This document shows, piece after piece, positions 1-64,000 of a DNA stretch of 64,000 nt (position 1 is the first letter of the stretch; the number at the start of each line of letters is the position of its first letter). The notes under the pieces are model-generated. The model ran no database searches and had not been told where the DNA came from. It saw only the letters and a list, made by a program, of their open reading frames with translations. Source of the DNA: Clostridia bacterium (GTDB lineage Bacteria > Bacillota > Clostridia > Oscillospirales > CAG-272); the NCBI GenBank assembly GCA_017472255.1, contig JAFUQU010000011.1, positions 1-64,000 on the forward strand. The letters run 5' to 3'. The translations under genes and the position numbers were made by a program.

Positions 1-149
1 CTCTCAATATCGCACAGGTAAAAGAGAAACACGGTTTTGAGAAACGACCCAACTACAACAAGGGTGCAGACGGTCACAGAGTACCACAATGCCCACCCGA
101 CAAGGAGAAGGCAATCGAGGATGCCTTCAAGCATTTTGGAATGCTCTAA
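1..149 (+). CDS. C-terminal end of an unidentified protein (cut by window edge)
   Basis: An open frame enters from the left edge and reads 48 codons to a TAA at 147-149. The tail is charged and contains the stretch EKRPNYNKGADGHRVPQCPP. I do not recognise the family with confidence; the style resembles small proteins carried on Clostridia conjugative elements, which would fit the transposase scraps that follow. It is followed by a strong terminator at 206-250, which supports it being a true gene end. Confidence 0.45.
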   Translation, partial: LNIAQVKEKHGFEKRPNYNKGADGHRVPQCPPDKEKAIEDAFKHFGML

Positions 150-205
150 AACTCCACAGAACGCCCCACAAATGATTTTCTCACACAAACCCATACAGAT
201 ACCAC

Positions 206-250
206 AAAACCCCTCACAGACCGCCAGAAACGGTCCAGAGGGGTTTTGTT
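206..250 (+). terminator. Rho-independent terminator
   Basis: A perfect 10-bp stem (AAAACCCCTC at 206-215 with GAGGGGTTTT at 238-247) encloses a second small stem (GACCG/CGGTC). A T-rich stretch follows. It ends the gene fragment at 1-149. Confidence 0.8.
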
Positions 251-349
251 ATGCTCTGTTCGCAAGTTCTCAGTTTTTGTGGTTGCCACAAAATATACTG
301 AGTTATATCTTTGGGAAAAGATATTTTCAATGCTTCTGAGTGAATTGTT

Positions 350-385
350 AAAAACGGTATGAGGAAATTTCCTCATACCGTTTTT
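350..385. terminator. Perfect 36-bp palindrome, bidirectional terminator
   Basis: The 18-bp arms are perfectly complementary, starting AAAAACGGTATG and ending CATACCGTTTTT, with A and T runs on the outer flanks. It sits just past the stop codon of the minus-strand remnant at 395 and can terminate on either strand. Confidence 0.8.
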
Positions 386-394
386 GATTACACT

Positions 395-690
395 TTATTG
401 TTTAGTTGCATTTGCTGTGAACCATTCGTAGAATTCTTGTGAAACGGCTTGTGGGGTTGAACCAAGGTCAATAGTGTTACAACCATCGATTGCCCATTCA
501 TCCCCTAAATTATCCCAAGCATAATAGATGCTTCCTGTATCGTCTATTTCTATCTTTGGAAGTTTAGCGACTTCTCTCATCGCTGAATTGTTCTGCTTAA
601 CCCTTATTAGGAAATCAATGTTTTCTTTTTCGATAAGATGCGCAAGAACGTTGTATGCCTCATAACCTCTATCTGCAATTATGGACATGG
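395..690 (-). pseudogene. DDE transposase fragment fused in frame to an unrelated C-terminal tail
   Basis: The first half (about 560-690) reads IIADRGYEAYNV followed by LIRVKQNN, the signature of the catalytic region of IS4-type DDE transposases, where ADRGYE is a conserved block. No N-terminal half is present, and the last ~50 residues (ending EFYEWFTANATKQ) do not look like a transposase. It appears to be a scrap of an insertion sequence joined by deletion to the end of another, probably surface-associated, protein. No function is expected. Confidence 0.6.
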
Positions 691-783
691 TCAGAATGGT
701 TAGCATCTGATTATAATACCACAGGTGAAACTGCTCCAACAATCAAGACAGCAGACTTTGAGGATGTTTCCTATGGTAATTAA
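690..783 (+). pseudogene. C-terminal scrap of an unknown protein
   Basis: A plus-strand frame reads WLASDYNTTGETAP and continues to VSYGN and a TAA at 781-783. It has no start or upstream body and directly abuts the transposase scrap on the other strand. It is probably another truncated 3' end left by rearrangement; the family is not recognised. Confidence 0.3.
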
Positions 784-1010
784 TATGACATAAAATCTGC
801 CGTATTGTTCTTGTAGATATGCATATCAACGGCGTAGAAAAGCTGGAGCATTCCGGTTCCGAAGCCGAAATAACTCATGCCCGCATCAAAAACAATGTTG
901 TCGTAGATCAGCTCCATCATCTCTCGCGAATCCTCGTCGCGCGACAGCTTTACGCCCGGAACGATATCAAAATACCCGGGAAGTGTGGTGCAGCGTTCAT
1001 GTATGTATCT
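780..1010 (-). pseudogene. C-terminal remnant of an extracellular solute-binding lipoprotein
   Basis: The minus strand reads GYFDIVPGVKLSRDEDSREM, then MELIYDNIVFDAG, and stops at 780-782. This matches the pattern of the C-termini of the three intact solute-binding proteins in this window (for example KYLRDEESVAMLDIITASRT in the gene at 5076). The N-terminal two thirds and the start are absent, so it is a truncated copy of the same carbohydrate-binding family. The upstream break lies near 1010, where AT-rich unrelated sequence begins. Confidence 0.6.
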
Positions 1011-1021
1011 ACTTTATTGAT

Positions 1022-1268
1022 TTATTTGTTTTCTTCGATCATCGCAATGAGCCTGCGTCCCAGCGCGGCGGTCTGCATCACCTCCACCCCCGGCAGTCCC
1101 ATCACGAAGACCGTCGACTATCCCATCGAGCTGTGGTCGGACGAGATCGAATACCCCATGGAGGCGATCTCCGCCCGCATCGCCCATCTCTCCATCATCG
1201 ACGCCATCTCCGCGAAAAACTACAAGCAGAGCCATGACCTGATCGACAGCAGCATCCGAATGAAATAA
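1022..1268 (+). pseudogene. C-terminal SIS-domain remnant, RpiR/MurR-type regulator
   Basis: The frame carries VCITSTPGSPITKTVDYPIE followed by EYPMEAISARIAHLSIIDAI, which resembles the last third of the sugar-isomerase (SIS) effector domain of RpiR-family transcription factors. The HTH and the first part of the SIS domain are missing. The frame runs on upstream through sequence antisense to the solute-binding-protein scrap, so the nominal ATG at 819 is not a real start. Confidence 0.5.
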
Positions 1269-1371
1269 AATTCCAAAAAGTCTCACAGCCGGGTCAGACG
1301 GGAATTTCACAGGGAAGCATGAATCAGCGAAGCGTATCACGTCTCATCCTGCACAAAGTTAAAAGAATTTT

Positions 1372-1431
1372 CGATCGTGCAACAATTTTGTACGATTATG
1401 TAAAGACATTCAAAAAAACCTGTGATATAAT
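1372..1431 (+). promoter_or_regulatory. Promoter with AraC-type direct-repeat operator for the glycosidase/AraC operon
   Basis: Two half-sites, CGATCGTGCAACA at 1372 and CGATTATGTAAAG at 1393, are spaced exactly 21 bp (two helical turns). The second runs into the -35 (AAGACA, 1403-1408). A 17-bp spacer leads to a perfect -10, TATAAT, at 1426-1431. The same arrangement recurs at 8874-8933 on the other strand. Direct repeats about 21 bp apart abutting a weak -35 are the classic layout for AraC-family activation; the natural candidate is the regulator encoded at 4156. Confidence 0.75.
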
Positions 1432-1463
1432 TAATGAAAATATGATGATTCGGAGGTACCGCC

Positions 1464-4154
1464 ATGCCGCGCATTGATCCGTTTTTTGACAAGCAGCCGC
1501 CGCTTACGTTTATCGACGAGCTGCGCACACCCATGTATCAGTCGGCGCCCGATGGATGGGGCAGCCGCGAAAGAAAGGAAGACGAAGTCGACGCGTCGGG
1601 GGTCTATATCGCAACGCCCTGCTTCGAGCCGCTTCTTGAAACCTCATGGGCTTCCTTCGCGCGTTTTGCGCATATATATAAAATAGAAGGAACCCGCTAT
1701 CCCGTCCGCATCACGCGCATCGTGACCGAGCATGCCGAGTCGTGGCGCGCCGAGATCATGCAAGGCGGCGTGCAGATTTCGGGCGACACCGAGGGCATCC
1801 GCCGCGCGCTCGTCTGGCTCGAGGACGAGCTTCGCCGCGCCGAGGCTCCCTATCTTGTGCCCGGCGTCACCGAGCGTCACGCCGTGATCCGCTCCCGCAT
1901 CACGCGCTGCTTCTTCAGCCCGATCAACCGCCCGCCGAAGTTCGGCGACGAGCTGTCGGACGATATCGACTATTATCCCGAGGAATACCTGAACCGCCTC
2001 ATGCACGACGGCTCGAACGGTGTGTGGATTTATACCCGCTTCTCCGATCTCATGGAGTCGTCGTTTGTCGAGAACTGGGGCAAGGGACGCGAATCCCGCG
2101 TCGAAAAGTTATGCCGCGTCATCGACAAATGCGCGCGCTACGGCATCGGCGTGTATGTGTTCGCGATCGAGCCGATGTCGATGTTCGCCGAGGATTTCGC
2201 GAAATGCCCCGAGATCGCGGGCGTGAAGTACCCCATCTACGAGTCCGGCTACGGCTATTCAGAAAAGCACTGCATCTGCGTCGAGTGTGACGAGGGACGG
2301 CAGTTCGTGTACGAATCCGGCAAGCGCCTGTTTGAAGCGGCGCCCGGACTGCGCGGCTTCATCAGCATCACCTACGGCGAGCGTCCCACCGCTTGCTCGT
2401 CGATGACACACCGCAAATGCCCGAAGGGAGCCTGCCCCGCGACCTGCGAGGGCGAGCTGCTTGCCGACAACGTGGCGGCGCTGCGCGCGGGCATGAAAGC
2501 CGCGAAGCCCGACTGCGAGGTCATCAGCTGGACGTACGGTCATCGCACATGGGAATTCGACGATATCCGCGATTACGTCGACCGCGCGCCGCTCGACGTG
2601 ATGCTGATGCAGAATTTCGACGATATGGGTTACGAGGAACAGCACGGCGTGATGCGCCAGTGCGTCGACTACTGGCTGTCCTACGTCGGACCGTCCGATC
2701 TGTTTACGATCACGGCAGAACAGGCGAAAAAATCCGGCAGGCACATGTTCGCGAAGATGCAGGTCTGCTGCTCGCACGAAATTGCGAGTGTGCCGTACGT
2801 TCCTGTGCCGGGCATCATTTACAAAAAATATGCGGGCGCACGCGATCTCGGCGTTGAGGGCGTGCTCCAGTGCTGGTATTTCGGCAACTTCCCGTCCATG
2901 ATGAGCAAGGCGGCGGGCGAGCTGTCGTTTGTCGAGCGATTTGACGACGAAAAAGCGTTCCTCACGTCCCTCGCGTCGATCTTCTGGGGACGCACGAACG
3001 CTGATAAAATCGCGGCGGCGTGGGGCTTATTCGAGGAAGCCTACCGCATGTATCCGATGAATGTCATGTTCAGCTATTACGGACCGATGCACGACAGCGT
3101 GGTCTGGAAGCTCGCGCTGGAGCCTAAGAATAACAAGCTCCCGCGTACATGGCAGACGCTCGATCCCATCGACGGCGACCGCATCGGCGAGAGCCTTCTG
3201 CAGGGGCACACGCTCGACGAAGCGCTGACGCTGGTTTCGGCGATGTGCGAAAAATGGCAGGCGGGACTTGACATTTTGACCGCTGTTCCCGTGACGGGCG
3301 GCGACATGCGCGAGCAGGTTTCCGTCGCGAAAGCCATCGGCGTGCTGTGGGACGGCACGCGAAACATTCTCGAATTCTACAAGCTGCGCCACGAGCTGGG
3401 ACTGTCTCTCGGCGACGCGCAGGCGAAGCTTTCGCGCATGGAAGCGCTCGTTTTAGCGGAGATCGAAAACAGCCGTGCGATGATCCCGCTCTGCGTTTCG
3501 GACAGGCGGCTCGGTTATCACTCCGAGGGCGAGGGCTACAAATTCTTCCCCGAAAAGCTGCTCGACCGAATCGCACAGCTCGAAGAACTGCTCGTGACCG
3601 AATTCCCGCGCGTGCGCGCACGCATCGATGCGGGACTCGCGCCGCTTGCGTATTATCTCGGCGAGACGGATGAAGTACACTACGCGATGGCGGCTGACAT
3701 CGAGGATGTCGCATGGGAGATGATCGGCGATAAGGCGAAATTCCGCGCGTCGCTCGACGGGCTCACGCTGACGCTCGATCTCGTTTCCGACACGCCGACA
3801 ACCTTCCAGCTCTGCCCCGAATTCAAGCTGTTCACGCCCGATCCCGTCGTGCACATTTCGCCCGACGGTACGGTAAGCTGCCGCAGCGGGATCGACGCGA
3901 AGCTCTACAATTCGCTTTTCGGCGAGCGGTATGCGGCGGAGCTTGCGAAATACGAAAATTCTTCCGCGATTGACGGCGGCAGACGGCTCACGCTCGATCT
4001 TGCCGACTTCGGCTTCACCGAGCCGCGCCCGTTTAAGTTCCGCCTTGCGGCTGGCGGGGTATCGTGGGTGAAGGACCCTGAATCGCTCGAAACGCTGGGA
4101 CTGTTCGGCGTGCGCGTCGGCGAATACGGCTGGATGATGCCGCCTAAAAAATAA
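1464..4154 (+). CDS. Putative cytoplasmic glycoside hydrolase, hexosaminidase-like architecture
   Basis: An 896-residue protein without signal peptide or membrane segments. Residues about 85-130 (GGVQISGDTEGIRRALVWLE) resemble the small alpha/beta domain that precedes the catalytic barrel in GH20/GH84-type hexosaminidases and GH67 glucuronidases. A barrel-like region begins near residue 135 (FFSPINRPPKFGDE). A cysteine-rich segment (CICVEC near 269, then CSSMTHRKCPKGACPATC near 311-328) could bind a metal or be disulphide-free structural cysteines, and is unusual. RBS CGGAGG sits 8 nt before the ATG. An AraC gene starts 1 nt after its stop, so both are probably one operon that acts on imported oligosaccharides. 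The family assignment is inferred. Confidence 0.6.
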   Translation: MPRIDPFFDKQPPLTFIDELRTPMYQSAPDGWGSRERKEDEVDASGVYIATPCFEPLLETSWASFARFAHIYKIEGTRYPVRITRIVTEHAESWRAEIMQGGVQISGDTEGIRRALVWLEDELRRAEAPYLVPGVTERHAVIRSRITRCFFSPINRPPKFGDELSDDIDYYPEEYLNRLMHDGSNGVWIYTRFSDLMESSFVENWGKGRESRVEKLCRVIDKCARYGIGVYVFAIEPMSMFAEDFAKCPEIAGVKYPIYESGYGYSEKHCICVECDEGRQFVYESGKRLFEAAPGLRGFISITYGERPTACSSMTHRKCPKGACPATCEGELLADNVAALRAGMKAAKPDCEVISWTYGHRTWEFDDIRDYVDRAPLDVMLMQNFDDMGYEEQHGVMRQCVDYWLSYVGPSDLFTITAEQAKKSGRHMFAKMQVCCSHEIASVPYVPVPGIIYKKYAGARDLGVEGVLQCWYFGNFPSMMSKAAGELSFVERFDDEKAFLTSLASIFWGRTNADKIAAAWGLFEEAYRMYPMNVMFSYYGPMHDSVVWKLALEPKNNKLPRTWQTLDPIDGDRIGESLLQGHTLDEALTLVSAMCEKWQAGLDILTAVPVTGGDMREQVSVAKAIGVLWDGTRNILEFYKLRHELGLSLGDAQAKLSRMEALVLAEIENSRAMIPLCVSDRRLGYHSEGEGYKFFPEKLLDRIAQLEELLVTEFPRVRARIDAGLAPLAYYLGETDEVHYAMAADIEDVAWEMIGDKAKFRASLDGLTLTLDLVSDTPTTFQLCPEFKLFTPDPVVHISPDGTVSCRSGIDAKLYNSLFGERYAAELAKYENSSAIDGGRRLTLDLADFGFTEPRPFKFRLAAGGVSWVKDPESLETLGLFGVRVGEYGWMMPPKK

Positions 4155-4155
4155 G

Positions 4156-5031
4156 ATGGAATTTCGGCTTCAGGAACTTTCTCATGTGCTGACGGTGACG
4201 CGCATCGCGAATCTGCACTATTTCGAGTTCACCCGCAAGTACCGCACCGTGCGCGACAAGCATCCGTTTTACGAGCTGCTTTACGTGGACAAGGGCGCGA
4301 TCACAGTCGAGGCGGAGCATTACAGCGGCAGACTCGCCGACGGTCAGCTGATCATCCACATGCCCTGCGAGGAGCATTCGCTGTCCTGCGACGACAGCGT
4401 CGGACCCAACGTGATCATCATCGGCTTTGAAGCGGACTGCGGGCGGCTGGCGGAATTTTCTCAGGTGCCGGTCACGCTCGACGGCATGCAGAAAAAGGAG
4501 CTTGCGGAGGTTTTAAAGGAGGGCATGAGCATCTGGGCGCCGCCCTATGACACGCCGTATCTTCCCGAAATGACCCGCCGCGCCGAGATTCCGTGGGGCG
4601 CGGAGGAGATGTTTGGGCACCGGCTTGAGATGTTTCTTCTGCGCCTGATCCGCGGCACGGAGAAAACCGCGTCCGGCGGCTCCGAGCCGCATACGGACAG
4701 CGCCCTGCTCGACAGCGTGAACCGCTACATCACCGAACACTACCGTCAGAAAATCACGCTCGACCAGCTCTGCCTGCTGTTCGGTATGAACAAAACGACG
4801 CTCTGCGCGGATTTCCGCGAGGCGTACGGCGAGTCGGTCATCAGCCGTGTGAATTCGCTGCGCGTCTCGGACGCGAAGCGCTTGCTTCGAGAAGGAAACC
4901 TGTCGGTGACGGAGATCTCCGACGCGGTCGGTTTCAGCTCGATCCACTATTTCTGCCGCATTTTCAAGCGCATCACCGGTCAGTCGCCCGGCGACTATGA
5001 GCGTACCGTACGCGCACGGCTGGATATTTGA
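4156..5031 (+). CDS. AraC-family transcriptional regulator with N-terminal cupin
   Basis: A 291-residue protein. The N-terminal ~150 residues (HPFYELLYVDKGAITVEAEH) look like the AraC cupin sensor fold, and the C-terminal ~95 residues hold two helix-turn-helix units (ITLDQLCLLFGMNKTTLCAD and NLSVTEISDAVGFSSIHYFC, then RRI-type end). It lies 1 nt after the glycosidase gene. The promoters of this operon and of the operon starting at 8838 share a 21-bp-spaced direct repeat, so it is the likely activator of both (inference). It presumably senses a sugar or sugar derivative. Confidence 0.9.
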   Translation: MEFRLQELSHVLTVTRIANLHYFEFTRKYRTVRDKHPFYELLYVDKGAITVEAEHYSGRLADGQLIIHMPCEEHSLSCDDSVGPNVIIIGFEADCGRLAEFSQVPVTLDGMQKKELAEVLKEGMSIWAPPYDTPYLPEMTRRAEIPWGAEEMFGHRLEMFLLRLIRGTEKTASGGSEPHTDSALLDSVNRYITEHYRQKITLDQLCLLFGMNKTTLCADFREAYGESVISRVNSLRVSDAKRLLREGNLSVTEISDAVGFSSIHYFCRIFKRITGQSPGDYERTVRARLDI

Positions 5032-5071
5032 ACGCAGAAAAGCTGCCCGAGAGGGCAGCTTTTCTGCGTTC
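5030..5071. terminator. Bidirectional terminator between convergent genes
   Basis: A 19-bp perfect stem (arms starting GAACGCAGAAAAGCTGCCC) has a GAGA loop, with A-rich and T-rich tracts inside both arms. It lies between the AraC gene (+) and the solute-binding protein gene (-). Confidence 0.85.
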
Positions 5072-5075
5072 ATGC

Positions 5076-6527
5076 TTATTCCTTTGTAAACGCCTCCACA
5101 ACCGCGGCGATGCGGGCTTTCGCGCCGTTTTCGCGGGTTGCGTAGAAGGTCGCGTAGCTCTCGTAGAACGCGTCCTTCGCCCATGCATTGCCGAAGCCGA
5201 GACCGTTCTCGTAGTTGTCGTAGCAGTACGAGAAGCTGATGGTTCTCGATGCGGTGATGATGTCGAGCATCGCCACCGATTCCTCGTCGCGCAGGTACTT
5301 GTTCTTGAGCGCGGTTTCGTAGTAGACGGGGATCAGCGTGTAGTAGCCCTCGGCGGACAGCGCTTCGATGATGATGCCCGTGCGGTCGAGATCCGACGCG
5401 AACTTCGGTACGCTGAACATGTGACCGCCGTTTGCCGCGTAGAAGGCGCGGTAGTTTTCCTGATTCTCGTCGTATTTCGGGAAGGGAACGATGCCGTATT
5501 CCACGTCAGCGTCGCGGTAGTGGTTCGCCGCGTCGGAGATCGTGCCGAACGCGAACAGTCCATTGCCGCCGATGAACATCGTGCGGATTTCATTTAAAAA
5601 TGCGCCGTTTTCAAACGCGTACACGCCGTCACTGCTGTTGTTCCAGTCGAAAATCTTGTCGAACGCCGAAACCATCTTGTCGGACAGCGCCACAAGCTCG
5701 ATTTTGTCGCCCGTTTTCTCCCATTCGGGGATGTTCAGCGCAACCGACCAGGCGTTGTGCGTCTGCGTAGTGAGCAGACCGTAAACGTCAGACTCGTCGC
5801 GTTCGCTGTTGCCGTTTTTGTCCTCGTAGATATCCTTGGTCATCGCGATCATTTTGTCAAGCGTCCACGCGCCGGAGGAAACCAGCGAATAGGGGCTTTC
5901 GAGCTTGTAGCTGTCAATCAGATCCTTGTTGAAGAAGAATACTTTGGTCTGTGCGAACTCGTCGTAGTGCATGTTGCTCGACGAGACGAACAGCTTGCCG
6001 TTGAAGGAGAGATCCTCTACGAGCTGTGCCGACCACCACGGCTTCGAAAAATCGAGGTACTCAAGGTCGTACAGGTTGACGAACATACCGGACAGCGACT
6101 GTCCCGTCTGATGCTTCGCGACGTTCAGAATGAGGTCGAACGCCTCGTCGCCCGCCATGATCGTGCGCTCGACAGCTTTGTCCATCTCGGTGACGTTTGC
6201 CGCGCCGCTGTCGACGTAGGAGAGCGTGACGTTAAAGCGTTCCTCGACGACGCGGTTGCGGCGATAGACCGCATCGTTGACGATGTCGCCGTTTTCGCTG
6301 TCGGGAACATACCGTTCACCGGCGCTTCCCCATGTGAAGAAGCGGAAGTTGTAGCCGCCGAAATCCTCCTCGGGCAGATCGTCCGGGATGCGGTTGTCGG
6401 TGGTGACGGCATCGGCGGAATCGGTACCGGTGGTGGTTTCATCGGACACGCCGGATGCTTCGCCGCATGCGGCGAGCGACGCGAGCATAGCAGTGAGTAA
6501 AAGTGTGGATGTCAGTTTCTTTTTCAT
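5076..6527 (-). CDS. Extracellular solute-binding lipoprotein (ABC-type, carbohydrate)
   Basis: A 483-residue protein. The signal peptide ends in the lipobox LAAC with Cys21, and a Thr/Asp-rich linker follows. The body has the bilobal family-1 binding-protein style (NRVVEERFNVTLSYVDSG, AGDEAFDLI, DIYEDKNGNSERDESDVYGL, GIVPFPKYDE). It is anchored to the outer membrane face to capture a ligand for import. It is the last gene of the M24-ASRT-creatininase run (30 bp behind the creatininase gene). No ABC permease or ATPase is adjacent, so it must use a distant or shared transporter. Closely similar proteins are encoded at 17132 and 54275. Confidence 0.88.
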   Translation of the reverse strand: MKKKLTSTLLLTAMLASLAACGEASGVSDETTTGTDSADAVTTDNRIPDDLPEEDFGGYNFRFFTWGSAGERYVPDSENGDIVNDAVYRRNRVVEERFNVTLSYVDSGAANVTEMDKAVERTIMAGDEAFDLILNVAKHQTGQSLSGMFVNLYDLEYLDFSKPWWSAQLVEDLSFNGKLFVSSSNMHYDEFAQTKVFFFNKDLIDSYKLESPYSLVSSGAWTLDKMIAMTKDIYEDKNGNSERDESDVYGLLTTQTHNAWSVALNIPEWEKTGDKIELVALSDKMVSAFDKIFDWNNSSDGVYAFENGAFLNEIRTMFIGGNGLFAFGTISDAANHYRDADVEYGIVPFPKYDENQENYRAFYAANGGHMFSVPKFASDLDRTGIIIEALSAEGYYTLIPVYYETALKNKYLRDEESVAMLDIITASRTISFSYCYDNYENGLGFGNAWAKDAFYESYATFYATRENGAKARIAAVVEAFTKE

Positions 6528-6557
6528 GTTTTTTCCTCTTTTTCTTTTAAATTATTC

Positions 6558-7298
6558 TTATTCCCCGAAAATACGCCGTTCGAGGTCGGCTTCGGACAGC
6601 GCCGCCATGCGCTCGCCAAGCTCGGCGTTTGCTTCCGCCGCCGATGCCGTGAACCAGTGCTTCACGTCGCCGAGCCGCTCAAGCTTGACTGCGTCGGGAT
6701 ACAGTGCCATTAGAAGCGAGCACTCGTACTTGCCCGCGTGATCGTAGCCCGTCGCGTTCTGCGCCTCGCGGCTCATCGCGGGGATGACCTTGATCCACGA
6801 GAACGGATCGCCCGCGCCGCCGAGGTTTTCGTAGTAGTCCGAGTAGCTCTCGTCGCCCCACCAGCCCTGACCGCGCGTCTTTTCGAGATACGCCATCTCC
6901 GCGCGGCGTGCGGCTTTGAGGTAGCAGAGCGTCATCGGCATCAGCGATTCCTGCTCGAACTGATGGTGGATGACAACGACGATGTTGCGGTTGCCTGCCG
7001 AGAGCAGGCTCATAAAGACGTGATAAACGTACTCCTCAAAGACGTTTTCTTCCACATGCACCGTGCCCGTCGTCTCGCCGCCGACCGCCCAGCTTGCGGG
7101 GCTGTAGCAGATCGAGGGTGCGTGAATCAGCTCGCGGCGCTCGGCGATGCGCTTCACAAGTCCTTCCGCGATCAGTGTGTCGCAGCCCAAGGAGCAGTGA
7201 GGTCCGTGATATTCCACCGTGCCGCCGACGATGACGAGCGGGATGTTATTCTCCCGCCCCGCCGCAATCTCACGGGGAAAAATGTGGTTGAGTTCCAT
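6558..7298 (-). CDS. Creatininase-family amidohydrolase
   Basis: A 246-residue protein of the creatininase/MftE metallohydrolase family. VEYHGPHCSLGCDT supplies the conserved Glu29, His31 and Asp40 metal ligands; an IHH motif near residue 111 and HAGKYECS near residue 188 match the later ligand positions. The canonical NGHGGN block is replaced by VIHHQFEQE, so this is a divergent member. Family enzymes hydrolyse cyclic or linear amides or deformylate nucleotides. Its neighbours (M24 creatinase-like, ASRT-like, binding lipoprotein) suggest uptake and hydrolysis of an amide- or amino-sugar-like compound, but creatinine itself is not demonstrated. Confidence 0.8.
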   Translation of the reverse strand: MELNHIFPREIAAGRENNIPLVIVGGTVEYHGPHCSLGCDTLIAEGLVKRIAERRELIHAPSICYSPASWAVGGETTGTVHVEENVFEEYVYHVFMSLLSAGNRNIVVVIHHQFEQESLMPMTLCYLKAARRAEMAYLEKTRGQGWWGDESYSDYYENLGGAGDPFSWIKVIPAMSREAQNATGYDHAGKYECSLLMALYPDAVKLERLGDVKHWFTASAAEANAELGERMAALSEADLERRIFGE

Positions 7299-7301
7299 AG
7301 T

Positions 7302-7679
7302 TTATTCTCCATACCCCAGCGTCGTGTAATACGCGAGATTGACCTGACGGTTGTCAAGGCGTCCGTACTGCACAACAATTTTTTCATCCGAATCCAGCTT
7401 CATCGCGTACTGCGTTTCAAACGGCACGACAACGCTGCACATGTCGTCGGTATTGTTCATGCGGAAGCAGCGTACGCGCTTCGCGCCGACCGTCCAGCGG
7501 ATCGTGTCAATGCAGCCGCGGTCGGTGAAATAGAGCGTCACCGCGATGGTCGCGTCACGGTCGCTGTCGTTGACGACGATCACCGACTCGTGACCCTTCA
7601 GCTCGCCTTCGCCGGGCGGCGGAAGCTCGCAGTCGGGGATGATCCATACCTTCTTTCCGATATCAGCCATCGATCTCAA
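7302..7679 (-). CDS. ASRT-family (sensory rhodopsin transducer-like) small-molecule-binding protein
   Basis: About 125 residues. MADIGKKVWIIPDCELPPPG at the start, ESVIVVNDSDRDATIAVTLY in the middle, and IVVQYGRLDNRQ with LAYYTTLGYG at the end match the Anabaena sensory rhodopsin transducer family (Pfam PF07100), whose bacterial members are proposed to bind small molecules, probably sugars. A TTG at 7679 has a GAAGGG site 5 nt upstream and overlaps the M24 gene by 17 nt; the ATG at 7670 is the alternative start. It is sandwiched between two hydrolase-type genes and has no rhodopsin gene nearby, so a metabolic sensor or binding role is more likely than photosignalling. Confidence 0.75.
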   Translation of the reverse strand: MRSMADIGKKVWIIPDCELPPPGEGELKGHESVIVVNDSDRDATIAVTLYFTDRGCIDTIRWTVGAKRVRCFRMNNTDDMCSVVVPFETQYAMKLDSDEKIVVQYGRLDNRQVNLAYYTTLGYGE

Positions 7680-8838
7680 TGATTCCCTTCTTGAGATATT
7701 CGGTCATCGACTCACAGCCGTCCTTGGTGACTGCGATGCCCTTTTCCCAGCGCACGCCGAAGGTCGGTCCGGAGATGAACGTGTCGACCTGGAAGGTCAT
7801 GTTTTCTTCGAGCTTGTAATCGCTGATCGTCTCCATCCACGGAGCCTCGACCTCGATCATGCCGGTGCCGTGGCAGGGACCGTAGACGAAATTGTCCTTC
7901 ATGCCATTGTCGCAGTAGAGCTTGTAGAAGTCCTTCGCGATGTCGCTTGCTAAAACGCCCGCCTTGATTCTCGATTCGGTCCACTCATGTGCGTAGTGGC
8001 AGAATTCGACGATCTTTCTGCGCTCACCCTCAAGTCTTCCCATAACGACAGGCAGACCGATGGACGGGGAATAGCCGTCGATCTTCGCGGAGAGGTTCAG
8101 CTGAACGATGTCGCCCTTGCCGATGGTGCGGTAGCGGGAGCGGCTGATCGCGTGGCGGGTGGAATCCTCGGAGAAGACGTACATGGGCAGACCCTCGTAC
8201 TCCGCGCCCTCCTCGTAAATCACGCGCTGAGCAACGCCGACCATCTGCAGCTCGGTAACGCCGGGCTTCAGATTGCGGATAACCTCGTCGGTTGCAAGCT
8301 CGATGATGCGGAATCCCTCGCGGATGCAGGCAAGCTCGTTTTCGCTCTTGATCTTGCGAAGCTCGATCATGATGTCGTTGCACTTGACGATTTCCGCCTT
8401 CGGATACGTGTCGCAGAGACCCTCGTAAATCGGGAGCGTACACTCGACGTAGCTGCCGAGACCGATCTTTAGGCAGTCGCCGGAAACGCCGATTGCCTTG
8501 AACACATCGCGGAAGGTGTCAGCCTTCAGCTCGGGATAGGACGGGTCAGCCGACTCGCGGAATTCCTTCAGCTCGAAAACCTTGTCGAGCTTACCGAAGT
8601 CCTTCGCGAAGATCGCGGACTCGGGACCGCAGATCAGCGCCGCGTCGCCGTTTGCGGAAATCGCAACGCCTGCGCGCTCGAACAGCGGCCAGAAGCCGCT
8701 GAAATAGCGGGCGTTTGCGTAATCGGACTCGGTGCTTGCGACGAGCATCACGTCAAGACCGCGCTCGCGGATGAGCTTTGCCGCCTTCGCGATGCGCTCG
8801 GCATACTCGTAATCGGGGATACAAACTCTGTTTTGCAT
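7663..8838 (-). CDS. M24 pita-bread-fold protein, creatinase/Xaa-Pro peptidase-like
   Basis: A 391-residue protein with an N-terminal creatinase domain (1-160) and a C-terminal pita-bread domain (YAHEWTESRIKAGV, CHGTGMIEVEAP, VRWEKGIAVTKDG). Canonical M24 peptidases coordinate two metals with two Asp, one His and two Glu. Here the two Asp sites read QLNLSA and GYSPSIG, and one Glu site reads FQVDTF, so the metal site is largely lost, as in the metal-independent enzyme creatinase. It leads a four-gene minus-strand operon. Its RBS is GGAGGT 9 nt upstream, and its promoter carries the shared AraC-type repeat. The substrate is unknown; a C-N hydrolase on a guanidino- or amide-bearing compound is plausible. 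Confidence 0.8.
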   Translation of the reverse strand: MQNRVCIPDYEYAERIAKAAKLIRERGLDVMLVASTESDYANARYFSGFWPLFERAGVAISANGDAALICGPESAIFAKDFGKLDKVFELKEFRESADPSYPELKADTFRDVFKAIGVSGDCLKIGLGSYVECTLPIYEGLCDTYPKAEIVKCNDIMIELRKIKSENELACIREGFRIIELATDEVIRNLKPGVTELQMVGVAQRVIYEEGAEYEGLPMYVFSEDSTRHAISRSRYRTIGKGDIVQLNLSAKIDGYSPSIGLPVVMGRLEGERRKIVEFCHYAHEWTESRIKAGVLASDIAKDFYKLYCDNGMKDNFVYGPCHGTGMIEVEAPWMETISDYKLEENMTFQVDTFISGPTFGVRWEKGIAVTKDGCESMTEYLKKGIIEIDG

Positions 8839-8873
8839 GGTGAAATACCTCCAAAAATATTTTTTTCAAGTTT

Positions 8874-8933
8874 ATTATACCATAATAATTTTCCGATGTC
8901 TTTGCAGAATCATACCGGATTTTTGCACGATCG
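8874..8933 (-). promoter_or_regulatory. Promoter with the same AraC-type direct repeat, for the M24 operon
   Basis: On the minus strand, half-sites CGATCGTGCAAAA (8933-8921) and TGATTCTGCAAAG (8912-8900) are 21 bp apart. The second overlaps the -35 AAGACA (8902-8897), followed by 17 bp and TATAAT (8879-8874). The repeat phase, -35, spacer and -10 are the same as at 1372-1431. Confidence 0.75.
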
Positions 8934-9009
8934 TAAATTTGTTTATGTTTCATCAAACGAGACGGCGGGGGGCACAGCGAATCCATCATGAGGATCGGGA
9001 AAAAAGAAA

Positions 9010-9046
9010 GGGGCTGTTGCACTAAGGTGCAACAGCTCCTTTTTTA
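9010..9046. terminator. Terminator hairpin
   Basis: GCTGTTGCAC (9013-9022) pairs perfectly with GTGCAACAGC (9027-9036), with flanking T/A runs on both sides. It is an orphan with respect to intact genes on either strand, and marks the edge of the remnant region 9060-9900. Confidence 0.65.
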
Positions 9047-9062
9047 GAGATTGCCGCTTACA

Positions 9063-9150
9063 TTAAAACAAATATTTTCTGAAAAACTGCTCAAGCTCGT
9101 AATAGGCAGTCGGTACGCTTTCATAGGTGATGCCGAGCGACTTGCAGGAT
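9063..9150 (-). pseudogene. C-terminal scrap of an unknown protein
   Basis: The minus strand reads CKSLGITYESVPTAYYELEQ and six more residues to a TAA. No start or body is found. The family is not recognised. It is one of several truncated 3' ends between 9.06 and 9.9 kb. Confidence 0.3.
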
Positions 9151-9174
9151 ACAAAGATATGACCGCTGTGTGGA

Positions 9175-9304
9175 TGTTATGACCCGGTTGCTCCAGAAAT
9201 ATGGGCATCAGGTTTTGGATAAATTAAAGCAGGATGCTCCGCAAACGGTGGAGTGTTCCAAGGATGATATGAAAGCGCAGTCTTTAGTGGATAAGGCTGC
9301 GTAA
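9175..9304 (+). pseudogene. C-terminal scrap of an unknown, probably mobile-element, protein
   Basis: The plus strand reads VMTRLLQKYGHQVLDKLKQD and continues to SLVDKAA and TAA near 9304. It has no start and opposes the scrap at 9063. I could not assign a family; its position beside recombinase debris suggests an integrative-element origin. Confidence 0.3.
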
Positions 9305-9316
9305 AAATTCACAATT

Positions 9317-9367
9317 TACACGTTGCGTATTTTCTGTAACTATGCTATAATAAATACGCAACGTGTA
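9317..9367 (+). promoter_or_regulatory. Promoter bracketed by a 15-bp perfect inverted repeat
   Basis: TACACGTTGCGTATT (9317-9331) and its exact complement AATACGCAACGTGTA (9353-9367) flank a promoter. The -35 TTGCGT (9323-9328) lies in the left arm, a 17-bp spacer follows, and -10 TATAAT is at 9346-9351. The right arm covers the transcription start. This is a textbook autorepression layout for the small DNA-binding protein that follows. Confidence 0.7.
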
Positions 9368-9391
9368 TTTTTGTTTTTGGGAGATAAGCAG

Positions 9392-9622
9392 ATGGATTGT
9401 AAAAACAGAATTATAAAGTTGCGGGAAAGCACAGGATTAATCCGGAAGGACTTTTGCAAGCTCGTCCATATCCCATACCGGACGATGACTGAGTGGGAAC
9501 TGGATAACCGCCATGCGCCGGATTATGTGCTTAGACTTTTGGAATATTATATCCGCAACGAAGGATTGATGGTAAAAGAAATGAACGAGGGAGGTGGCGA
9601 TTCTGAAAAAGTAGCAACTTAA
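9392..9622 (+). CDS. Small XRE-like helix-turn-helix regulator
   Basis: A 76-residue protein from the ATG at 9392 (GGGAG site 8 nt upstream). IIKLRESTGLIRKDFCKLVH followed by IPYRTMTEWELDNRHAPDYV matches short XRE/Cro-like HTH proteins of Clostridia that often act as antitoxins or autoregulators. The promoter upstream is enclosed by a 15-bp inverted repeat, which supports autoregulation. No toxin-like partner follows: the next sequence is a recombinase remnant. The earlier in-frame ATG at 9323 lies in the promoter and is not the start. Confidence 0.7.
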   Translation: MDCKNRIIKLRESTGLIRKDFCKLVHIPYRTMTEWELDNRHAPDYVLRLLEYYIRNEGLMVKEMNEGGGDSEKVAT

Positions 9623-9877
9623 ATGTTATCTATATACGAGAGTGCATTTGATGAAGTCTACAATTCCGCAACGGAAGCAGAGCAGAAAGAGTTTATGAAA
9701 GCCTTCATCGAGAGAATTGAGATGTTCCCGGAAAAGAGGAAAGACGGTAGCTGGATAAAGAAGATCGTATTCAATTTCCCTGTGCCTGTTGAGGGCTAGA
9801 AAGTGAAAGAGCTTCCCTTGGAAACTGAAACAACCGTCGAGACGGTATGTTTATTGTCCAAACTCAATAATAAGTAA
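9623..9877 (+). pseudogene. C-terminal remnant of a large serine recombinase
   Basis: KEFMKAFIERIEMFPEKRKD with IVFNFPVPVEG and, past an in-frame TAG at 9797-9799, KELPLETETTVETVCLLSKL is the C-terminus typical of serine site-specific recombinases of Clostridia integrative elements. The catalytic N-terminus is missing and a stop interrupts the tail, so it is dead. It shows that an integrative element was once here. Confidence 0.7.
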
Positions 9878-9918
9878 CAGAGCGAGCCGAAGTCTTAATA
9901 TGAATCGAGGTGAATATC

Positions 9919-10413
9919 ATGTATCGAAAATTGCAGTCTCTCTTACCGGAGTTTACGATTGAGCCTGTCACCATGAATAATCTGTCTGCGTACGAATCCG
10001 TTTTTTACAACAACAGGGAATATTATTGTTTGACGGACGGGCATCCAGCAACAAGAGATATTTGCGAAGATACAATTTGTGGGGACGCATTGTATCATGT
10101 GCATAGTATCGGTATCTCTCAAAACGGACAAGCCGTTTCTTTTATAAGTGTTTTGGATGGATATCCCGATGCTAATACTTTGTACATTGGTTTGCTGCTT
10201 GTAGATGAGAGATTTAAGCGGCAATCTATTGGTACATCGATCGTGAAGGCTCTATTCACTGCTGCAGCTGATTTGAAATTCAAAAATGTCAGATTGTCAG
10301 TACAGGAGAATAATATAGGTGGCCTCAATTTTTGGATTAAGTTGGGCTTTTACGAAATTGACCGCTGTGCTTGTGATGGATTTGATAATTTATCAATGAA
10401 ATATGATATTTGA
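9919..10413 (+). CDS. GNAT-family N-acetyltransferase
   Basis: A 164-residue protein starting at the ATG 9919, with CGAGG 8 nt upstream (a GTG at 9910 is in frame but sits on the RBS). LYIGLLLVDERFKRQSIGTS is the acetyl-CoA-binding motif A of GNAT enzymes (V-x-x-x-R-x-x-x-G-x-G/S), followed by LSVQENNIGGLNFWIKLGFY (motif B). It transfers an acetyl group to an unknown amine. Its AT-rich codons differ from the GC-rich neighbours at 10.5 kb onward, consistent with acquisition together with the surrounding element debris. Confidence 0.85.
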   Translation: MYRKLQSLLPEFTIEPVTMNNLSAYESVFYNNREYYCLTDGHPATRDICEDTICGDALYHVHSIGISQNGQAVSFISVLDGYPDANTLYIGLLLVDERFKRQSIGTSIVKALFTAAADLKFKNVRLSVQENNIGGLNFWIKLGFYEIDRCACDGFDNLSMKYDI

Positions 10414-10531
10414 CAAAGCTTGCCCGCGACGTCAGATTCCTCACCCGTAACGGACGCGCCACGCCGGTGGATTTGTCCCCGCGGACGAATGTGTGACGCT
10501 GCTGGAGCGGACGAAACTATCATCTCAATGA
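10412..10531 (+). pseudogene. C-terminal remnant of an RlmD/RumA-type 23S rRNA (uracil-C5)-methyltransferase
   Basis: The frame reads KLARDVRFLTRNG, then TPVDLSPRTN, and after a small indel VTLLERTKLSSQ and TGA at 10529-10531. This matches the end of the TrmA/RlmD methyltransferases (the block that follows the catalytic Cys and ends with VETVVLLER). The rest of the gene is gone and the frame is broken. Confidence 0.6.
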
Positions 10532-11277
10532 AAAACGCATACGAACAACTTTACATAGACTGCCTGTCTCAGGACACATTTCTGACCAGCGCCCATTTTG
10601 CGGCGATGAAGGGGCAGTATTACGACGTCGCCGGGCTGCGGTTTCTGCTGATCGGGCGCGCGGCCAACGGATGGGGACGGCTCGATACCGCCAGCGCCAA
10701 AGCCTTCGGCGAGGACGCGGTGCGCCAGTTTGGCGATTACGGCCGGTGGGACTGGATTGAGTCGGTGAACGGCGTTCTGTACAACGCCCACGACAGGGAT
10801 AAAAGCGTAAAAAGCAAACGTTACTGCATCGACAGAAAGCCGTTTTGGAGCTATGCGAAGGCAGTGTGGCAGAGCTTCGGACAGGCTCCGTATACCGGGG
10901 ATGTCTGGATGAAGAACATCGCGTGGTCAAACCTGTACAAGGTTTCGCCGTTGAACGGCGGCAATCCGGCTCCGCGTATGCTGAAAGCGCAGCAGGCTGC
11001 CTGCATTGAAATCGTAAAGCAGGAGCTTGCGCTCCTGCATCCGACACATATTCTGATAATGACGGGCTTTGATTGGTTCGCGCCCTTTTCGCCCCTGTTT
11101 GACCATGTGCGCAGACTGGATGAACCACGCCCCGCCTGTGTGGAGGGAACCGCTTCCTATGGCGGTGCAAAGGTCGTTATAACCTGCCGACCGGAATATC
11201 GGGATAAAAAACGCTTCCTCGCCGACACCGCCGAAGCCTTCGGGCAGTCTCACCTCGCCGCCCGTTCGGATAGCTGA
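10528..11277 (+). CDS. Conserved hypothetical protein, possibly uracil-DNA-glycosylase-like fold
   Basis: A 249-residue protein from the ATG at 10528, whose ATGA overlaps the stop of the rRNA-methyltransferase remnant; upstream in-frame starts lie inside that remnant and are rejected. GLRFLLIGRAANGWG, WMKNIAWSNLYKVSP and LHPTHILIMTGFDWF give an alpha/beta pattern reminiscent of the uracil-DNA-glycosylase superfamily (an early I-G motif, then N-x-x-K and a late HP-T-like loop). The assignment is tentative. Its 3' end overlaps the convergent phosphatase gene by 28 bp. Confidence 0.6.
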   Translation: MKNAYEQLYIDCLSQDTFLTSAHFAAMKGQYYDVAGLRFLLIGRAANGWGRLDTASAKAFGEDAVRQFGDYGRWDWIESVNGVLYNAHDRDKSVKSKRYCIDRKPFWSYAKAVWQSFGQAPYTGDVWMKNIAWSNLYKVSPLNGGNPAPRMLKAQQAACIEIVKQELALLHPTHILIMTGFDWFAPFSPLFDHVRRLDEPRPACVEGTASYGGAKVVITCRPEYRDKKRFLADTAEAFGQSHLAARSDS

Positions 11278-11888
11278 TCGTCCAGATGCCCATTATCGCC
11301 GACCCGCAGCAGCTTCACGTTACCGTGATCATACTCCGCCACCGTCACCGACGCATTGGGCACGTTCGGCATATCAGCCATCTCCTCCAGCGGAATGTGC
11401 TGCCATTCGCAGAGCAGGGCGCGGATTGCGCCGCCGTGGGAGGCGATGACCACCGTCCGCCCGTCGTTTTCGGCGGCGATGCGGTCAAGCTCGGCGGAGA
11501 TTCGACGGCGCACCTCGGCGAAGTTCTCGCCGTCGCCGCAGCGCGACTCCCCGATGTTCGCGCTGTAAAACGCAAAACCCTCGGGATAACGTTCCCGAAC
11601 CTCGTCAAAGGTCAGCCCCTGCCAATATCCCACGTCACGCTCACGAAGCGCTCGGCTGGTCTGTATTTCCAACCCCAGCGCGTCCGCCAGCGGCTTTGCT
11701 GTCTGGTACGCCCGGCTCAGATCGCTGGAATAAATCGCGTCAATTTTGAAATTTTTCGCCACATACGCGGCGGTTTGCTTGGCCTGCTGTACGCCGACCT
11801 CGTCCAGCGGAACGTCGCACTGCCCGGTGAAACGTCGCTCCTTATTGAACTGGCTGAACCCGTGGCGGATTAGAATAAATGTCACCAT
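11250..11888 (-). CDS. Histidine phosphatase (phosphoglycerate mutase-like)
   Basis: A 212-residue protein with the catalytic RHG motif at residues 8-10 (ILIRHGFSQFN), ERDVGYWQGLTFDEV for the acidic residue, and the second histidine in IASHGGAIRA near residue 149. This is the branch-1 histidine phosphatase superfamily (cofactor-dependent mutases, CobC-like and broad phosphatases). The substrate cannot be assigned. It is divergent from the MBL hydrolase at 11977. Confidence 0.88.
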   Translation of the reverse strand: MVTFILIRHGFSQFNKERRFTGQCDVPLDEVGVQQAKQTAAYVAKNFKIDAIYSSDLSRAYQTAKPLADALGLEIQTSRALRERDVGYWQGLTFDEVRERYPEGFAFYSANIGESRCGDGENFAEVRRRISAELDRIAAENDGRTVVIASHGGAIRALLCEWQHIPLEEMADMPNVPNASVTVAEYDHGNVKLLRVGDNGHLDDQLSERAAR

Positions 11889-11976
11889 TTTTATGTAACC
11901 TCGCTTGATTGAAGTACCATCATTATACCACAGATCGGGCGGGATTGCAAGAACATATTTTTAGGAGGATATTATC

Positions 11977-12753
11977 ATGACCTACAATCTCACTTTCCTT
12001 GGCACCTGTGCCGCCAACTTCTCGAAAAAGCTGCAAAACGAATGCCGGGACTGCTTCGATAAGGACGCGCGCCGGGCATCCTGCGTGCTGTTCAACGAGC
12101 GCTTCCTCATCGACTGCGGTCCCCACGCCCTCGATTCCATGCGCATCGCCGGGGTGAATCCCGGGCAGATCACCGATCTGTTCCTTACCCATCTCCACGA
12201 CGATCACTTCAACCCCGACAACGTTCAGACGGTAGCAAGCGCCGCCCAGCGTCCGCTGCGTGTCTGGGTGTCCGCCGACGCCAAAATGCCCCCGCTGGAG
12301 AACGTCGTCATCATGCCCATGGAGCCGCGCACCACACTGACGGTCAACGATGAGCTGACCGTCACCGGCCTTGCCGCCAACCATGCCCCGGAATCTTATC
12401 CCCAGCACCTGCTGTTCGAGCGGGAAGGGAAGAAGTTCCTCTATTCCTGCGACGGCGGCTGGTTCCTGAACCCTTCCTTCAACTATTTGAGAAAATCCGG
12501 GCTGGCGCTTTGGGTGGTGGACGCCACCTGCGGCGATTATGAGGGCGATTTCCGCATGGCCGATCACAACAGCATTCCCATGATCCGCCTTATGCTCCCT
12601 TCGATGCGTACCATCGGCGCGATCAACGACGACACGCAGGTTTACCTCTCCCATATCGCGCCCTCGCTGCACAAATCCCACGATGAGACGGTGGAAATTG
12701 TGAAGCCCTCCGGGCTGCACGTGGCCTATGACGGGCTGGTGCTGTCGGTATGA
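11977..12753 (+). CDS. MBL-fold metallohydrolase (PhnP-like)
   Basis: A 258-residue protein. THLHDDHF (72-78) is the HxHxDH di-metal motif; GTCAANFSK near the start, HAPESYPQHLL and YSCDGGWF supply later ligands. It resembles PhnP/YycJ-type phosphodiesterases and other small-molecule hydrolases. RBS AGGAGG is 9 nt upstream. Its last codons overlap the YdeI-like gene by 4 bp (ATGA), so translation is probably coupled. Confidence 0.85.
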   Translation: MTYNLTFLGTCAANFSKKLQNECRDCFDKDARRASCVLFNERFLIDCGPHALDSMRIAGVNPGQITDLFLTHLHDDHFNPDNVQTVASAAQRPLRVWVSADAKMPPLENVVIMPMEPRTTLTVNDELTVTGLAANHAPESYPQHLLFEREGKKFLYSCDGGWFLNPSFNYLRKSGLALWVVDATCGDYEGDFRMADHNSIPMIRLMLPSMRTIGAINDDTQVYLSHIAPSLHKSHDETVEIVKPSGLHVAYDGLVLSV

Positions 12754-13328
12754 CGCCGCGGCTGGAATTCATCAACCGCGATGCCTTCCGGGAATGGCTG
12801 TCGGTCAACGCCCTTTCCGACACCGGCGTTTGGCTGGTATTCTATAAAAAGCGCTCTGCCGCCTGCATCAAGGCTTCCGAAGCGTTGGAGGAAGCGCTCT
12901 GCTTCGGCTGGATTGACGGACAGATGCAGAGCATCGATGGGGACGCTTACATAAAATATTTCAAGCAGCGCTCGCCGGAAAGCGATTGGTCGGAGAAGAA
13001 CAAAAAACTGACCGCCAATCTGGAAGAACGGGGGCTGATGACCGATTTCGGCCGGGCGAAAATCGAGCTGGCAAAGCAAAACGGGCATTGGGAGCGCGCA
13101 AAGCCCGCAAAGCTGTCCGACGAACAGCTGGCGGAATTCGACGCCATGGTGCGTCCCCACGACGCGGCTTACGCCAATTTTGAAAAGATGCCGCCCTCCA
13201 TGCGCCGCACCTACGCTTCCTCCTATTTCCTGGGCACCAAGACAGAGGAAGGGCGCAAAAAGCGGTTTGCGACGATTCTTGAGCGGCTGGAGCGAAATCT
13301 GAACCCGATGGAAAGCAAGAAAAAATAA
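12750..13328 (+). CDS. YdeI/OmdA-family protein
   Basis: A 192-residue protein with the family block VWLVFYKKRSAACIKASEAL, EEALCFGWIDGQ, and YFKQRSPESDWSEKN, and a C-terminal alpha-helical part (FEKMPPSMRRTYASSYF, then KKRFATILERL). YdeI/OmdA proteins (bacteriocin-protection annotation in Pfam) have no established biochemical activity. It overlaps the MBL gene by 4 bp. Confidence 0.8.
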   Translation: MTPRLEFINRDAFREWLSVNALSDTGVWLVFYKKRSAACIKASEALEEALCFGWIDGQMQSIDGDAYIKYFKQRSPESDWSEKNKKLTANLEERGLMTDFGRAKIELAKQNGHWERAKPAKLSDEQLAEFDAMVRPHDAAYANFEKMPPSMRRTYASSYFLGTKTEEGRKKRFATILERLERNLNPMESKKK

Positions 13329-13377
13329 GACTTTACAGCTTGCCTGGATTATTATTGTATAAAAGGAGAACTTTTGC

Positions 13378-13923
13378 ATGATCCTATCCGATAAAACCAT
13401 CCGCCGCCTTCTGTCCTCGGGGAGGCTCGGCATTGAGCCGCTGGAGGAGCGGCAGATTCAGCCTGCCAGCGTGGATATCCGGCTGGGGGACAGCTTCTCC
13501 ATTGTGGAGGACAGCCCCACCGGCATCATCTCCATGGAGAGCGAAACCTGCTACAAAACCATCCGCACCGACCGTTATCTGCTGCTGCCCGGTCAGTTCG
13601 TGCTGGCGACGACCATGGAATATTTCCGCCTGCCCGACGATCTCACCGCTTTCGTGGAGGGACGCAGTTCGCTGGGACGGATGGGGCTGTTCATTCAGAA
13701 CGCGGGCTGGGTGGATCCCGGCTTCGAGGGGGAGATCACGCTGGAGCTGTACAACGCCAACCGCCACGCCATCGAGCTTCACGCCGGACGGCGGGTGGGA
13801 CAGCTGGTTTTCGCGTCCATGGACGAAGCGGCGGAACATCCTTACCGGGGCAAATATCAGGGACAGCGGGGCGCTACCGGCACCCGTGTTCACGCGGACG
13901 TTGAAAATGAGAGGGCGGAATGA
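13378..13923 (+). CDS. dcd: dCTP deaminase
   Basis: A 181-residue homotrimeric nucleotide deaminase that converts dCTP to dUTP (some members also to dUMP). IQPASVDIRLGDSF, FVEGRSSLGRMGLFIQNAGW and DPGFEGEITLEL are the signature blocks, the last carrying the catalytic Glu. The length is normal for the family. RBS AAGGAG. Its final codon overlaps the LRR gene in an ATGA arrangement. Confidence 0.93.
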   Translation: MILSDKTIRRLLSSGRLGIEPLEERQIQPASVDIRLGDSFSIVEDSPTGIISMESETCYKTIRTDRYLLLPGQFVLATTMEYFRLPDDLTAFVEGRSSLGRMGLFIQNAGWVDPGFEGEITLELYNANRHAIELHAGRRVGQLVFASMDEAAEHPYRGKYQGQRGATGTRVHADVENERAE

Positions 13924-15107
13924 TGAAAAACGGAAGAATCGAGCGCCGCGATACCGACATCACATGGCAGATTGAGGACGGCACCCTCACCTTCACCGGA
14001 CACGGACGGGTGGCGGGCGGCGGCTTTTCCGACGAGACGGACGTCACCCGCGTCGTCCTTGGCGAGGGCGTTGAAGCCGGATATATGGCGTTCTGGAAGA
14101 TGTCGTCCCTGCGGGAGGTTGTCTTTGCGGCGGATACGAAGGAGATCGGCGAGCTGGCCTTCGCCTGGAGCGGTCTGCGGGAGATTACCATTCCGCCGGG
14201 GGTTACGGAACTGGCGGCGGAGACCTTCCGATACAGCCGTCTTGAGCGGGTTACGCTGCACGGCGGGCTGAAAAAGATCGGCGACAAGGTCTTCGAGGGC
14301 TGCACGAGCCTGCGGGAAATCGAGCTGCCCGAGGGACTGGAGCGAATCGGTTACGGCGCGTTCCGGAAGACCGGGCTGACCGCTGTGAACCTGCCGTCCA
14401 CGCTTCGCTATCTGGACAACGCCGCTTTCACCGATCTTGCGTCGCTGACTATCGGCGCGAACACCACCTATTCGGTCATCGATGGGATGCTCTGCAATGC
14501 GTCGGGCAGCGAGCTTTACGACGCCCAGCTGGTGCAGCGGCGGGAGGAATATGTGGTTCCGGATTCGGTGATTAAAATCGGCAGCTACGCCTTCAGCTCC
14601 ATGGGAAACATCCGGGTGAGAATGCACGAGGGCGTGCGCTGGCTGGAAAATTACGCCTTCGCCGAGTGCAATCTGGGGGACATTGTCTTTTCGCCCGCGC
14701 TGACCCGGCTGAGCCAGGGCAGCTTTTTCCGCTGCTGGGGGCGAGAGAAGCTGGAGCTTCGTTCGCCCACCGTCATGGTGCTGATGAAGGAAGCCTGCCG
14801 GGAGTTCCGCGATCTGCGGGAGGTGGTGCTGGTCAGCGATGAGGCGGTCTGCATCGACGAGGAAGCCTTCGCCGCGTGCCCCGACCTTATGCGTGTCGAG
14901 CTGCGCGCGCCCACGGTACGCATCGAGCTTCGGGCGTTCGGCGAATGCCCGAAGCTGGAGCGGGTGGACATCGAAGCGGACAAGCTGGAAATCGGCAAAT
15001 ACGCCTTTGTGAAGTGCCCGTCCCTGCGGCAGGCGCGGATTGTGAGCGAAACGCAGACCGTGGCGGCCAGCGCCTTTGCGAAGAAAGTGCAGATTGAGAA
15101 TCCGTAA
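13920..15107 (+). CDS. Leucine-rich-repeat (BspA-type) cytoplasmic protein
   Basis: A 395-residue protein built of BspA/LRR_5 repeats of ~23 residues (for example LREIELPEGLERIGYGAFRK and LREITIPPGVTELAAETFR). It has no signal peptide, unlike surface BspA proteins, so it probably acts inside the cell as a protein-binding scaffold. It starts 4 bp inside dcd; a second ATG directly follows. Function is unknown. Confidence 0.8.
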   Translation: MMKNGRIERRDTDITWQIEDGTLTFTGHGRVAGGGFSDETDVTRVVLGEGVEAGYMAFWKMSSLREVVFAADTKEIGELAFAWSGLREITIPPGVTELAAETFRYSRLERVTLHGGLKKIGDKVFEGCTSLREIELPEGLERIGYGAFRKTGLTAVNLPSTLRYLDNAAFTDLASLTIGANTTYSVIDGMLCNASGSELYDAQLVQRREEYVVPDSVIKIGSYAFSSMGNIRVRMHEGVRWLENYAFAECNLGDIVFSPALTRLSQGSFFRCWGREKLELRSPTVMVLMKEACREFRDLREVVLVSDEAVCIDEEAFAACPDLMRVELRAPTVRIELRAFGECPKLERVDIEADKLEIGKYAFVKCPSLRQARIVSETQTVAASAFAKKVQIENP

Positions 15108-15160
15108 ATTATCCCGCGGTGTATGCTGCGGACGAAGCCCTGCTCGATCTGAAATAAAAA

Positions 15161-15194
15161 ATGCGCACGATTGCATCAGGGCAGTCGTGCGCAT
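15161..15194. terminator. Hairpin between LRR and TetR genes
   Basis: ATGCGCACGA (15161-15170) pairs with TCGTGCGCAT (15185-15194), with an A-run before and a T-rich tract after. It overlaps the last codons of the TetR gene, so the two convergent genes share it. Confidence 0.6.
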
Positions 15195-15715
15195 ATTTGC
15201 GCCATTTCGGCGGGGGAAATTTCCATCCCTTCCCGAATCCACTCGGTGAGGATGTTGAACATCGCGCCGTTCCAGAAGCGCTGGCGCAGGCGCTCGTGCA
15301 GGTCGTCGCCTTCGAGAATCGATTCGCAGGCCGCGTTGATGCCGTCCAGAATCGCGCTGGCACAGCCCGATTTGTGGAGAAGCATGAACACTTCGGCGTA
15401 AGGCGTGATTTCCTCAAAGAGCACCTGCCAGTAGCCCTCCCAGCCGTGGTCGCTGGAGCGCTTCAGCGCCGCTTCCACCATACTTCCGGCAATCCGCCGC
15501 GCCAGCGAGCGAAGGATGCTGTCGATGGAATCGAAGTGGCGGTAGTAGGCGTTGCGCGAGACGCCGGCTTTGCGGGTAAGCTCGGTGACGCTGATTTCGT
15601 GGAGCGGCTTTTGCTTGAGCAGGAGGAGAAGCGCTGTTTCCATGCATTCGCGGGTCAGGCGGGAAGCCTCCTCGTTGGATTTGCGCTGCTGGCTGTCGAT
15701 TGTCATATCTGCCAT
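15176..15715 (-). CDS. TetR-family transcriptional regulator
   Basis: A 179-residue protein from the ATG at 15715 (an in-frame upstream ATG at 15736 and a longer extension lie within the leader and are less likely). The HTH is at residues 41-61 (ISVTELTRKAGVSRNAYYRH), followed by a helical ligand domain. A divergent permease gene lies at 15943, and repeated ATTTACAGTA sites sit in the shared intergenic region, so it probably represses that gene and itself. Confidence 0.9.
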   Translation of the reverse strand: MADMTIDSQQRKSNEEASRLTRECMETALLLLLKQKPLHEISVTELTRKAGVSRNAYYRHFDSIDSILRSLARRIAGSMVEAALKRSSDHGWEGYWQVLFEEITPYAEVFMLLHKSGCASAILDGINAACESILEGDDLHERLRQRFWNGAMFNILTEWIREGMEISPAEMAQICARLP

Positions 15716-15761
15716 GTGTGAAAAGTCCTTTCTCATCGTTCGCAAACGGGAAATACACCAT

Positions 15762-15790
15762 ATTATAGCACGTTTGGAGCGGGTTGTCAA
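15762..15790 (-). promoter_or_regulatory. Consensus promoter of the TetR gene
   Basis: On the minus strand: TTGACA (15790-15785), 17-bp spacer ending GTGC, TATAAT (15767-15762). Both hexamers match the sigma-A consensus perfectly. Confidence 0.85.
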
Positions 15791-15836
15791 GAGTTTCCAA
15801 CACATTATTCCATAAAAATCGACGCAAATTTCACAC

Positions 15837-15908
15837 ATTTACAGTAAATTAACATTTACAGTATATTTACAATCTATCGATTAATTCACAAAATGAAATT
15901 GCTATAAT
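15837..15908 (+). promoter_or_regulatory. Repeated ATTTACAGTA operator and promoter of the permease gene
   Basis: Three copies of ATTTACARTM start at 15837, 15854 and 15865; the first forms a perfect 11-bp palindrome TTTACAGTAAA. A TATAAT -10 follows at 15903-15908 with no good -35. These are candidate TetR operators in the divergent region. Confidence 0.55.
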
Positions 15909-15942
15909 TAATGTAACCATTTCTGAAAGGACATAATCCGAC

Positions 15943-17085
15943 ATGAAGCTCGACCGAAAGACTCTCCTCGGCGTGGGAGGGGGAATCTTCCTGCTGTTTC
16001 TCGCCATCTATTACTGGAGCGATATCTCCGGCTTTCTTGCATTGTTCCGCAGTGCGCTGACGCCGCTGGTGATCGGCACGGTGCTCGCTTATTTCGTCAA
16101 CCTGCTGATGTGCTTCTACGAAGCCCGCTATTTCCCGAAAAAGCGGCGCAATCCCATCGTGAAGAAAACCCGCCGTCCGGTTTGTATGATCGGTGCGTTT
16201 CTGACGATGATTGTCATCGTCGCCGCCATTGTTGGGCTGGTTCTGCCGCAGCTGGCGACCTGCGTGGTCACGCTGGTTCAGAAGGCGCCCGCAGCCGTGG
16301 ATGTGCTGGTGGAATACACCCATCTGGACGAGTGGCTGCCCGATACGCTGACCACCGCCATCGAAAAAATTGACTGGCCTTCCACGATACAGAAGGTGCT
16401 GGACGCGCTGAAGGACGGTATCGGCGGCGCTATGGGAAGCATTACGGCGGCGGTGTCGTCGGTATTCTCGGGCGTGGTGACGGGGCTGTTTGCGCTGATT
16501 TTCGCCATCTATCTGCTGCTGGGCAAGGATAAGATTCTGGCGCAGGGCAGCCGGCTCATGGACTGCTACCTGCCCGAAAAGTGGGTGAAGAAGCTCCGCC
16601 ACCTGTCCGGCGTCCTCAACGAATGCTTCCATAAATACATCGTCGGTCAGTGCCTGGAGGCGGTGATTCTGGGTGTGCTGTGTATGCTTGGAATGCTGAT
16701 CTTCGGCTTCCCCTACGCCACGATGATCGGCGCGCTGGTGGGATTAACGGCGCTGATTCCGGTGGCGGGCGCGTACATCGGTGCGGGCGTGGGTGCGTTT
16801 ATGATTCTGTCGGTGTCGCCGCAGAAGGCGGTGCTGTTTTTGGTCTACATCATCGTGCTCCAGCAGCTGGAGGGCAACGTGATCTATCCCCGCGTGGTGG
16901 GCACATCCATCGGTCTGCCGGGCATTATCGTGCTGGCGGCGGTAACGGTGGGCGGCACGCTCTTCGGCTTCGTGGGTATGCTGATCGGCGTGCCGATCGC
17001 GGCGGCGGTCTTCCGTCTGGTGCGGGAGGATCTGGAGCGCCGGGAGGCGCTGGACGAGGCAAAGCGGCAGGCAGAGGAGGCATAA
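15943..17085 (+). CDS. AI-2E family transporter (membrane permease)
   Basis: A 380-residue protein with about 7-8 hydrophobic segments: two near the N-terminus (LFLAIYYWSDISGFLALF, TPLVIGTVLAYFVNLL), one near 75, and a C-terminal bundle with FGFPYATMIGALVGLTALIP and YPRVVGTSIGLPGIIVLAA, typical of the AI-2E/YdiK/PerM family. Members export small molecules or ions; the autoinducer name is historical. It is divergent from the TetR gene and probably controlled by it. Confidence 0.88.
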   Translation: MKLDRKTLLGVGGGIFLLFLAIYYWSDISGFLALFRSALTPLVIGTVLAYFVNLLMCFYEARYFPKKRRNPIVKKTRRPVCMIGAFLTMIVIVAAIVGLVLPQLATCVVTLVQKAPAAVDVLVEYTHLDEWLPDTLTTAIEKIDWPSTIQKVLDALKDGIGGAMGSITAAVSSVFSGVVTGLFALIFAIYLLLGKDKILAQGSRLMDCYLPEKWVKKLRHLSGVLNECFHKYIVGQCLEAVILGVLCMLGMLIFGFPYATMIGALVGLTALIPVAGAYIGAGVGAFMILSVSPQKAVLFLVYIIVLQQLEGNVIYPRVVGTSIGLPGIIVLAAVTVGGTLFGFVGMLIGVPIAAAVFRLVREDLERREALDEAKRQAEEA

Positions 17086-17093
17086 AAAATGAA

Positions 17094-17119
17094 GCTGTTG
17101 CACCTTAAAGTGCAACAGC
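17094..17119. terminator. Terminator between convergent genes
   Basis: GCTGTTGCAC pairs with GTGCAACAGC around a 6-nt loop. The stem sequence is the same as in the hairpin at 9010-9046. Confidence 0.7.
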
Positions 17120-17131
17120 CTCATGTGATTA

Positions 17132-18604
17132 TTACTTGCCCCAGTTTTCGGTCAGTTTTTCAAGGTCGCTTCGGATTGCGTCCTCGTTCGCCGCTACTGC
17201 CGATGCGACGGTGCCAGTCTTTTCCCAGATTGCAGCGTTGACCTCAGTCATCAGGTCTTTGCCAATGCTGAAAATCTGATAGTACAGCGGAACCAGCGAA
17301 TCAGTGATAATCTCCAGCATTTCGATGGATTCCTCGTTGCGAAGTCCCTTCTGCTCCACGGAGATTTCGCGGAAGACGGGAACTACGCTCTTTTCGCCCT
17401 CGTAAGTCAGGGCGTCCAGAATCAGACCGACCTTCTCGGGATCGCTGCTGGTTACGGGAATCATCGCGCCGGTAGCGCCATACCAGGAGTTGCTGTAATA
17501 ACGATCCTGGGATTCGTCATACTTCGGGTAGGGAACGATGCCGAATTCAAATTCCAGATCGCGGAACCCGCGGAATTTGTTCACCTCGGACATGGCCATC
17601 AGCGTGCGTCCGGAACGGAATACCGTGATGTAGCTGCCGTCCTCGCTGTCTGCCGTCTCACCCTTGTATACGCGGGCGTCGGTGAGCGAGATGATGCTGG
17701 ACAGCTTTTCGATCAGATTATAGAAGCGCTCGCTGGCGCCGTTGTAAACCAGATTTCCGTCCTGCTGCTCGAAGATCAGCTCGCCTGCGCCGATGATGAA
17801 GCTCTCCGAATTGGTTTTGTGATGGGTGTAGCCGTAGGTCGCCTTGCCGTCTTTGTTCCATGCCACTGAATCGTCGCCGTTCAGATTGGCGGCGGCTGTG
17901 TTGTATTGATTGAACGCATCCAGCGTCCACTTGCCTTCGCGCACCAGATCGTAGGGAAGATCGAGCTTCAGATTTTCCATCATATCGTAGTTGAAGGCGA
18001 TCAGGCGGATGCCGTCATGAATCAGCAGGTTAGAGCCGCCCGCCGCACTGTAAAGCGCGCCGTTGATCGTGATAGCGTCGTTGAAGCTCTGGTACCACCA
18101 GGGCTGATCGAGCTGTACGGTGTCGATGTCGTACAGATTGAAGAAATATCCCTCTGAAATCAGAGCGGCGGAGCCTGCCATGGGAATGTACATCAGATCG
18201 TAGGTATCGTCGCCCGCCAGAATCGTGGTCTGCGCCACGCCTGCCAGCGTCTTGAATTCCCAGTCGTCTTCGATGATCGTTTCCTTGAGAGTAATATCGA
18301 ATTTGGATTCGATCAGGCGGTTGCGGTTGTAAATCGCGTCATCCAGCGTTTCGCCGGTGATTTCTTCACGTTCTATGACGGACATCATGCCGTACATATC
18401 GTGCATATTCAGAATGTTGAATTCCTCTCCGCCGTAACCCTCGGCGGGATAGGGGTAGGAATATTCGCCAGACGCGGAGGTGCCGTTTGACGTCGTGGTA
18501 TCACCGCTAGCTGTCGTATCGCCGCCGGATTGGGTTGAGCCACAGGCGCTCAACGTCTGCGCTGCCAGTACGGCGAGAAGGATCAGGGTAATTGCTTTTT
18601 TCAT
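17132..18604 (-). CDS. Extracellular solute-binding lipoprotein (carbohydrate)
   Basis: A 490-residue protein with signal peptide and lipobox LSAC (Cys21), then a Ser/Thr/Gly-rich linker. Family features match the gene at 5076: NRNRLIESKFDITLKETIIE, AGDDTYDLMYIP, FGIVPYPKYDES, and the C-terminal block LRNEESIEMLEIITDSLVPL. It should capture an oligosaccharide at the cell surface. An AraC gene diverges from it at 18792, and the region between holds a 21-bp tandem repeat. No permease genes are adjacent. Confidence 0.9.
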   Translation of the reverse strand: MKKAITLILLAVLAAQTLSACGSTQSGGDTTASGDTTTSNGTSASGEYSYPYPAEGYGGEEFNILNMHDMYGMMSVIEREEITGETLDDAIYNRNRLIESKFDITLKETIIEDDWEFKTLAGVAQTTILAGDDTYDLMYIPMAGSAALISEGYFFNLYDIDTVQLDQPWWYQSFNDAITINGALYSAAGGSNLLIHDGIRLIAFNYDMMENLKLDLPYDLVREGKWTLDAFNQYNTAAANLNGDDSVAWNKDGKATYGYTHHKTNSESFIIGAGELIFEQQDGNLVYNGASERFYNLIEKLSSIISLTDARVYKGETADSEDGSYITVFRSGRTLMAMSEVNKFRGFRDLEFEFGIVPYPKYDESQDRYYSNSWYGATGAMIPVTSSDPEKVGLILDALTYEGEKSVVPVFREISVEQKGLRNEESIEMLEIITDSLVPLYYQIFSIGKDLMTEVNAAIWEKTGTVASAVAANEDAIRSDLEKLTENWGK

Positions 18605-18639
18605 CGTAGCTGCTTCCTAAAATAATTATTCAGGCCTGT

Positions 18640-18737
18640 TCTTATATTATAACATTTTATTCAGAGTAAAACAAGAATTCATTTGCTCAAAATATGCTTG
18701 ATTTTGTTCTTACTCTGCTTGATTTTGCTCTTACTCT
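18640..18737. promoter_or_regulatory. Divergent regulatory region with a 21-bp tandem repeat
   Basis: Two head-to-tail 21-bp units (18696-18716 and 18717-18737), each starting GCTTGATTTTG and ending CTTACTCT, differ at one base. A partial inverted copy (AGAGTAA at 18663-18669) lies beside the -35 region of the minus-strand solute-binding-protein promoter, whose -10 TATAAT reads at about 18646-18651. Exact 21-bp periodicity points to AraC-family binding on one helix face, presumably by the product of the adjacent gene. Confidence 0.75.
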
Positions 18738-18791
18738 TGACAAAAACGCAAATTTCCTGTAAAATTATAATATAGAGATGGAGGTGGTTCT

Positions 18792-19706
18792 ATGCTGAAA
18801 TCGTGCAAATGGCAATATAACAAAAAAGAGGGGATTCAGCTTTTCATGAGTGTGCGCAGCTTTGATCATGAAAAGCAGGAGTTTGTTCCCGAATATCTGC
18901 CGACGGGCGACTGCGGATGGTGCTTTGAGCCGCACAGCCATTCCTGCATCGAAGTGATCCGGGTGGACGAGGGTCTTCTCCACGCGGAGATAGACGGGCA
19001 TAAATACACGGCTGCCCCCGGGGATATTCTGATTGCCAGCCCTTACATGGAGCATGGCGGTGTTACGAAGCGATGCGACCGGCGCACTGTCTACACCTTT
19101 GTCATGATTGAACCGCGTTTCTTTATTCCCGGCGTTGGCTGTGCGCTGAGCACCCAGCTGAACGAGCTGATTTTAGGCAAGCGGCGCTTTGAGGAATTTC
19201 TTCCCGCCGAAAGGGAATCCACGGCGAGGCTGGGAGGCCTGATGGGTCGGATGTGGGCAAGCTATCAGGAGAAGTCCCCGACCGTATGCGGTAACTGCGC
19301 GATGATGGCGGGTGGATATGAGCTGCTGGGGCTTCTCTTTGGGGAACACACCGTCGATGCTTCCGCGCCAGCTATGCAGACTCGCAACGATCCCGGCTTT
19401 GCCGACCGGGTCATGGCTTGGATAGACGAAAATTATAAAAGGTCCGTATCCACATCGGATATCTGCCAGGATCTGGGTTACACCATGTCTCACTTCTGCC
19501 GCGTCTTCCATGACAATTTCGGCGTCAGCTTTTTAAGCTATCTCTGTGAATATCGTATCCACCGGGCGGCATATAATTATCGAGACAGCGGCATGGGCGT
19601 GGGTGAGATCGCGGCGGCGGTGGGCTTCGACGATTGCAGCTACTTCTCGCGAACCTTCAAAAAATTCATGCGGGTTTCGCCCCGGGAATATTTCAAGAAA
19701 AAATAA
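18792..19706 (+). CDS. AraC-family transcriptional regulator with cupin domain
   Basis: A 304-residue protein. The N-terminal cupin (HSHSCIEVIRVDEGLLHAEI, PGDILIASPYMEHGG) senses a ligand; the C-terminal double HTH reads VSTSDICQDLGYTMSHFCRV and MGVGEIAAAVGFDDCSYFSR, ending in the SPREY signature. RBS GGAGGTG is 7 nt upstream. It is divergent from the solute-binding protein gene at 17132 and likely regulates it through the 21-bp tandem repeat. Confidence 0.93.
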   Translation: MLKSCKWQYNKKEGIQLFMSVRSFDHEKQEFVPEYLPTGDCGWCFEPHSHSCIEVIRVDEGLLHAEIDGHKYTAAPGDILIASPYMEHGGVTKRCDRRTVYTFVMIEPRFFIPGVGCALSTQLNELILGKRRFEEFLPAERESTARLGGLMGRMWASYQEKSPTVCGNCAMMAGGYELLGLLFGEHTVDASAPAMQTRNDPGFADRVMAWIDENYKRSVSTSDICQDLGYTMSHFCRVFHDNFGVSFLSYLCEYRIHRAAYNYRDSGMGVGEIAAAVGFDDCSYFSRTFKKFMRVSPREYFKKK

Positions 19707-19709
19707 CGC

Positions 19710-19734
19710 AGGAACCGTCCGTCGGACGGTTCCT
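19710..19734. terminator. Terminator between convergent AraC and GH38 genes
   Basis: AGGAACCGTCC and GGACGGTTCCT pair perfectly around a GTC loop. A T-rich stretch follows on the plus strand. Confidence 0.8.
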
Positions 19735-19747
19735 GATTTTTGCGGCG

Positions 19748-22225
19748 TTATTTTTCCAGCAGCCCTTCCATCAGGTCGGTTTCGCTGACCGAACCCCCAT
19801 CGAAGCGCAGGGTCTTCACCTCAAACCTGCCCAGCGTTCCCTTCCATGTGACGCCCCGGCAGGTCAGCTTCGCTGACCGCACGCCGTCGGTGGGATTGTA
19901 CAGGCGGAGAATCCGTCCGCCGCCGTGGATAGCGGGCTTGTAGGCGGTTAGCTGCACCGCGTCGCTTTCCAGCGTAACCGGGGAAACCGGCAGGCTGCCT
20001 ACCCCGGTGGGATAGAAGGACAGCACCATGGGCAGCGTATTGAACAGCGCCGACGCCCGTCCGGCTTGGGTCAGAATCTCGTCCTTCCCGCCGAAGTCAA
20101 AGCCGAAGCTGAAATCCCGTTCGCCCTGCTCGATGTAGGGCATATAGCGATCCTGCGGCATGGTGACACGCCCGGGAAGCGGATGAGCGGTGTAGGAGGG
20201 CGAGCGCAGCAGGGTCAAATGCAGGCTGCCGTCTTGGAAGGAGGAGCCGTAGCTTCCGTTGTTTGTCACGAGCAGAGCGTTCGTATCGCCAGCCAGCGCC
20301 AAATATTTCTGGGCGATATTTTCTCTGAGATCGTCAAAGAGCTGCTCGCGGCCGTAAGCCTCATCGCCCAAACAGACGGATTCGCCGATGTCCGAGGGAA
20401 CCAGCAGCTTGACCATCCGCTGCTTCTCGTTCCAGACAATGCGCACATCGACGCGCAGACCGTCCCTTTCCGACAGGATATATTTCACGCAGGCGCGGGA
20501 GGTTTTGTAGCCGAAGACCGCTTCCACCACGCAGCGCACATCGCCGCTTTCGATCACATGAACCGGGGCGAGGGGCGCGTCTGTATGGCAGAATTCGGCG
20601 GCTTCCTCCGCGCTCAGAAGCGTGAAGCGGTCGATGCAGTTGAACCAGCCGGCGGCGTTCATATACCACGGGTCGTAGTTATCCTCCCAGACCTCCAGCG
20701 CGAATGCGGACGGCTTCAGGAAGGACACGCCGTCCTTTGTCAGCTTATCCACCAGTCCGGTGGAACGGCTGATTTCCACGTGCAGGCTGCCGTTATCAAA
20801 GATGTAGTGGCTGTCGCTGTGCGCAAGGGCGGGCTTGGGCTTTTCGGGGATGGAATCGAAGGCGAAGTCGAAGCGGTTCAGCTTCATGGGCGCCAGCTTC
20901 GCGTGGAAAACCACCCGCTTGCGCCATTCCAGCGGAATCGTGCTGTGCTCCTTCTCGCACTGGGAGGGAATCACCTCGCCCGCTTCGTTGTAAACGCGGG
21001 GCTGGAGAAATTCCTTGTTCCAGTTCTGATCCCACAGCATGAATTCGCTGACCCAGTCGCCCTCGATTTCGTAGGGGTAGGGGTTGTAGGCGAAAACCGA
21101 GATGCGGTCGGATGCGGCCTTGGGCTGACCTGCGGCCAGCGCGAAGAAGGCGCGTGCTTTGACGCGGGACAGCTCCTCGATGGCGTGGTCGAGCATCCGG
21201 ATGCACAGCTCCTCGGCGAGCTGAATGGACGAGCCGGGCAGCATATCGTGGAACTGGACGGTCAGAATATCGTACATCGCTGCCGCCAGCTCACGCTCGG
21301 GATAGGCGATCAGCCCGGCGTCGGCGGCGTGGGTGCAGATAGATTCTGTGAGGAAATAGGTGTTTTCGGCGAGACGGTACTTCTGCTTGACGCGAACCTG
21401 ACTGGTGTAGCAGCCGGGCGACCAGGGATTCAGGCTGTAATCCACGGTGGGCAGATTGCGGCGGGCGTTGACTTCGGTCAGATATTCCTCGGGGCAGGAC
21501 TGAATCAGCTTCACATCCTGCGACGCCATTTCGGCGGTGAGGACTTGAATGTCATCCAGGTCTTTTTTCGAAGGTCCGCCGCCGTGGTTGCCAATGCCCC
21601 ACAGGCAGAGGAAAAAATCGCCTTCCTTGCAGGCGTTGACGTAATTGCGGATTTTCTCCGCCGCACGACCCTTGCCGGAGTTGTAGCCGCCGTGGATGCG
21701 GACGGCGGTGACTTCGCTGTCGTCGTAGCCTCTCCAGCGGAATTCGTTGGAGGGGAGCTTCAAGAACTGATCGCCGCCCGGACGCATGAACATATAGCCG
21801 TCGTAGCCGCTTTTGGCGAGAATCTGCACCAGACCACGGGTGTGACCAAAGGGGTCGAGGTTGACGGCGGTGGTCGGCGCCACGCCGAACTTCTCAAGGA
21901 AGTAGCGGCGTCCCTCCAGAATCTGGCGGACAAAGGCTTCGCCGGAGGGCATATTGCAGTCGGGCTGGAGATGCCAGCCTCCCATGATCTTCCATTTTCC
22001 GCGCTTCACGAGGGATTGAATGTGTTCAAACAGGGGCATATCGTATTCCTCAATCCAGCGGTAGAGCAGGGCTTCGTTGTGGCAGAAGAGGAAGGAATCG
22101 TATTCCTCGCAGAAATCGGCGGCGATGCGGAAGGTGGAGAGGGTTTCGGCGGCGCCTTCCTCCCATTCCCACTGCCAGACTGGGTCAAGATGGGCGTTGC
22201 AGATCAGATGCAGGCGTTTGGACAT
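19748..22225 (-). CDS. GH38 alpha-mannosidase
   Basis: An 825-residue cytoplasmic enzyme. HLDPVWQWEWEEG (His12, Asp14 as zinc ligands) and NLDPFGHTRG near residue 124 (Asp nucleophile) are hallmark GH38 blocks; QFHDMLPGSS carries a further zinc-site histidine. C-terminal beta-sandwich domains fill residues ~400-825. It removes alpha-linked mannose from imported glycans, retaining configuration with zinc. It is divergently transcribed from the GH106-like gene, so the two likely act on a shared glycan or under shared control. Confidence 0.92.
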   Translation of the reverse strand: MSKRLHLICNAHLDPVWQWEWEEGAAETLSTFRIAADFCEEYDSFLFCHNEALLYRWIEEYDMPLFEHIQSLVKRGKWKIMGGWHLQPDCNMPSGEAFVRQILEGRRYFLEKFGVAPTTAVNLDPFGHTRGLVQILAKSGYDGYMFMRPGGDQFLKLPSNEFRWRGYDDSEVTAVRIHGGYNSGKGRAAEKIRNYVNACKEGDFFLCLWGIGNHGGGPSKKDLDDIQVLTAEMASQDVKLIQSCPEEYLTEVNARRNLPTVDYSLNPWSPGCYTSQVRVKQKYRLAENTYFLTESICTHAADAGLIAYPERELAAAMYDILTVQFHDMLPGSSIQLAEELCIRMLDHAIEELSRVKARAFFALAAGQPKAASDRISVFAYNPYPYEIEGDWVSEFMLWDQNWNKEFLQPRVYNEAGEVIPSQCEKEHSTIPLEWRKRVVFHAKLAPMKLNRFDFAFDSIPEKPKPALAHSDSHYIFDNGSLHVEISRSTGLVDKLTKDGVSFLKPSAFALEVWEDNYDPWYMNAAGWFNCIDRFTLLSAEEAAEFCHTDAPLAPVHVIESGDVRCVVEAVFGYKTSRACVKYILSERDGLRVDVRIVWNEKQRMVKLLVPSDIGESVCLGDEAYGREQLFDDLRENIAQKYLALAGDTNALLVTNNGSYGSSFQDGSLHLTLLRSPSYTAHPLPGRVTMPQDRYMPYIEQGERDFSFGFDFGGKDEILTQAGRASALFNTLPMVLSFYPTGVGSLPVSPVTLESDAVQLTAYKPAIHGGGRILRLYNPTDGVRSAKLTCRGVTWKGTLGRFEVKTLRFDGGSVSETDLMEGLLEK

Positions 22226-22255
22226 GGTGAAATCCTCCTTATTTAGGTTGTTTCC

Positions 22256-22284
22256 ATTTTAACATAGAATATTCAGGATGTCAA
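22256..22284 (-). promoter_or_regulatory. Promoter of the GH38 gene
   Basis: On the minus strand: TTGACA (22284-22279), 17-bp spacer, TAAAAT (22261-22256), 25-30 bp before an AAGGAGG ribosome site. Confidence 0.8.
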
Positions 22285-22357
22285 CGCATTTTTAGTCAGA
22301 TTTGATGCAAATTTTAGCATTGTTATCCCAATGTACGGACAGAGCGCCTGAAATTTT

Positions 22358-22422
22358 TATGGTCGTTTTGTGCTACTATGGTCGATTCTTACCTTGACAT
22401 CCCCAGCTGATCATGTTATAAT
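22358..22422 (+). promoter_or_regulatory. Consensus promoter and direct repeat upstream of the GH106-like gene
   Basis: TTGACA (22394-22399), 17 bp, TATAAT (22417-22422) is a perfect consensus. Just upstream, TATGGTCG occurs twice (22358-22365 and 22377-22384), 19 bp apart. A perfect promoter with repeats upstream could be either activated or repressed; the binding protein is unknown. Confidence 0.7.
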
Positions 22423-22452
22423 TGATAAAAAACATCAGAGAGGATGAATCCT

Positions 22453-25437
22453 ATGAAGTATAACTTCCAATCCCCCGACGGAATCTTTCGCGGCACCGAT
22501 TTCTGGATGCTCAACGATAAGCTGGACGCCGGCGAAATCGTCCGGCAGATCACCGCCATGCACGAGCAGGGCGTGAATTCCTTCATCGCCCGGACTTACA
22601 TCGGTCTGCGCTCAGACTATCCCGGCGAGGAATTCATGGGCAAGATGGCGGTCATTCTCGAAACCGCGAAAAAATTCGGCATGAAGGTCTTCCTCCAGGC
22701 CGGTTATATGCCCGAAGCCATCCCCGGTCTGCGTTCCGACTGCGCGCTGCACTACATCATCCCGAAGAAAAACGCCGAATTAAAGGACGAGGACGTGGTT
22801 TTCTGCGCCCACGGCGAGTACAGCTTCACCGACGTGAACTCGGTCACTTTCCTCGATATGTTCAGCCGGGAGTCGGTGGCGCACTACCTGCTCCAAAGCT
22901 ACGAGAAGATGTGGGAGCGCTTCTCCGACTATTACGGCAAAACTGCCCTGTCCGTCTGGGTGGACGAGCCGAGCTACAATCTGTCCTACCTGCCGTACAC
23001 CCCCAAGCTGGCGGAGGTTTTCGAAGCGCGCTGGGGCTATACGCTGAACGATAAGCTGTGGATGCTTTTTATCGACGAGGGCGATTTCCACACGCTGCGC
23101 TATCATTACTGGCTGACGCTGGAGGAGCTGCTGGAGCATAACTATTTTGAGCAGATCCGCGACTGGTGCCACGCCCACAACCTCTGGTTCAGCGGTCATC
23201 TGATGATGGAGGACAATATGCGCACCTGCATCTCCCGCGCCTGCTCGCTGATGCCTTATTATAAATATTTCGATATGCCCGGCATGGACATTCTCTGCGC
23301 CGAGATGAACTGGCGCTACGACGAGATTCTCAAGCTCTCGCCCCCCGCCAATCCCCGCTATGTCTACGCCAACACCCCTATGCAGCTGGTTTCCGCCGCC
23401 AATCAGGCGGGCAAGACCCACATTCTCGCCGAAATGTACGGCGTCAGCAGCCAGAACTTCAACTTCCGCGACCAGCGGCAGATGTTCGATCACTTCGCGT
23501 CGCTGGGCGTCAACCACCGCTGCGTTCACGGTATGTTTTACTCGCTCCACGGCCGCGGCAAGCGGGCTTATCCGCCACACGTCAATTATTACCAGCCTTA
23601 CTGGAGCAAATACCACCTTGTCACCGATTATGTGGCGCGCACCAGCGCCTTCATCACCTGCGGCAAGCCCGTGCGCGACACGCTTCTCCTTCATCCGCTG
23701 GAGACGGCGTACACCCTCTATCGCGGCACCAACCTGAATCGGGATATGCCCGAGCTGGACGAGCTGGACAAGGTGTTCTATCAGGTGAATTACCATATGC
23801 TCCGCGCCCAGATTCCCTTCGATATGGGGGACGAAATTACACTGCGCGACTGGGGCAAGGTTACGCCCGACGGCCTGCAGGTTGGCGAGATGACCTACAA
23901 AACGGTGGTCGTACCCTATTACGCCTACATCCGCGAATCGACGCTCAAGCTGCTGGACGAGTATCAGCAGGCGGGCGGTAAGGTGATCTTCGTGGGACGG
24001 CTGCCCGATCATGTGGACGGCAAACCCGTAACCCTCGACCCGGCGAAGTATACGCTGGTCAGCGGCATCGACCCGCTTCGCCGGATTCTGCTGGAAATGC
24101 CCCGCGACCTGCACATCGAGTGCGACGGCGATACCTCCAGCATTCAGGTCAACCACCGCAGAGAGGGCGGCGTCGATTACATCATGCTGTTCAACACCGA
24201 TTGCCGGGAGGCGCGTCCCACCACGCTGACCTTCGACTGCCCGCGGCGTGTCATGGTGTATGATGCCCAGACCGGCGATATTTCTCAGCTGGCGGCGTCC
24301 GCATCCAGCGTTGATGTTGTCGTTCCCGAGGGCGCCAGCGTTCTGCTCACCGCCGAAAGGGTTGAAACGGCTGCGTCCATCGTTTCTGCCGAATCCGCGA
24401 AGCCGGTGGTTTCGCTGACGCTGGATGGCGGCTTTACCGTGGAGCGCGACACCCCCAACGCTCTGCTGCTGGAATACTGCCAGTATAAATATAAGGCGGA
24501 CGATGACTGGTCGCCCATCGATTACCCGGCGCTTGCCATCCACGAGAAGCTGATCGGCGAGGATTACAACGGCGAAATCTTCCTGCGCTTCGCCTTTGAA
24601 TCGGCTGTGGAAGGTTTGCCGCTCCAGCTGGCGCTGGAGGACAGCGCGCTTCAGCAGATCACCTTCAACGGCGAGAGCGTGGATAACGACAGCCGCGGAC
24701 GATGGTTCCGCGCGGTGCAGTTCCAGATCGTCGATCTGCCGAACGCGCTGAAAAAGGGCATGAACATCATCGAGATTCGCCGGGAATTCCATCCGCTGAA
24801 GAAGGCGTTGAACGCGCTGACCTCGCTGTTCGAAAATCTGGGCGGTGTTGAACTGGAAAATATGTACCTTCTGGGCGATTTCTCGGTGAAAACCATCCGA
24901 GAGCCTTCTAATAACGGCACCACACGCTATAGCCGCAGCTTCCTGCTGGATCGCGAGCAGATCTCACTGCCCGGCATGATCGAGCTGACGAGCAAAGGTT
25001 ATCCCTTCTACGCAGGCGGCATGAGCATCCGCAAGACCTTCGATCTGCCCGCCGAAATGGCAGGGAAGCGTGTCACGCTGAACGCCGAGGGCTTCCACGG
25101 CTGTAACGTGGAGGTCGTGGTCAACGGCATCTCCTGCGGTGATCTATGCTGGCACCCATACACGGCGGACATCACAAAAGCCGTCCGCGAGGGTGAAAAT
25201 ACGCTGGAACTGCGCATAGTCTGCACGCTTCGCAACCTGCTTGGCCCGTGGCACAGACCGTCGGGCGAAATCGGCAACTGCTGGGGCAGCTATCAGACGC
25301 CGAACAAGCCCTGGCTCGGCATCGCGCCTGACAACGTGGACTGGTACGAGCACCGCGAGGTCGATACCCCCCAATGGGCAGAAGGCTACTTCCTGCTCCC
25401 CCTCGGCATAGAAAAACTCGTTCTCGAAGCAAAATAA
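22453..25437 (+). CDS. GH106-like glycoside hydrolase (putative alpha-L-rhamnosidase)
   Basis: A 994-residue cytoplasmic protein from the ATG 22453 (GAGAGG 9 nt upstream; an ATG at 22444 sits on the RBS). The N-terminal barrel (FWMLNDKLDAGEIVRQITAM, MHEQGVNSFIARTYIG, LSVWVDEPSYN, FSGHLMMEDN) resembles GH106/DUF-type large rhamnosidases; the C-terminal part has galactose-binding-like beta-sandwiches (SIRKTFDLPAEMAGKRVTL, GFHGCNVEVVVNGISCG). It would act on imported rhamnose-containing glycans. The exact substrate is inferred from the family only. Confidence 0.75.
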   Translation: MKYNFQSPDGIFRGTDFWMLNDKLDAGEIVRQITAMHEQGVNSFIARTYIGLRSDYPGEEFMGKMAVILETAKKFGMKVFLQAGYMPEAIPGLRSDCALHYIIPKKNAELKDEDVVFCAHGEYSFTDVNSVTFLDMFSRESVAHYLLQSYEKMWERFSDYYGKTALSVWVDEPSYNLSYLPYTPKLAEVFEARWGYTLNDKLWMLFIDEGDFHTLRYHYWLTLEELLEHNYFEQIRDWCHAHNLWFSGHLMMEDNMRTCISRACSLMPYYKYFDMPGMDILCAEMNWRYDEILKLSPPANPRYVYANTPMQLVSAANQAGKTHILAEMYGVSSQNFNFRDQRQMFDHFASLGVNHRCVHGMFYSLHGRGKRAYPPHVNYYQPYWSKYHLVTDYVARTSAFITCGKPVRDTLLLHPLETAYTLYRGTNLNRDMPELDELDKVFYQVNYHMLRAQIPFDMGDEITLRDWGKVTPDGLQVGEMTYKTVVVPYYAYIRESTLKLLDEYQQAGGKVIFVGRLPDHVDGKPVTLDPAKYTLVSGIDPLRRILLEMPRDLHIECDGDTSSIQVNHRREGGVDYIMLFNTDCREARPTTLTFDCPRRVMVYDAQTGDISQLAASASSVDVVVPEGASVLLTAERVETAASIVSAESAKPVVSLTLDGGFTVERDTPNALLLEYCQYKYKADDDWSPIDYPALAIHEKLIGEDYNGEIFLRFAFESAVEGLPLQLALEDSALQQITFNGESVDNDSRGRWFRAVQFQIVDLPNALKKGMNIIEIRREFHPLKKALNALTSLFENLGGVELENMYLLGDFSVKTIREPSNNGTTRYSRSFLLDREQISLPGMIELTSKGYPFYAGGMSIRKTFDLPAEMAGKRVTLNAEGFHGCNVEVVVNGISCGDLCWHPYTADITKAVREGENTLELRIVCTLRNLLGPWHRPSGEIGNCWGSYQTPNKPWLGIAPDNVDWYEHREVDTPQWAEGYFLLPLGIEKLVLEAK

Positions 25438-25442
25438 AAGAT

Positions 25443-25470
25443 GCCCTGCGGATTTTTCCGCAGGGCTTTT
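25443..25470 (+). terminator. Terminator of the GH106-like gene
   Basis: GCCCTGCGG pairs with CCGCAGGGC around a 6-nt loop, followed by TTTTCT. Confidence 0.85.
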
Positions 25471-25526
25471 CTATCGGAACGTCAGCGACGCCCTCGAATC
25501 GAGCTTCCCAATCTACCAAACGGAAC

Positions 25527-25564
25527 ATAACAAAAAGCATCCCGAATGGGATGCTTTTTGTTAT
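25527..25564 (-). terminator. Terminator of the first tRNA-Arg
   Basis: A 17-bp stem (arm ATAACAAAAAGCATCCC) with a 4-nt loop ends in a T-run on the minus strand and touches the encoded CCA end of the tRNA. Confidence 0.8.
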
Positions 25565-25639
25565 GGCGCGCCTGGCAGGATTCGAACCTGCGACCTACCG
25601 GTTCGTAGCCGGGCACTCTATCCACTGAGCTACAAGCGC
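25564..25639 (-). tRNA. tRNA-Arg (anticodon ACG), copy 1
   Basis: 76 nt on the minus strand. The acceptor GCGCTTG pairs with CAGGCGC; the anticodon loop CTACGAA gives ACG (read as ICG for CGN codons); the T-loop is TTCGAAT; CCA is encoded. It is identical to the copy at 26832. Confidence 0.95.
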
Positions 25640-25669
25640 GTATCATCAGTATCTCCTGACGACTATTAT

Positions 25670-25698
25670 ATTATAGCACATCGGGAAGCGTTTGTCAA
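25670..25698 (-). promoter_or_regulatory. Promoter of tRNA-Arg copy 1
   Basis: On the minus strand: TTGACA (25698-25693), 17-bp spacer ending in GTGC, TATAAT (25675-25670). Perfect consensus, shared in arrangement with copy 2. Confidence 0.9.
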
Positions 25699-25797
25699 GA
25701 GGTTTTTCGAAAAAATATCGGGAAATTTGAAGAAATTTGAAGAAAGATGGGGCAGTATCTTCCCAACGCGCCGCAGCACATGTCACTGCTATAGGAA

Positions 25798-25890
25798 AAT
25801 ATGGACAAGTACATTTTTGATGATCTCCAGTTTCTGCTCCGGTGTCCATACTCGCTTCTTTTGACCTTTCTCACCGTTACCACCTCCGTC
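25798..25890 (-). pseudogene. N-terminal scrap of an IS3-type transposase helix-turn-helix protein
   Basis: The minus strand reads GQKKRVWTPEQKLEIIKNVL and stops after 10 more residues. The KRVWTPEQKLEII block is typical of the first (HTH) open reading frame of IS3-like elements. No second frame, and no inverted ends, are seen. Confidence 0.55.
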
Positions 25891-25908
25891 TGTATTTTTG
25901 CATAAAGA

Positions 25909-25944
25909 AAAGGTAGACAACATGGGGGGCTTGTGTCTACCTTT
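25909..25944. terminator. Terminator downstream of the AT-rich lipoprotein gene
   Basis: AAAGGTAGACA pairs with TGTCTACCTTT across a 14-nt loop. Confidence 0.65.
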
Positions 25945-25996
25945 ATCTTATAACTTCACCGACGAATGTCAGGAGCGCGATGAGTTATGTTATATA

Positions 25997-26581
25997 CTAT
26001 TCAGCAAAAATTGCAAGGTGGAGATTAATTTCCTCACCATTTTCGGTCCATTTTGCTACGTTGTGCATATTGGCTTTCTGTCCGGAGAATGGGACGATCT
26101 CGTCTGTTGCATCGTTATTAAAGAGTTCTGCGTTTTCAATGGCATATTTTTCACCGTTAAACTCGATCTCATTTTCAGAAACAGTGACTACAGCGCCGCA
26201 TGTTTTGCAAGAGACAGGCGGTACTTCACAGAAGATAAGGAATTTAGGAAGGTCAGTTCCCATTGTGGCCTCTTTAAGGGAAGATTCGATAACACACTCA
26301 GAGCCATCAGAAAATTTACAGTCCTCAGTTAAAATTGCGCGTGCGCCCTCTCCGCCTTTATTAATTATATTTCCGTTAAATACGCAGTTTACAAACATAA
26401 CTGAGCCACCCTCACCTGTAATAACAACGTCCCCGTCAAAGGTGGTATCAGCCACAGTGAAATCACTTTTACCTGTAATATCATATTCCACCGCTTCATT
26501 TTTTTCGCAGGAAGATAAAGCAAAAAGCATAATTACTGCAAGACCGAGAAGCAGTAATTTTCCGAATAATCCGTTTTTCAT
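25997..26581 (-). CDS. Predicted lipoprotein of unknown function
   Basis: A 194-residue protein with signal peptide and lipobox LSSC (Cys ~25). The mature part is beta-rich and repetitive (FTVADTTFDGDVVITGEGGS, FVNCVFNGNIINKGGEG), reminiscent of a short right-handed helix, and later carries CKTCG. It is more AT-rich than its neighbours and sits between two copies of a tRNA-Arg cassette beside a transposase scrap, which suggests it arrived by transfer. No function is assigned. Confidence 0.7.
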   Translation of the reverse strand: MKNGLFGKLLLLGLAVIMLFALSSCEKNEAVEYDITGKSDFTVADTTFDGDVVITGEGGSVMFVNCVFNGNIINKGGEGARAILTEDCKFSDGSECVIESSLKEATMGTDLPKFLIFCEVPPVSCKTCGAVVTVSENEIEFNGEKYAIENAELFNNDATDEIVPFSGQKANMHNVAKWTENGEEINLHLAIFAE

Positions 26582-26718
26582 ATTGAACTTCCTTTCTATT
26601 TATGTATTCGCATTTGCCTAAAACCGCAAATTTGTACATACTATTGGATGTCAGTTCGTAAAATTCCAATTTATCTAACAGATATAAGGGCGCACTTCTA
26701 TACACTTTCGCATATATC

Positions 26719-26820
26719 GTGCGGTGTTCGGTTTGGCACCGCACCAGCGCATTAGCAATCCGACCTATGAGCAAATCATAGGTCGGATTAACTGTTTTAC
26801 GAATCCCGCTGTAATGGGAT
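26719..26820. terminator. Cluster of three hairpins upstream of tRNA-Arg copy 2's 3' side
   Basis: GTGCGGTG/CACCGCAC (26719-26744), a 14-bp perfect stem AATCCGACCTATGA/TCATAGGTCGGATT (26757-26789), and ATCCC/GGGAT (26803-26820) with an adjoining T-run on the minus side. The last is the tRNA terminator, a degenerate version of the one at 25527. The 26582-26830 stretch holds nothing else recognisable apart from the lipoprotein leader. Confidence 0.6.
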
Positions 26821-26831
26821 GCTTTTTGTTT

Positions 26832-26907
26832 TGGCGCGCCTGGCAGGATTCGAACCTGCGACCTACCGGTTCGTAGCCGGGCACTCTATCCACTGAGCTA
26901 CAAGCGC
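26832..26907 (-). tRNA. tRNA-Arg (anticodon ACG), copy 2
   Basis: 76 nt, the same sequence as copy 1 at 25564-25639, including the encoded CCA. Confidence 0.95.
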
Positions 26908-26937
26908 ATATCGTCGGTATCTCCTTACGACTATTAT

Positions 26938-26966
26938 ATTATAGCACATCGGGGCGCACTTGTCAA
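26938..26966 (-). promoter_or_regulatory. Promoter of tRNA-Arg copy 2
   Basis: On the minus strand: TTGACA (26966-26961), 17 bp ending in GTGC, TATAAT (26943-26938). The leader after the -10 is nearly the same as in copy 1. Confidence 0.9.
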
Positions 26967-26995
26967 GGGGTTTGGCAAAAAAAGTTTGAAATTTT

Positions 26996-27892
26996 TTAGG
27001 TTGGTCTGATGTTGTCGTAGACCGCGTTCAGATTCAGCGGCTTACAGAATTTCAGCGGCTTATCGGGGGAAGCTTCCTTGCGGTATTCGGTGGGGGAAAC
27101 GCCGGTAAGCCGACGGAAGACGTCGCCGAAATAATTGGAGCCGGAGAAGCCGCAGCGCTGGGCGATAGAGGAAATCGAATCGTCGGTGCTTACCAGCAGC
27201 TCGGCGGCGCGCTCTACCCGATATTTTTGCAGGTAATCGTTGAACCGCATCCCGGTCTGCTCGTGAAAGAGTGTGGAAAAATAGGAGGGCGACAGATAAA
27301 CCCGCCGCGACAGCTCCTCCAGTGTCAGCGGGGATGAGTAGCTTTTGGAAATGTAATCCATGGCGCGCTGAATGTCAGGGTGAAACGCGGGCTGAGCGTC
27401 AGCGCCGTTTTTGGCGGCGCGGTTCAGCTCAGTGAGCAGCTCGAAGGCCCAGCACTGCATGATTGCACGGTTCAGCGGCTCCTGAATATCCCGGTTGTTC
27501 ATCGCGGCGATGCGGTTAATCAGCTTGATGAAGGTCAGCCGCTGATCCAAGGGAATGATCAGCTTGGGATGCTCCAGAAAATCGTACAGCCCCTCAGCTT
27601 CAATGATGTCTGCAAAACGGTCAAAAAATTCCTTCCGGAAGTTGAAAATAATCCAGTGTTGGGGCAAATTGTCCGGCGAGAAGGAGCGATGTACCACGCC
27701 GGGCGGGATAATGACCACCTCATGGGCATTGGTGACATAGGTGACGTCGTTGAAGGTGTGGCATTTGCTTCCGCTGATCGAATAGTAGACCTCGTAGCTG
27801 TCGTGGTAATGGAAAAAGGGCATGGACGAGCCACCGGGCAGCGCCCGGTGATCGATTTCAAAATCGAGCAGGGTATGGCAGTAAATATTCAT
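26996..27892 (-). CDS. AraC-family transcriptional regulator with cupin domain
   Basis: A 298-residue protein from the ATG at 27892 (GAGGTG 4-5 nt upstream; the longer frame overlaps the upstream gene and is rejected). Cupin: FFHYHDSYEVYYSISGSKCH with VVIIPPGVVHRSF. HTH pair: LTLEELSRRVYLSPSYFSTL and DSISSIAQRCGFSGSNYFGD, ending in SPTEYRK. It is the last gene of the long sugar-catabolic run from 36 kb and probably its regulator. Confidence 0.92.
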   Translation of the reverse strand: MNIYCHTLLDFEIDHRALPGGSSMPFFHYHDSYEVYYSISGSKCHTFNDVTYVTNAHEVVIIPPGVVHRSFSPDNLPQHWIIFNFRKEFFDRFADIIEAEGLYDFLEHPKLIIPLDQRLTFIKLINRIAAMNNRDIQEPLNRAIMQCWAFELLTELNRAAKNGADAQPAFHPDIQRAMDYISKSYSSPLTLEELSRRVYLSPSYFSTLFHEQTGMRFNDYLQKYRVERAAELLVSTDDSISSIAQRCGFSGSNYFGDVFRRLTGVSPTEYRKEASPDKPLKFCKPLNLNAVYDNIRPT

Positions 27893-27908
27893 GTCGCACC
27901 TCACGAAA

Positions 27909-28319
27909 TCAATCCGGGGTCTGTCCCCAGTCCTCTCCCGCGGTGGGATAGCCGCAGAAGACGACCGTTTTCCCATCCGATGAAAGGGGACGCGCTCCCA
28001 GTGAACCTTCCTGTCCCATAAAACGACAGAGAATCCTTCCGTCCAACACCAATTCCAGATAACGGATTGCGCCCGACGATGGAATCGTCGTGCTTTCCCG
28101 CAAGGTCACGGGACAAGACGGATCGGGCGGGGGCAGGGGAACGCCTGCGGGAGAGAGCATCCCGGTTTCCAGCGACAGGCGTAGAATCGCGCCGTCGTGC
28201 CGCCGCAGCAGGATGCCGTCCCCGTCGAAGCTGGGCGAGTCGGCGTCGAAGCCGAGGGACGCCGCGCGAATCTCCCGCCCCGTCGCCAGATCAAGGAGGT
28301 TCAGATAGGTGCGCCCCAT
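27909..28319 (-). CDS. Hypothetical protein, 136 aa
   Basis: It starts with the ATG at 28319, whose ATGA overlaps the stop of the nucleoside-hydrolase-like gene. The sequence (YLNLLDLATGREIRAASLGF, SPSFDGDGILLRRHDGAILR) is beta-rich, alternating, and suggests part of a propeller-like or WD40-like fold, but is too short for a full propeller. I recognise no family. Tight packing between IunH-like and AraC genes supports it being real. Confidence 0.6.
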   Translation of the reverse strand: MGRTYLNLLDLATGREIRAASLGFDADSPSFDGDGILLRRHDGAILRLSLETGMLSPAGVPLPPPDPSCPVTLRESTTIPSSGAIRYLELVLDGRILCRFMGQEGSLGARPLSSDGKTVVFCGYPTAGEDWGQTPD

Positions 28320-29281
28320 CAGAGCGCTCCCAACAGCGCGCGCAGCTTTTCCAACATCTCGTCGTGATAGCTGCCGCCCATGGCGAAGGTATCGTCGGAG
28401 GGTCGATCGTTTTTGCGCATTTTGAACAGATACTTGCCCGAACGGTCGTTGATGTCGGGCGCCCATTCCGGATGACCGTCGTCGGAACAGCTCACATCGA
28501 TGGGCAGGTACTCGTAGCTCTCGCATTCGATGCCCGCCAGATGAAGCAGCGCGGCTGTTGACCAAAGGCGGCGCTTGCCTTCGCCGTATTCGGCCAGCGC
28601 CTGAAAGTCCACGGGATTGTCCAGATACCGCAGATATTTCGGGTCGTCCGACTGCGTGAGCATATACAGAAAATAATTGCGCATGGCGGGAGAGCAGACT
28701 TCCAGAATTTCCTTCTGCTGAATGCACCAGCAGCTGCCGAATTCGCCGCCCTTCTCGTGAAGCCCCGGCTCGATGGTGTGATAGCAGGGCAGCCAATAGA
28801 GCGGGCAGGGCGCGCTGAACATGGCAGCGTAGGCGGCGGGATCCTGACGGGCGTTGTATTCCAACTCGCCGCCGGGGGTTTCCACGCCGGTTCCGCCGCT
28901 CAGATAGATGGCGGCGCACTTTTCGGCGAAAAGCGCGGGTTCCGCCGTCAGCGCCGACGCAATGGCGGTTGCCGAGCCTACCACGGTGAAGGTGACAGGC
29001 GTTACCGCTTCCCGCAGACAGCGCAGAAGCATCTCCGCCGCGCCTTCCTTCGACTTGGGAGCCACGCTGGCGGGAACATCACTGCCGGTGATGGCGTTCA
29101 GCTGCGCCACGGCGCAAAGCGCGGGATCGCCCTTGCGATGGGCCGGGGGATAATCGATAATCACCCGGTCGAGAGAGATTTTTCCCAGCTTGTGCAGCGC
29201 GAAGACGGTGGCGAGGTCAAAATGATCGTCCGGGTCGCCGTGGGGATGGAAAAGATCGGTCAGATGTATTAAATGTACCAT
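28319..29281 (-). CDS. Inosine-uridine nucleoside hydrolase-like protein
   Basis: A 320-residue protein. GDPDDHFDLA (15-24) is a form of the Asp-rich metal-binding N-terminus of the nucleoside hydrolase superfamily (normally DTDxGxDD), and FTVVGSATAIASAL resembles the family core. Conserved later motifs are divergent (YLSGGTGVETPGGELEYNAR). It may cleave an N- or O-glycosidic bond in a ribo- or pseudo-nucleoside, but the altered motif makes substrate prediction unsafe. It is 2 bp from the methyltransferase gene. Confidence 0.75.
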   Translation of the reverse strand: MVHLIHLTDLFHPHGDPDDHFDLATVFALHKLGKISLDRVIIDYPPAHRKGDPALCAVAQLNAITGSDVPASVAPKSKEGAAEMLLRCLREAVTPVTFTVVGSATAIASALTAEPALFAEKCAAIYLSGGTGVETPGGELEYNARQDPAAYAAMFSAPCPLYWLPCYHTIEPGLHEKGGEFGSCWCIQQKEILEVCSPAMRNYFLYMLTQSDDPKYLRYLDNPVDFQALAEYGEGKRRLWSTAALLHLAGIECESYEYLPIDVSCSDDGHPEWAPDINDRSGKYLFKMRKNDRPSDDTFAMGGSYHDEMLEKLRALLGAL

Positions 29282-29283
29282 GA

Positions 29284-29835
29284 TTACCGCCCTTCAATGA
29301 TACAGAAAAAGGGACTTGTGGGCGAGTTTACCATCTTAAAGCAGGCGACGGTGTAGAGCCGGCGATCCAGCTTCTCCAGCCGCTCGTGAACGAGGCGTCC
29401 CTCCAGTTCCCCCTCGGCGTGACCGGGGTAAACGGCGATGAGGACGATGGCGTCGCTGTCCATCAGTTCGATGGCGGCGTCGATGGCCAGCAGCGTGGTT
29501 TCGTGCATGGTGGTGATCTTTTTGTCGCTGCCGGGGAGGTAGCCCAGATTGAACATTCCCGCCTTTACCTTGCCGGGGACGAATTCCTTCACCCGGTGGT
29601 GGGAGGCGTGAATCAGCGTGTAATTGTGAGGGCAGCCCTCCTTTTCCAGCGTTTTGCGGCTGGAGTTGATGGCGTTCGTCTGCACGTCGAAGGCGTAGAC
29701 TTTGCCGGTTTCGCCCACGGTCTGGGACAGAAAGGCGGTGTCGTGACCGTTGCCCATGGTGTAGTCAACGGCGGTATCGCCCGGCTTTAAGTGGGCGAGA
29801 ATGAAGGATTTCTGCAAATCGAGTAAATCTACCAT
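29284..29835 (-). CDS. mnmM: Class I SAM methyltransferase, YtqB/MnmM family
   Basis: A 183-residue protein. VDYTMGNGHDTAFLSQ (23-38) is the SAM-binding motif and MFNLGYLPGSDK is the family signature (Pfam PF06962 rRNA methylase). Bacillus YtqB was identified as MnmM, which methylates aminomethyl-thiouridine at the tRNA wobble base. Its position inside a sugar-catabolic run is probably operon hitch-hiking. The gene name rests on family resemblance. Confidence 0.8.
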   Translation of the reverse strand: MVDLLDLQKSFILAHLKPGDTAVDYTMGNGHDTAFLSQTVGETGKVYAFDVQTNAINSSRKTLEKEGCPHNYTLIHASHHRVKEFVPGKVKAGMFNLGYLPGSDKKITTMHETTLLAIDAAIELMDSDAIVLIAVYPGHAEGELEGRLVHERLEKLDRRLYTVACFKMVNSPTSPFFCIIEGR

Positions 29836-29850
29836 AATATTACCTGTTTT

Positions 29851-30729
29851 TCATTGGATAAAAGCGGTGGCGTCGCACTCGCTTTTGATGGGGATGCCCA
29901 GCACCTCGGGCTTCTGCTTGGCGGTGACAGCCTTGTAGTTGGCGTAGAAATCCTCGCAGGTCAGGGTGCGGCGTGTGATGGATTTCGGCGCGGCGAAATC
30001 CACCTCGTACATCCATGGGCCGGTATAGCCCGCATCCTCCAGCGCCGTGACCAGCGCCGGCCAGTCAATGACGCCTTCGCCGGGCAGCCAGTGCCGCTCG
30101 TTGCGGCGGTCGAAATCCGACACATGGATGGTTGCGAGTCTGCTGCCGATGGCGCGGACATACTCCTCCGGCGGTTCGATCAGCGTATGGTTGGTGTCAA
30201 AACAGACGCGAAGGCGGGAATCCGCCTCTAAAATGCGCAGCAGCTCGGAGGACACCCTGCCGATGCCCCAGCGGGTCATGTTCTCCACCGCCAGCGTGAC
30301 GCCTGCCTGAGCGGCGGTCTCCGCCAGCTTTGCCAGCGTATCCTGCGATCTTTTGATATGCTCGTCCCGCTCGTGATCTTCGATGACGCCAAAGCTGGGA
30401 TGTACCACTGCGATTCTCACGCCCACATCCCCCGCCTTGCGGATCAGCTCGGAGTGAACGGCGAGGGTGGAACGGCGGATTTCCGGGTCGGGCGATGAGG
30501 GCTGAACCATCTCGCCAGGATAGAAGGGCAGGTGCAGCGACCATAGTCCGACGCCCGTTTCCCGGGCGATGTGGACGGTCTCCTGCCAGTTCAGGGCAGC
30601 GAGGAGGGAGGGCTTCATAGAAATTTCCAGCTGCTCCACGCCTGCCGCTGCGCAGGTCTCCATCAGCTCACGGTCGAGGCTGCCTGCGCAGCAGGAGGAC
30701 AGACCGAGCTGCCAGTCGGAGGCACTCAC
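29851..30729 (-). CDS. TIM-barrel sugar phosphate isomerase/epimerase (paralogue B)
   Basis: A 292-residue protein using a GTG start at 30729 that overlaps the stop of paralogue A (GTGA). The xylose-isomerase-like barrel carries ENMTRWGIGRV, CFDTNHTLIEPPEEY and HVSDFDRRNERHWLPGEG (metal ligands Glu, Asp, His, Glu typical of the AP_endonuc_2 family). It starts with the Cys-pair SSCCAGSLD, as does paralogue A. The ~95 bp at the 3' end are almost identical to paralogue A, while the rest is much more divergent. Confidence 0.85.
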   Translation of the reverse strand: MSASDWQLGLSSCCAGSLDRELMETCAAAGVEQLEISMKPSLLAALNWQETVHIARETGVGLWSLHLPFYPGEMVQPSSPDPEIRRSTLAVHSELIRKAGDVGVRIAVVHPSFGVIEDHERDEHIKRSQDTLAKLAETAAQAGVTLAVENMTRWGIGRVSSELLRILEADSRLRVCFDTNHTLIEPPEEYVRAIGSRLATIHVSDFDRRNERHWLPGEGVIDWPALVTALEDAGYTGPWMYEVDFAAPKSITRRTLTCEDFYANYKAVTAKQKPEVLGIPIKSECDATAFIQ

Positions 30730-31607
30730 TTGATGTAAGCGTTGGCGTCGCACTCGCTTTGAACGGGCACGCCCAGCACCTCGGGCTTCTGCTTGGCGGT
30801 GACAGCCTTGTAGTTGGCGTAGAAATCCTCGCAGGTCAGGGTGCGGCGGGTGATGGATTTCGGCGCGCCAAATCCGATTTCGTACATCCACGGACCAGTG
30901 TATCCAACTTCTTCCAACAATGTGACCAGTTCTACCCAGTCCACCTTGCCCTCGCCGGGCAGCCAGTGGCGTTCGTTGCGCTTGTCGTAATCGGACACGT
31001 GCAGGGTGATGATTTTATCGCCCACGGCGCGCACGAAGTCGGCGTTCTCCTGAATCAGCAGGTGGTTTGTGTCGAAGCAGACGCGCAGGCGCTCGTCGGC
31101 GGATAGCAGCACTTTGAAGTCGTCCGAGTGGTTGCCGATGCAGGTGCGGGGAAGATCCTCCACCGCGATGGTCATGCCCGAGCAGGCGGCGGCTTCCGCC
31201 AGCTTGGAAAGGCACTCGGCAGCGTAGTTTGTGCGGTCGGCGCGCTCGTTATCGGGATTCGGCTCGCCGCTGGGATGGATAACCGCCACCGGAATGCCGA
31301 TGTCGCCGCCCTTTTTGATCAGCTCGGACAGGTAGTCAACCGTAAAGCGGCGGATATCCTTGTCGGGGGAGGCGATGTTGATGGCGGAAAAGGGGGCGAA
31401 GGGCAGGTGCAGCGACCAAAGCTGTACGCCGGTCGCGCGGGCATCCTTGCCGACCTGCGCAAAGTCGGCGGAATCCGCGCGTTCTTTGATGCCGTAGGAA
31501 ACCTCCATGCAGTCAATTCCGGCAGCGGCGTACTGCTCGAACAGCGCGCGGTCGATGACACCCGCGCAGCAGGAGGACATACCGACCTTCCATTCAGTTG
31601 CTTTCAT
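30726..31607 (-). CDS. TIM-barrel sugar phosphate isomerase/epimerase (paralogue A)
   Basis: A 293-residue protein of the AP_endonuc_2/xylose isomerase-like family. VEDLPRTCIGN, CFDTNHLLIQENADF and HVSDYDKRNERHWLPGEGKV provide the expected ligand-bearing strands. It lies in tandem with paralogue B with a 4-bp overlap; together they may act on successive or anomeric forms of one sugar (inference). It belongs to the run of genes from 36078 to 26996. Confidence 0.88.
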   Translation of the reverse strand: MKATEWKVGMSSCCAGVIDRALFEQYAAAGIDCMEVSYGIKERADSADFAQVGKDARATGVQLWSLHLPFAPFSAINIASPDKDIRRFTVDYLSELIKKGGDIGIPVAVIHPSGEPNPDNERADRTNYAAECLSKLAEAAACSGMTIAVEDLPRTCIGNHSDDFKVLLSADERLRVCFDTNHLLIQENADFVRAVGDKIITLHVSDYDKRNERHWLPGEGKVDWVELVTLLEEVGYTGPWMYEIGFGAPKSITRRTLTCEDFYANYKAVTAKQKPEVLGVPVQSECDANAYIK

Positions 31608-31674
31608 AGTAAAACCTCGCTTTCAAAGTTAAAGAAAACGTGGGAAAACCGTAAAGTTTTCCCACGTAAAACGG

Positions 31675-32712
31675 TTAGAACTTGATAACCTGACCGAGCT
31701 CGGCCGACTTGAACGCCGCTTCCATGACCTTCATGTCCAGCATCATCTGCTCGTGGGTGACGAGCTGAGGCTCGATGCCGTCGATGGCCTTGACGAAGTT
31801 GCGGTAATAGTCATGTACGTCCGAAGCGGGACGCTCGATTTCGTACTCGTCCACGGTGATGGAGTCGCGGGGAGCCATGGTCTTGGTCAGACCTGCGGCA
31901 GTCTCCACCGGAACCACGTCCGACTCATGCCATGCCTTGCACTTGACGATCTGGCACTTTTCACGCCAGTCGTTGATCTTGGCGGTACCCTTCATGCCCT
32001 GCATATAGAAACGGGGCATTGCGATGAAGTTGTAGGTGCCAAGCTCAATGTAAGCCCGCTTGCCGGATTCAAAGATCAGCTCCAGTTTGAAGCCGTCGTC
32101 CACCTCTTTGTTGGTGATGTGGTCAAGACGGCAGTAAACGGTGTCGATTTTCTCTTTGATGATCTGAAGAATCTGGTCGATCAGATGGATGCCCCAGTCA
32201 TAAATCATGCCGCCGCCGTACTGTTTCATGCCGCGCCAGTCGGAGGGAATGCCGCGGGAGCCGTGTACACGGGACTCGATGTTAAAAATCTCGCCGATTT
32301 CGCCGGATTCATAAATCTGCTTCATGGCCAGGGTGTCAACATCCCAACGGCGGTTCTGGTGAACCGAGAAGATTTTTCCGGCGCGGTTTGCAGCGTCGAT
32401 CATCTCCTGAAGATCGGCGCTGGAAAGGGTGACAGGCTTTTCGCAGATGACGTTTTTGCCGGCTTCCAGAGCTTCGATGACGATCTTCTTGTGCTGATCG
32501 TTGGGGATGGCGACCGTGATCATGTCAACGGTGGGATCGGTGAGAACCTCCTGCCAGGAGGAATATGCGTGAATGCCGCGGGACTCTGCCAGTTCGGCCT
32601 TCGCGGGGTCGATATCATAGATGCCGTTCAGGTGTACGACGTCGCTCTTGAGCGCGTGCTGGACGTGCCAGCCGCCCATTCCGCCGTAACCGCAGACTAC
32701 TAAGTTTTTCAT
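31675..32712 (-). CDS. Gfo/Idh/MocA-family oxidoreductase
   Basis: A 345-residue NAD(P)-dependent sugar dehydrogenase. The Rossmann motif is GYGGMGGWH near the start, NVICEKPVTLSS is the conserved EKP block, and GGGMIYDWGIHLIDQI carries the active-site His/Asp. Members oxidise inositol, glucose-type or amino-sugar substrates. It lies between two isomerase genes, consistent with an oxidation-isomerisation pathway. Confidence 0.92.
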   Translation of the reverse strand: MKNLVVCGYGGMGGWHVQHALKSDVVHLNGIYDIDPAKAELAESRGIHAYSSWQEVLTDPTVDMITVAIPNDQHKKIVIEALEAGKNVICEKPVTLSSADLQEMIDAANRAGKIFSVHQNRRWDVDTLAMKQIYESGEIGEIFNIESRVHGSRGIPSDWRGMKQYGGGMIYDWGIHLIDQILQIIKEKIDTVYCRLDHITNKEVDDGFKLELIFESGKRAYIELGTYNFIAMPRFYMQGMKGTAKINDWREKCQIVKCKAWHESDVVPVETAAGLTKTMAPRDSITVDEYEIERPASDVHDYYRNFVKAIDGIEPQLVTHEQMMLDMKVMEAAFKSAELGQVIKF

Positions 32713-32816
32713 TGTATTTGCCTAAAATTCCGGAATGGAATTCCTTTCAAAGATAATTGCTGTATGAGGGTTGCCGAAAGCAAAACTCAATGAGGTTTGC
32801 TGAAAGCAAAACTCAT

Positions 32817-33785
32817 TTATGCCCAGCTCATGGTTCCCGGCTTGGGCTCCTGAATGATGACCTGCTTGAGCACTTCAACGGCCTTGGACAGACCTTCGTC
32901 GATGCTCATGAGGCTGTCCTCATGCTCGATGGACATAACCTTGTCGTAGCCGACAAGACGGAGTGCGGAGGCGATGTCCTTCCAGTATGCCACGTCGTTG
33001 CCGTAGCCGATGGCGCGGAATACCCACGAACGGTGCAGCTCGTCGCCGTAATGCTTGGTGTCGAGCACGCCGTTCTTCGCGGTGTTGATGGCGTCAACCT
33101 TGGTATCCTTTGCGTGGAAGTGGTAGATGGCGCCCTCCAGCTCGCGGATAGCGGCGACGGGATCAATGCCCTGCCAGATCAGGTGGGACGGGTCGAAGTT
33201 TGCGCCGATGGTCTCGCCGACGGCTGCGCGCAGCTTCAGCAGGGTCTCGGGGTTGTAGACGCAGAAGCCGGGATGCATTTCCAGCGCGATCTTGGTTACG
33301 CCGTGTGCGTTGGCGAACTTGACTTCTTCCTTCCAGTAGGGGATCAGAACCTCATTCCACTGGTAGTCGAGGATGGCGAGGAAGTCTTCCGGCCAGGGGC
33401 AGGTCACCCAGTTCGGATACTTGGCGCCGGGATGGTCGCCGGGGCAGCCGGAGAAGGTGATAACCGTGTCCAGACCCATCTTCTCGGCCAGCAGGACGCT
33501 GTCGCGGAAGTCGGATTCGAAGGAAGCGGCGATTTCCTTGTTCGGGTGAACAGGGTTGCCGTGGGTAGCAAGAGCGCAAGGCTCGATGCCGTATTTTTCA
33601 AAGGTGGCCATGAATTTCTTGAATTCAGCCTCATCGTTCAGCAGAACCTGGGGATTGGCGTGAGCCTTGCCCGGATATCCGCCGGAACCGATTTCAACAG
33701 CCTGCACGCCCAGCTTTGCGAAGATCGAAAGCGCTTCGTCCAGGGTCTTGCCGCCGTAGCAGTTCGCAAGTACAGAAAGTTTCAT
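32817..33785 (-). CDS. TIM-barrel sugar phosphate isomerase/epimerase
   Basis: A 322-residue protein from the ATG at 33785 (MKLSVLANCYGG), with an AAGGAC site upstream; the longer frame to 33878 runs into the upstream gene. AVEIGSGGYPGKAHANP, LEMHPGFCVYNPE, ANFDPSHLIWQGIDP, HFHAKDTKVD and IEHEDSLMS are the family ligand blocks (Glu, Asp, His, Glu). It resembles IolE/IolI-type and rhamnose- or tagatose-epimerase-like enzymes. Distinct from paralogues A and B. Confidence 0.92.
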   Translation of the reverse strand: MKLSVLANCYGGKTLDEALSIFAKLGVQAVEIGSGGYPGKAHANPQVLLNDEAEFKKFMATFEKYGIEPCALATHGNPVHPNKEIAASFESDFRDSVLLAEKMGLDTVITFSGCPGDHPGAKYPNWVTCPWPEDFLAILDYQWNEVLIPYWKEEVKFANAHGVTKIALEMHPGFCVYNPETLLKLRAAVGETIGANFDPSHLIWQGIDPVAAIRELEGAIYHFHAKDTKVDAINTAKNGVLDTKHYGDELHRSWVFRAIGYGNDVAYWKDIASALRLVGYDKVMSIEHEDSLMSIDEGLSKAVEVLKQVIIQEPKPGTMSWA

Positions 33786-33813
33786 TGGTATTCGTCCTTT
33801 CGTAATTCTGTAT

Positions 33814-34977
33814 TCAGTTGGTAATTTCAGGGTAGGGAATGTTCGCAACTTCGTAGTTTGAGTTGACAACCAGCTCACCGTGGAAATCCACGTTGGAGAT
33901 ATACTCCTCGCAGTCGCCGATCACACGCTTTTCGCCGTCGGAAAGAAGCACGGTTTCCGCCATGCTGCACAGATTGATGGTATCCGTGGGCAGCGTATCG
34001 TTCTCGCGGACGTGGCGGAAGTTGATGAAGCGCACGTTGCGCGAGTTCGACTCGTAGCTGACGATGGGGGAGTGAACCTCCCGGCTGCCCGCGTACCACA
34101 GTTCGAAATTCTCAAACGTGATGTCGCGTAGATTGCCCACGCCGCCGGGACGGTTGAAGGTTTTGAACGCATCGCCGCAGCGATGGGTCGAGTCGAGGTT
34201 GATGCCGATGGCGCGATAGCCTGCGCGGAAATTCTTGAAATAGCAGTCGCTGACTTCCTCGTTCACGGAGAGGATGCGGATGACTGTGTAGCAGTGGGGC
34301 GCGTCCACGTCCTCCACGCGAATGTGTCGGATGGGGAGCGCTTTCATGCCGATGTTCTGACCGAACCAGATGTAATCGTCTGCGTTCAGCGCGATCAGGT
34401 CGTCGCCCATAGTGCCGGGAAGCGCCTTTACGCCGCGAATCAGACCGTATTCACAGCCGCCGCCCATATGGATGCCGTCCTGGCAGGGCGGGGTAAGCTC
34501 GCCCTCGAAGCTGACGTTTTCAATGCGGAAATGCTTCACTTCGCCCAGACGCACGTGGTAGCTGGAGGCGTTGAACATCCGCAGGTTTTCCAAAACCAGA
34601 CCGTCCACGCCGATGAAGTTGAACATCAACCCCAGTTTGACTGTGTCGGCATGGGAGGCGCGCTTGTTCTCGCCGCAGACGCCGTCCCAAATGCCGCCGC
34701 GGATTTTGATGTCCGAAGCGCCGTACTCAGCGTTGGCGATCATGAACGGGTCGGTGAAGCCGCCGGGAATTGCGAAAATCCGGGCGTTTTCGTCTACCTC
34801 CAGCCATGCGCCGGAGGGAAGGGCGAGCGTATGATCGATGCGGTATTCGCCCGCCGGAACGCGGATTCTCCGCACACCCGCCGCAAATGCTTTTGCAAAC
34901 GCGGCGGCGGTGTCGGACGTGCCGTCGGAGGACGCGCCGAAATCAAGGATGGACGCGAAGTCGCTGTACAGTTCCAT
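33814..34977 (-). CDS. Right-handed beta-helix protein, GH28/pectate-lyase-like
   Basis: A 387-residue protein with no signal peptide. It opens with ILDFGASSDGTSDTAAAFAK, the N-terminal motif of pectin-degrading beta-helix proteins, and has CQDGIHMGGG and GDDLIALNADD, which resemble the Asp-bearing GH28 motifs NTDG and GDDC. The remaining GH28 motifs (GHG, RIK) are not evident, so the activity is uncertain. A cytoplasmic location suggests action on imported oligomers. It is 6 bp from the next dehydrogenase gene. Confidence 0.75.
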   Translation of the reverse strand: MELYSDFASILDFGASSDGTSDTAAAFAKAFAAGVRRIRVPAGEYRIDHTLALPSGAWLEVDENARIFAIPGGFTDPFMIANAEYGASDIKIRGGIWDGVCGENKRASHADTVKLGLMFNFIGVDGLVLENLRMFNASSYHVRLGEVKHFRIENVSFEGELTPPCQDGIHMGGGCEYGLIRGVKALPGTMGDDLIALNADDYIWFGQNIGMKALPIRHIRVEDVDAPHCYTVIRILSVNEEVSDCYFKNFRAGYRAIGINLDSTHRCGDAFKTFNRPGGVGNLRDITFENFELWYAGSREVHSPIVSYESNSRNVRFINFRHVRENDTLPTDTINLCSMAETVLLSDGEKRVIGDCEEYISNVDFHGELVVNSNYEVANIPYPEITN

Positions 34978-34983
34978 AATTTA

Positions 34984-36078
34984 TTAGAAGCGATAGATGT
35001 CGCCAGTCTTAGCGGAGGTGTAGATACCTTCGAGGATCTGGGTTACGCAGTAAGCCTGCTCAGGCAGAACGCAGGGGTTCTTGTCGTTGCGGATGGCGTT
35101 GATCCACTGGAGCTGCTCCAGATGTGCGGGATCGTTGGAAGCGCCCTCGTAGAATGCTACGCCGCCGGCGTTCATGTTGGCCTTGGTGATGCACTGACGG
35201 CCGTTGATGATGCTGTTGATGCGCAGACCGTCCAGCATATCGGCGCCGGCCTTGGTGCCGCAGATGGTGGTGATGGCTTCGCGGGGATCGGCGTAGTTCA
35301 GTGCCCAAGCGGCGCGCAGGTTGATGGTAGCGCCGTTCTCCATGACGATGAAGCCGAACGCGGAATCCTCAACGGTGAACTTTTCGGGATCCCAGTCGCC
35401 CCATGCGTTGCCAGTCTGGGTATCGTTGTTCAGCTTGTGGTAGGTAGTACCGACACAATACTTGGGTTTGTAGTTGTTCATCATCCAGAGGGTCAGGTCG
35501 AGCGCGTGGGTGCCGATGTCGATCAGCGGACCGCCGCCCTGCTCATACTCGTTGAGGAACACGCCCCAGGTGGGAACCGCACGACGGCGGATTGCGATAG
35601 CCTCGGCGTAGTAGATATCGCCGAAGGTGCCCTTGTCGGCTTCCATCTTCATGAACTGGGAGTCGGGGCGCTGACGACCCTGATAGCCGATGGTCAGCTT
35701 CTTGTTGTTGCGCTTTGCAGCCTCGATCATCTTGAGAGCCTCGGCGGAGTTGATTGCCATGGGCTTCTCGCACATAACGTGCTTGCCTGCGTCCAGCGCG
35801 TCCACGGTGATGAAGCTGTGGCAGCGGTTAGGGGTGCAGACGTGAACCACGTCGATGGACTTGTCCTCGAGGAGCTTCTTATAGTCCTCGTAAACAGCAG
35901 CGTCGGGCGTACCGAACTTTGCCTTAGCTTCCTCAGCCTTGGAGAGGATGATGTCGCAGAAAGCGACCATCTCAACGCCGGGAACCTTCTTCAGGTTGGG
36001 CATATGCTTGCCGTTGGCGATGCCGCCGCAGCCGATGATGCCGACTCTTACTGTGTTGTTTGCTCCGATTGTAGCCAT
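34984..36078 (-). CDS. Gfo/Idh/MocA-family oxidoreductase, first gene of the run
   Basis: A 364-residue NAD(P)-dependent dehydrogenase. Rossmann motif GIIGCGGIANGKH; CEKPMAINSAEAL is the EKP block; GGGPLIDIGTHALDLTLWMM carries the catalytic His/Asp. It starts the minus-strand operon of sugar genes; the RBS GGAGGT lies 9 nt upstream. Confidence 0.93.
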   Translation of the reverse strand: MATIGANNTVRVGIIGCGGIANGKHMPNLKKVPGVEMVAFCDIILSKAEEAKAKFGTPDAAVYEDYKKLLEDKSIDVVHVCTPNRCHSFITVDALDAGKHVMCEKPMAINSAEALKMIEAAKRNNKKLTIGYQGRQRPDSQFMKMEADKGTFGDIYYAEAIAIRRRAVPTWGVFLNEYEQGGGPLIDIGTHALDLTLWMMNNYKPKYCVGTTYHKLNNDTQTGNAWGDWDPEKFTVEDSAFGFIVMENGATINLRAAWALNYADPREAITTICGTKAGADMLDGLRINSIINGRQCITKANMNAGGVAFYEGASNDPAHLEQLQWINAIRNDKNPCVLPEQAYCVTQILEGIYTSAKTGDIYRF

Positions 36079-36174
36079 TGTAAACTACCTCCAAAAAAAA
36101 TTTCAACATTACGGCAGAAGTGCCGTCCATATACCGTGACGGTTTCCACCGCACACGAGCGCAAATTAACGCTC

Positions 36175-36203
36175 ACTATAATGATAAACTTTTTGGCTGC
36201 AAA
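36175..36203 (-). promoter_or_regulatory. Probable promoter of the sugar-dehydrogenase operon
   Basis: On the minus strand: TTTGCA (36203-36198), 17 bp, TATAGT (36180-36175). The ~100-nt leader contains short hairpins (for example GAGCG/CGCTC). Confidence 0.5.
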
Positions 36204-36306
36204 TTGCAAGACGTTTTTGGAAATTTTTCTGCCGATTTTATCGATTCGGCGCTTTGCACAAGATGCACGGAGAATACTTGTCCGATCTGTTCAATAAAAT
36301 ACGGGC

Positions 36307-36765
36307 TTATTTCACGTCAAAGGGAAGGGAAAGCTCGGCGGACCGACCGTCAATGACAACGTTCACATAAGCGGTGTAGGTTCCGGCGGGCAGGACGCCG
36401 TCCGAATTCACGCAGAACGCGCCGTCGGTGAAGAAGGTGAAGACCTGCCCGGGGGTGCAGGTGATGGGCTGCTCCACGATTGCAGGGCGGTCGAGAGGTT
36501 CAATCTCCTCGCCGGGCGCGAAGATGTAGAAGTTGAATATCGGCTCGGCGTAATCGGTGGTGAGCTCGGTTTCGCCCTTGTAGACAAGGGTGGCGGTGAT
36601 TTCGAAGGGAGCGGAGAGATCGACGGTGTTGGTGTCGTAAGCGGTGCGCGCGGTGGTGAGGGTGAGCACGAAGTCGCCGAACTGGGTTTGCGCCGCGGTC
36701 TCGCCGCTGCCGCAGGACGGAAGCAGAAGCAGAATGAGCAGAAGGGGAAGGATAAGTTTTTTCAT
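36307..36765 (-). CDS. Small predicted lipoprotein with an Ig-like/beta-sandwich domain
   Basis: A 152-residue protein. The hydrophobic signal ends in lipobox LPSC (Cys ~18), followed by beta-rich sequence (FGDFVLTLTTARTAYDTNTV, PFEITATLVYKGETEL, AGTYTAYVNVVIDGRSAELS) like BsuPI/intracellular-proteinase-inhibitor-type beta-sandwiches. It is monocistronic. Function is unknown. Confidence 0.75.
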   Translation of the reverse strand: MKKLILPLLLILLLLPSCGSGETAAQTQFGDFVLTLTTARTAYDTNTVDLSAPFEITATLVYKGETELTTDYAEPIFNFYIFAPGEEIEPLDRPAIVEQPITCTPGQVFTFFTDGAFCVNSDGVLPAGTYTAYVNVVIDGRSAELSLPFDVK

Positions 36766-36847
36766 GGGGTGTCCTTTCTATAAAATAATAATTTTGCGGA
36801 AATGGTGAAGAAATTCAGATGGATAGGGCGGATGAAAATCCCCTACC

Positions 36848-37192
36848 TTATTTAATATAATACGTGTAATACACCATGATCGTACGTTCCTCGCCGCCGT
36901 GGGTGATGTCGGGACCGGTGAGCATGGCGCCGTCGTTGCTCATCAGCTCCCAGGCGCGCAGTTCGGTGATTTTGCAGCGGAACACGATGTCGGCGCTGGA
37001 GAGGACGATGAATTCGTCATCCTTGATGGACAGGGAGCCTGCGTGACCGATGACTGTGTCGGTGCCGTCCTCGGGATTGCGCTCGGTGCAGTATTTGATT
37101 GCGCGCCCGGCGAGGTGCTTCGCCATGTCAATGCGGAAGGATTTGGAATTTTCGTTTTTGCTTTTGGTAAGCTTTTTGATGAATCCGAACAT
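36848..37192 (-). CDS. Hypothetical protein, 114 aa
   Basis: It starts at the ATG 37192 with AGGAGG 8 nt upstream; the longer frame to 37339 lacks a ribosome site. The sequence is FGFIKKLTKSKNENSKSFRI at the start, GHAGSLSIKDDEFIVLSSAD, then IVFRCKITELRAWELMSNDG and a C-terminal IMVYYTYYIK. The beta-rich core could be a PH-like or short sensor fold. No family is recognised. It is divergent from the ABC transporter cluster. Confidence 0.65.
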   Translation of the reverse strand: MFGFIKKLTKSKNENSKSFRIDMAKHLAGRAIKYCTERNPEDGTDTVIGHAGSLSIKDDEFIVLSSADIVFRCKITELRAWELMSNDGAMLTGPDITHGGEERTIMVYYTYYIK

Positions 37193-37345
37193 GATTTTAA
37201 CCTCCTGATAGGCGTTGTTTGTCAGAATATCCTGATGGTTTCCAGAAACGGATAGCCTGTGGCAGAGATGTATGTCTGAAAAATGAACAAAATGAACGAA
37301 TATTATTGTGTACAACGCCAAAAATCGAAAAATTTTCAAATTCTC

Positions 37346-37373
37346 TTGAAAGTTTTTTGAATTATGATATACT
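37346..37373 (+). promoter_or_regulatory. Promoter of the ABC/DUF1854 cluster
   Basis: TTGAAA (37346-37351), 16-bp spacer, TATACT (37368-37373), about 120 bp before the first start codon. An AAAGGAGAAG site at ~37452 precedes an in-frame stop, so the leader may be longer or include a short leader peptide. Confidence 0.55.
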
Positions 37374-37496
37374 TATTATAACATACCGCCGCGAAATGTT
37401 CAATCGTTTTCCATGGATTATGCAAAAAATTTTCGGTATGTTAAAAACTCTGAAAGGAGAAGATCGATTTTTAGAGTCATCGATCGGTAAACCTTT

Positions 37497-39965
37497 ATGC
37501 TTCCACTTGACAGAATGACCGAGGAAGCTCGGATCGGTTTTGCGGACAGGGGGGTGGATTTGGAGTCCATTGACCTGGCGCTGGAGCTTGATCTGGACAA
37601 CGACGGCAATTTCGGAGAGAGCTGGCTGGCTCTCGACGCAAAAGCCAAAAAGCTCTACACCCTCTCGGTCACATCCGACAACGAAACCGAACAGAAGCGA
37701 AAGAAAGCGCGGCAGGCCGCCGCCGACGCCATGGCGTCAAAGAACAGCGCCAAAGCCGCTAAGGCGGCCAAGGTGGCGTTCATCCCTGATCTGTTCCGTG
37801 ACGCCGAATTCCGCACCTTCGACATGGCGAAGATTTCCGACCCGTATGTGGACAACTTCGTTTCCTCAAACCGCTTGCTGGCCAAGGATCACCCCCACGC
37901 AATCGAGCGCACCCCCGCCGGTGTCCGCCTGGACTTCGACGAGGAAAAGCGTCAGCAGAAGGAGCGGGACAAGGACGCCACCACCATCATCATCGCCTAC
38001 TCCACCAACGCCAAAAAGCGTAAGCTCTTCGCCTTCGTCGATCTGATGAACCGCCTTCTGCGCGGCGAGGACGTGAAGAACGACGACCCGATCTTCGATC
38101 AGTTTAACGCCAAATGCCCCAAGTGCGGACGGGTCTACGACGATCAGGAACGCAAAATCTGCAACCACTGTACCAATCAGAAGCAGGTTTTCGTCCGGTT
38201 ATTCGCCTATTTCAAGCCTTTCAAGCTCCAGCTGGTCACGGTGCTGTTCTGCATGGTCGCAACTTCGCTGATTTCGCTGGTCAACCCGATTATATCCAAC
38301 CAGATTCTATACGATCAGGTCATCTCCCAGCCGGGCGTTATCGCCGGTAAAGCCGTCGGTACGCTGCACTCGGAGAAATGGCTGTTCATCATGATCGGCG
38401 TGGTCTTCGGCATCGCGCTGTTATCGCTGGGCATCAGCATCATCCAGAACCGCGCCAACGCCACCATGTCCACCAAGATGACGCTGAACATGAAGCTGGA
38501 CATCTTCACCGCGCTTCAGTCGCTGTCCCTGTCCTTCTTCAACAACAACCAGACCGGACGCCTCATCACCCGCGTGAATTACGATGCCGACCGCATCCGC
38601 TCCTTCTTCATCGACGGCGTGCCGAACTTCGTCATCAACGCCATCAACTTCATTGGTCTGACCATCTTCCTTTTCATCCTGAACTGGAAGCTGACCCTCA
38701 TCGTCTTTATTCCCGTTCCGATCATCGTCGGCATCTTCAAGTTCGCGCTGCCCAAGCTCTGGCGGATGTACTCAAAGCAGTGGAGACGTTCCTCCAGCTT
38801 GAACGCCATGCTGGGCGATTCGCTGAACGGTATCCGCGTGGTCAAGGCGTTCTCCAAGGAAGCTGAAGAAACCTCCCGCTTCTACACCTACGCCGAGAAC
38901 CTGACCAAGGCGAATTTACAGGTTAATCTGGTTTCGCTGACCATCTTCCCGGTTGTCGGCGTGCTCATCGGTCTGTCGTCTCAGGCAATCTGGGGCTTCG
39001 GCGGTCTGGAGGTCATGAACCAGACCATGACTTACGGTGACTTCGCCACCTACCTTGGATACATCGGCATGATCTTCGGTCCGCTGAACTTCTTCACCAA
39101 CTTCACCAACATGGTCACTGACACTGCCAACTGCGCCCAGCGTATGTTCGAAATCGTGGACGCCATCCCCGAAATCACCGACGCCAAGGACGCCGTGGAG
39201 CTGGAAACCCTTAAGGGCGATATCGTTTTCGACAACGTCTGCTTCCACTACGCCGCCAACCGCCCGATCCTCAAGAATGTGTCCATGCACATTCACGCGG
39301 GCGACCACATCGGTCTGGTGGGTCACACCGGCAGCGGCAAATCGACCATTGCCAACCTGATCAACCGCCTTTACGACACGATCAGCGGCACGATTTCCAT
39401 CGACGGATACAACGTCAAGCAGATTGCCACCAAGTCGCTTCGACGGAACATCTCCATCGTTTCCCAGGAAATTTTCCTGTTCAAGGGCACCATCGCGGAC
39501 AACATCCGCTACGCCCGCCCCGACGCCACCATGGAGGAGGTTATCGCGGCTTCCAAGGCGGCGAACGCCCACGACTTCATTCTGCGTCTGCCCGAGGGCT
39601 ACGAGACGGTGGTCGGCACCGGTTCCCGTTCGCTGTCCGGCGGTGAGCAGCAGCGTATTTCCATCGCCCGCGCGCTCCTGCTGGCGCCTTCCATCCTGAT
39701 TCTGGATGAGGCGACGGCGGCTATGGACACCGAGACTGAGCGTCTGATTCAGGATGCGCTGACCTCGCTGATTGAGGGACGCACCACCATCACCATCGCT
39801 CATCGTCTGTCCACGCTGAAGGACTGCAACCACCTCTTTGTCATCGAAAACGGCGAAATCGCCGAGGAAGGTTCCCACGCCGAGCTGCTGGCGAAGAAGG
39901 GCGTTTTCTTCCGGCTGTACACGCTGCAAACCGAGGCGAACAAGAAAATTATTGCCGGAATGTAA
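37497..39965 (+). CDS. ABC exporter half-transporter with N-terminal extra domain and zinc ribbon
   Basis: An 822-residue protein. Residues 1-200 are an unusual domain (ADRGVDLESIDLALELDLDN and WLALDAKAKKLYTLSV, then a charged Lys/Ala-rich stretch), followed by a zinc ribbon CPKCGRVYDDQERKICNHC near 204-222. Six membrane segments then span ~235-500 (exporter type IV). The nucleotide-binding domain has Walker A GHTGSGKST (~605), LSGGEQQR, Walker B ILILDEATAAMD and the H-loop TIAHRLSTL, so it should be ATPase-competent. It probably pairs with the half-transporter at 40864. The start at 37497 follows a stop at 37488; a second ATG is at 37515. Confidence 0.88.
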   Translation: MLPLDRMTEEARIGFADRGVDLESIDLALELDLDNDGNFGESWLALDAKAKKLYTLSVTSDNETEQKRKKARQAAADAMASKNSAKAAKAAKVAFIPDLFRDAEFRTFDMAKISDPYVDNFVSSNRLLAKDHPHAIERTPAGVRLDFDEEKRQQKERDKDATTIIIAYSTNAKKRKLFAFVDLMNRLLRGEDVKNDDPIFDQFNAKCPKCGRVYDDQERKICNHCTNQKQVFVRLFAYFKPFKLQLVTVLFCMVATSLISLVNPIISNQILYDQVISQPGVIAGKAVGTLHSEKWLFIMIGVVFGIALLSLGISIIQNRANATMSTKMTLNMKLDIFTALQSLSLSFFNNNQTGRLITRVNYDADRIRSFFIDGVPNFVINAINFIGLTIFLFILNWKLTLIVFIPVPIIVGIFKFALPKLWRMYSKQWRRSSSLNAMLGDSLNGIRVVKAFSKEAEETSRFYTYAENLTKANLQVNLVSLTIFPVVGVLIGLSSQAIWGFGGLEVMNQTMTYGDFATYLGYIGMIFGPLNFFTNFTNMVTDTANCAQRMFEIVDAIPEITDAKDAVELETLKGDIVFDNVCFHYAANRPILKNVSMHIHAGDHIGLVGHTGSGKSTIANLINRLYDTISGTISIDGYNVKQIATKSLRRNISIVSQEIFLFKGTIADNIRYARPDATMEEVIAASKAANAHDFILRLPEGYETVVGTGSRSLSGGEQQRISIARALLLAPSILILDEATAAMDTETERLIQDALTSLIEGRTTITIAHRLSTLKDCNHLFVIENGEIAEEGSHAELLAKKGVFFRLYTLQTEANKKIIAGM

Positions 39966-40001
39966 ATTCGGATAGGATTACATATGTTGTATTCGTTCGT
40001 T

Positions 40002-40028
40002 GCGGGCGACCGATGGTCGCCCCTACGG
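40002..40028 (+). repeat. REP-like palindrome, unit 1
   Basis: A 27-bp unit with stem GGGCGACC/GGTCGCCC around a GAT loop, followed by the flank CCTACGG. The inverted partner lies at 40101-40127. It resembles the short intergenic GGGGCG palindromes common in Clostridia genomes. Confidence 0.7.
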
Positions 40029-40100
40029 GGATAGAGAATATGGGCGCACACAAGGATACGGGGAGCGAATACCCGCGAAATCCATGGATGTCATACCGCA

Positions 40101-40127
40101 CCGTAGGGGCGTGCATCGCACGCCCGC
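40101..40127 (-). repeat. REP-like palindrome, unit 2 (inverted)
   Basis: The same 27-bp unit in opposite orientation, with stem GGGCGTGC/GCACGCCC and the same loop and flank. Relative to unit 1 the stem bases changed in compensatory fashion (ACC/GGT to TGC/GCA), so base pairing is preserved. Confidence 0.7.
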
Positions 40128-40194
40128 CGAACAAATCTGCTGTAACAATCGGCTACCATTCAAAAAATCTCTCATTGCATAAGGAGAACACATC

Positions 40195-40848
40195 ATGGCT
40201 GAACAGGAAAAGAAGCAGGCACAGCCTGCCAAGAACGATAAGAAACCCGAAACCAAGCCCCAGACCAAGCCGAAGAACGATATCCTCGGCGACGGTTCGG
40301 ACGACGGCGACCTGATTCTCGAAAATCAGCGCGTCTCTATTCCGCTGACCCCCGAAAACGCCACCTTCAAGCGTTCGGGCGGCGATCTGGTGTCGCTGGA
40401 CATCATCAACGACAAGGGCGAGCCGGAGAGCTTCGAGCGGGTGGTTATCCTCCGCTCCTTCCCGGTCACGAACCCCGACGAGTTCCTCTCCGTGCGCGAG
40501 CCTGATTCCCGCAAGCAGGGCAGAGGCAAGGAAATCGGCATGATTCGCTATATGAAGGATTTCGACGAGGAAACCCAGAAGCTCTTCCTTGAGGAGCTTG
40601 ACCGCCGCTACTTCACGCCGGAAATCAAAAAGATCATGTCCGTCAAGGACAAATTCGGCTACCTCTACTGGGATGTGGTAACAACCGCCGGACACGTCAC
40701 CTTCGTGCTGAACAACCCCTTCTCCAACATCCGCATCCTGGAGGACGGACGCATCCTCATCAACGATATCGACGGTAATGTGTTCCAGATTCTGGAGCCG
40801 TCCAAGCTGGACGCCGCCAGCCTGAAAAAGATCGAAATCTACCTGTAA
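40195..40848 (+). CDS. DUF1854-family protein
   Basis: A 217-residue protein. A Lys/Pro-rich N-terminus (~30 residues) precedes a conserved core (LTPENATFKRSGGDLVSLDI, RVVILRSFPVTNPDEFLSVR, IGMIRYMKDFDEETQKLFLE, VTTAGHVTFVLNNPFSNIRI, ILINDIDGNVFQI) that matches DUF1854 (Pfam PF08909). In some Proteobacteria this family is found with an ABC transporter in cyanophycin-associated loci; no cyanophycin synthetase is visible here. It lies between and in line with two ABC half-transporter genes, 15 bp before the second, so it is probably an accessory of that exporter. Confidence 0.8.
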   Translation: MAEQEKKQAQPAKNDKKPETKPQTKPKNDILGDGSDDGDLILENQRVSIPLTPENATFKRSGGDLVSLDIINDKGEPESFERVVILRSFPVTNPDEFLSVREPDSRKQGRGKEIGMIRYMKDFDEETQKLFLEELDRRYFTPEIKKIMSVKDKFGYLYWDVVTTAGHVTFVLNNPFSNIRILEDGRILINDIDGNVFQILEPSKLDAASLKKIEIYL

Positions 40849-40863
40849 TGCAGGAGGTACACT

Positions 40864-43104
40864 ATGAGACTGCTCTTTGATCTGCCGGAAACCGAGCAAA
40901 AGGTTCTCGACAGTGCCATCGGTGCGGACGAAAAGCTGATGTACTGCGTCCCCTTCAACATTCTGGAGGACAAATTCGTAGACGGCTTTGTCGCCATCAC
41001 CAACCTGAAAATCTACAAAATCCTGAACGATCAGCTGCTGGCGTCCTATGTCATCAAGGGAGCCACCGGCTTCAAGACCGAGGTTATGTACGGAAGCTGC
41101 GGCTTCTACGCAAACTTCGGGCAGGGAACCACCCTGATCTGCCAGTTCGTCTCGGGACGCCATCTCCCCCGCTATTCGGTGCTGGTCAAGGCCTGCGAAA
41201 TTCTCTCCGAAGACGAAAGTAAAACCACGCCCATCACCAACTCCGAGCAGGAGCGCTTCTGCCCCAAGTGCGGACGCCCCTTCGTGCGCGGAACCAACAT
41301 CTGCCCTTACTGCCTTGACCATCTGGAGGTCTACAAGAAGATTTTCGCCATGACCAAGGGTCTGCGGCTGATGATGTGCTTCCCGTTCATCGTCGCCATC
41401 TTCAATGTAATCTTCCAGTTCGTGGTGCCCGAGATTCAGAAGCTGGCGCTGAACAACTACATCCTGAACACCGCCAACCACGGTCAGTCTGACAAGATGA
41501 CCGAGTTCACCCTCATCGTTATCGCCATCGTTTCGCTGGATGTGTTCCACCGGGCGCTGGGCGTGCTCCAGAGCCGCCTGTCCGCCATCACCGGCAACAA
41601 GTTCACGCTGATGATGCGCACCATCCTCTATGAGAAAATCCAGTCCCTGTCCCTGTCGTCCATCCAGCGCAAATCCACCGGCGACCTGATGGGACGTGTC
41701 AACGGCGACGTCGGCGTGGCGCAGGACTTCATCGTCAACCAGCTGCCCAACCTGTTTGTGCAGTTCTTCTCCTTCCTGACCGGTCTGATCGTCATGCTGG
41801 CAATCAGCCCGCTGATGGCGCTGTTCATCTTCGTGCCGATTCCCTTCGTGGTCTTCCTGATTTCGAAGTTCTGGGCGTTCGTCCAGCTGCGCAACCGCCG
41901 TCTGTGGGTGCTCGGTCAGCGTACCAACCACCTGCTGCAGGACATCCTGAACGGTATCCGCGTGGTTAAGTGCTTTGGCCGCGAAAAGAGCGAAATCGAG
42001 CGCTTCAAGGACGGTTCGGTGCGTCACGCCAACCAGAACGAGGCCAACGCGAAGGTGTTCGATACCATCTTCCCGCTGCTGGGCTTTGCCATTAAGCTGG
42101 GCAGCTACCTGATTCTGTGGTACGGCAACTATCAGGTTTTCCACGGCGACATGATGGTCGGCGACCTGCATCAGATCAACTCCTACGCCAACATCATTTA
42201 CGCGCCGCTGATGTACATCACCTTCATTCCGCGTAACATCTCCAACTTCCTCACCAGCCTGTCGAAGATTTTCGAAATTATCGAGGAGAATCCCGAGGTG
42301 CAGGATATCAACCTGCCGCTGGATATCCGCATCGAGGGCGAGGTGGACATAAAGAACATCACCTTCGGCTACGAGAGCTATAATCCCGTGCTGGAGAACG
42401 TTTCCTTCCACGTGAATCCCGGCGAAATGATCGGCATCGTCGGTCACTCCGGCTGCGGAAAGACCACGCTGATCAACCTGCTTATGCGTCTCTACGATGT
42501 GAACGAGGGCGCCATCGAGATCGACAACGTCAACATCAAGGACATTTCCCAGAACGCCCTGCGTACCCAGATCGGTATCGTGCTTCAGGAGACCTTCCTG
42601 TTCTCCGGCACCATCCGCGACAACATCAAGTACGCCATGCCCCATGCCACCGACGAGCAGGTTATCGCCGCGGCGCGCATCGCCAACGCCCACGACTTCA
42701 TCCTGAACCTGCCCGAGGGCTACAACACCATGGTGGGCGAAAAGGGCTACAGCCTGTCCGGCGGCGAGCGTCAGCGAATCGCCATCGCCCGCGCCGTCAT
42801 TCACAACCCGCGCATCCTGATTCTGGATGAAGCGACGGCGGCGCTGGATACCGAAACCGAGAAGTTGATTCAGGATTCGCTGAACAAGCTGACCGAAAAC
42901 CGCACCGTCTTCGCTATCGCGCACCGACTTTCCACGCTGCGCAACGCGGATAAGCTGCTGGTGCTGGACAAGGGTCACGTGGCAGAATTCGGCACCCACG
43001 CCGAGTTGCTGGAAAACAAAGGCATCTACTACAAGCTGGTCATGGCACAGCGCAAAATGGCGCAGTCTGTCATTGAACAGCAGGGCATCGCCGAAAACGC
43101 ATAA
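40864..43104 (+). CDS. ABC exporter half-transporter with PH-like N-terminal domain and zinc ribbon
   Basis: A 746-residue protein. Residues 1-130 (DEKLMYCVPFNILEDKFVDG, FVAITNLKIYKILNDQLLAS) look like a PH/GRAM-like beta domain; a zinc ribbon CPKCGRPFVRGTNICPYC follows at ~138-155. Six membrane segments occupy ~165-430. The NBD has Walker A GHSGCGKTT (~525), LSGGERQR, ILILDEATAALD and H-loop AIAHRLSTL. RBS GCAGGAGG is close upstream. With 37497 it should form a heterodimeric exporter; substrate unknown. Confidence 0.88.
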   Translation: MRLLFDLPETEQKVLDSAIGADEKLMYCVPFNILEDKFVDGFVAITNLKIYKILNDQLLASYVIKGATGFKTEVMYGSCGFYANFGQGTTLICQFVSGRHLPRYSVLVKACEILSEDESKTTPITNSEQERFCPKCGRPFVRGTNICPYCLDHLEVYKKIFAMTKGLRLMMCFPFIVAIFNVIFQFVVPEIQKLALNNYILNTANHGQSDKMTEFTLIVIAIVSLDVFHRALGVLQSRLSAITGNKFTLMMRTILYEKIQSLSLSSIQRKSTGDLMGRVNGDVGVAQDFIVNQLPNLFVQFFSFLTGLIVMLAISPLMALFIFVPIPFVVFLISKFWAFVQLRNRRLWVLGQRTNHLLQDILNGIRVVKCFGREKSEIERFKDGSVRHANQNEANAKVFDTIFPLLGFAIKLGSYLILWYGNYQVFHGDMMVGDLHQINSYANIIYAPLMYITFIPRNISNFLTSLSKIFEIIEENPEVQDINLPLDIRIEGEVDIKNITFGYESYNPVLENVSFHVNPGEMIGIVGHSGCGKTTLINLLMRLYDVNEGAIEIDNVNIKDISQNALRTQIGIVLQETFLFSGTIRDNIKYAMPHATDEQVIAAARIANAHDFILNLPEGYNTMVGEKGYSLSGGERQRIAIARAVIHNPRILILDEATAALDTETEKLIQDSLNKLTENRTVFAIAHRLSTLRNADKLLVLDKGHVAEFGTHAELLENKGIYYKLVMAQRKMAQSVIEQQGIAENA

Positions 43105-43109
43105 TGATA

Positions 43110-43151
43110 AAACTCAAAAACTCCTGCCGCCGGCAGGAGTTTTTGGGTTTG
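43110..43151. terminator. Terminator after the ABC cluster
   Basis: A long stem (AAACTCAAAAACTCCTGCCG against CGGCAGGAGTTTTTGGGTTT, one mismatch) with T-run and A-run flanks lies between the convergent ABC and monooxygenase genes. Confidence 0.85.
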
Positions 43152-43165
43152 AAGAGGGATGTTTT

Positions 43166-43459
43166 TTAATCGAACGCCAGCGGCGTGTGGGCGATGCCCT
43201 GACGGGGGCAGGCCATGTAAGGCTCGACTTCGGCGCGCCACTTCTTGTAGTGCTCGGTCTCCTTGTGGGCTTTTGCCGCCTCGGGGGAGGCGTAGACCTC
43301 GTACAGCGTGAAGTAGGTGGGATCGTCGTTGCTCTGAAGCACGTCGAAGCGGACGTTGCCCGGCTCCTTGCGGGCGTTCTCGTGGTTGTACAAAGAAATC
43401 GCCTTGAAGGCTTCTACGCATTCGGGCTTTACGTGGACGATGACAGTGGTTGCTACCAT
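43166..43459 (-). CDS. ABM-domain protein (YgiN/LsrG-like monooxygenase or isomerase)
   Basis: A 97-residue dimeric ferredoxin-like alpha/beta-barrel protein of the antibiotic-biosynthesis-monooxygenase family: VIVHVKPECVEAFKAISLYN, EPGNVRFDVLQSNDDPTYFT, LYEVYASPEAAKAHKETEHY. Such proteins catalyse oxygen-independent or oxygen-using chemistry on quinones or sugar derivatives (LsrG acts on phospho-AI-2). It is the last gene of the Gfo-VOC-ABM operon. Confidence 0.88.
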   Translation of the reverse strand: MVATTVIVHVKPECVEAFKAISLYNHENARKEPGNVRFDVLQSNDDPTYFTLYEVYASPEAAKAHKETEHYKKWRAEVEPYMACPRQGIAHTPLAFD

Positions 43460-43514
43460 ATTTATCTAAATCATATCCTTTCATGCAGAGGATGAATCAA
43501 CGTGTAACGTTGAT

Positions 43515-43931
43515 TCATCGTACCTCTTTGAAGAATTCCAGCTGCTCGCCGTCGGGACCGTAGACGAAGGCGATGCGGATGGCGATTTTCTCGGGGGTGG
43601 ATTCCAGCGGAACGGTCTTGGGAGCCGTTTTCGGCTGTGCGCCGGCTGCCAGGGCAACCTCGTAAGCGGCGTCCACATCCTCCACGGAGTAGGCGAAGTG
43701 AATGTAGCGTCCGGCAAAATCGTCGGTCTCCACGGACTTTTCCTTGCCGCCCGCGAATAGCTCGAGAATGCCGCTCTCGCCGAATTTGAGCATCTGGATG
43801 CGCTTGTCACCCTCGCCCCACGCAAGGTAGGGAGTCATGCCCAGATCGGTGTAGAATTTGACGGACTTTTCAAAATCGCTGGCCTTGAGTGCCAGATGGG
43901 CGATGCCCATACCCGGAATTTTCGTGTTCAT
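43515..43931 (-). CDS. VOC-family (glyoxalase-like) protein
   Basis: A 138-residue protein: GIAHLALKASDFEKSVKFYT, YIHFAYSVEDVDAAYEVALA and IAFVYGPDGEQLEFFKEV are the paired beta-alpha-beta-beta-beta units of the vicinal-oxygen-chelate fold with His and Glu metal ligands. It may be a lyase or epimerase on a sugar-derived substrate, given the neighbouring dehydrogenase and ABM genes. Confidence 0.9.
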   Translation of the reverse strand: MNTKIPGMGIAHLALKASDFEKSVKFYTDLGMTPYLAWGEGDKRIQMLKFGESGILELFAGGKEKSVETDDFAGRYIHFAYSVEDVDAAYEVALAAGAQPKTAPKTVPLESTPEKIAIRIAFVYGPDGEQLEFFKEVR

Positions 43932-43958
43932 TGGGAAATTCCTCCGTTTATGTAGAAA

Positions 43959-45131
43959 TTACTTGGAAGTGTAGGTGTTGGACAGGTCTTCCACCTTTTC
44001 AACAACGACCTTCTTCTCCTTGTTCTTGGAAGCCTCGATGCGCTTCTGAAGCTCAGTCCAGAATTCCTCGCCGTCGTTGGGAAGCTCAACCCAGTCGTTC
44101 TTCCAGCTGGACAGCATCATCGCGTTGGAGATGGACAGACCGTTGATGCCCTCAAAGCCGGATGCCAGCAGAGGCTCGCCGTTGAGCAGATGGTTGGTAA
44201 AGTTCTGGGTAATGCCCTTGTGCTGAGGTCCGCCGTACTCCACTTCGATTTCGATCTTTTCGGTCTCGGGACGTGCGAAGCCGCCGGTCGCGGTCTTGGT
44301 CCACTCGAAGCAGTCGGTCTTGTTTCTCCAGAAGGTCAGCTTGCCGCCTTCGGAGACGAGCTTGCCCTTGGAGCCGGTGATTTCCAGACGGTTGGTGCCG
44401 GGATTTTCGCCGGTGGTGGTGATGAACACGCCGGAAGCGCCGTTTGCGTACTCAGCGTATGCGGTTACGTCGTCCTCAACCTCGATGTTGTGGTACTTGC
44501 CCTCGTGGCAGAATGCGTGAATGCGGCTGGGCATACCAAAAATCCACTGCCACAGGTCGAGCTGATGGGGGCACTGGTTGAGCAACACGCCGCCGCCTTC
44601 GCCGTCCCATGTAGCGCGCCATTCGCCGGAATCGTAGTAGGACTGGGTGCGGTACCAGTCGGTGATGATCCAGACGCAGCGGATCAGTTCGCCCAGCTCG
44701 CCGCCCTGAACCATTTCGCGCATTTTCTGGTAGGTGGGGTTGGTGCGCTGGTTGAACATCATGCCGTAGGTGAGACCGGTCTCCTTGGCGACCTTCATGA
44801 TATCCTCAACCTGCTTGGTGTAAACGCCGGCAGGCTTTTCGGAGATCACGTGCAGACCTGCGCGGAATGCATCGATACCGATGGTGGGGTGGAAATAATG
44901 GGGTGTTGCGATGATAACAGCGTCAACGAGACCCGACTTGAACATATCCATGTGGTTGTCGAAATACGCGATTTTGTCGCCGTAAAGCTCCTTCGCGCGC
45001 TCCAGCTTGGCGGGCTTGATGTCGCAGATGGCGGTAAGCTCCGCGCCCTTGACCTCGCCGGGAACCAGGTACTTCGCATGACCCGAGCCCATATTACCGA
45101 AGCCGACAATACCAAATCTTACTTTCTCCAT
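43959..45131 (-). CDS. Gfo/Idh/MocA-family oxidoreductase
   Basis: A 390-residue NAD(P)-dependent dehydrogenase: IVGFGNMGSGHAKYL (Rossmann), HVISEKPAGVYTKQV (EKP), GEGGGVLLNQCPHQLDLWQW (catalytic His). The C-terminal tail is lysine-rich. It leads the operon with VOC and ABM genes, and an AraC gene lies upstream at 45252 in the same direction. Third dehydrogenase of this family in the window. Confidence 0.93.
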   Translation of the reverse strand: MEKVRFGIVGFGNMGSGHAKYLVPGEVKGAELTAICDIKPAKLERAKELYGDKIAYFDNHMDMFKSGLVDAVIIATPHYFHPTIGIDAFRAGLHVISEKPAGVYTKQVEDIMKVAKETGLTYGMMFNQRTNPTYQKMREMVQGGELGELIRCVWIITDWYRTQSYYDSGEWRATWDGEGGGVLLNQCPHQLDLWQWIFGMPSRIHAFCHEGKYHNIEVEDDVTAYAEYANGASGVFITTTGENPGTNRLEITGSKGKLVSEGGKLTFWRNKTDCFEWTKTATGGFARPETEKIEIEVEYGGPQHKGITQNFTNHLLNGEPLLASGFEGINGLSISNAMMLSSWKNDWVELPNDGEEFWTELQKRIEASKNKEKKVVVEKVEDLSNTYTSK

Positions 45132-45183
45132 AAAATAAACCTAACCTTTCCGGGCAAAATCTGCCCATGTTTATTCAATATAC

Positions 45184-45212
45184 ATTATACACGTTTGCCG
45201 GAGAAATTTCAA
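45184..45212 (-). promoter_or_regulatory. Promoter of the Gfo-VOC-ABM operon
   Basis: On the minus strand: TTGAAA (45212-45207), 17 bp, TATAAT (45189-45184). Confidence 0.8.
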
Positions 45213-45251
45213 TAGGTTTTTCAACATTTATTTGGGGGATTTTATCACTTT

Positions 45252-45983
45252 TCAAACGCTTCCCCACTTTGTGGGCGAACAGCCGCAGGCGCGGCGGAAG
45301 ACTGCGGAGAACTGCGCGCTGTCGGAGAAACCGCATAAGTAGGCGATTTCGGTGCAGTTGTAGCGTCCGGCGGCGAGAAGCTCCTTAGCGTGGCGGATGC
45401 GGCAGTCCATCTGGTACTGTTTGGGCGATCGTCCGTAGACTTCCTTGAAGCGGTGCTGGAAATAGTCGTAGCCGTAGCCAATGTCTGCAGCGAGGCTTTG
45501 CAGGCTGATCTGCTGGAAGCCGGATTCGATGCATTCGGCGGCGTAAGCGATGTCCCGGCGGATGTTCTTGCGGCAGGATTCCCAACGCAGGACGCGCAGA
45601 AGAAGCTCCTGAAAAATCAGCTTCTGAATGTCCTCGCCCAGGGGGCGGGGACGCCTGCGCTCGGTGATGATGGCTTCGCAGAGGTGCAAAATGGTCTGCT
45701 CGCAGTCGTCGTCGAAAACCTGATCGGCGAGCGGCGCGTCGCACTGGAAAATGCAGAAAAAGACAATGCCGTCCGCCGTGTGCTGTTCGCTGTGGAGCGT
45801 GCCGGGACGGGTGGTGCAGAAGCGTCCGGGGCGGATTTCCCAGCGCTGCCCGCCCAGCGTCAGGCTGCCTTCGCAGCTGATGTAATAGACGAATTCGTGC
45901 CAGTTGTGGGATTCCTCGGCGACGTGGCATCCGGCGGGACGCTCGGCGCGCTGGACGCTCATTAACTCAATATCGGGGATCAT
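45252..45983 (-). CDS. AraC-family transcriptional regulator
   Basis: A 243-residue protein, shorter than the other AraC proteins here. Cupin: EESHNWHEFVYYISCEGSLT with PGRFCTTRPGTLHSEQ. HTH pair: ISLQSLAADIGYGYDYFQHR and YNCTEIAYLCGFSDSAQFSA; the tail has CGCSPTKWG. It sits upstream of the Gfo operon and divergent from the nucleoside hydrolase gene, so it may control one or both. Confidence 0.92.
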   Translation of the reverse strand: MIPDIELMSVQRAERPAGCHVAEESHNWHEFVYYISCEGSLTLGGQRWEIRPGRFCTTRPGTLHSEQHTADGIVFFCIFQCDAPLADQVFDDDCEQTILHLCEAIITERRRPRPLGEDIQKLIFQELLLRVLRWESCRKNIRRDIAYAAECIESGFQQISLQSLAADIGYGYDYFQHRFKEVYGRSPKQYQMDCRIRHAKELLAAGRYNCTEIAYLCGFSDSAQFSAVFRRACGCSPTKWGSV

Positions 45984-46129
45984 AGGCTCACCTCATGAGT
46001 ATTATACCATATTTCCGGGGAAAAGAAAAGCCAATTCGTACAAAAATATGCCATGAAAAATATAGCGGCTTCACGCCGTTTTGTTGTATAATGGGTACAA
46101 CAATTTATTTCCCGAAAGGATGAAAAACC

Positions 46130-47044
46130 ATGGATATTACCCAGCGCATCAAAATGCTCGAATCCCCGAAGGGCGTGGTCGATGTGGTCATCGACACCGA
46201 CGCTTACAACGAAATTGACGACCAGTTCGCCATTTCCTACGCCCTCTGCTCCCCCGACCGTATGACCGTTCAGGCGCTCTACGCCGCACCCTTCCACAAC
46301 AGCCGTTCCACCGGTCCGAAGGACGGCATGGAAAAAAGCTACGACGAAATCCTCAAGCTGCTGACCCTTGCAAAGAGGGAAGACCTGAAGCCCCTCACCT
46401 TCCGCGGCTCGGTGGAATACCTTCCAAACGAGACAACGCCCGTTGAATCGGACGCCGCCGACGATCTCATCGTCCGCGCGCGGGGCTACAGCAGCGAGAA
46501 CCCGCTGTATGTGGTCGCGCTGGGCGCTATCACCAACGTGGCCTCCGCGCTGATCAAGGCGCCGGACATCGCCGAAAAGATGGTTTTAGTCTGGCTGGGC
46601 GGTCATGCCTGGCACTGGAACGACACTGCCGAGTTCAACATGAAGCAGGATGTGGCGGCAGCCCGCGTGGTTTTTGGATGCGGTGTTCCGCTGGTGCAGC
46701 TGCCCTGCATGGGCGTGGTCAGCGCCTTCACCACCACGAAGCCCGAGCTGGAATACTGGTTCGCGGACAAGAATCCGCTGGCGGATTATCTGGCGAAGAA
46801 CACCATCGAGGAGGCGGAGTCCTATGCCGCCGGCAAGCCCTGGAGTCGCGTGATTTGGGATGTTACCGCCGTCGCGTGGGTTGCTGACCGGGGCGGGCTG
46901 CTCCAGTCGCGGCTGGATTTCACGCCGATTCCCGAGTACGACCACCACTACGGCTTCGACACCCGCCGTCCCCTGATGCGCTATGTCACGCACATCAGCC
47001 GCGACGCGCTGATGCTCGATCTGGTTAATCGGATTGCGAAATGA
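46130..47044 (+). CDS. Nucleoside hydrolase (IunH family)
   Basis: A 304-residue protein. VVIDTDAYNEIDDQFAISYA (19-38) is the Ca-binding Asp cluster, in the DTDAYNEIDD form of a subfamily; VVALGAITNVASALIKAPDI, WLGGHAWHWND and EFNMKQDVAAARVV are further signature blocks. It hydrolyses the N-glycosidic bond of ribonucleosides to release ribose. Its preference cannot be predicted. RBS AAAGGATG. Confidence 0.9.
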   Translation: MDITQRIKMLESPKGVVDVVIDTDAYNEIDDQFAISYALCSPDRMTVQALYAAPFHNSRSTGPKDGMEKSYDEILKLLTLAKREDLKPLTFRGSVEYLPNETTPVESDAADDLIVRARGYSSENPLYVVALGAITNVASALIKAPDIAEKMVLVWLGGHAWHWNDTAEFNMKQDVAAARVVFGCGVPLVQLPCMGVVSAFTTTKPELEYWFADKNPLADYLAKNTIEEAESYAAGKPWSRVIWDVTAVAWVADRGGLLQSRLDFTPIPEYDHHYGFDTRRPLMRYVTHISRDALMLDLVNRIAK

Positions 47045-47050
47045 TGAGGA

Positions 47051-47079
47051 AAAGGGAGTATCGTGGTGATACTCCCTTT
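47051..47079. terminator. Terminator of the nucleoside hydrolase gene and toxin remnant
   Basis: AAAGGGAGTATC pairs with GATACTCCCTTT around a 5-nt GTGGT loop. Confidence 0.8.
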
Positions 47080-47337
47080 AATCGTCATAATGTCCCCGAC
47101 AGGACGCAATCAGCAAATTCCCGTTGGAGTCAAAATCGTAGACAAGACGGTTTTTATCATCAATACGTCGGCTCCAGCCTTTTCTGAAGCGCAGCGGTTC
47201 GGGTTTTCCGATGCCGCCCGTCAACCCGTTTCGTTCAATATCGCGGATCAGCTCATTGATGCGTTTCAGCGTTTTTTATCCTGCATTTTCCAGTAAAGAT
47301 AGTCATCCCACCCTTTGTCAGACCACAGCTTATTCAT
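47078..47337 (-). pseudogene. yoeB: YoeB/Txe-type RNase toxin, frameshifted
   Basis: The frame from the ATG 47337 reads NKLWSDKGWDDYLYWKMQDK and then stops after KR; the adjacent frame continues TLKRINELIRDIERNG, GIGKPEPLRF, RRIDDKNRLVYDF and LLIASCRGHYDD to TAA at 47080-47078. The whole equals a normal ~85-residue YoeB toxin (translation-dependent mRNA interferase, with conserved Lys, Arg and C-terminal HY). The break lies at a run of six A's (after QDK), as if one A were lost. It overlaps the antitoxin gene by 8 bp. Confidence 0.8.
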
Positions 47338-47587
47338 CATCGACCTCGATCAGCTCATGTGCCACGCCCTTACCCGACCGAAGCTGCTCAAAAGAGCGAT
47401 CAAGCTCCCGCAGATATTCAGCGTTTTTTACCGCTTTTTGCAGCGCGTTCCATTCATCCAGACTGATTATGACCACGTTGCGTTCACCTTTTCGCGTGAC
47501 AATGACCGTTTCATTATCGTCCGTCACTCTGTCGCAATATGCTTTCAGGTTTTCCCGTATTGTAGAATAGTTGACAGCAAGCATCAT
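47330..47587 (-). CDS. yefM: YefM-type antitoxin (Phd/YefM family)
   Basis: An 85-residue protein from the ATG at 47587 (AGGAGG 5 nt upstream; an ATG at 47584 is also usable). The N-terminal DNA-binding half reads LAVNYSTIRENLKAYCDRVT and VIVTRKGERNVVIISLDEWN; the acidic C-terminus (LIEVDDE) is toxin-neutralising in the family. The gene is intact, whereas the toxin is frameshifted. The promoter overlaps a 16-bp palindrome with TGTACA-type cores, the known recognition core of YefM-YoeB in enterobacteria. Confidence 0.9.
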   Translation of the reverse strand: MMLAVNYSTIRENLKAYCDRVTDDNETVIVTRKGERNVVIISLDEWNALQKAVKNAEYLRELDRSFEQLRSGKGVAHELIEVDDE

Positions 47588-47597
47588 CAATTCCTCC

Positions 47598-47648
47598 TGT
47601 ACATATTATAGTACAATTTATTGTACCATAATATAATATGTATGTCAA
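47598..47648 (-). promoter_or_regulatory. Antitoxin promoter overlapping a GTACAAT palindrome and TGTACA site
   Basis: On the minus strand: TTGACA (47648-47643), 17 bp, TACAAT (47625-47620). The -10 lies inside the perfect 16-bp palindrome GTACAATTTATTGTAC (47611-47626). A separate TGTACA (47598-47603) is next to the ribosome site. This fits autoregulation by the antitoxin. Confidence 0.8.
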
Positions 47649-47701
47649 GTGTATTTTGTTAAACTAAATGTAAAAATAATTGGAAAAATCGATTTTGCAT
47701 C

Positions 47702-47730
47702 TTGACAAACAGCCGAGATTGTGATATACT
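47702..47730 (+). promoter_or_regulatory. Promoter of tRNA-Gln
   Basis: TTGACA (47702-47707), 17 bp, TATACT (47725-47730). Confidence 0.85.
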
Positions 47731-47734
47731 TAAT

Positions 47735-47775
47735 ACATATGTGTACAGTACACGATGTGTACAGTACACATATGT
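47735..47775 (+). repeat. Long palindromic leader hairpin with twin GTGTACAGTACAC units
   Basis: Two copies of the palindrome GTGTACAGTACAC (47741-47753, 47757-47769) are separated by GAT and flanked by ACATAT/ATATGT, making one 19-bp stem with a single central mismatch. It lies between the tRNA promoter and the mature 5' end. It contains three TGTACA-type cores when the next TATGTACAG is included. Confidence 0.75.
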
Positions 47776-47777
47776 AC

Positions 47778-47855
47778 AGGGATATCGCCAAGTCGGTCAA
47801 GGCACAGGACTTTGACTCCTGCATTTCGCTGGTTCGAGTCCAGCTATCCCTGCCA
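47778..47855 (+). tRNA. tRNA-Gln (anticodon TTG)
   Basis: 78 nt. The acceptor AGGGATA pairs with TATCCCT; anticodon stem CAGGA/TCCTG around CTTTGAC gives TTG; T-arm GCTGG TTCGAGT CCAGC; CCA encoded. Reads CAA and CAG. Confidence 0.93.
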
Positions 47856-47896
47856 GATAAAATTCCGAAACCTATCGCTGGTTTCGGAATTTTATC
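47856..47896 (+). terminator. Terminator of tRNA-Gln
   Basis: A 17-bp perfect stem (arm GATAAAATTCCGAAACC) with a 7-nt loop directly abuts the CCA end, followed by TTTT. Confidence 0.85.
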
Positions 47897-47961
47897 TTTT
47901 ATGCATATTTCTCACCCCGGCGGGCAAACTAATCCCGAGATCAAGGAAAAGGGATGATTGA

Positions 47962-48165
47962 ATGGAACCGTTCCGTTTTACACCGCGCGACCGGCTGGTG
48001 CGCGCATGGCAGAATTCGATGGAGCTGACACGTGATTTCGAGGGCTATTCGGGGGAACTGGACGATGAGGAATTGTCGAAGGTTTTTGCGGAATTTGCTG
48101 AGGAGGAGGCCGTCCATGCGGCCAAGCTGCGTGAGCTGATTCGTCGATACGAACAGAACGAATAA
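47962..48165 (+). CDS. Small acidic helical protein, 67 aa
   Basis: MEPFRFTPRDRLVRAWQNSM, then ELDDEELSKVFAEFAEEEAV and HAAKLRELIRRYEQNE. The amphipathic FAEEEAVHAAKLRELI helix resembles an isolated ferritin/rubrerythrin helix, but it is too short for a di-iron site. It is followed by a strong terminator and is likely real. Function unknown. Confidence 0.6.
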   Translation: MEPFRFTPRDRLVRAWQNSMELTRDFEGYSGELDDEELSKVFAEFAEEEAVHAAKLRELIRRYEQNE

Positions 48166-48167
48166 AG

Positions 48168-48206
48168 ATGGGGAGATGACGGCTTTGTCCGTCATCTCCC
48201 CATTTT
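48168..48206. terminator. Terminator shared by two convergent genes
   Basis: ATGGGGAGATGACGG pairs with CCGTCATCTCCCCAT around a 6-nt loop, followed by TTTTC. Confidence 0.85.
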
Positions 48207-48619
48207 CACAATATTTCCAACACTTCGCCGCCCATGCGCGCGGTCAGCTCTTCGATCCGCTCCAGCGGGAAGGGCGGGCGCGCCAGCGGACGCATGGCAA
48301 GCGACATCAGCAGCATGGGATTGTCGTCCGCCGCGATGCGATTGCTCGACAGCACGCCGCAGATTCGGCAGCGATGGATGATCGCCCACTCGCCGTCTCA
48401 GCGCACCCAAACCGCCACCGGCTCCATCAAACCGCCGCAGTCCGCCGCCCGATCGCCCGGCTCAATATCCAGATGCTGGCTGCGCAGACAGTGGGGACAG
48501 TGGTTGCGGTGATCGCTGCCCGCACCGCCGGGACCAACCTCCCGACCGCAGTGCTTGCAGGTGAAAACCTCATCGCAGGGATGGGTTTTGTATATTGCAC
48601 ACCCCGCCTGCACAATCAA
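48206..48619 (-). pseudogene. RNHCP-domain protein interrupted by an in-frame TGA
   Basis: The first part reads DEVFTCKHCGREVGPGGAGS, then DHRNHCPHCLRSQHLDIEPG and MEPVAVWVR, with the signature RNHCP and its zinc-binding Cys/His pairs (Pfam PF12647). A TGA at 48400-48398 interrupts; the same frame continues DGEWAIIHRCRICGVLSSNR to a normal end (MGGEVLEIL) at 48206. The C-terminal part carries the second HRCxxCG. A single nonsense change has probably killed the gene; a truncated N-terminal zinc finger could still be made. Start codon is uncertain. Confidence 0.7.
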
Positions 48620-48660
48620 GGGAAACTTCGATTAAAACGATCCTTTACCTCAAAAGAAGA

Positions 48661-48682
48661 GCGGGACGGTAAACCGTCCCGC
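48661..48682 (-). terminator. Terminator of the 83-aa protein gene
   Basis: GCGGGACGGT and ACCGTCCCGC pair around AA; a T-rich stretch follows on the minus strand. Confidence 0.75.
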
Positions 48683-48696
48683 GAAATATGTATCCC

Positions 48697-48948
48697 TTAT
48701 TTCTTCTTGCCGAACAGACCCATGAGACCGCTGATGGCTTCCTTGGCGTCGTCGAGCTTGTCCTTGACTTCGTCCAGATCGATCTTGGCTTTGACGCCGT
48801 CCACGATCTTTTCGATGGTCTCGTCGGGTAGATCGATGCCGATCAGCTCCTCGATAACCTTGATCGGCTCGCTCTTGAAGCGGGTGAGCAGGGTGGTGTC
48901 GCTCTTGAGTTTTTCTACGATTTCTTCAATCTTTTCCTTGATATCCAT
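48697..48948 (-). CDS. Small acidic helical protein, 83 aa (leader-peptide-like)
   Basis: MDIKEKIEEIVEKLKSDTTL, LTRFKSEPIKVIEELIGIDL, PDETIEKIVDGVKAKIDLDE and a Gly/Lys-rich end (GLMGLFGKKK). The LLTRFKSEPIKVIEELIGIDLP segment resembles the helical recognition part of Nif11/nitrile-hydratase-type leader peptides, but there is no cleavage Gly-Gly plus Cys-rich core and no modification enzyme nearby. It is widespread-looking but unassigned. Confidence 0.7.
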   Translation of the reverse strand: MDIKEKIEEIVEKLKSDTTLLTRFKSEPIKVIEELIGIDLPDETIEKIVDGVKAKIDLDEVKDKLDDAKEAISGLMGLFGKKK

Positions 48949-49074
48949 GACTTTTCTCCTTGCAATGTATTTCGGTTAAACCGATAGTATCCACAATATT
49001 AAGTATACCACCGCCTGCATAAAATTGCAAGCGAAATCACAAAACCCTCACATAAAATTCATTTCGCGTCACAT

Positions 49075-49854
49075 TTAACGGGGAAGCGTGCGGTAAACGC
49101 CGGGCGTCACGCCCACCTCACGCCGGAATAGCCGGGTGAAGGTCTCCGCGTCGGAGAAGCCTACCGACGCCGCCACATCGCTTACCGACACGAAGCAGTC
49201 CGATTTCAGAAGATCCTTTGCCTGCCCGATGCGCACCGAGCCGATGTAGCGACTGGGCGTCACCAGCAGAACCCGCTTGAACAGCTTGCGGAACTGGGTT
49301 TCCCCCAGATGACAGACCGCCGCCAGCTCCTCCGGACGGAGTCCGGCGTCGTTAATGTGCAGCCGCAGATAATCCAGCGCCGGTTGAATCTTCTTCCGGC
49401 TGTCCGCGTCGCCGCCGTCCAACGCCCGCCCCATCAGCGCTAGAATGCGGTAGATGTAGCTTTTGCAGTTGAGCAGGTGCGCCGTGTCCTTGAACAGCCA
49501 CTCGTCCGCGCATTTCGTGAACAGCGAGCAGAGGTTGGAGTGATTCTCAAAATGCGCCACATGAATGCCGTCCGGTGCGATTTCCTCGGCGGTGTCGAAA
49601 TTGATGATGATGTATTTCCCGTCGCTTTTCATCCGCGAACGGTAGGTCATGCCCCGGGGAATATAAACCACATCGTTCTCGGCGAATTCGGCGGTTTTGT
49701 CCTCCCACCAGCAGACCATCGCCCCCGAGATTTTGTAAATCAGCGCGTGGTGCGGGCGGTCAAAGAAATAGTTCATGTCCCGCTTGGATTCCTCCGAGAC
49801 CACGCTGGCGACCCGGGTGATCGTGATGTCCCCGGCGAAAAAGGCGGGGGTCAT
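49075..49854 (-). CDS. AraC-family transcriptional regulator
   Basis: A 259-residue protein. Cupin: HHALIYKISGAMVCWWEDKT with NDVVYIPRGMTYRSR. HTH pair: GLRPEELAAVCHLGETQFRK and VSVSDVAASVGFSDAETFTR; ends in GVTPGVYR. It overlaps the citrate synthase gene by 4 bp (ATGA), so it is translated from the citrate synthase message. Confidence 0.92.
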   Translation of the reverse strand: MTPAFFAGDITITRVASVVSEESKRDMNYFFDRPHHALIYKISGAMVCWWEDKTAEFAENDVVYIPRGMTYRSRMKSDGKYIIINFDTAEEIAPDGIHVAHFENHSNLCSLFTKCADEWLFKDTAHLLNCKSYIYRILALMGRALDGGDADSRKKIQPALDYLRLHINDAGLRPEELAAVCHLGETQFRKLFKRVLLVTPSRYIGSVRIGQAKDLLKSDCFVSVSDVAASVGFSDAETFTRLFRREVGVTPGVYRTLPR

Positions 49855-51215
49855 GTCCGCTCGTCCAGGCTCACGTAGTCTTGCGTTCCCTTCACGCTGA
49901 CGTAGGCGGGGCGGATGATCTTGCCCGCGTTCTGGATTTCCTCCAGCCGGTGGGCGCTCCAGCCCGCGATCCGCGCCACCGCGAACAGCGGCGTGAACAG
50001 CTCGCAGGGAAGCTCCAGCATCCGATAAATCAAGCCCGAATAGAAGTCCACGTTGGCGGCGACGCCTTTGTAAATCTTCCGCTTCTCCGCGATGATTTCC
50101 GGCGCCAGACGCGCCACCGTCTCGTAGAGGGAATATTCCTCCTCGCAGCCCTTTTCCACCGCCAGCTCCTTGGCGCAGTCCCGCAGAATGTCCGAGCGCG
50201 GGTCGGACAGGGAATAAACCGCGTGTCCCATGCCGTAAATCAGCCCCGCGTTGTCGAAGGCTTCCTTGTTGAGCAGCCGCACCAGATAATCCCGCACCGA
50301 GCCTTCGTCGGCGGGATTGCAGTTTTCCTTCAGATCGTCGAACATTTTCACGACCTTAATGTTCGCGCCGCCGTGGCGGGGACCTTTCAGCGAACCCAGC
50401 GCCGCCGCGATGGCGGAATAGGTGTCCGTGCCCGAGGAGGTAACAACGTGGGTGGTAAAGGTGGAGTTGTTTCCGCCGCCGTGCTCCGCGTGAAGCACCA
50501 GCGCAAGGTCGAGAATCTTCGCCTCCGAATGGCTGTACGCGCCGTCCTGACGAAGCATATACAGCAGATTTTCCGCCGCCGACAGCTCGGGGCGGGGATT
50601 GTGGATGAACAGGCTCTCGCCCTGATGATAATGGCGGTGGGACTGGTAGCCGTAAACCGCCAGCATGGGCATGACGGAAATAAGCTGGAGGCACTGCCGC
50701 AGCACGTTGGGAATGGAAATATCGTCGGGATTGTCGTCGTAAGCGTACAGCGCCAGAACGCTGCGGGAGAGGATGTTCATCATGTCCCGCCCGGGCGCTT
50801 TCATGATCATGTCGCGGACAAAGGACGGGGGCAGGGTGCGGTAATCGGCAAGCTGTGTGCGGAATTCCTCAAGCTCGCCCCGGTTCGGAAGCTGGGAAAA
50901 GAGCAGCAGATAGATCGTTTCCTCAAAGCCGTACCGGTCGTCCCGCAGAAAGCCGCGCACCAGATCGCGGACGTTATAGCCCCGGTAATACAGCTCGCCC
51001 TCGCAGGGAAGCTCCTGACCGTCGGGTGTGTGCTCCTTAGCCTTGATGCGGGAAATTTCGGTCAGCCCGGTGATAACGCCGTCGCCGTTCATATCGCGCA
51101 GCCCGCGGAAAACCTTATGCTGGGCGTACATATCGGGGCGGATGTGGTTGTTCCCGGCGGACAGCGCGGCCAGGCGTTCGATGGTTGGCGTGATTTCCGA
51201 ATAGGAATTGTACAT
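49851..51215 (-). CDS. gltA: Citrate synthase
   Basis: A 454-residue enzyme condensing oxaloacetate and acetyl-CoA. HAEHGGGNNST, GPRHGGANIKVV, GMGHAVYSLSDPR and ANVDFYSGLIYR carry the catalytic His, His and Asp. The length is slightly over the bacterial norm, with an N-terminal ~60 residues that include a divergent lead-in. The downstream AraC gene is translationally coupled. In an anaerobe it probably feeds glutamate synthesis through an incomplete TCA path. Confidence 0.93.
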   Translation of the reverse strand: MYNSYSEITPTIERLAALSAGNNHIRPDMYAQHKVFRGLRDMNGDGVITGLTEISRIKAKEHTPDGQELPCEGELYYRGYNVRDLVRGFLRDDRYGFEETIYLLLFSQLPNRGELEEFRTQLADYRTLPPSFVRDMIMKAPGRDMMNILSRSVLALYAYDDNPDDISIPNVLRQCLQLISVMPMLAVYGYQSHRHYHQGESLFIHNPRPELSAAENLLYMLRQDGAYSHSEAKILDLALVLHAEHGGGNNSTFTTHVVTSSGTDTYSAIAAALGSLKGPRHGGANIKVVKMFDDLKENCNPADEGSVRDYLVRLLNKEAFDNAGLIYGMGHAVYSLSDPRSDILRDCAKELAVEKGCEEEYSLYETVARLAPEIIAEKRKIYKGVAANVDFYSGLIYRMLELPCELFTPLFAVARIAGWSAHRLEEIQNAGKIIRPAYVSVKGTQDYVSLDERT

Positions 51216-51414
51216 GGCATGATCCTTTCTCTGTGCTGGATTTTTAATATTTTACCATATTATTATGTCCTGCTGAAGCAATTTCCTGTGAAAATATTGT
51301 AAATTCTCATTTTCTCACAAACAAATTACGCCAAATCTCCGCTCATCCTGTAGATTTATTCATACTTATGCTGTATAATAATAAGGTAAACGAACGAAAA
51401 AGGAGGATGAACGC

Positions 51415-52359
51415 ATGGTGAATTACTATGTGGAGCGGAATCATAAGGTGGAGTGTGTGCCTGAATTGCCGGAGTGCGGATGGGTTCAGATGATTGAACC
51501 GGAGGAGGACGAGCTGCGAACGGTAGCGAGGGATTTCGAATTGCCGATGGAAACCATCAAAGCCGCCCTCGACCTGGACGAACGGTCGCGTATCGATGTG
51601 GACGACAACTACCGCATGATTCTGGTCAATATCCCTACCCGCGAGGAAACCAGCGACCGGGAGCTGTACACCACCGTCCCGATGAGCATCATCCTCACCG
51701 CACGGCACGTCATAACGATCTGTTCCAAGGATACCCATATTCTGCGGGGCTTTGCCAACGGAAGCGAGCGGGATTTCCATCCCGGCAAGCAGTCGCGGTT
51801 TGTGTTCCAGATTCTTTACGCCACCGCCCGGCGGTATCTGATCTATCTGCGGCTCATCGAGAAGAAATCCGACACTGCCGAGCTGGAATTCGGACAGAAG
51901 CAGAAGAACAAGGAGCTGCTGGAGCTGATGAAGCTGGAGAAATCGCTGGTCTACTTTTCCACCGGGCTGCGCTCCAACGAGGCGGTTCTGGAAAAGCTGG
52001 TGCGCACCGATGTGGTTCGCAAATACGCCGAGGATGCCGATCTTCTGGAGGACGCCATCGTCGAAAACAAACAGGCCATTGAAATGGCCAAAATTAACAC
52101 GGAGATTTTAGCTAATATGTCCAACACCTTCGCGTCGGTGATTTCCAACAACCTGAACGTGGCCATGAAGGCGCTGGCCATCATGACCGTGGTCATGGAG
52201 ATTCCTACGATGGTTTTCTCCGCATACGGCATGAACGTCGCCGCCGATTCCATGCCGCTGGCGACCCATCCCTATGCGTTTCCCATCCTGATTGGCGGGT
52301 CGGCGCTGATCAGCGTCATCGCCACGCTGATCTTCCTGAAGGTTAAGCTGTTCAAATAA
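51415..52359 (+). CDS. corA: CorA-family magnesium transporter
   Basis: A 314-residue protein with a large cytoplasmic N-domain and two C-terminal membrane helices (VAMKALAIMTVVMEIPTMVF and FPILIGGSALISVIATLIFL). The pore signature is YGMN near residue 270. RBS AGGAGG 8 nt upstream. It is a divalent cation channel, probably pentameric. Confidence 0.93.
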   Translation: MVNYYVERNHKVECVPELPECGWVQMIEPEEDELRTVARDFELPMETIKAALDLDERSRIDVDDNYRMILVNIPTREETSDRELYTTVPMSIILTARHVITICSKDTHILRGFANGSERDFHPGKQSRFVFQILYATARRYLIYLRLIEKKSDTAELEFGQKQKNKELLELMKLEKSLVYFSTGLRSNEAVLEKLVRTDVVRKYAEDADLLEDAIVENKQAIEMAKINTEILANMSNTFASVISNNLNVAMKALAIMTVVMEIPTMVFSAYGMNVAADSMPLATHPYAFPILIGGSALISVIATLIFLKVKLFK

Positions 52360-52377
52360 AATATGGGGGATAAATCA

Positions 52378-52521
52378 ATGAAACTTACTGCATCTGTCTG
52401 GTCAAGCTATTACATGGAGCTGACCCCCGAAGAAAAAAAGAGCAAGGCGGGCGTGCTCCATGCTGCCGGCGCAGTCTGCGGCAGCATGACCCGGGCAATC
52501 GAGCGGGCGGCTGAAAAATAA
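52378..52521 (+). CDS. Small protein, 47 aa, between corA and comF
   Basis: MKLTASVWSSYYMELTPEEK, then KSKAGVLHAAGAVCGSMTRA and IERAAEK. GGGGGA lies 7 nt before the ATG, and its TAA overlaps the ATG of comF (TAATG), so it looks translated and coupled. It has no recognised family and may be only a leader ORF for comF. Confidence 0.5.
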   Translation: MKLTASVWSSYYMELTPEEKKSKAGVLHAAGAVCGSMTRAIERAAEK

Positions 52522-53240
52522 TGGCGCTGCTTGACTGGCTCTATCCGCCCTCCTGTGTTTTCTGCGGGAAGATGGAGACGGCGAAAGGTTCGCCCTTCTG
52601 TACGGTCTGCCACGCGAAGTGGGAGATGGCGCGCAGGGAGTGTGTGACCGCCGCCGGCGGACAGCCGGTTGCATACTATCGGCACGATGCGGCGCGGGGC
52701 GAATATTACGGCAGCGCGGTTTATCTGGTAAATTACGATCCTGGCGATGAGGATTCGCCGGTGTACAAGCTGCTTGGCGGGCTGAAATATCATACCACCC
52801 GCCGCCTGACCGATTTCGCCGCGAAGGAGCTTGCCGCCATGCTTCGGCAGGTGATGCCCGCGAATCCCGCCTGTGCGGTGGTGACGCAGATTCCGCGCCT
52901 GCCGCTGTCGGTTCAGCGGTACGGGTGCGATCACATGAAGCTGGTGGCCGTGGAAACGGCGGCGATGCTGGGCATCCCATATCAGCCGCTGCTGGAACGA
53001 AGCGGGGACGCGCTGGAGCAGAAGCGTCTCTCCGCCGACAAGCGGATGGTCAACGCATTGAACACCACCCGGCTTTCGAAGAAATACGCCGGGCAGCTGA
53101 TCGGGCGGACGGTAATTCTGCTGGACGATTTGATTACCACTGGCGCGTCGCTGCACGCGGCGGCGGAACTGTTCATCGGGGCGGGCGCGTTTCAAGTGAT
53201 CGCCGCCACGCTGGCGCACACGGAACGAAGATTAAAATAA
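52521..53240 (+). CDS. comF: ComF-family phosphoribosyltransferase-like protein
   Basis: A 239-residue protein. Two CxxC pairs near the N-terminus (CVFC, CTVC) form the zinc site; VILLDDLITTGASLHAA near 195 is the PRPP-binding loop of the type I PRT fold. In naturally competent bacteria ComF works in DNA uptake; in others its role is unclear. No other competence genes are in the window. Confidence 0.88.
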   Translation: MALLDWLYPPSCVFCGKMETAKGSPFCTVCHAKWEMARRECVTAAGGQPVAYYRHDAARGEYYGSAVYLVNYDPGDEDSPVYKLLGGLKYHTTRRLTDFAAKELAAMLRQVMPANPACAVVTQIPRLPLSVQRYGCDHMKLVAVETAAMLGIPYQPLLERSGDALEQKRLSADKRMVNALNTTRLSKKYAGQLIGRTVILLDDLITTGASLHAAAELFIGAGAFQVIAATLAHTERRLK

Positions 53241-53244
53241 TTGG

Positions 53245-53274
53245 GGGACTGCTGCACGAACGTGCAGCAGTCCC
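53245..53274. terminator. Terminator between convergent comF and AraC genes
   Basis: GGGACTGCTGCACG pairs with CGTGCAGCAGTCCC around AA. Confidence 0.8.
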
Positions 53275-53278
53275 TTGC

Positions 53279-54115
53279 TTATCCGATTCTCTCCCTGCGC
53301 ACATCCTTGGGCGTTTTGCCGGTGACGACGCGGAACTGCTTGTTGAAGTTGGCGGTGTTGTGATAGCCCGAAGCCAGCGCGATTTCCAGCACCGTCATGT
53401 TGGTGGTGCGAAGCAGCTTCACCGCGTGATCGATGCGGCGCCGCTTGGTGTACTCGCTGACCGTCATGCCCGCCAGCAGAACAAACACCCGCTCGAAGTT
53501 GGAGCGGCTCATGTTCGCCAGACTGCACAGCTCGTCCAGACGGATGTCGCTGCGGAAGTTCTCGTCGATGTAGGACAGCGCGGTTGAAATGCTGCTCAGC
53601 GAGCCGGGCGGGGCGGCTTCGGGGAAGTAATCGATCAGACGAAGCATCAGCACCAGCGCGTGGGTCAGATGAATCTGCGCCAGCACGTCGCTGCCCAGCT
53701 TATCGCCCGCCGCCTCCCGTTCCACGCTGGAAAGCGCCTGCCGGATTTCGTCGCCGGCTTCGCCCAGCGTTTCGCTGTCCAGGCGATTGTCAAAGCCGGG
53801 GCAGCGGTTGAAAAAGAGGCGGGACAGGTTCAGTCCGGTGTGTTCGCTCTGGGACAGCAGCAGCCGGGGCTGGAAATGGATGTTCAGTGCTTCCATGGGG
53901 ATGGAGGGATCGACCCAGGTGATTTTGTGTATCTCGTTGTTGGAGAAAAGGAAGATGTCTCCCGCGCCGATATTGTACTCCCGCCCGGTGACGGTGTAGG
54001 TGCCCCGTCCGCTGCGGAACCAGGCGATTTCCAGTTCGGTGTGATGGTGCGGGTAGAATTCCCGCCTGCCCGGAACCGACAGAACGGTGTACACATTCAG
54101 CAAATGATCTTTCAT
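53279..54115 (-). CDS. AraC-family transcriptional regulator with cupin domain
   Basis: A 278-residue protein. Cupin: YPHHHTELEIAWFRSGRGTY with GDIFLFSNNEIHKIT. HTH pair: IRLDELCSLANMSRSNFERV and MTVLEIALASGYHNTANFNK; ends TPKDVRRER. It is divergent from the solute-binding protein gene at 54275, which it probably controls. Confidence 0.93.
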   Translation of the reverse strand: MKDHLLNVYTVLSVPGRREFYPHHHTELEIAWFRSGRGTYTVTGREYNIGAGDIFLFSNNEIHKITWVDPSIPMEALNIHFQPRLLLSQSEHTGLNLSRLFFNRCPGFDNRLDSETLGEAGDEIRQALSSVEREAAGDKLGSDVLAQIHLTHALVLMLRLIDYFPEAAPPGSLSSISTALSYIDENFRSDIRLDELCSLANMSRSNFERVFVLLAGMTVSEYTKRRRIDHAVKLLRTTNMTVLEIALASGYHNTANFNKQFRVVTGKTPKDVRRERIG

Positions 54116-54200
54116 GTTTTGGCAGTCTCTCCTGAAATGTAGAAAATTGTTTGTGAATATCAGACGTTAATTGATGAAAATTGCCCATTGATATGGTATT

Positions 54201-54229
54201 ATTATATCACAGGCATTTGAATTTGTAAA
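54201..54229 (-). promoter_or_regulatory. Promoter of the AraC gene at 53279
   Basis: On the minus strand: TTTACA (54229-54224), 17 bp, TATAAT (54206-54201). The divergent plus-strand promoter of the solute-binding protein is not clear. Confidence 0.65.
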
Positions 54230-54274
54230 TGCTCTGGAGAAAAAAGTAGATAAAATTTTTCAGGAGGAATTGTA

Positions 54275-55789
54275 ATGAAAAAGCGTCTCATTTCACTCGC
54301 AGTATTATTGTCCTTCGCCATGTCCATGACCTCGGTCATTACGGCGTGCAACGGCACCGAGCCATCTGTGGACGACACCACCCCGTCCGGCGGCGATGTT
54401 ACCAGCACCCCCGCCACCGAAACCGATTCCAAGTTTGAACCGGACGATCTGCCCGCCAACCTGAATTTCGACGGCGAGACGATTAACGTGCTCTACCGCG
54501 ACGACGTGGTGAAATCCTTCTATGTGGAGGAGCAGACCGGCGATATCGTGGACGACGCCGTTTACAATGCCAACCGCGCCGTGGAAGACCGGCTGAACAT
54601 AAAGTTCAACGTGACCACCAAGGCCGGTACCGCCAACGCCGACCGTTCAACCTACATGAACGCCATCACAACCAGCGTTATGGCGGGAGACAACGCCTAT
54701 GACCTGACAGCGGTGATGACCTTTAATATGCCCACGCTGATTCAGCAGGGTGTGTTTATTGATCTGAACGAGGTGCAGTATCTCAATTTTGACAAGCCCT
54801 GGTGGGTTCAGGATCTGACAGATCTGGCGTCCATTAACGGCAAGCTCTACTTCGCGTCCGGCGATATCACGCTGGAGCTGACCCAGCGCATTTTCTGTAT
54901 GCTGTTCAATAAGAATCTGGCTGAAACGCTGGGCACCGAGGATATCTACGCTCTGGTCAAGGACGGCAAGTGGACGCTGGATAAGGCGACGGAACTGGCT
55001 GTGGCTGCTTACGCCGACCTGAACGGCGATTCCAAAATGGATCCCGAGGACCGCTACGGACTGGTTATCACTGACTATAACCACATTTCCGGCTTTGAAG
55101 GTTCGCTGGGACTTCAGGAAACCACGCAGGATGCGGACGGTATCCATCACATTGATTTCGGCGGCGAGCGGGTGATTACCGCTTTCCAGAAGCTGGTGTC
55201 GATGATCAGCGACAATGATGGCATCTACTACCAGATTAAATCTGACGCGGACAGCAATGAGACTCATCAGATATATTACAATATGTTCAAAGGCGGTCGT
55301 CTGCTGATCACAACCACCGAATTCCACCAGATCAGCTCGGTTTACCGCGACATGAACGACGATTACGGCGTGATTCCTTATCCAATGCTGGACGAGGAGC
55401 AGGGTGGCTATTACACGCTGGCGCGGAACGTTTACAGCTCCTTCACCATCCCGAAGACCTGCGAAAAGCTGGATGCAGTGGGCGCGGCTATGGAAGCGCT
55501 GGCGTCCGAGAACTACCGCACCACTTCGCAGACCTATTTTGAGACAGCGCTGAAGGTGAAGTATTCCTATGACGACGAAACTTCTCAGATGTACGATATT
55601 ATCAAAGGCGGTCTGACGTTCAATTTCGGTTTCACATTCAATGCTGTTACCAACTACTTCTCCAGTCTGATCGTCAACACGCTCGTTAAGAAAGAGGCAA
55701 ACTGGGCATCCGTTTATGCGTCAAACAAGGATGCGGCTGAAAACAGCCTTCAGAAATTCTATTCCGACGTTATGGCGCTGGAAGACTGA
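54275..55789 (+). CDS. Extracellular solute-binding lipoprotein (carbohydrate)
   Basis: A 504-residue protein with signal peptide and Cys near residue 24 (VITAC), then a Thr/Ser/Asp-rich linker. Family blocks: NANRAVEDRLNIKFNVTTKA, AGDNAYDLTAVM, DLNGDSKMDPEDRYGLVITD, DYGVIPYPMLDEE. RBS CAGGAGG 9 nt upstream. Same family as the genes at 5076 and 17132. No permease genes follow; the next gene is on the other strand. Confidence 0.9.
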   Translation: MKKRLISLAVLLSFAMSMTSVITACNGTEPSVDDTTPSGGDVTSTPATETDSKFEPDDLPANLNFDGETINVLYRDDVVKSFYVEEQTGDIVDDAVYNANRAVEDRLNIKFNVTTKAGTANADRSTYMNAITTSVMAGDNAYDLTAVMTFNMPTLIQQGVFIDLNEVQYLNFDKPWWVQDLTDLASINGKLYFASGDITLELTQRIFCMLFNKNLAETLGTEDIYALVKDGKWTLDKATELAVAAYADLNGDSKMDPEDRYGLVITDYNHISGFEGSLGLQETTQDADGIHHIDFGGERVITAFQKLVSMISDNDGIYYQIKSDADSNETHQIYYNMFKGGRLLITTTEFHQISSVYRDMNDDYGVIPYPMLDEEQGGYYTLARNVYSSFTIPKTCEKLDAVGAAMEALASENYRTTSQTYFETALKVKYSYDDETSQMYDIIKGGLTFNFGFTFNAVTNYFSSLIVNTLVKKEANWASVYASNKDAAENSLQKFYSDVMALED

Positions 55790-55807
55790 CACAAATAGGC
55801 ATAACAT

Positions 55808-55836
55808 CGCACCCACCGCAAAGCGCGGTGGGTGCG
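55808..55836. terminator. Terminator between convergent genes
   Basis: CGCACCCACCGC pairs with GCGGTGGGTGCG around a 5-nt loop, followed by TTTATTTTT. Confidence 0.8.
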
Positions 55837-55840
55837 GCGT

Positions 55841-56827
55841 TTATTTTTCATTTTGGCGGAAAATCCGCGGTTCGGTCAGCATGGGGTAGGAAATCAGCTT
55901 GGCGGTGTCCAGATTTTCCGCCCGCATATTCACGGCGGTGATGGAGCGGTTGTTGTAGGTGGTGTAATGGCAGACGCCGCTGGTGGTGTCGTAGCAGGAG
56001 GTGTAGACAGTTCGCTCGTACTGGATGCCTTCGTCGGAGGGAAGGCGGACGCAGCCGTCGGTCTGCCCCACGCTGCCGAGAATATGGAACGCCTGCTCCA
56101 GATTCTCGCCGTCGCTATCCAACACCCGGGCGAACCTTCGCGTAAACGCCGCCCGGACGAATCGGGAGGGGGAGGACAGATCGCCGGGAAGTCCCATTCC
56201 GCCCATACCTCGGCTGTAGAGCGGCTGACCCAGCCCCATCCGGTCGGCGGGCGGATCGGCGGTCAGCCCAGCGAAGTCGGTCAGGCGGCGGAGCTGTTCA
56301 TCGAAGGGGGGATTGTTGGTCAGCACGCCCGCCGGATTGTCGTGAATGTGCAGACCGTCGGCCAGCGGTTCCACCACCAGCGACTGCTCCCGGTCGGCGA
56401 GAAGCCAGTGAAGGGGCGTTGTGGGCAGGTTGGGCGAAAAATCCAGTTGGCAAACCTGTAAGCGTCCCAGCAGGCGGTAGGCTTCGGCGACGGTGGAGGT
56501 TTGACCGAGAATCCACGGAATCAGTTCGAAGGGAGCGATCACCGGTCGGCTGGCGCGTTCAGGCATGGTGTAGACCGCATTTCCCGGGAAATGCAGCCCG
56601 GCCATGGCCAGTCCCCGCTCATTCACCGCGTCGTAATAGAGGGGATAGCCGTCCACGATATGGGCGACGCCGATGATGGCGTGATGGCGCGCCATGCTTC
56701 CGACCCGCCGGAAATGAAGTCCGCAGGCGCGGGGAAGAATGGCGATGGACTCGCCGAAGGAGCACTCCAGATCGAGGGTGCGTCCGAAATAATGATGATT
56801 GGCACAAAAGGAGAGGGCAGTACACAT
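55841..56827 (-). CDS. Choloylglycine-hydrolase family (Ntn) amidase
   Basis: A 328-residue protein. I place the start at the ATG 56827 (GGAGG 7 nt upstream) because it yields MCTALSF, leaving Cys2 as the N-terminal nucleophile after Met removal; the ATG two codons upstream would not. GRTLDLE gives the conserved Arg16 and Asp19, NERGLAMAGLHFPGNA the conserved Asn. The family covers bile salt hydrolases, penicillin V acylases and N-acyl-lactone or N-acyl amide hydrolases. A gut setting makes bile salt hydrolysis plausible but not proven. Confidence 0.88.
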   Translation of the reverse strand: MCTALSFCANHHYFGRTLDLECSFGESIAILPRACGLHFRRVGSMARHHAIIGVAHIVDGYPLYYDAVNERGLAMAGLHFPGNAVYTMPERASRPVIAPFELIPWILGQTSTVAEAYRLLGRLQVCQLDFSPNLPTTPLHWLLADREQSLVVEPLADGLHIHDNPAGVLTNNPPFDEQLRRLTDFAGLTADPPADRMGLGQPLYSRGMGGMGLPGDLSSPSRFVRAAFTRRFARVLDSDGENLEQAFHILGSVGQTDGCVRLPSDEGIQYERTVYTSCYDTTSGVCHYTTYNNRSITAVNMRAENLDTAKLISYPMLTEPRIFRQNEK

Positions 56828-56931
56828 GAACATACCTCCGTTTTTCTAATAGCATATGCAGCGGGAAAAAAATTATGCACACCACTTGCGCAGGAACGGA
56901 AAATATGATATAATGAAGAAAAATAAAGGAG

Positions 56932-57321
56932 ATGTTTTCATTGCATACCTGGATGTATTTGCTTTATCTGAATTTGCCGGTTACGTTCCTGATGGCGCTG
57001 GCGGCGACGAAAACCCTGCGGTATATGCACCTGCTGATGGATGGGGCGCTGGCGGAAATTTTTTCGCAGATTCAGACGGCGGAGCTTCACGCCAGCTTCT
57101 GGATTCCGCTGATTCTGACCTCGATTGTGATCATTGCCGTCGGATTGCTGCTGTCCTTTCTGCCAAAGGCGGTTTATCACGTACTTCTGTGGGCGGCGCT
57201 GATTCTTACGCCCTACATCACGTCGCTGATGCTGACAAAAGTCAACGGCGTCCGCTTCTGCGACATTCTGTTCCCGCTGCTTGAAACGATCAAAAACGGC
57301 GGGCTGGAGGCGCTGGGATGA
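56932..57321 (+). CDS. Small membrane protein, 129 aa
   Basis: Three hydrophobic segments: WMYLLYLNLPVTFLMALAAT, ASFWIPLILTSIVIIAVGLL and VYHVLLWAALILTPYITSLM. AAGGAG directly touches the ATG at 56932; the TTG at 56941 has the better 9-nt spacing and may be the true start. It overlaps the ceramidase-like gene by 4 bp (ATGA), suggesting a shared message. No family is recognised. Confidence 0.65.
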   Translation: MFSLHTWMYLLYLNLPVTFLMALAATKTLRYMHLLMDGALAEIFSQIQTAELHASFWIPLILTSIVIIAVGLLLSFLPKAVYHVLLWAALILTPYITSLMLTKVNGVRFCDILFPLLETIKNGGLEALG

Positions 57322-58646
57322 GGGTGCTGGCGCTTTTGCTGACCCTGACGCTCCTGATGACAGGCTGTGCGGCGAACCCCGATATCGCCCCCGCCGAACC
57401 AAGCTGGCACATGGGCTTCGGCAGCGCCCGGGTCGCCATTCCCGACGCCGACGAGCCGCTGTACATCGCCGGATACCGGAACGGACGCACCATCACGGGC
57501 GTGCTGGACAATCCGCTTGCCCGGGCGGTTTGGATGGACTGCGGCGGGGACGGGATACTGTTCCTGGTTATCGACTGCGTGGGGCTGACCAGCGATTGGG
57601 TGAAGCTTATCCGGGCGCGGGTGGGCGAATTCTGCGATGGGGCGGTGAACGTGATTTCGACCCACACCCACGCGGGCATTGACACGATGGGGCTGTGGGG
57701 GCCGATTGCCATGGAGGGCAAGAACGCCGCGTTCATGGAGAATCTGCTGGACGCCGCTGTGGAAGCGGCGAGGACCGCCATCGCCGATCGACGTTCGGGA
57801 ACGCTTGCTTACGCCGCCGTTCCAACCGAAGGGATGCAGCGGGATTCCCGCGACCCGCAGGTGTACGATACAAATCTTTACCAGCTTCGCTTTGAGCCGG
57901 AGACGGGGGACGGCATCCGGCTGATGCTTTACGCCGCCCACGCTGAATCGCTTCGGGGGGACAACACCATGGTCAGCGCCGATTATCCCGGCGTGATGGC
58001 GGACATCATCAAAGCGGAAACGGGGGATGACTGCGTGTATATGCCCGGCGCAATCGGCGGGCTGATTATGACCGTGGAGCTGGCGGAACCCTTCGACGCG
58101 GCGGAAAATCTGCGTCTGACCGGCGAGCGGCTGGCAGAGTATGCGCTGTCGGCGGAATTCACGCCGGTGGAGCCGTTCTTTGAATGGCAGCAGGTGGCGT
58201 TCGACATTCCAATGGACAATATGCTTTTCCGCTATTACAAATTTCTGGGCATTCTGCAAAGCGATATGCACCGCCGCTTCTTCGGCGGCTACAGCGTGAC
58301 CACCGAGCTGACGGCGGTTCGGATGGGCGGGCTGACATTGGCGCTTCTGCCGGGCGAAATCTTCCCGGAGCTGGTGTACGGCGGCGCGCTCGGTGATGGC
58401 AATCCCCAGCCGCTTGGTGACATTGCCGCCGGTTATGGCGCGGGGAAGCTGCTGATCGCGGGCTTGGCGAACGATGAAATTGGCTACATCGTCCCGCCGG
58501 GCGATTTCCTGCTGGACGATACGCTTCCGTGGATTGAGAGCGCGGACGGACACTACGAGGAGACCAATTCGGTGGGCGCCGAGGCGGCATCCTGCGTGGC
58601 GGAGGCTTTTGCGAAGGCACTGGAAGGGCTGTACGGCGAAGAATAA
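57318..58646 (+). CDS. Neutral/alkaline ceramidase-like lipoprotein
   Basis: A 442-residue protein with a signal and lipobox MTGC (Cys17). STHTHAG (114-120) is the zinc-binding motif of the neutral ceramidase N-terminal domain (Pfam PF04734); later blocks include AAHAESLRGDNTMVSADYPG and LPGEIFPELVYG. It lacks the C-terminal Ig-like domain of full-length ceramidases. It may hydrolyse ceramides or other N-acyl lipids outside the cell. A small membrane protein is coupled upstream. Confidence 0.75.
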   Translation: MRVLALLLTLTLLMTGCAANPDIAPAEPSWHMGFGSARVAIPDADEPLYIAGYRNGRTITGVLDNPLARAVWMDCGGDGILFLVIDCVGLTSDWVKLIRARVGEFCDGAVNVISTHTHAGIDTMGLWGPIAMEGKNAAFMENLLDAAVEAARTAIADRRSGTLAYAAVPTEGMQRDSRDPQVYDTNLYQLRFEPETGDGIRLMLYAAHAESLRGDNTMVSADYPGVMADIIKAETGDDCVYMPGAIGGLIMTVELAEPFDAAENLRLTGERLAEYALSAEFTPVEPFFEWQQVAFDIPMDNMLFRYYKFLGILQSDMHRRFFGGYSVTTELTAVRMGGLTLALLPGEIFPELVYGGALGDGNPQPLGDIAAGYGAGKLLIAGLANDEIGYIVPPGDFLLDDTLPWIESADGHYEETNSVGAEAASCVAEAFAKALEGLYGEE

Positions 58647-58649
58647 ATG

Positions 58650-58679
58650 AAAAGATGCACGTTCGCACGTGCATCTTTT
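58650..58679. terminator. Terminator between the ceramidase-like gene and thiE
   Basis: AAAAGATGCACGT pairs with ACGTGCATCTTTT around TCGC. Confidence 0.85.
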
Positions 58680-58681
58680 GC

Positions 58682-59311
58682 TTACCCTTTCAGCTTCATC
58701 GACCAGCTGCGCAGCTCCCGGGCGGTCATTTCCGGGTCGGGGGATTTCATAATCGCCGACACGACGCAGAATCCGGCGATGCCGGTGTTCGCGAGAACGC
58801 CGCAGTTACCCGCGTTCAGCCCGCCGATGGCGCAGACCGGGATGTTCACCGTCTTGCAGATATCCCGCAGCGTGTCCACCGACGTGAGCACCGTCTTAAC
58901 CTTGGTCGTGGTGGGATAGATTGCGCCCACGCCCAGATAATCCGCACCCTGGGATTGGGCTTCCAATGCCCGCTCCACCGTTTTCGCGGTGGCGCCGACG
59001 ATTTTGTCCGGTCCCATGATGACCCGGGCGTCGGCTACGGGCAGATCGTCGCTGCCCACGTGTACGCCCGATGCGCCGGCAGCCAAGGCGATATCGGCGC
59101 GGTCGTCGATGAGCAGCGGCACGTGATGCGCGTCCGTGACGGCTTTTACCGCTCTCGCCAGCGAAAGATATTCCCGCCCGGTGCGGTTCTTCTCCCGAAG
59201 CTGCACCAGCGACGCGCCGCCGCGGCAAGCCGCGTCCACGATTTCCAGCAGGCGGGGCGTTTCCACGCCCGTGCTGTCGGTGATGAAATAAAGAGTGGGA
59301 TCGAACTTCAT
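58682..59311 (-). CDS. thiE: Thiamine phosphate synthase
   Basis: A 209-residue TIM-barrel enzyme joining HMP-PP and HET-P to thiamine phosphate. LYFITDSTGVETPRLLEIVD, RGGASLVQLREKN, LLIDDRADIALAAGASGVHV, DYLGVGAIYPTTTK and PVCAIGGLNAGNCGVLAN are the family blocks including pyrophosphate-contacting residues. It lies behind the radical SAM gene. Confidence 0.93.
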   Translation of the reverse strand: MKFDPTLYFITDSTGVETPRLLEIVDAACRGGASLVQLREKNRTGREYLSLARAVKAVTDAHHVPLLIDDRADIALAAGASGVHVGSDDLPVADARVIMGPDKIVGATAKTVERALEAQSQGADYLGVGAIYPTTTKVKTVLTSVDTLRDICKTVNIPVCAIGGLNAGNCGVLANTGIAGFCVVSAIMKSPDPEMTARELRSWSMKLKG

Positions 59312-59364
59312 TTGCTTAAACCTTCCTTAACAAAATAATAGCCAGTCGAGACTGTCGATCAGCC

Positions 59365-60705
59365 TTAAATATAGCGTGAAATTTTCTCCCCCCAGACGCC
59401 CACGCGTCCGTAGCCCGCCAGACGGCAGATCAGATCGCTGACCTTGCCGAATTTCCGGTAGAGGAAGTTGAACGCCAGATAGGGAAGCACCTGCTCCCCC
59501 GCCTTTGGAATCCGCCGCAGGATGCCGCCAAAGGAATATACCCGCCGATACACATTAAGATACCCCCGGTACAGTTCCTTCGCGCTCATTCCCGACGGCG
59601 TGTAAACCACGTGCGCCGTGTTGTAGTGGGACAGATCGGTGTCGATGATCCGTCCGGCGTCATGGAGGCGGCGGTGAAGCTCAGTGCCCGGATAGGGGGT
59701 CAGGATGTGGGAGGTCACGGTTTCGATGCGGTGGGAGAGAATCCAGTCCACCGTTCGGTCGAAAATCTCCGGCGTCTCGCCGTCCAGTCCGAAGACAAAG
59801 CTGGCGTTGATCATAATTCCCCGGCTGTGCAGCGCTTCCACCAGCCGCTCGTATCGGTCGGTGTGGTTCTGCACCTTATGCACCCCCGCCACCGCGTCGG
59901 CGGACAAGCTCTCAAAGCCGATGAACAGCGATTTGCAGCCCGATTCCTTCATCCGGTCAAGCAGGTCGGGATGGTCGGCGATGTTCGCCGAAACCGCCGC
60001 GTTCCAGCGAAGGTTCAGCGGCTTTAGCGCTTCCACCATCTCCCTTGCCCAGCCGATGTCGCCGATGAAGTTGTCGTCGATGAACATCACATGGCGGCGG
60101 TGCATGGCTTCGATCTCCCGCAGCACCTGCTTCACCGGCTTGCGGATGTGCAGCCCTTTGTAGGCGTCGCAGCTGTTGTAGCAGAAGTCGCAGCGGAAGG
60201 GGCAGCCGTAGCTGGTGAACAGGATGTTGGCGTAAAGATAGCGCCGCTGGTCGATCATATCCCACGCGGGGGAAGCGATATCCTCCCCGGTCATGGGGCG
60301 GGAACAGCGATAGATTTTTTGAAGCTGTCCGCGTTCGGCGTCGGCGGCGATGGTCGGCCAAACCAGCTCGGCGGGACCGATGGACAGGGCGTCGAAGTGG
60401 GGCGCGCAGCTTTCCGGGTCGCAGGAGATATGGATGCCGCCCGCCACCACCGGAATGCCTCTGGCGCGGTAGGACGCGGCGATTTCGCAGGCGCGGGGAA
60501 AGGTGTCCACCGTCACCGAAATGCCCACCAGATCGGCGTCCTTGCCGGAGAGCTTCTCCACGTTTTCGTTTTCGACGATGACCGTGTGCTCATCCCGCAG
60601 CAGTTCGGCGATGACATACAGCCCCAGCGGCGGCGACATACGCGGCTTAATGTGGGTGTCCATGGGGCGAAGTCCCATGCGCGGCTGAATCAGACGGATT
60701 GTCAT
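59365..60705 (-). CDS. B12-binding radical SAM protein
   Basis: A 446-residue protein from the ATG at 60705 (GGAGG upstream). An N-terminal cobalamin-binding-like domain (ADLVGISVTVDTFPRACEIA, IPVVAGGIHISCDPESCAPH) precedes a radical SAM core with CPFRCDFC (~166-173), YNSCDAY, and the barrel. Members methylate or rearrange unactivated carbons in natural products, hopanoids or cofactors. It has its own consensus promoter and sits between thiC and thiE; a link to thiamine is not evident. Confidence 0.88.
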   Translation of the reverse strand: MTIRLIQPRMGLRPMDTHIKPRMSPPLGLYVIAELLRDEHTVIVENENVEKLSGKDADLVGISVTVDTFPRACEIAASYRARGIPVVAGGIHISCDPESCAPHFDALSIGPAELVWPTIAADAERGQLQKIYRCSRPMTGEDIASPAWDMIDQRRYLYANILFTSYGCPFRCDFCYNSCDAYKGLHIRKPVKQVLREIEAMHRRHVMFIDDNFIGDIGWAREMVEALKPLNLRWNAAVSANIADHPDLLDRMKESGCKSLFIGFESLSADAVAGVHKVQNHTDRYERLVEALHSRGIMINASFVFGLDGETPEIFDRTVDWILSHRIETVTSHILTPYPGTELHRRLHDAGRIIDTDLSHYNTAHVVYTPSGMSAKELYRGYLNVYRRVYSFGGILRRIPKAGEQVLPYLAFNFLYRKFGKVSDLICRLAGYGRVGVWGEKISRYI

Positions 60706-60736
60706 GGCGAAATGTCCTCCTGTGACCTTTTTCAAC

Positions 60737-60765
60737 ATTATACCATGGGAAAATCCGCCTGTCAA
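60737..60765 (-). promoter_or_regulatory. Consensus promoter of the radical SAM-thiE pair
   Basis: On the minus strand: TTGACA (60765-60760), 17 bp, TATAAT (60742-60737). Confidence 0.85.
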
Positions 60766-60833
60766 CGATATCCGACGTTAATTTACGATTGCTGTCAAAC
60801 TTGAAAAAAGTGTGACGGCTTCGTGAACATTCT

Positions 60834-62147
60834 TCACTTCTCCGAGCAGAACTCGACCTTTTTGCCCTCGAGAATCAGATTCGTCGTCCGTACCGCGCAC
60901 ATTTTGCCGCACATCGAACAGGTGTGGCGGTCAGAGGGCGGCGTAGACTCGTAGTAAGCCCGCGCCTTATCGGGATCGACGGCGATTTTGAACATCTCGT
61001 CCCAATCTACCTTATGGCGTGCGTCCGCCATGGCGTTGTCCTGCTCCCGGGCGTGGGGGATGTTCTTGGCGATGTCGGCGGCGTGGGCGGCGATGCGGGA
61101 AGCGATGACGCCCTCCTTTACGTCCGCCACATCGGGCAGGCGGAGATGCTCGGCGGGGGTTACATAGCAGAGGAAGTCCGCGCCGGACGCCGCCGCGATG
61201 GCGCCGCCGATGGCGGAGGTGATGTGGTCATAGCCGGGGAAAATGTCCGTGACCAGCGGACCGAGGACGTAGAAAGGCGCATTGTGGCAGAGCCGCTTTT
61301 CCATCTGCATATTGGCGGGGATTTCGTTCATCGCCATGTGACCGGGGCCTTCGATCATCACCTGAACATCCTTGGCCCAGGCGCGTTCGGTCAGCGCGCC
61401 CAGCTCGATCAGCTCGGCGATCTGTCCGCCGTCGCTGCTGTCGTCGATGCAGCCGGGGCGCAGCGCGTCGCCAAGGCTGATGGTTACGTCGTATTCCCGC
61501 AGAATCTCCAGCAGCTCGTCGAAATGCTCATAGAAGGGATTTTCGTTGCCGGTCATCTCCATCCACGCGAACAGCAGCGAGCCGCCCCGGGAGACGATGT
61601 TCATCTTCCGCTTGTCCCGCTTGAAAGCCTCCACCGCCCGGCGGTTCAGCCCGGCGTGGATGGTCACGAAGTCCACGCCCTCCTCGGCGTGAGCGCGGAC
61701 GACCCGAAGAAAGTCCTCGGCGGTGATTTCCAGCAAATCCTTTTCTAAGTAGCCGATGGCGTCGTACATGGGCACGGTGCCGATCATGGCGGGGGATTTT
61801 TCGATCAGCGCCCGGCGGAAGGTGTTGGTTTTGCCGAAGTTGGACAGATCCATGATGGCGTCCGCGCCGTAACGCAGCGCCACGTCCACCTTCTCCATCT
61901 CCATATCGTAGTTTTTCGCGTCGCCGGACACGCCCAGATTCACGTTGATTTTGGTGCGCAGACCCTCGCCCACACCGCTGGGTCGCAGGGATGTATGGTT
62001 CATGTTGGCAGAGATGGCAATAGTTCCAGCCGCAACACGGTCGCGGATGACCTCGGCGGGGGTGTACTCGGCGTCGGCGACCGCCTGAATCTGGGGGGTA
62101 ATTATCCCGCGCTTCGCCGCTTCCATCTGTGTTTTGTAGTTTCTCAT
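60834..62147 (-). CDS. thiC: Phosphomethylpyrimidine synthase
   Basis: A 437-residue radical SAM enzyme that converts aminoimidazole ribotide to HMP-P. The start is the ATG at 62147 (GGAGGAG upstream). [60 protein letters not shown], and the C-terminal CSMCGKMC (~410) that holds the 4Fe-4S cluster are diagnostic. The gene is preceded by a TPP riboswitch. Confidence 0.96.
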
Positions 62148-62191
62148 GTAATCTCCTCCGAAAAAAGATTGGCGCAGCGCGTTTTCCTGAA

Positions 62192-62236
62192 AGAAAAAAC
62201 GGCTGTCCGGCGAATGAAAACACCAGAACAACCGTT
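62192..62236 (-). terminator. Riboswitch expression-platform terminator
   Basis: On the minus strand a stem between CCAGAACAACCGTT (62223-62236) and AACGGCTGTCCGG (62198-62210), with G-U pairs and a T-run after, follows the aptamer and precedes thiC by ~45 nt. Confidence 0.7.
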
Positions 62237-62254
62237 GAATGTTCGATTAAGAAA

Positions 62255-62366
62255 CAATTTCCTACGTCGGCATTATCCGAATCAGGTGCGTGGCTATGCC
62301 GCTCGCAGCAGCGCCACAGGGTCGAAGCCGTTGCTTCCTCTCAGCCGCCATTGCAGCTCCCCTATC
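62255..62366 (-). ncRNA. TPP riboswitch (THI element)
   Basis: On the minus strand: GGGGAGCTGC, GGCTGAGAGG, CTTCGACCCTG, then ACCTGATTCGGATAATGCCG and ACGTAGGAAA are the conserved aptamer elements (GGGG start, CUGAGA pyrimidine-binding helix, ACCUGAU...GGAUAAUGCC...GUAGG). It represses thiC when thiamine pyrophosphate is abundant, via the downstream terminator. Confidence 0.95.
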
Positions 62367-62373
62367 GTAAAAC

Positions 62374-62402
62374 AGTATAGCACAAAGTGCGGATTTTGTC
62401 AA
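62374..62402 (-). promoter_or_regulatory. Promoter of the thiC riboswitch transcript
   Basis: On the minus strand: TTGACA (62402-62397), 17 bp ending GTGC, TATACT (62379-62374). Confidence 0.85.
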
Positions 62403-62446
62403 GAACCCTGACAAAATTTCTATCAATCTGTCTCACAAAAGGAGGT

Positions 62447-63343
62447 TCATCGATCGTACCGAGTATTGAGTCTGCGCCAGACAGTAGGAGCCACGCCGTA
62501 AATGCGGCGGAAGTGGCGATAGAAATCGCCGCTGTCATAACCGACCCGCCGAGCGATATCGGCGGCAGAAAGTTGGGTGCGTTCCAACAGCTGCGCGCCG
62601 ATCTGACAGCGCAGCCGATGCAGATATTCGAAAGGCGGCATACCGTAAACGTCGTTGAAGCGGCGGCGGAGCTGGCTCTCGCTGATGTAACAGCGGGCGG
62701 CCAGTTCTGCCGCCGTAATATTTTCGGCGTAATGCAGCGAGAGGTGGCTGACCGCCGCCGACAGCGCTGCGTCCGCATGATCGGCGGACGGCGCCGCCTC
62801 GCCGAACCAGTCCTCGCAGCAGAGCAGCAGCTCGGAAAGACGAAGACAGGTCAAATCCTCATCCACCGGGCGGGATGAGGATTTTTTCAATCCCTCCAGC
62901 AGCCGGAAGAGAAGGGCGTGGGCTTCCCGGCGGCTGGGGTCGGGATCGTCCGCGCGCAGCACCGGCGGAATTGCCAGACGGCGGAGCTGCTCCTGCGGAT
63001 TGTTCAGGAATTTGTGAGCGACGGCGGGCAGGTCGATGTAGCAGAAGCGGCAGGCGCATTCGCCGTCGATGGAACGGGAATAATGGCGCACATTCGGTCC
63101 AATCAGCAGCACATCCCCCGCAGTCAGCGATTCGACGGTGATCTCTGGGCGGTCGATGATGAACAGCCCGGTGCCCTTCGTGCAGACGCCAAGCTCCAGC
63201 CGGGCGTGATAATGGAGCTGCCGGATTTCGCCGATGGACGGAAGCGTGCAGTCCTTTTCTTCGAAATAGACGGCGCTGGTTCCGGCGGCGCTGATTGGCT
63301 CTGGGTGGGTGATGTATTGGAGAATGTCGGTTGATTTAAACAT
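62447..63343 (-). CDS. AraC-family transcriptional regulator with cupin domain
   Basis: A 298-residue protein. Cupin: LHYHARLELGVCTKGTGLFI with AGDVLLIGPNVRHYS. HTH pair: ITAAELAARCYISESQLRRR and LSAADIARRVGYDSGDFYRH, ending in APTVWRR. It follows a TRAP transporter gene in the same direction and probably regulates it. Confidence 0.92.
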   Translation of the reverse strand: MFKSTDILQYITHPEPISAAGTSAVYFEEKDCTLPSIGEIRQLHYHARLELGVCTKGTGLFIIDRPEITVESLTAGDVLLIGPNVRHYSRSIDGECACRFCYIDLPAVAHKFLNNPQEQLRRLAIPPVLRADDPDPSRREAHALLFRLLEGLKKSSSRPVDEDLTCLRLSELLLCCEDWFGEAAPSADHADAALSAAVSHLSLHYAENITAAELAARCYISESQLRRRFNDVYGMPPFEYLHRLRCQIGAQLLERTQLSAADIARRVGYDSGDFYRHFRRIYGVAPTVWRRLNTRYDR

Positions 63344-63376
63344 GGAAACCTCCGTTGGTGCGGATGGGATAACAAC

Positions 63377-63405
63377 ATTATAGCACAGCTCGGCGGCAAT
63401 TGCAA
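63377..63405 (-). promoter_or_regulatory. Promoter of the terminal AraC gene
   Basis: On the minus strand: TTGCAA (63405-63400), 17 bp ending GTGC, TATAAT (63382-63377). Confidence 0.8.
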
Positions 63406-63434
63406 CGGTTTTAGCGGCTGCGGCGTAAAAATAA

Positions 63435-63475
63435 GTGGTGGACAGATCGTGAATCAGTCCACCACTGCTTGATTC
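63435..63475 (-). terminator. Terminator of the TRAP permease gene
   Basis: GTGGTGGAC pairs with GTCCACCAC; a T-rich stretch (TTATTTTT) follows on the minus strand. Confidence 0.75.
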
Positions 63476-63478
63476 GGT

Positions 63479-64000
63479 TTATGCCAGCCCGGTAATTCGG
63501 GGCAGAATCATGGTGATTTCGGGAATGTAGGTTACGAGCAGCAGCCCGGCGAGGATTGCCGCGTAATACATAAGCATATAGGGCATCACCTTCGCGAGGG
63601 AGGTGCGTCCGATTTTGATGCCCACGAACAGGGTGTTGCCCACCGGCGGCGTGATGTTGCCGATGCAGAGGTTGTACACCAGAATCAGACCGAAGTGAAT
63701 GGGGTTCATGCCGAAGCTTTCGCAGATGGGCAGGAACAGGGGGGTGAAGATCAGGATGGCGGGGGTGACGTCCATGAAGGTGCCGGCAACCAGCAGAATC
63801 AGGTTCATGATCAGCAGGATCACATACTTGTTGCTGGTCAGTCCCAGCAGCGCGGAGGCGACCGCGTCGGGAATCTGCGTGAACGCCATGACCCAGCCCA
63901 GAATGTTGGACACGCCGATCAGGAAAACGACCATGCCGCTCATCTTCGCGGAGTCAACGATGATCTTCCAAAGGGATTTCAGGTTGATGCTCTTATAGCA
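63479..64000 (-). CDS. dctM: TRAP transporter large permease DctM, C-terminal part
   Basis: The minus-strand frame runs off the right edge; 173 residues are visible. FMDVTPAILIFTPLFLPICE and GMNPIHFGLILVYNLCIGNI are diagnostic for DctM of the tripartite ATP-independent periplasmic transporters, which move C4-dicarboxylates, sialic acid or uronates by Na+ symport. The rest of the gene, and probably DctQ and DctP, lie beyond the window. Confidence 0.92.
   Translation of the reverse strand, partial: CYKSINLKSLWKIIVDSAKMSGMVVFLIGVSNILGWVMAFTQIPDAVASALLGLTSNKYVILLIMNLILLVAGTFMDVTPAILIFTPLFLPICESFGMNPIHFGLILVYNLCIGNITPPVGNTLFVGIKIGRTSLAKVMPYMLMYYAAILAGLLLVTYIPEITMILPRITGLA

Follow-up and report, generated by a model that had tools for sequence, protein, structure and literature searches.

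A conserved M24-ASRT-creatininase gene set in a probable carbohydrate-utilisation regulon of gut Clostridia

What does an operon do in which genes of the creatinase-like M24 family and the creatininase family flank a gene for an ASRT-domain protein, next to a glycoside hydrolase-like gene and a regulator? The question is raised by a locus near the start of the window, by which we mean the whole 64,000-nucleotide stretch of Clostridia bacterium contig JAFUQU010000011.1 that was analysed. Four open reading frames lie on the minus strand, just where the first-pass annotation had placed them. They encode an M24-family, creatinase-like protein of 391 aa (7663-8838), an ASRT/ASRAH-domain protein (PF07100; 7302-7670) of 122 aa from its ATG or 125 aa from an upstream TTG, a creatininase-family metallohydrolase of 246 aa (PF02633; 6558-7298) and, as the final gene of the operon, an extracytoplasmic solute-binding lipoprotein of 483 aa with a lipobox-like LAACG (5076-6527). 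Pfam backs the first three, and the lipoprotein matched no Pfam family. With the ASRT start at the ATG at 7670, the M24 and ASRT genes overlap by 8 bp, and the gaps that follow are 3 bp (ASRT-creatininase) and 30 bp (creatininase-lipoprotein), which are so short that a single transcript is likely for all four genes, as had been proposed. Convergent to this operon, on the plus strand, are a gene for an 896-aa glycoside hydrolase-like protein of the hexosaminidase/glucuronidase superfamily (1464-4154) and, 1 bp after it in the same orientation, an AraC-family regulator gene (4156-5031; HTH_18, E 7.2e-19). Where the AraC and lipoprotein genes converge, sequence reading identified the inverted repeat aacgcagaaaagctgccc-gaga-gggcagcttttctgcgtt (5033-5072), which is probably a bidirectional terminator between the two gene groups.

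Relatives of the locus were collected by an M24-alignment scan of one genome per species, which gave 257 stretches encoding relatives, and the best 80 of the 257 loci were kept. These 80 are labelled almost throughout as uncultured Clostridia or Oscillospiraceae, many with names that denote the gut of ruminants or other herbivores, and the evidence as a whole is drawn mostly from metagenome bins of gut bacteria. Their genes were mapped with a codon-usage gene caller, in which errors are possible; longest-ORF calling was dropped because it was misled by antisense frames. By blast, the 80 M24-selected loci contain 80 M24, 74 creatininase, 70 ASRT and 60 AraC-like relatives, and 14 of the loci also encode a hydrolase related to that of the window. 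The M24, ASRT and creatininase genes are contiguous in 62 of the 80 contigs and the first two in 70, while the order divergent AraC, M24, ASRT, creatininase occurs in 36, and in most orthologous loci an AraC-cluster relative lies near the M24 gene or is divergent from it. The gap between the M24 and ASRT genes is at most 30 bp in 60 of 70 loci, and in 30 of the 70 they overlap. The first-pass annotation had tied its case to whether orthologues of these genes are ever adjacent elsewhere. For the M24, ASRT and creatininase genes they are, and we can conclude that the three form a real conserved unit. Searches of plasmids found only distant relatives of the three. In two loci (L064 and L065, ~11200-12314), a 372-aa GH28-like protein stands between M24 and creatininase in place of ASRT, and blast found no ASRT in either.

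The lipoprotein had been taken for a conserved partner in the operon, which it is not: its relatives appear in 1 of the 80 loci by blast, and it is one of about 90 paralogous matches (91 counted) to a lipoprotein of ~490 aa in the 3-Mb genome, mostly full-length and 28-38% identical, and it was accordingly ruled out as a core member. The window alone contains three copies (5076-6527, 17132-18604 and 54275-55741), the first two with no permease gene beside them.

The two gene groups of the window share a promoter element. An alignment of the M24 promoter with the hydrolase promoter extends over 120 bp and scores 43, where shuffled sequence reaches 15 at most, and a 37-bp matrix trained on the promoters of M24 orthologues places a site upstream of 61 of 78 M24 genes, above the maximum for shuffled upstream sequence (6.7 bits) and in most cases with a TATAAT-like box downstream. 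The site is a direct repeat whose halves are phased at 21 bp and which adjoins the -10 box; a spacing of 21 bp, or two helix turns, is usual for AraC-family half-sites. A repeat search on each promoter alone yielded nothing because the repeat within the site is imperfect. When the matrix was rebuilt from 62 orthologous M24 promoters with both window sites left out, it detected operator 1 upstream of the hydrolase gene (1373-1409, plus strand, 34.9 bits) and operator 2 upstream of M24 (8896-8932, minus strand, 25.3 bits), each followed 16 nt downstream by a -10-like TATAAT (1426-1431 and 8874-8879, respectively). The next best score on either strand of the 64 kb was -0.6 and the maximum in Markov-shuffled windows (n=3, one strand each) was -7. 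Both sites are thus far above chance, and the earlier suggestion that a shared operator links the hexosaminidase-like gene to the M24 operon is borne out. A looser pattern, searched with up to 3 mismatches (a threshold that would miss weaker sites), matched exactly these two sites in the 3.04-Mb genome (86% complete), and the reversed pattern matched none.

A related AraC gene is present in 59 of the 78 tested contigs, and the operator and a same-cluster AraC gene are both present in 57 of the 78 loci, both lacking in 15 and discordant in 6 (Fisher P 1e-10, although the loci are phylogenetically related and such P values overstate independence). Judging from this co-occurrence, AraC is apparently the protein that binds the operator, and the combination of a linked AraC gene with a conserved, phased direct-repeat promoter site predicts AraC-type control of the operons. 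Additional operator sites in other genomes precede genes for GH3-type, DUF4432, DUF4838/GH67N-like and GHL6 proteins, for a secreted protein that contains a copper-amine-oxidase-N domain, and for an SIS-like protein (by sequence reading only); operator-bearing genes elsewhere encode chiefly carbohydrate enzymes.

Fold comparison ties the 896-aa protein of the window to glycoside hydrolases. It matched no Pfam family, but its AlphaFold2 model (pLDDT 76.8) shares its overall architecture with GH20, GH84, GH67, GH115 and GH138 at ~8-13% identity. Foldseek ranks GH138 first, then GH20 and GH67, whereas with VIA-align GH67, GH84 and GH20 come out level at Z ~20. The label hexosaminidase-like is therefore sound at the level of the superfamily and no finer. 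Among related ARRANGEMENTS, the hydrolase relative in L221 (48% identity) follows the creatininase gene on the same strand inside the M24 operon, and in L059 the hydrolase relative, followed by AraC, is divergent from the M24 operon. Other neighbours of M24 loci encode GH1, GH28, GH38, GH78, GH88, apiosidase-like and melibiase-like proteins as well as sugar-type ABC permeases, and in a single-contig genome (G324) the trio is surrounded by LacI, M20 and two ribose-type ABC transporters (all but M20 named by sequence reading). Many trio loci have no adjoining carbohydrate gene. Overall, the genomic context agrees with the sugar-related role first proposed, but the glycoside hydrolase partners differ too widely to point to any one sugar. 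The substrates considered were amino-sugar lactams, uronates, rhamnogalacturonan-II sugars and nitrogen-bearing plant glycosides, and the evidence singles out none of them.

The reading we prefer, with a probability of roughly 0.6, is that two operons, glycoside hydrolase-araC and M24-ASRT-creatininase-binding lipoprotein, make up a carbohydrate-utilisation regulon at this locus, and that its M24-ASRT-creatininase core acts on a glycan- or glycoside-derived small molecule. It builds upon the observed conservation, gene order, operator, metal-ligand loss, ASRT pocket change and glycan-related partners. An AraC-family activator would probably act at one conserved site per promoter, next to the -35 region, and the core would work inside the cell on a small molecule set free from glycans or glycosides of plant type. 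The M24 protein, whose pita-bread fold is creatinase-like but lacks the metal site, would most likely carry out a hydrolytic or ring-opening step, with the ASRT protein as its ligand-binding partner and possibly a subunit of the same complex, and the creatininase-family metallohydrolase would perform a second hydrolysis. The regulon most likely contains an undescribed C-N or ring-opening step. In the open-access literature we found no described pathway with this gene set, which agrees with the first impression of the locus. For a gene set that is widespread in herbivore gut Clostridia and so far unexplained, these results supply a regulator, an operator and a regulon, which allows a direct search for the sugar that induces it.

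The ASRT protein is a secure member of its family (PF07100, E 3.1e-31, 108.3 bits against a gathering score of 25), but not of the TM1070/ASR-transducer type, whose SHEshChhN pocket signature (PMC2739507) includes both H and C. Its own signature, GHESVIVVN, keeps the H and N and lacks the pocket C, which the subfamily signature GHESVI[VI]VN replaces. The pocket of TM1070 holds ethanediol, contacted by the cysteine (PMC2739507). As in the ASRT/ASRAH neighbourhoods described by De Souza, Iyer and Aravind in 2009 (PMC2739507), the window protein is a stand-alone PF07100 domain in a sugar-related operon and a predicted small-molecule binder, but the main text of that paper names no creatininase or M24 partner for ASRT. 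When sampling began from the ASRT family, PF07100 was found in 63 of 341 genomes of the class. Among the loci selected in this way, an M24 gene lies within 2.5 kb of 32 of 39 ASRT genes without the cysteine and of 0 of 28 Cys-type genes (P ~1e-12), where one of the 32 (L195) should not count because its metallo M24 is ~1 kb off on the other strand, the Cys-type loci are mostly short (~3.3 kb) and would miss more distant M24 genes, and the related phylogeny of the samples again makes P overstate independence. M24-paired ASRTs lack the pocket cysteine that ASRTs in other sugar operons retain, a regularity that looks new and that turns the puzzle of the free-standing ASRT into a testable claim, namely that one subfamily of ASRT accompanies M24 proteins that lack the metal site. 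Another contig (C15) of the same genome carries a second, Cys-type ASRT (L046, 7258-7629) in a different sugar context, adjoining short-chain dehydrogenase-like and Gfo/Idh-like genes.

According to the 2009 family proposal, ASRT would be a free-standing intracellular sensor that binds a sugar metabolite and modulates enzymes or a transporter, leaving the M24 protein and creatininase independent of it. We regard this as a serious contender at somewhat less than even odds, since ASRT-family proteins do occur in varied sugar operons and the TM1070 pocket does accommodate a ligand. Against it, the non-Cys ASRT tracks metal-free M24 proteins through several subfamilies even as the identity of the third enzyme varies: beyond the trio the pair is found beside PTE, M81, M19 or M20 family genes instead of creatininase. 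The M24 and ASRT genes also mostly overlap or abut, although a sensor could show the same pairing. Our preferred reading, with ASRT as the partner of M24, can be taken further: a metal-free M24 and a Cys-less ASRT might form a two-subunit enzyme in which the beta-sandwich completes the active site and which, together with a hydrolase that can vary (creatininase, PTE, M81 or M20 family), would catalyse a so far undescribed reaction on molecules derived from glycans or glycosides throughout the Clostridia. This extension is tentative and on balance doubtful. It has a gut glycoside precedent in the C-glycoside deglycosidases of the DfgAB/DgpBC type (PMC8563793), which pair a catalytic subunit with a small beta-sandwich subunit and bind the substrate at the interface, but their catalytic subunit is a TIM barrel rather than an M24 protein and the likeness to M24-ASRT is one of analogy only.

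The M24 protein itself contains Peptidase_M24 (PF00557, E 2.4e-22) and Creatinase_N (PF01321, E 2.1e-9), both above gathering scores, and prolidases are among its best sequence and structure matches. It could therefore be supposed to be an ordinary Xaa-Pro peptidase in an operon for peptide or glycopeptide use, and the M19, M20 and M81 peptidase-family partners found elsewhere would suit such a role. However, the five ligands D,D,H,E,E of the M24 metallopeptidases (prolidase/aminopeptidase P) are not in place: in an alignment with prolidase, the window protein has N248, S259, H323, D352 and E365, so that both aspartates are gone and the first glutamate has become an aspartate, while H323 and E365 are kept. 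The metal aspartates are lost in every ASRT-paired M24 inspected (as N/S, G/T, A/I or Q/S variants), one glutamate is replaced by aspartate in the ASRT-type M24s examined (by cysteine in L235), and only the M24 of L195, which is not operon-linked, keeps the full set. This makes the peptidase explanation improbable. The absence of M24 metal ligands from ASRT-paired M24 proteins in all subfamilies examined also looks like a new regularity.

The fold of the M24 protein does not choose among prolidase, creatinase and the ectoine hydrolase DoeA because its AlphaFold2 model (pLDDT 76.4) aligns about equally well with all three (Z 29-32). The matches to creatinase (1chm, 7yto; Z 30.7-31.0) and DoeA (6twk, 6yo9; Z 29.0-29.9) are full-length, covering ~355 residues at Z 29-31, ~18-21% identity and an rmsd of 4.2-4.6. 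With PF00557 and PF01321, a creatinase alignment and lost ligands, the protein has the makeup of a creatinase-like, metal-free pita-bread protein. Creatinase and DoeA work without the M24 metal pair, and we predict that the window protein does too, although it differs from both in being paired with ASRT and in belonging to a glycan regulon.

The creatininase-family protein is a clear member of its superfamily (PF02633, E 5.6e-28, 98.4 bits against a gathering score of 31.3). Residues E29, H31, D40, H112 and E115 and the motif DHAGxxExS are invariant in 8 orthologues, and we take the five residues to be the equivalents of E34, H36, D45, H120 and E122 of creatininase. The metal ligands and EHGG..ETS-type motif of P. 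putida creatininase (1j2t, 3a6e) are thus conserved, but the protein falls far short of the equivalog thresholds for creatininase, MftE and IolN, with 64.2 bits against 235 for the creatininase equivalog TIGR04448. A creatinine pathway, in which creatininase would yield creatine for cleavage by M24, was rejected as very improbable despite the names of the two superfamilies, the conserved metal and DHAG motifs and the creatinase alignment at Z ~31, given the equivalog score, the ~20% identity of M24 to creatinase, the glycoside hydrolases in the regulon and the lack of any described ASRT role in creatinine use. The first-pass annotation had likewise argued against creatinine, and the gene set points instead to an undescribed step in plant-sugar digestion. 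Its suggestion of an amide- or guanidine-bearing substrate is undecided; C-C hydrolases (IolN) as well as lyases (DddP) are also built on these folds. An anti-phage system was considered as well and set aside, PADLOC having returned no match.

Fragmentary reading frames flank both operons (1-1000 and 9100-9870), one of which (9624-9800) resembles a recombinase C-terminus when read by eye. From these flanking frames, the two operons may constitute an island moved by mobile elements. Similar GCTGTTGCAC...GTGCAACAGC hairpins occur upstream of the M24 operon (9010-9045) and where another lipoprotein gene ends (17089-17120), and these are possibly a repeated terminator or a small mobile repeat.
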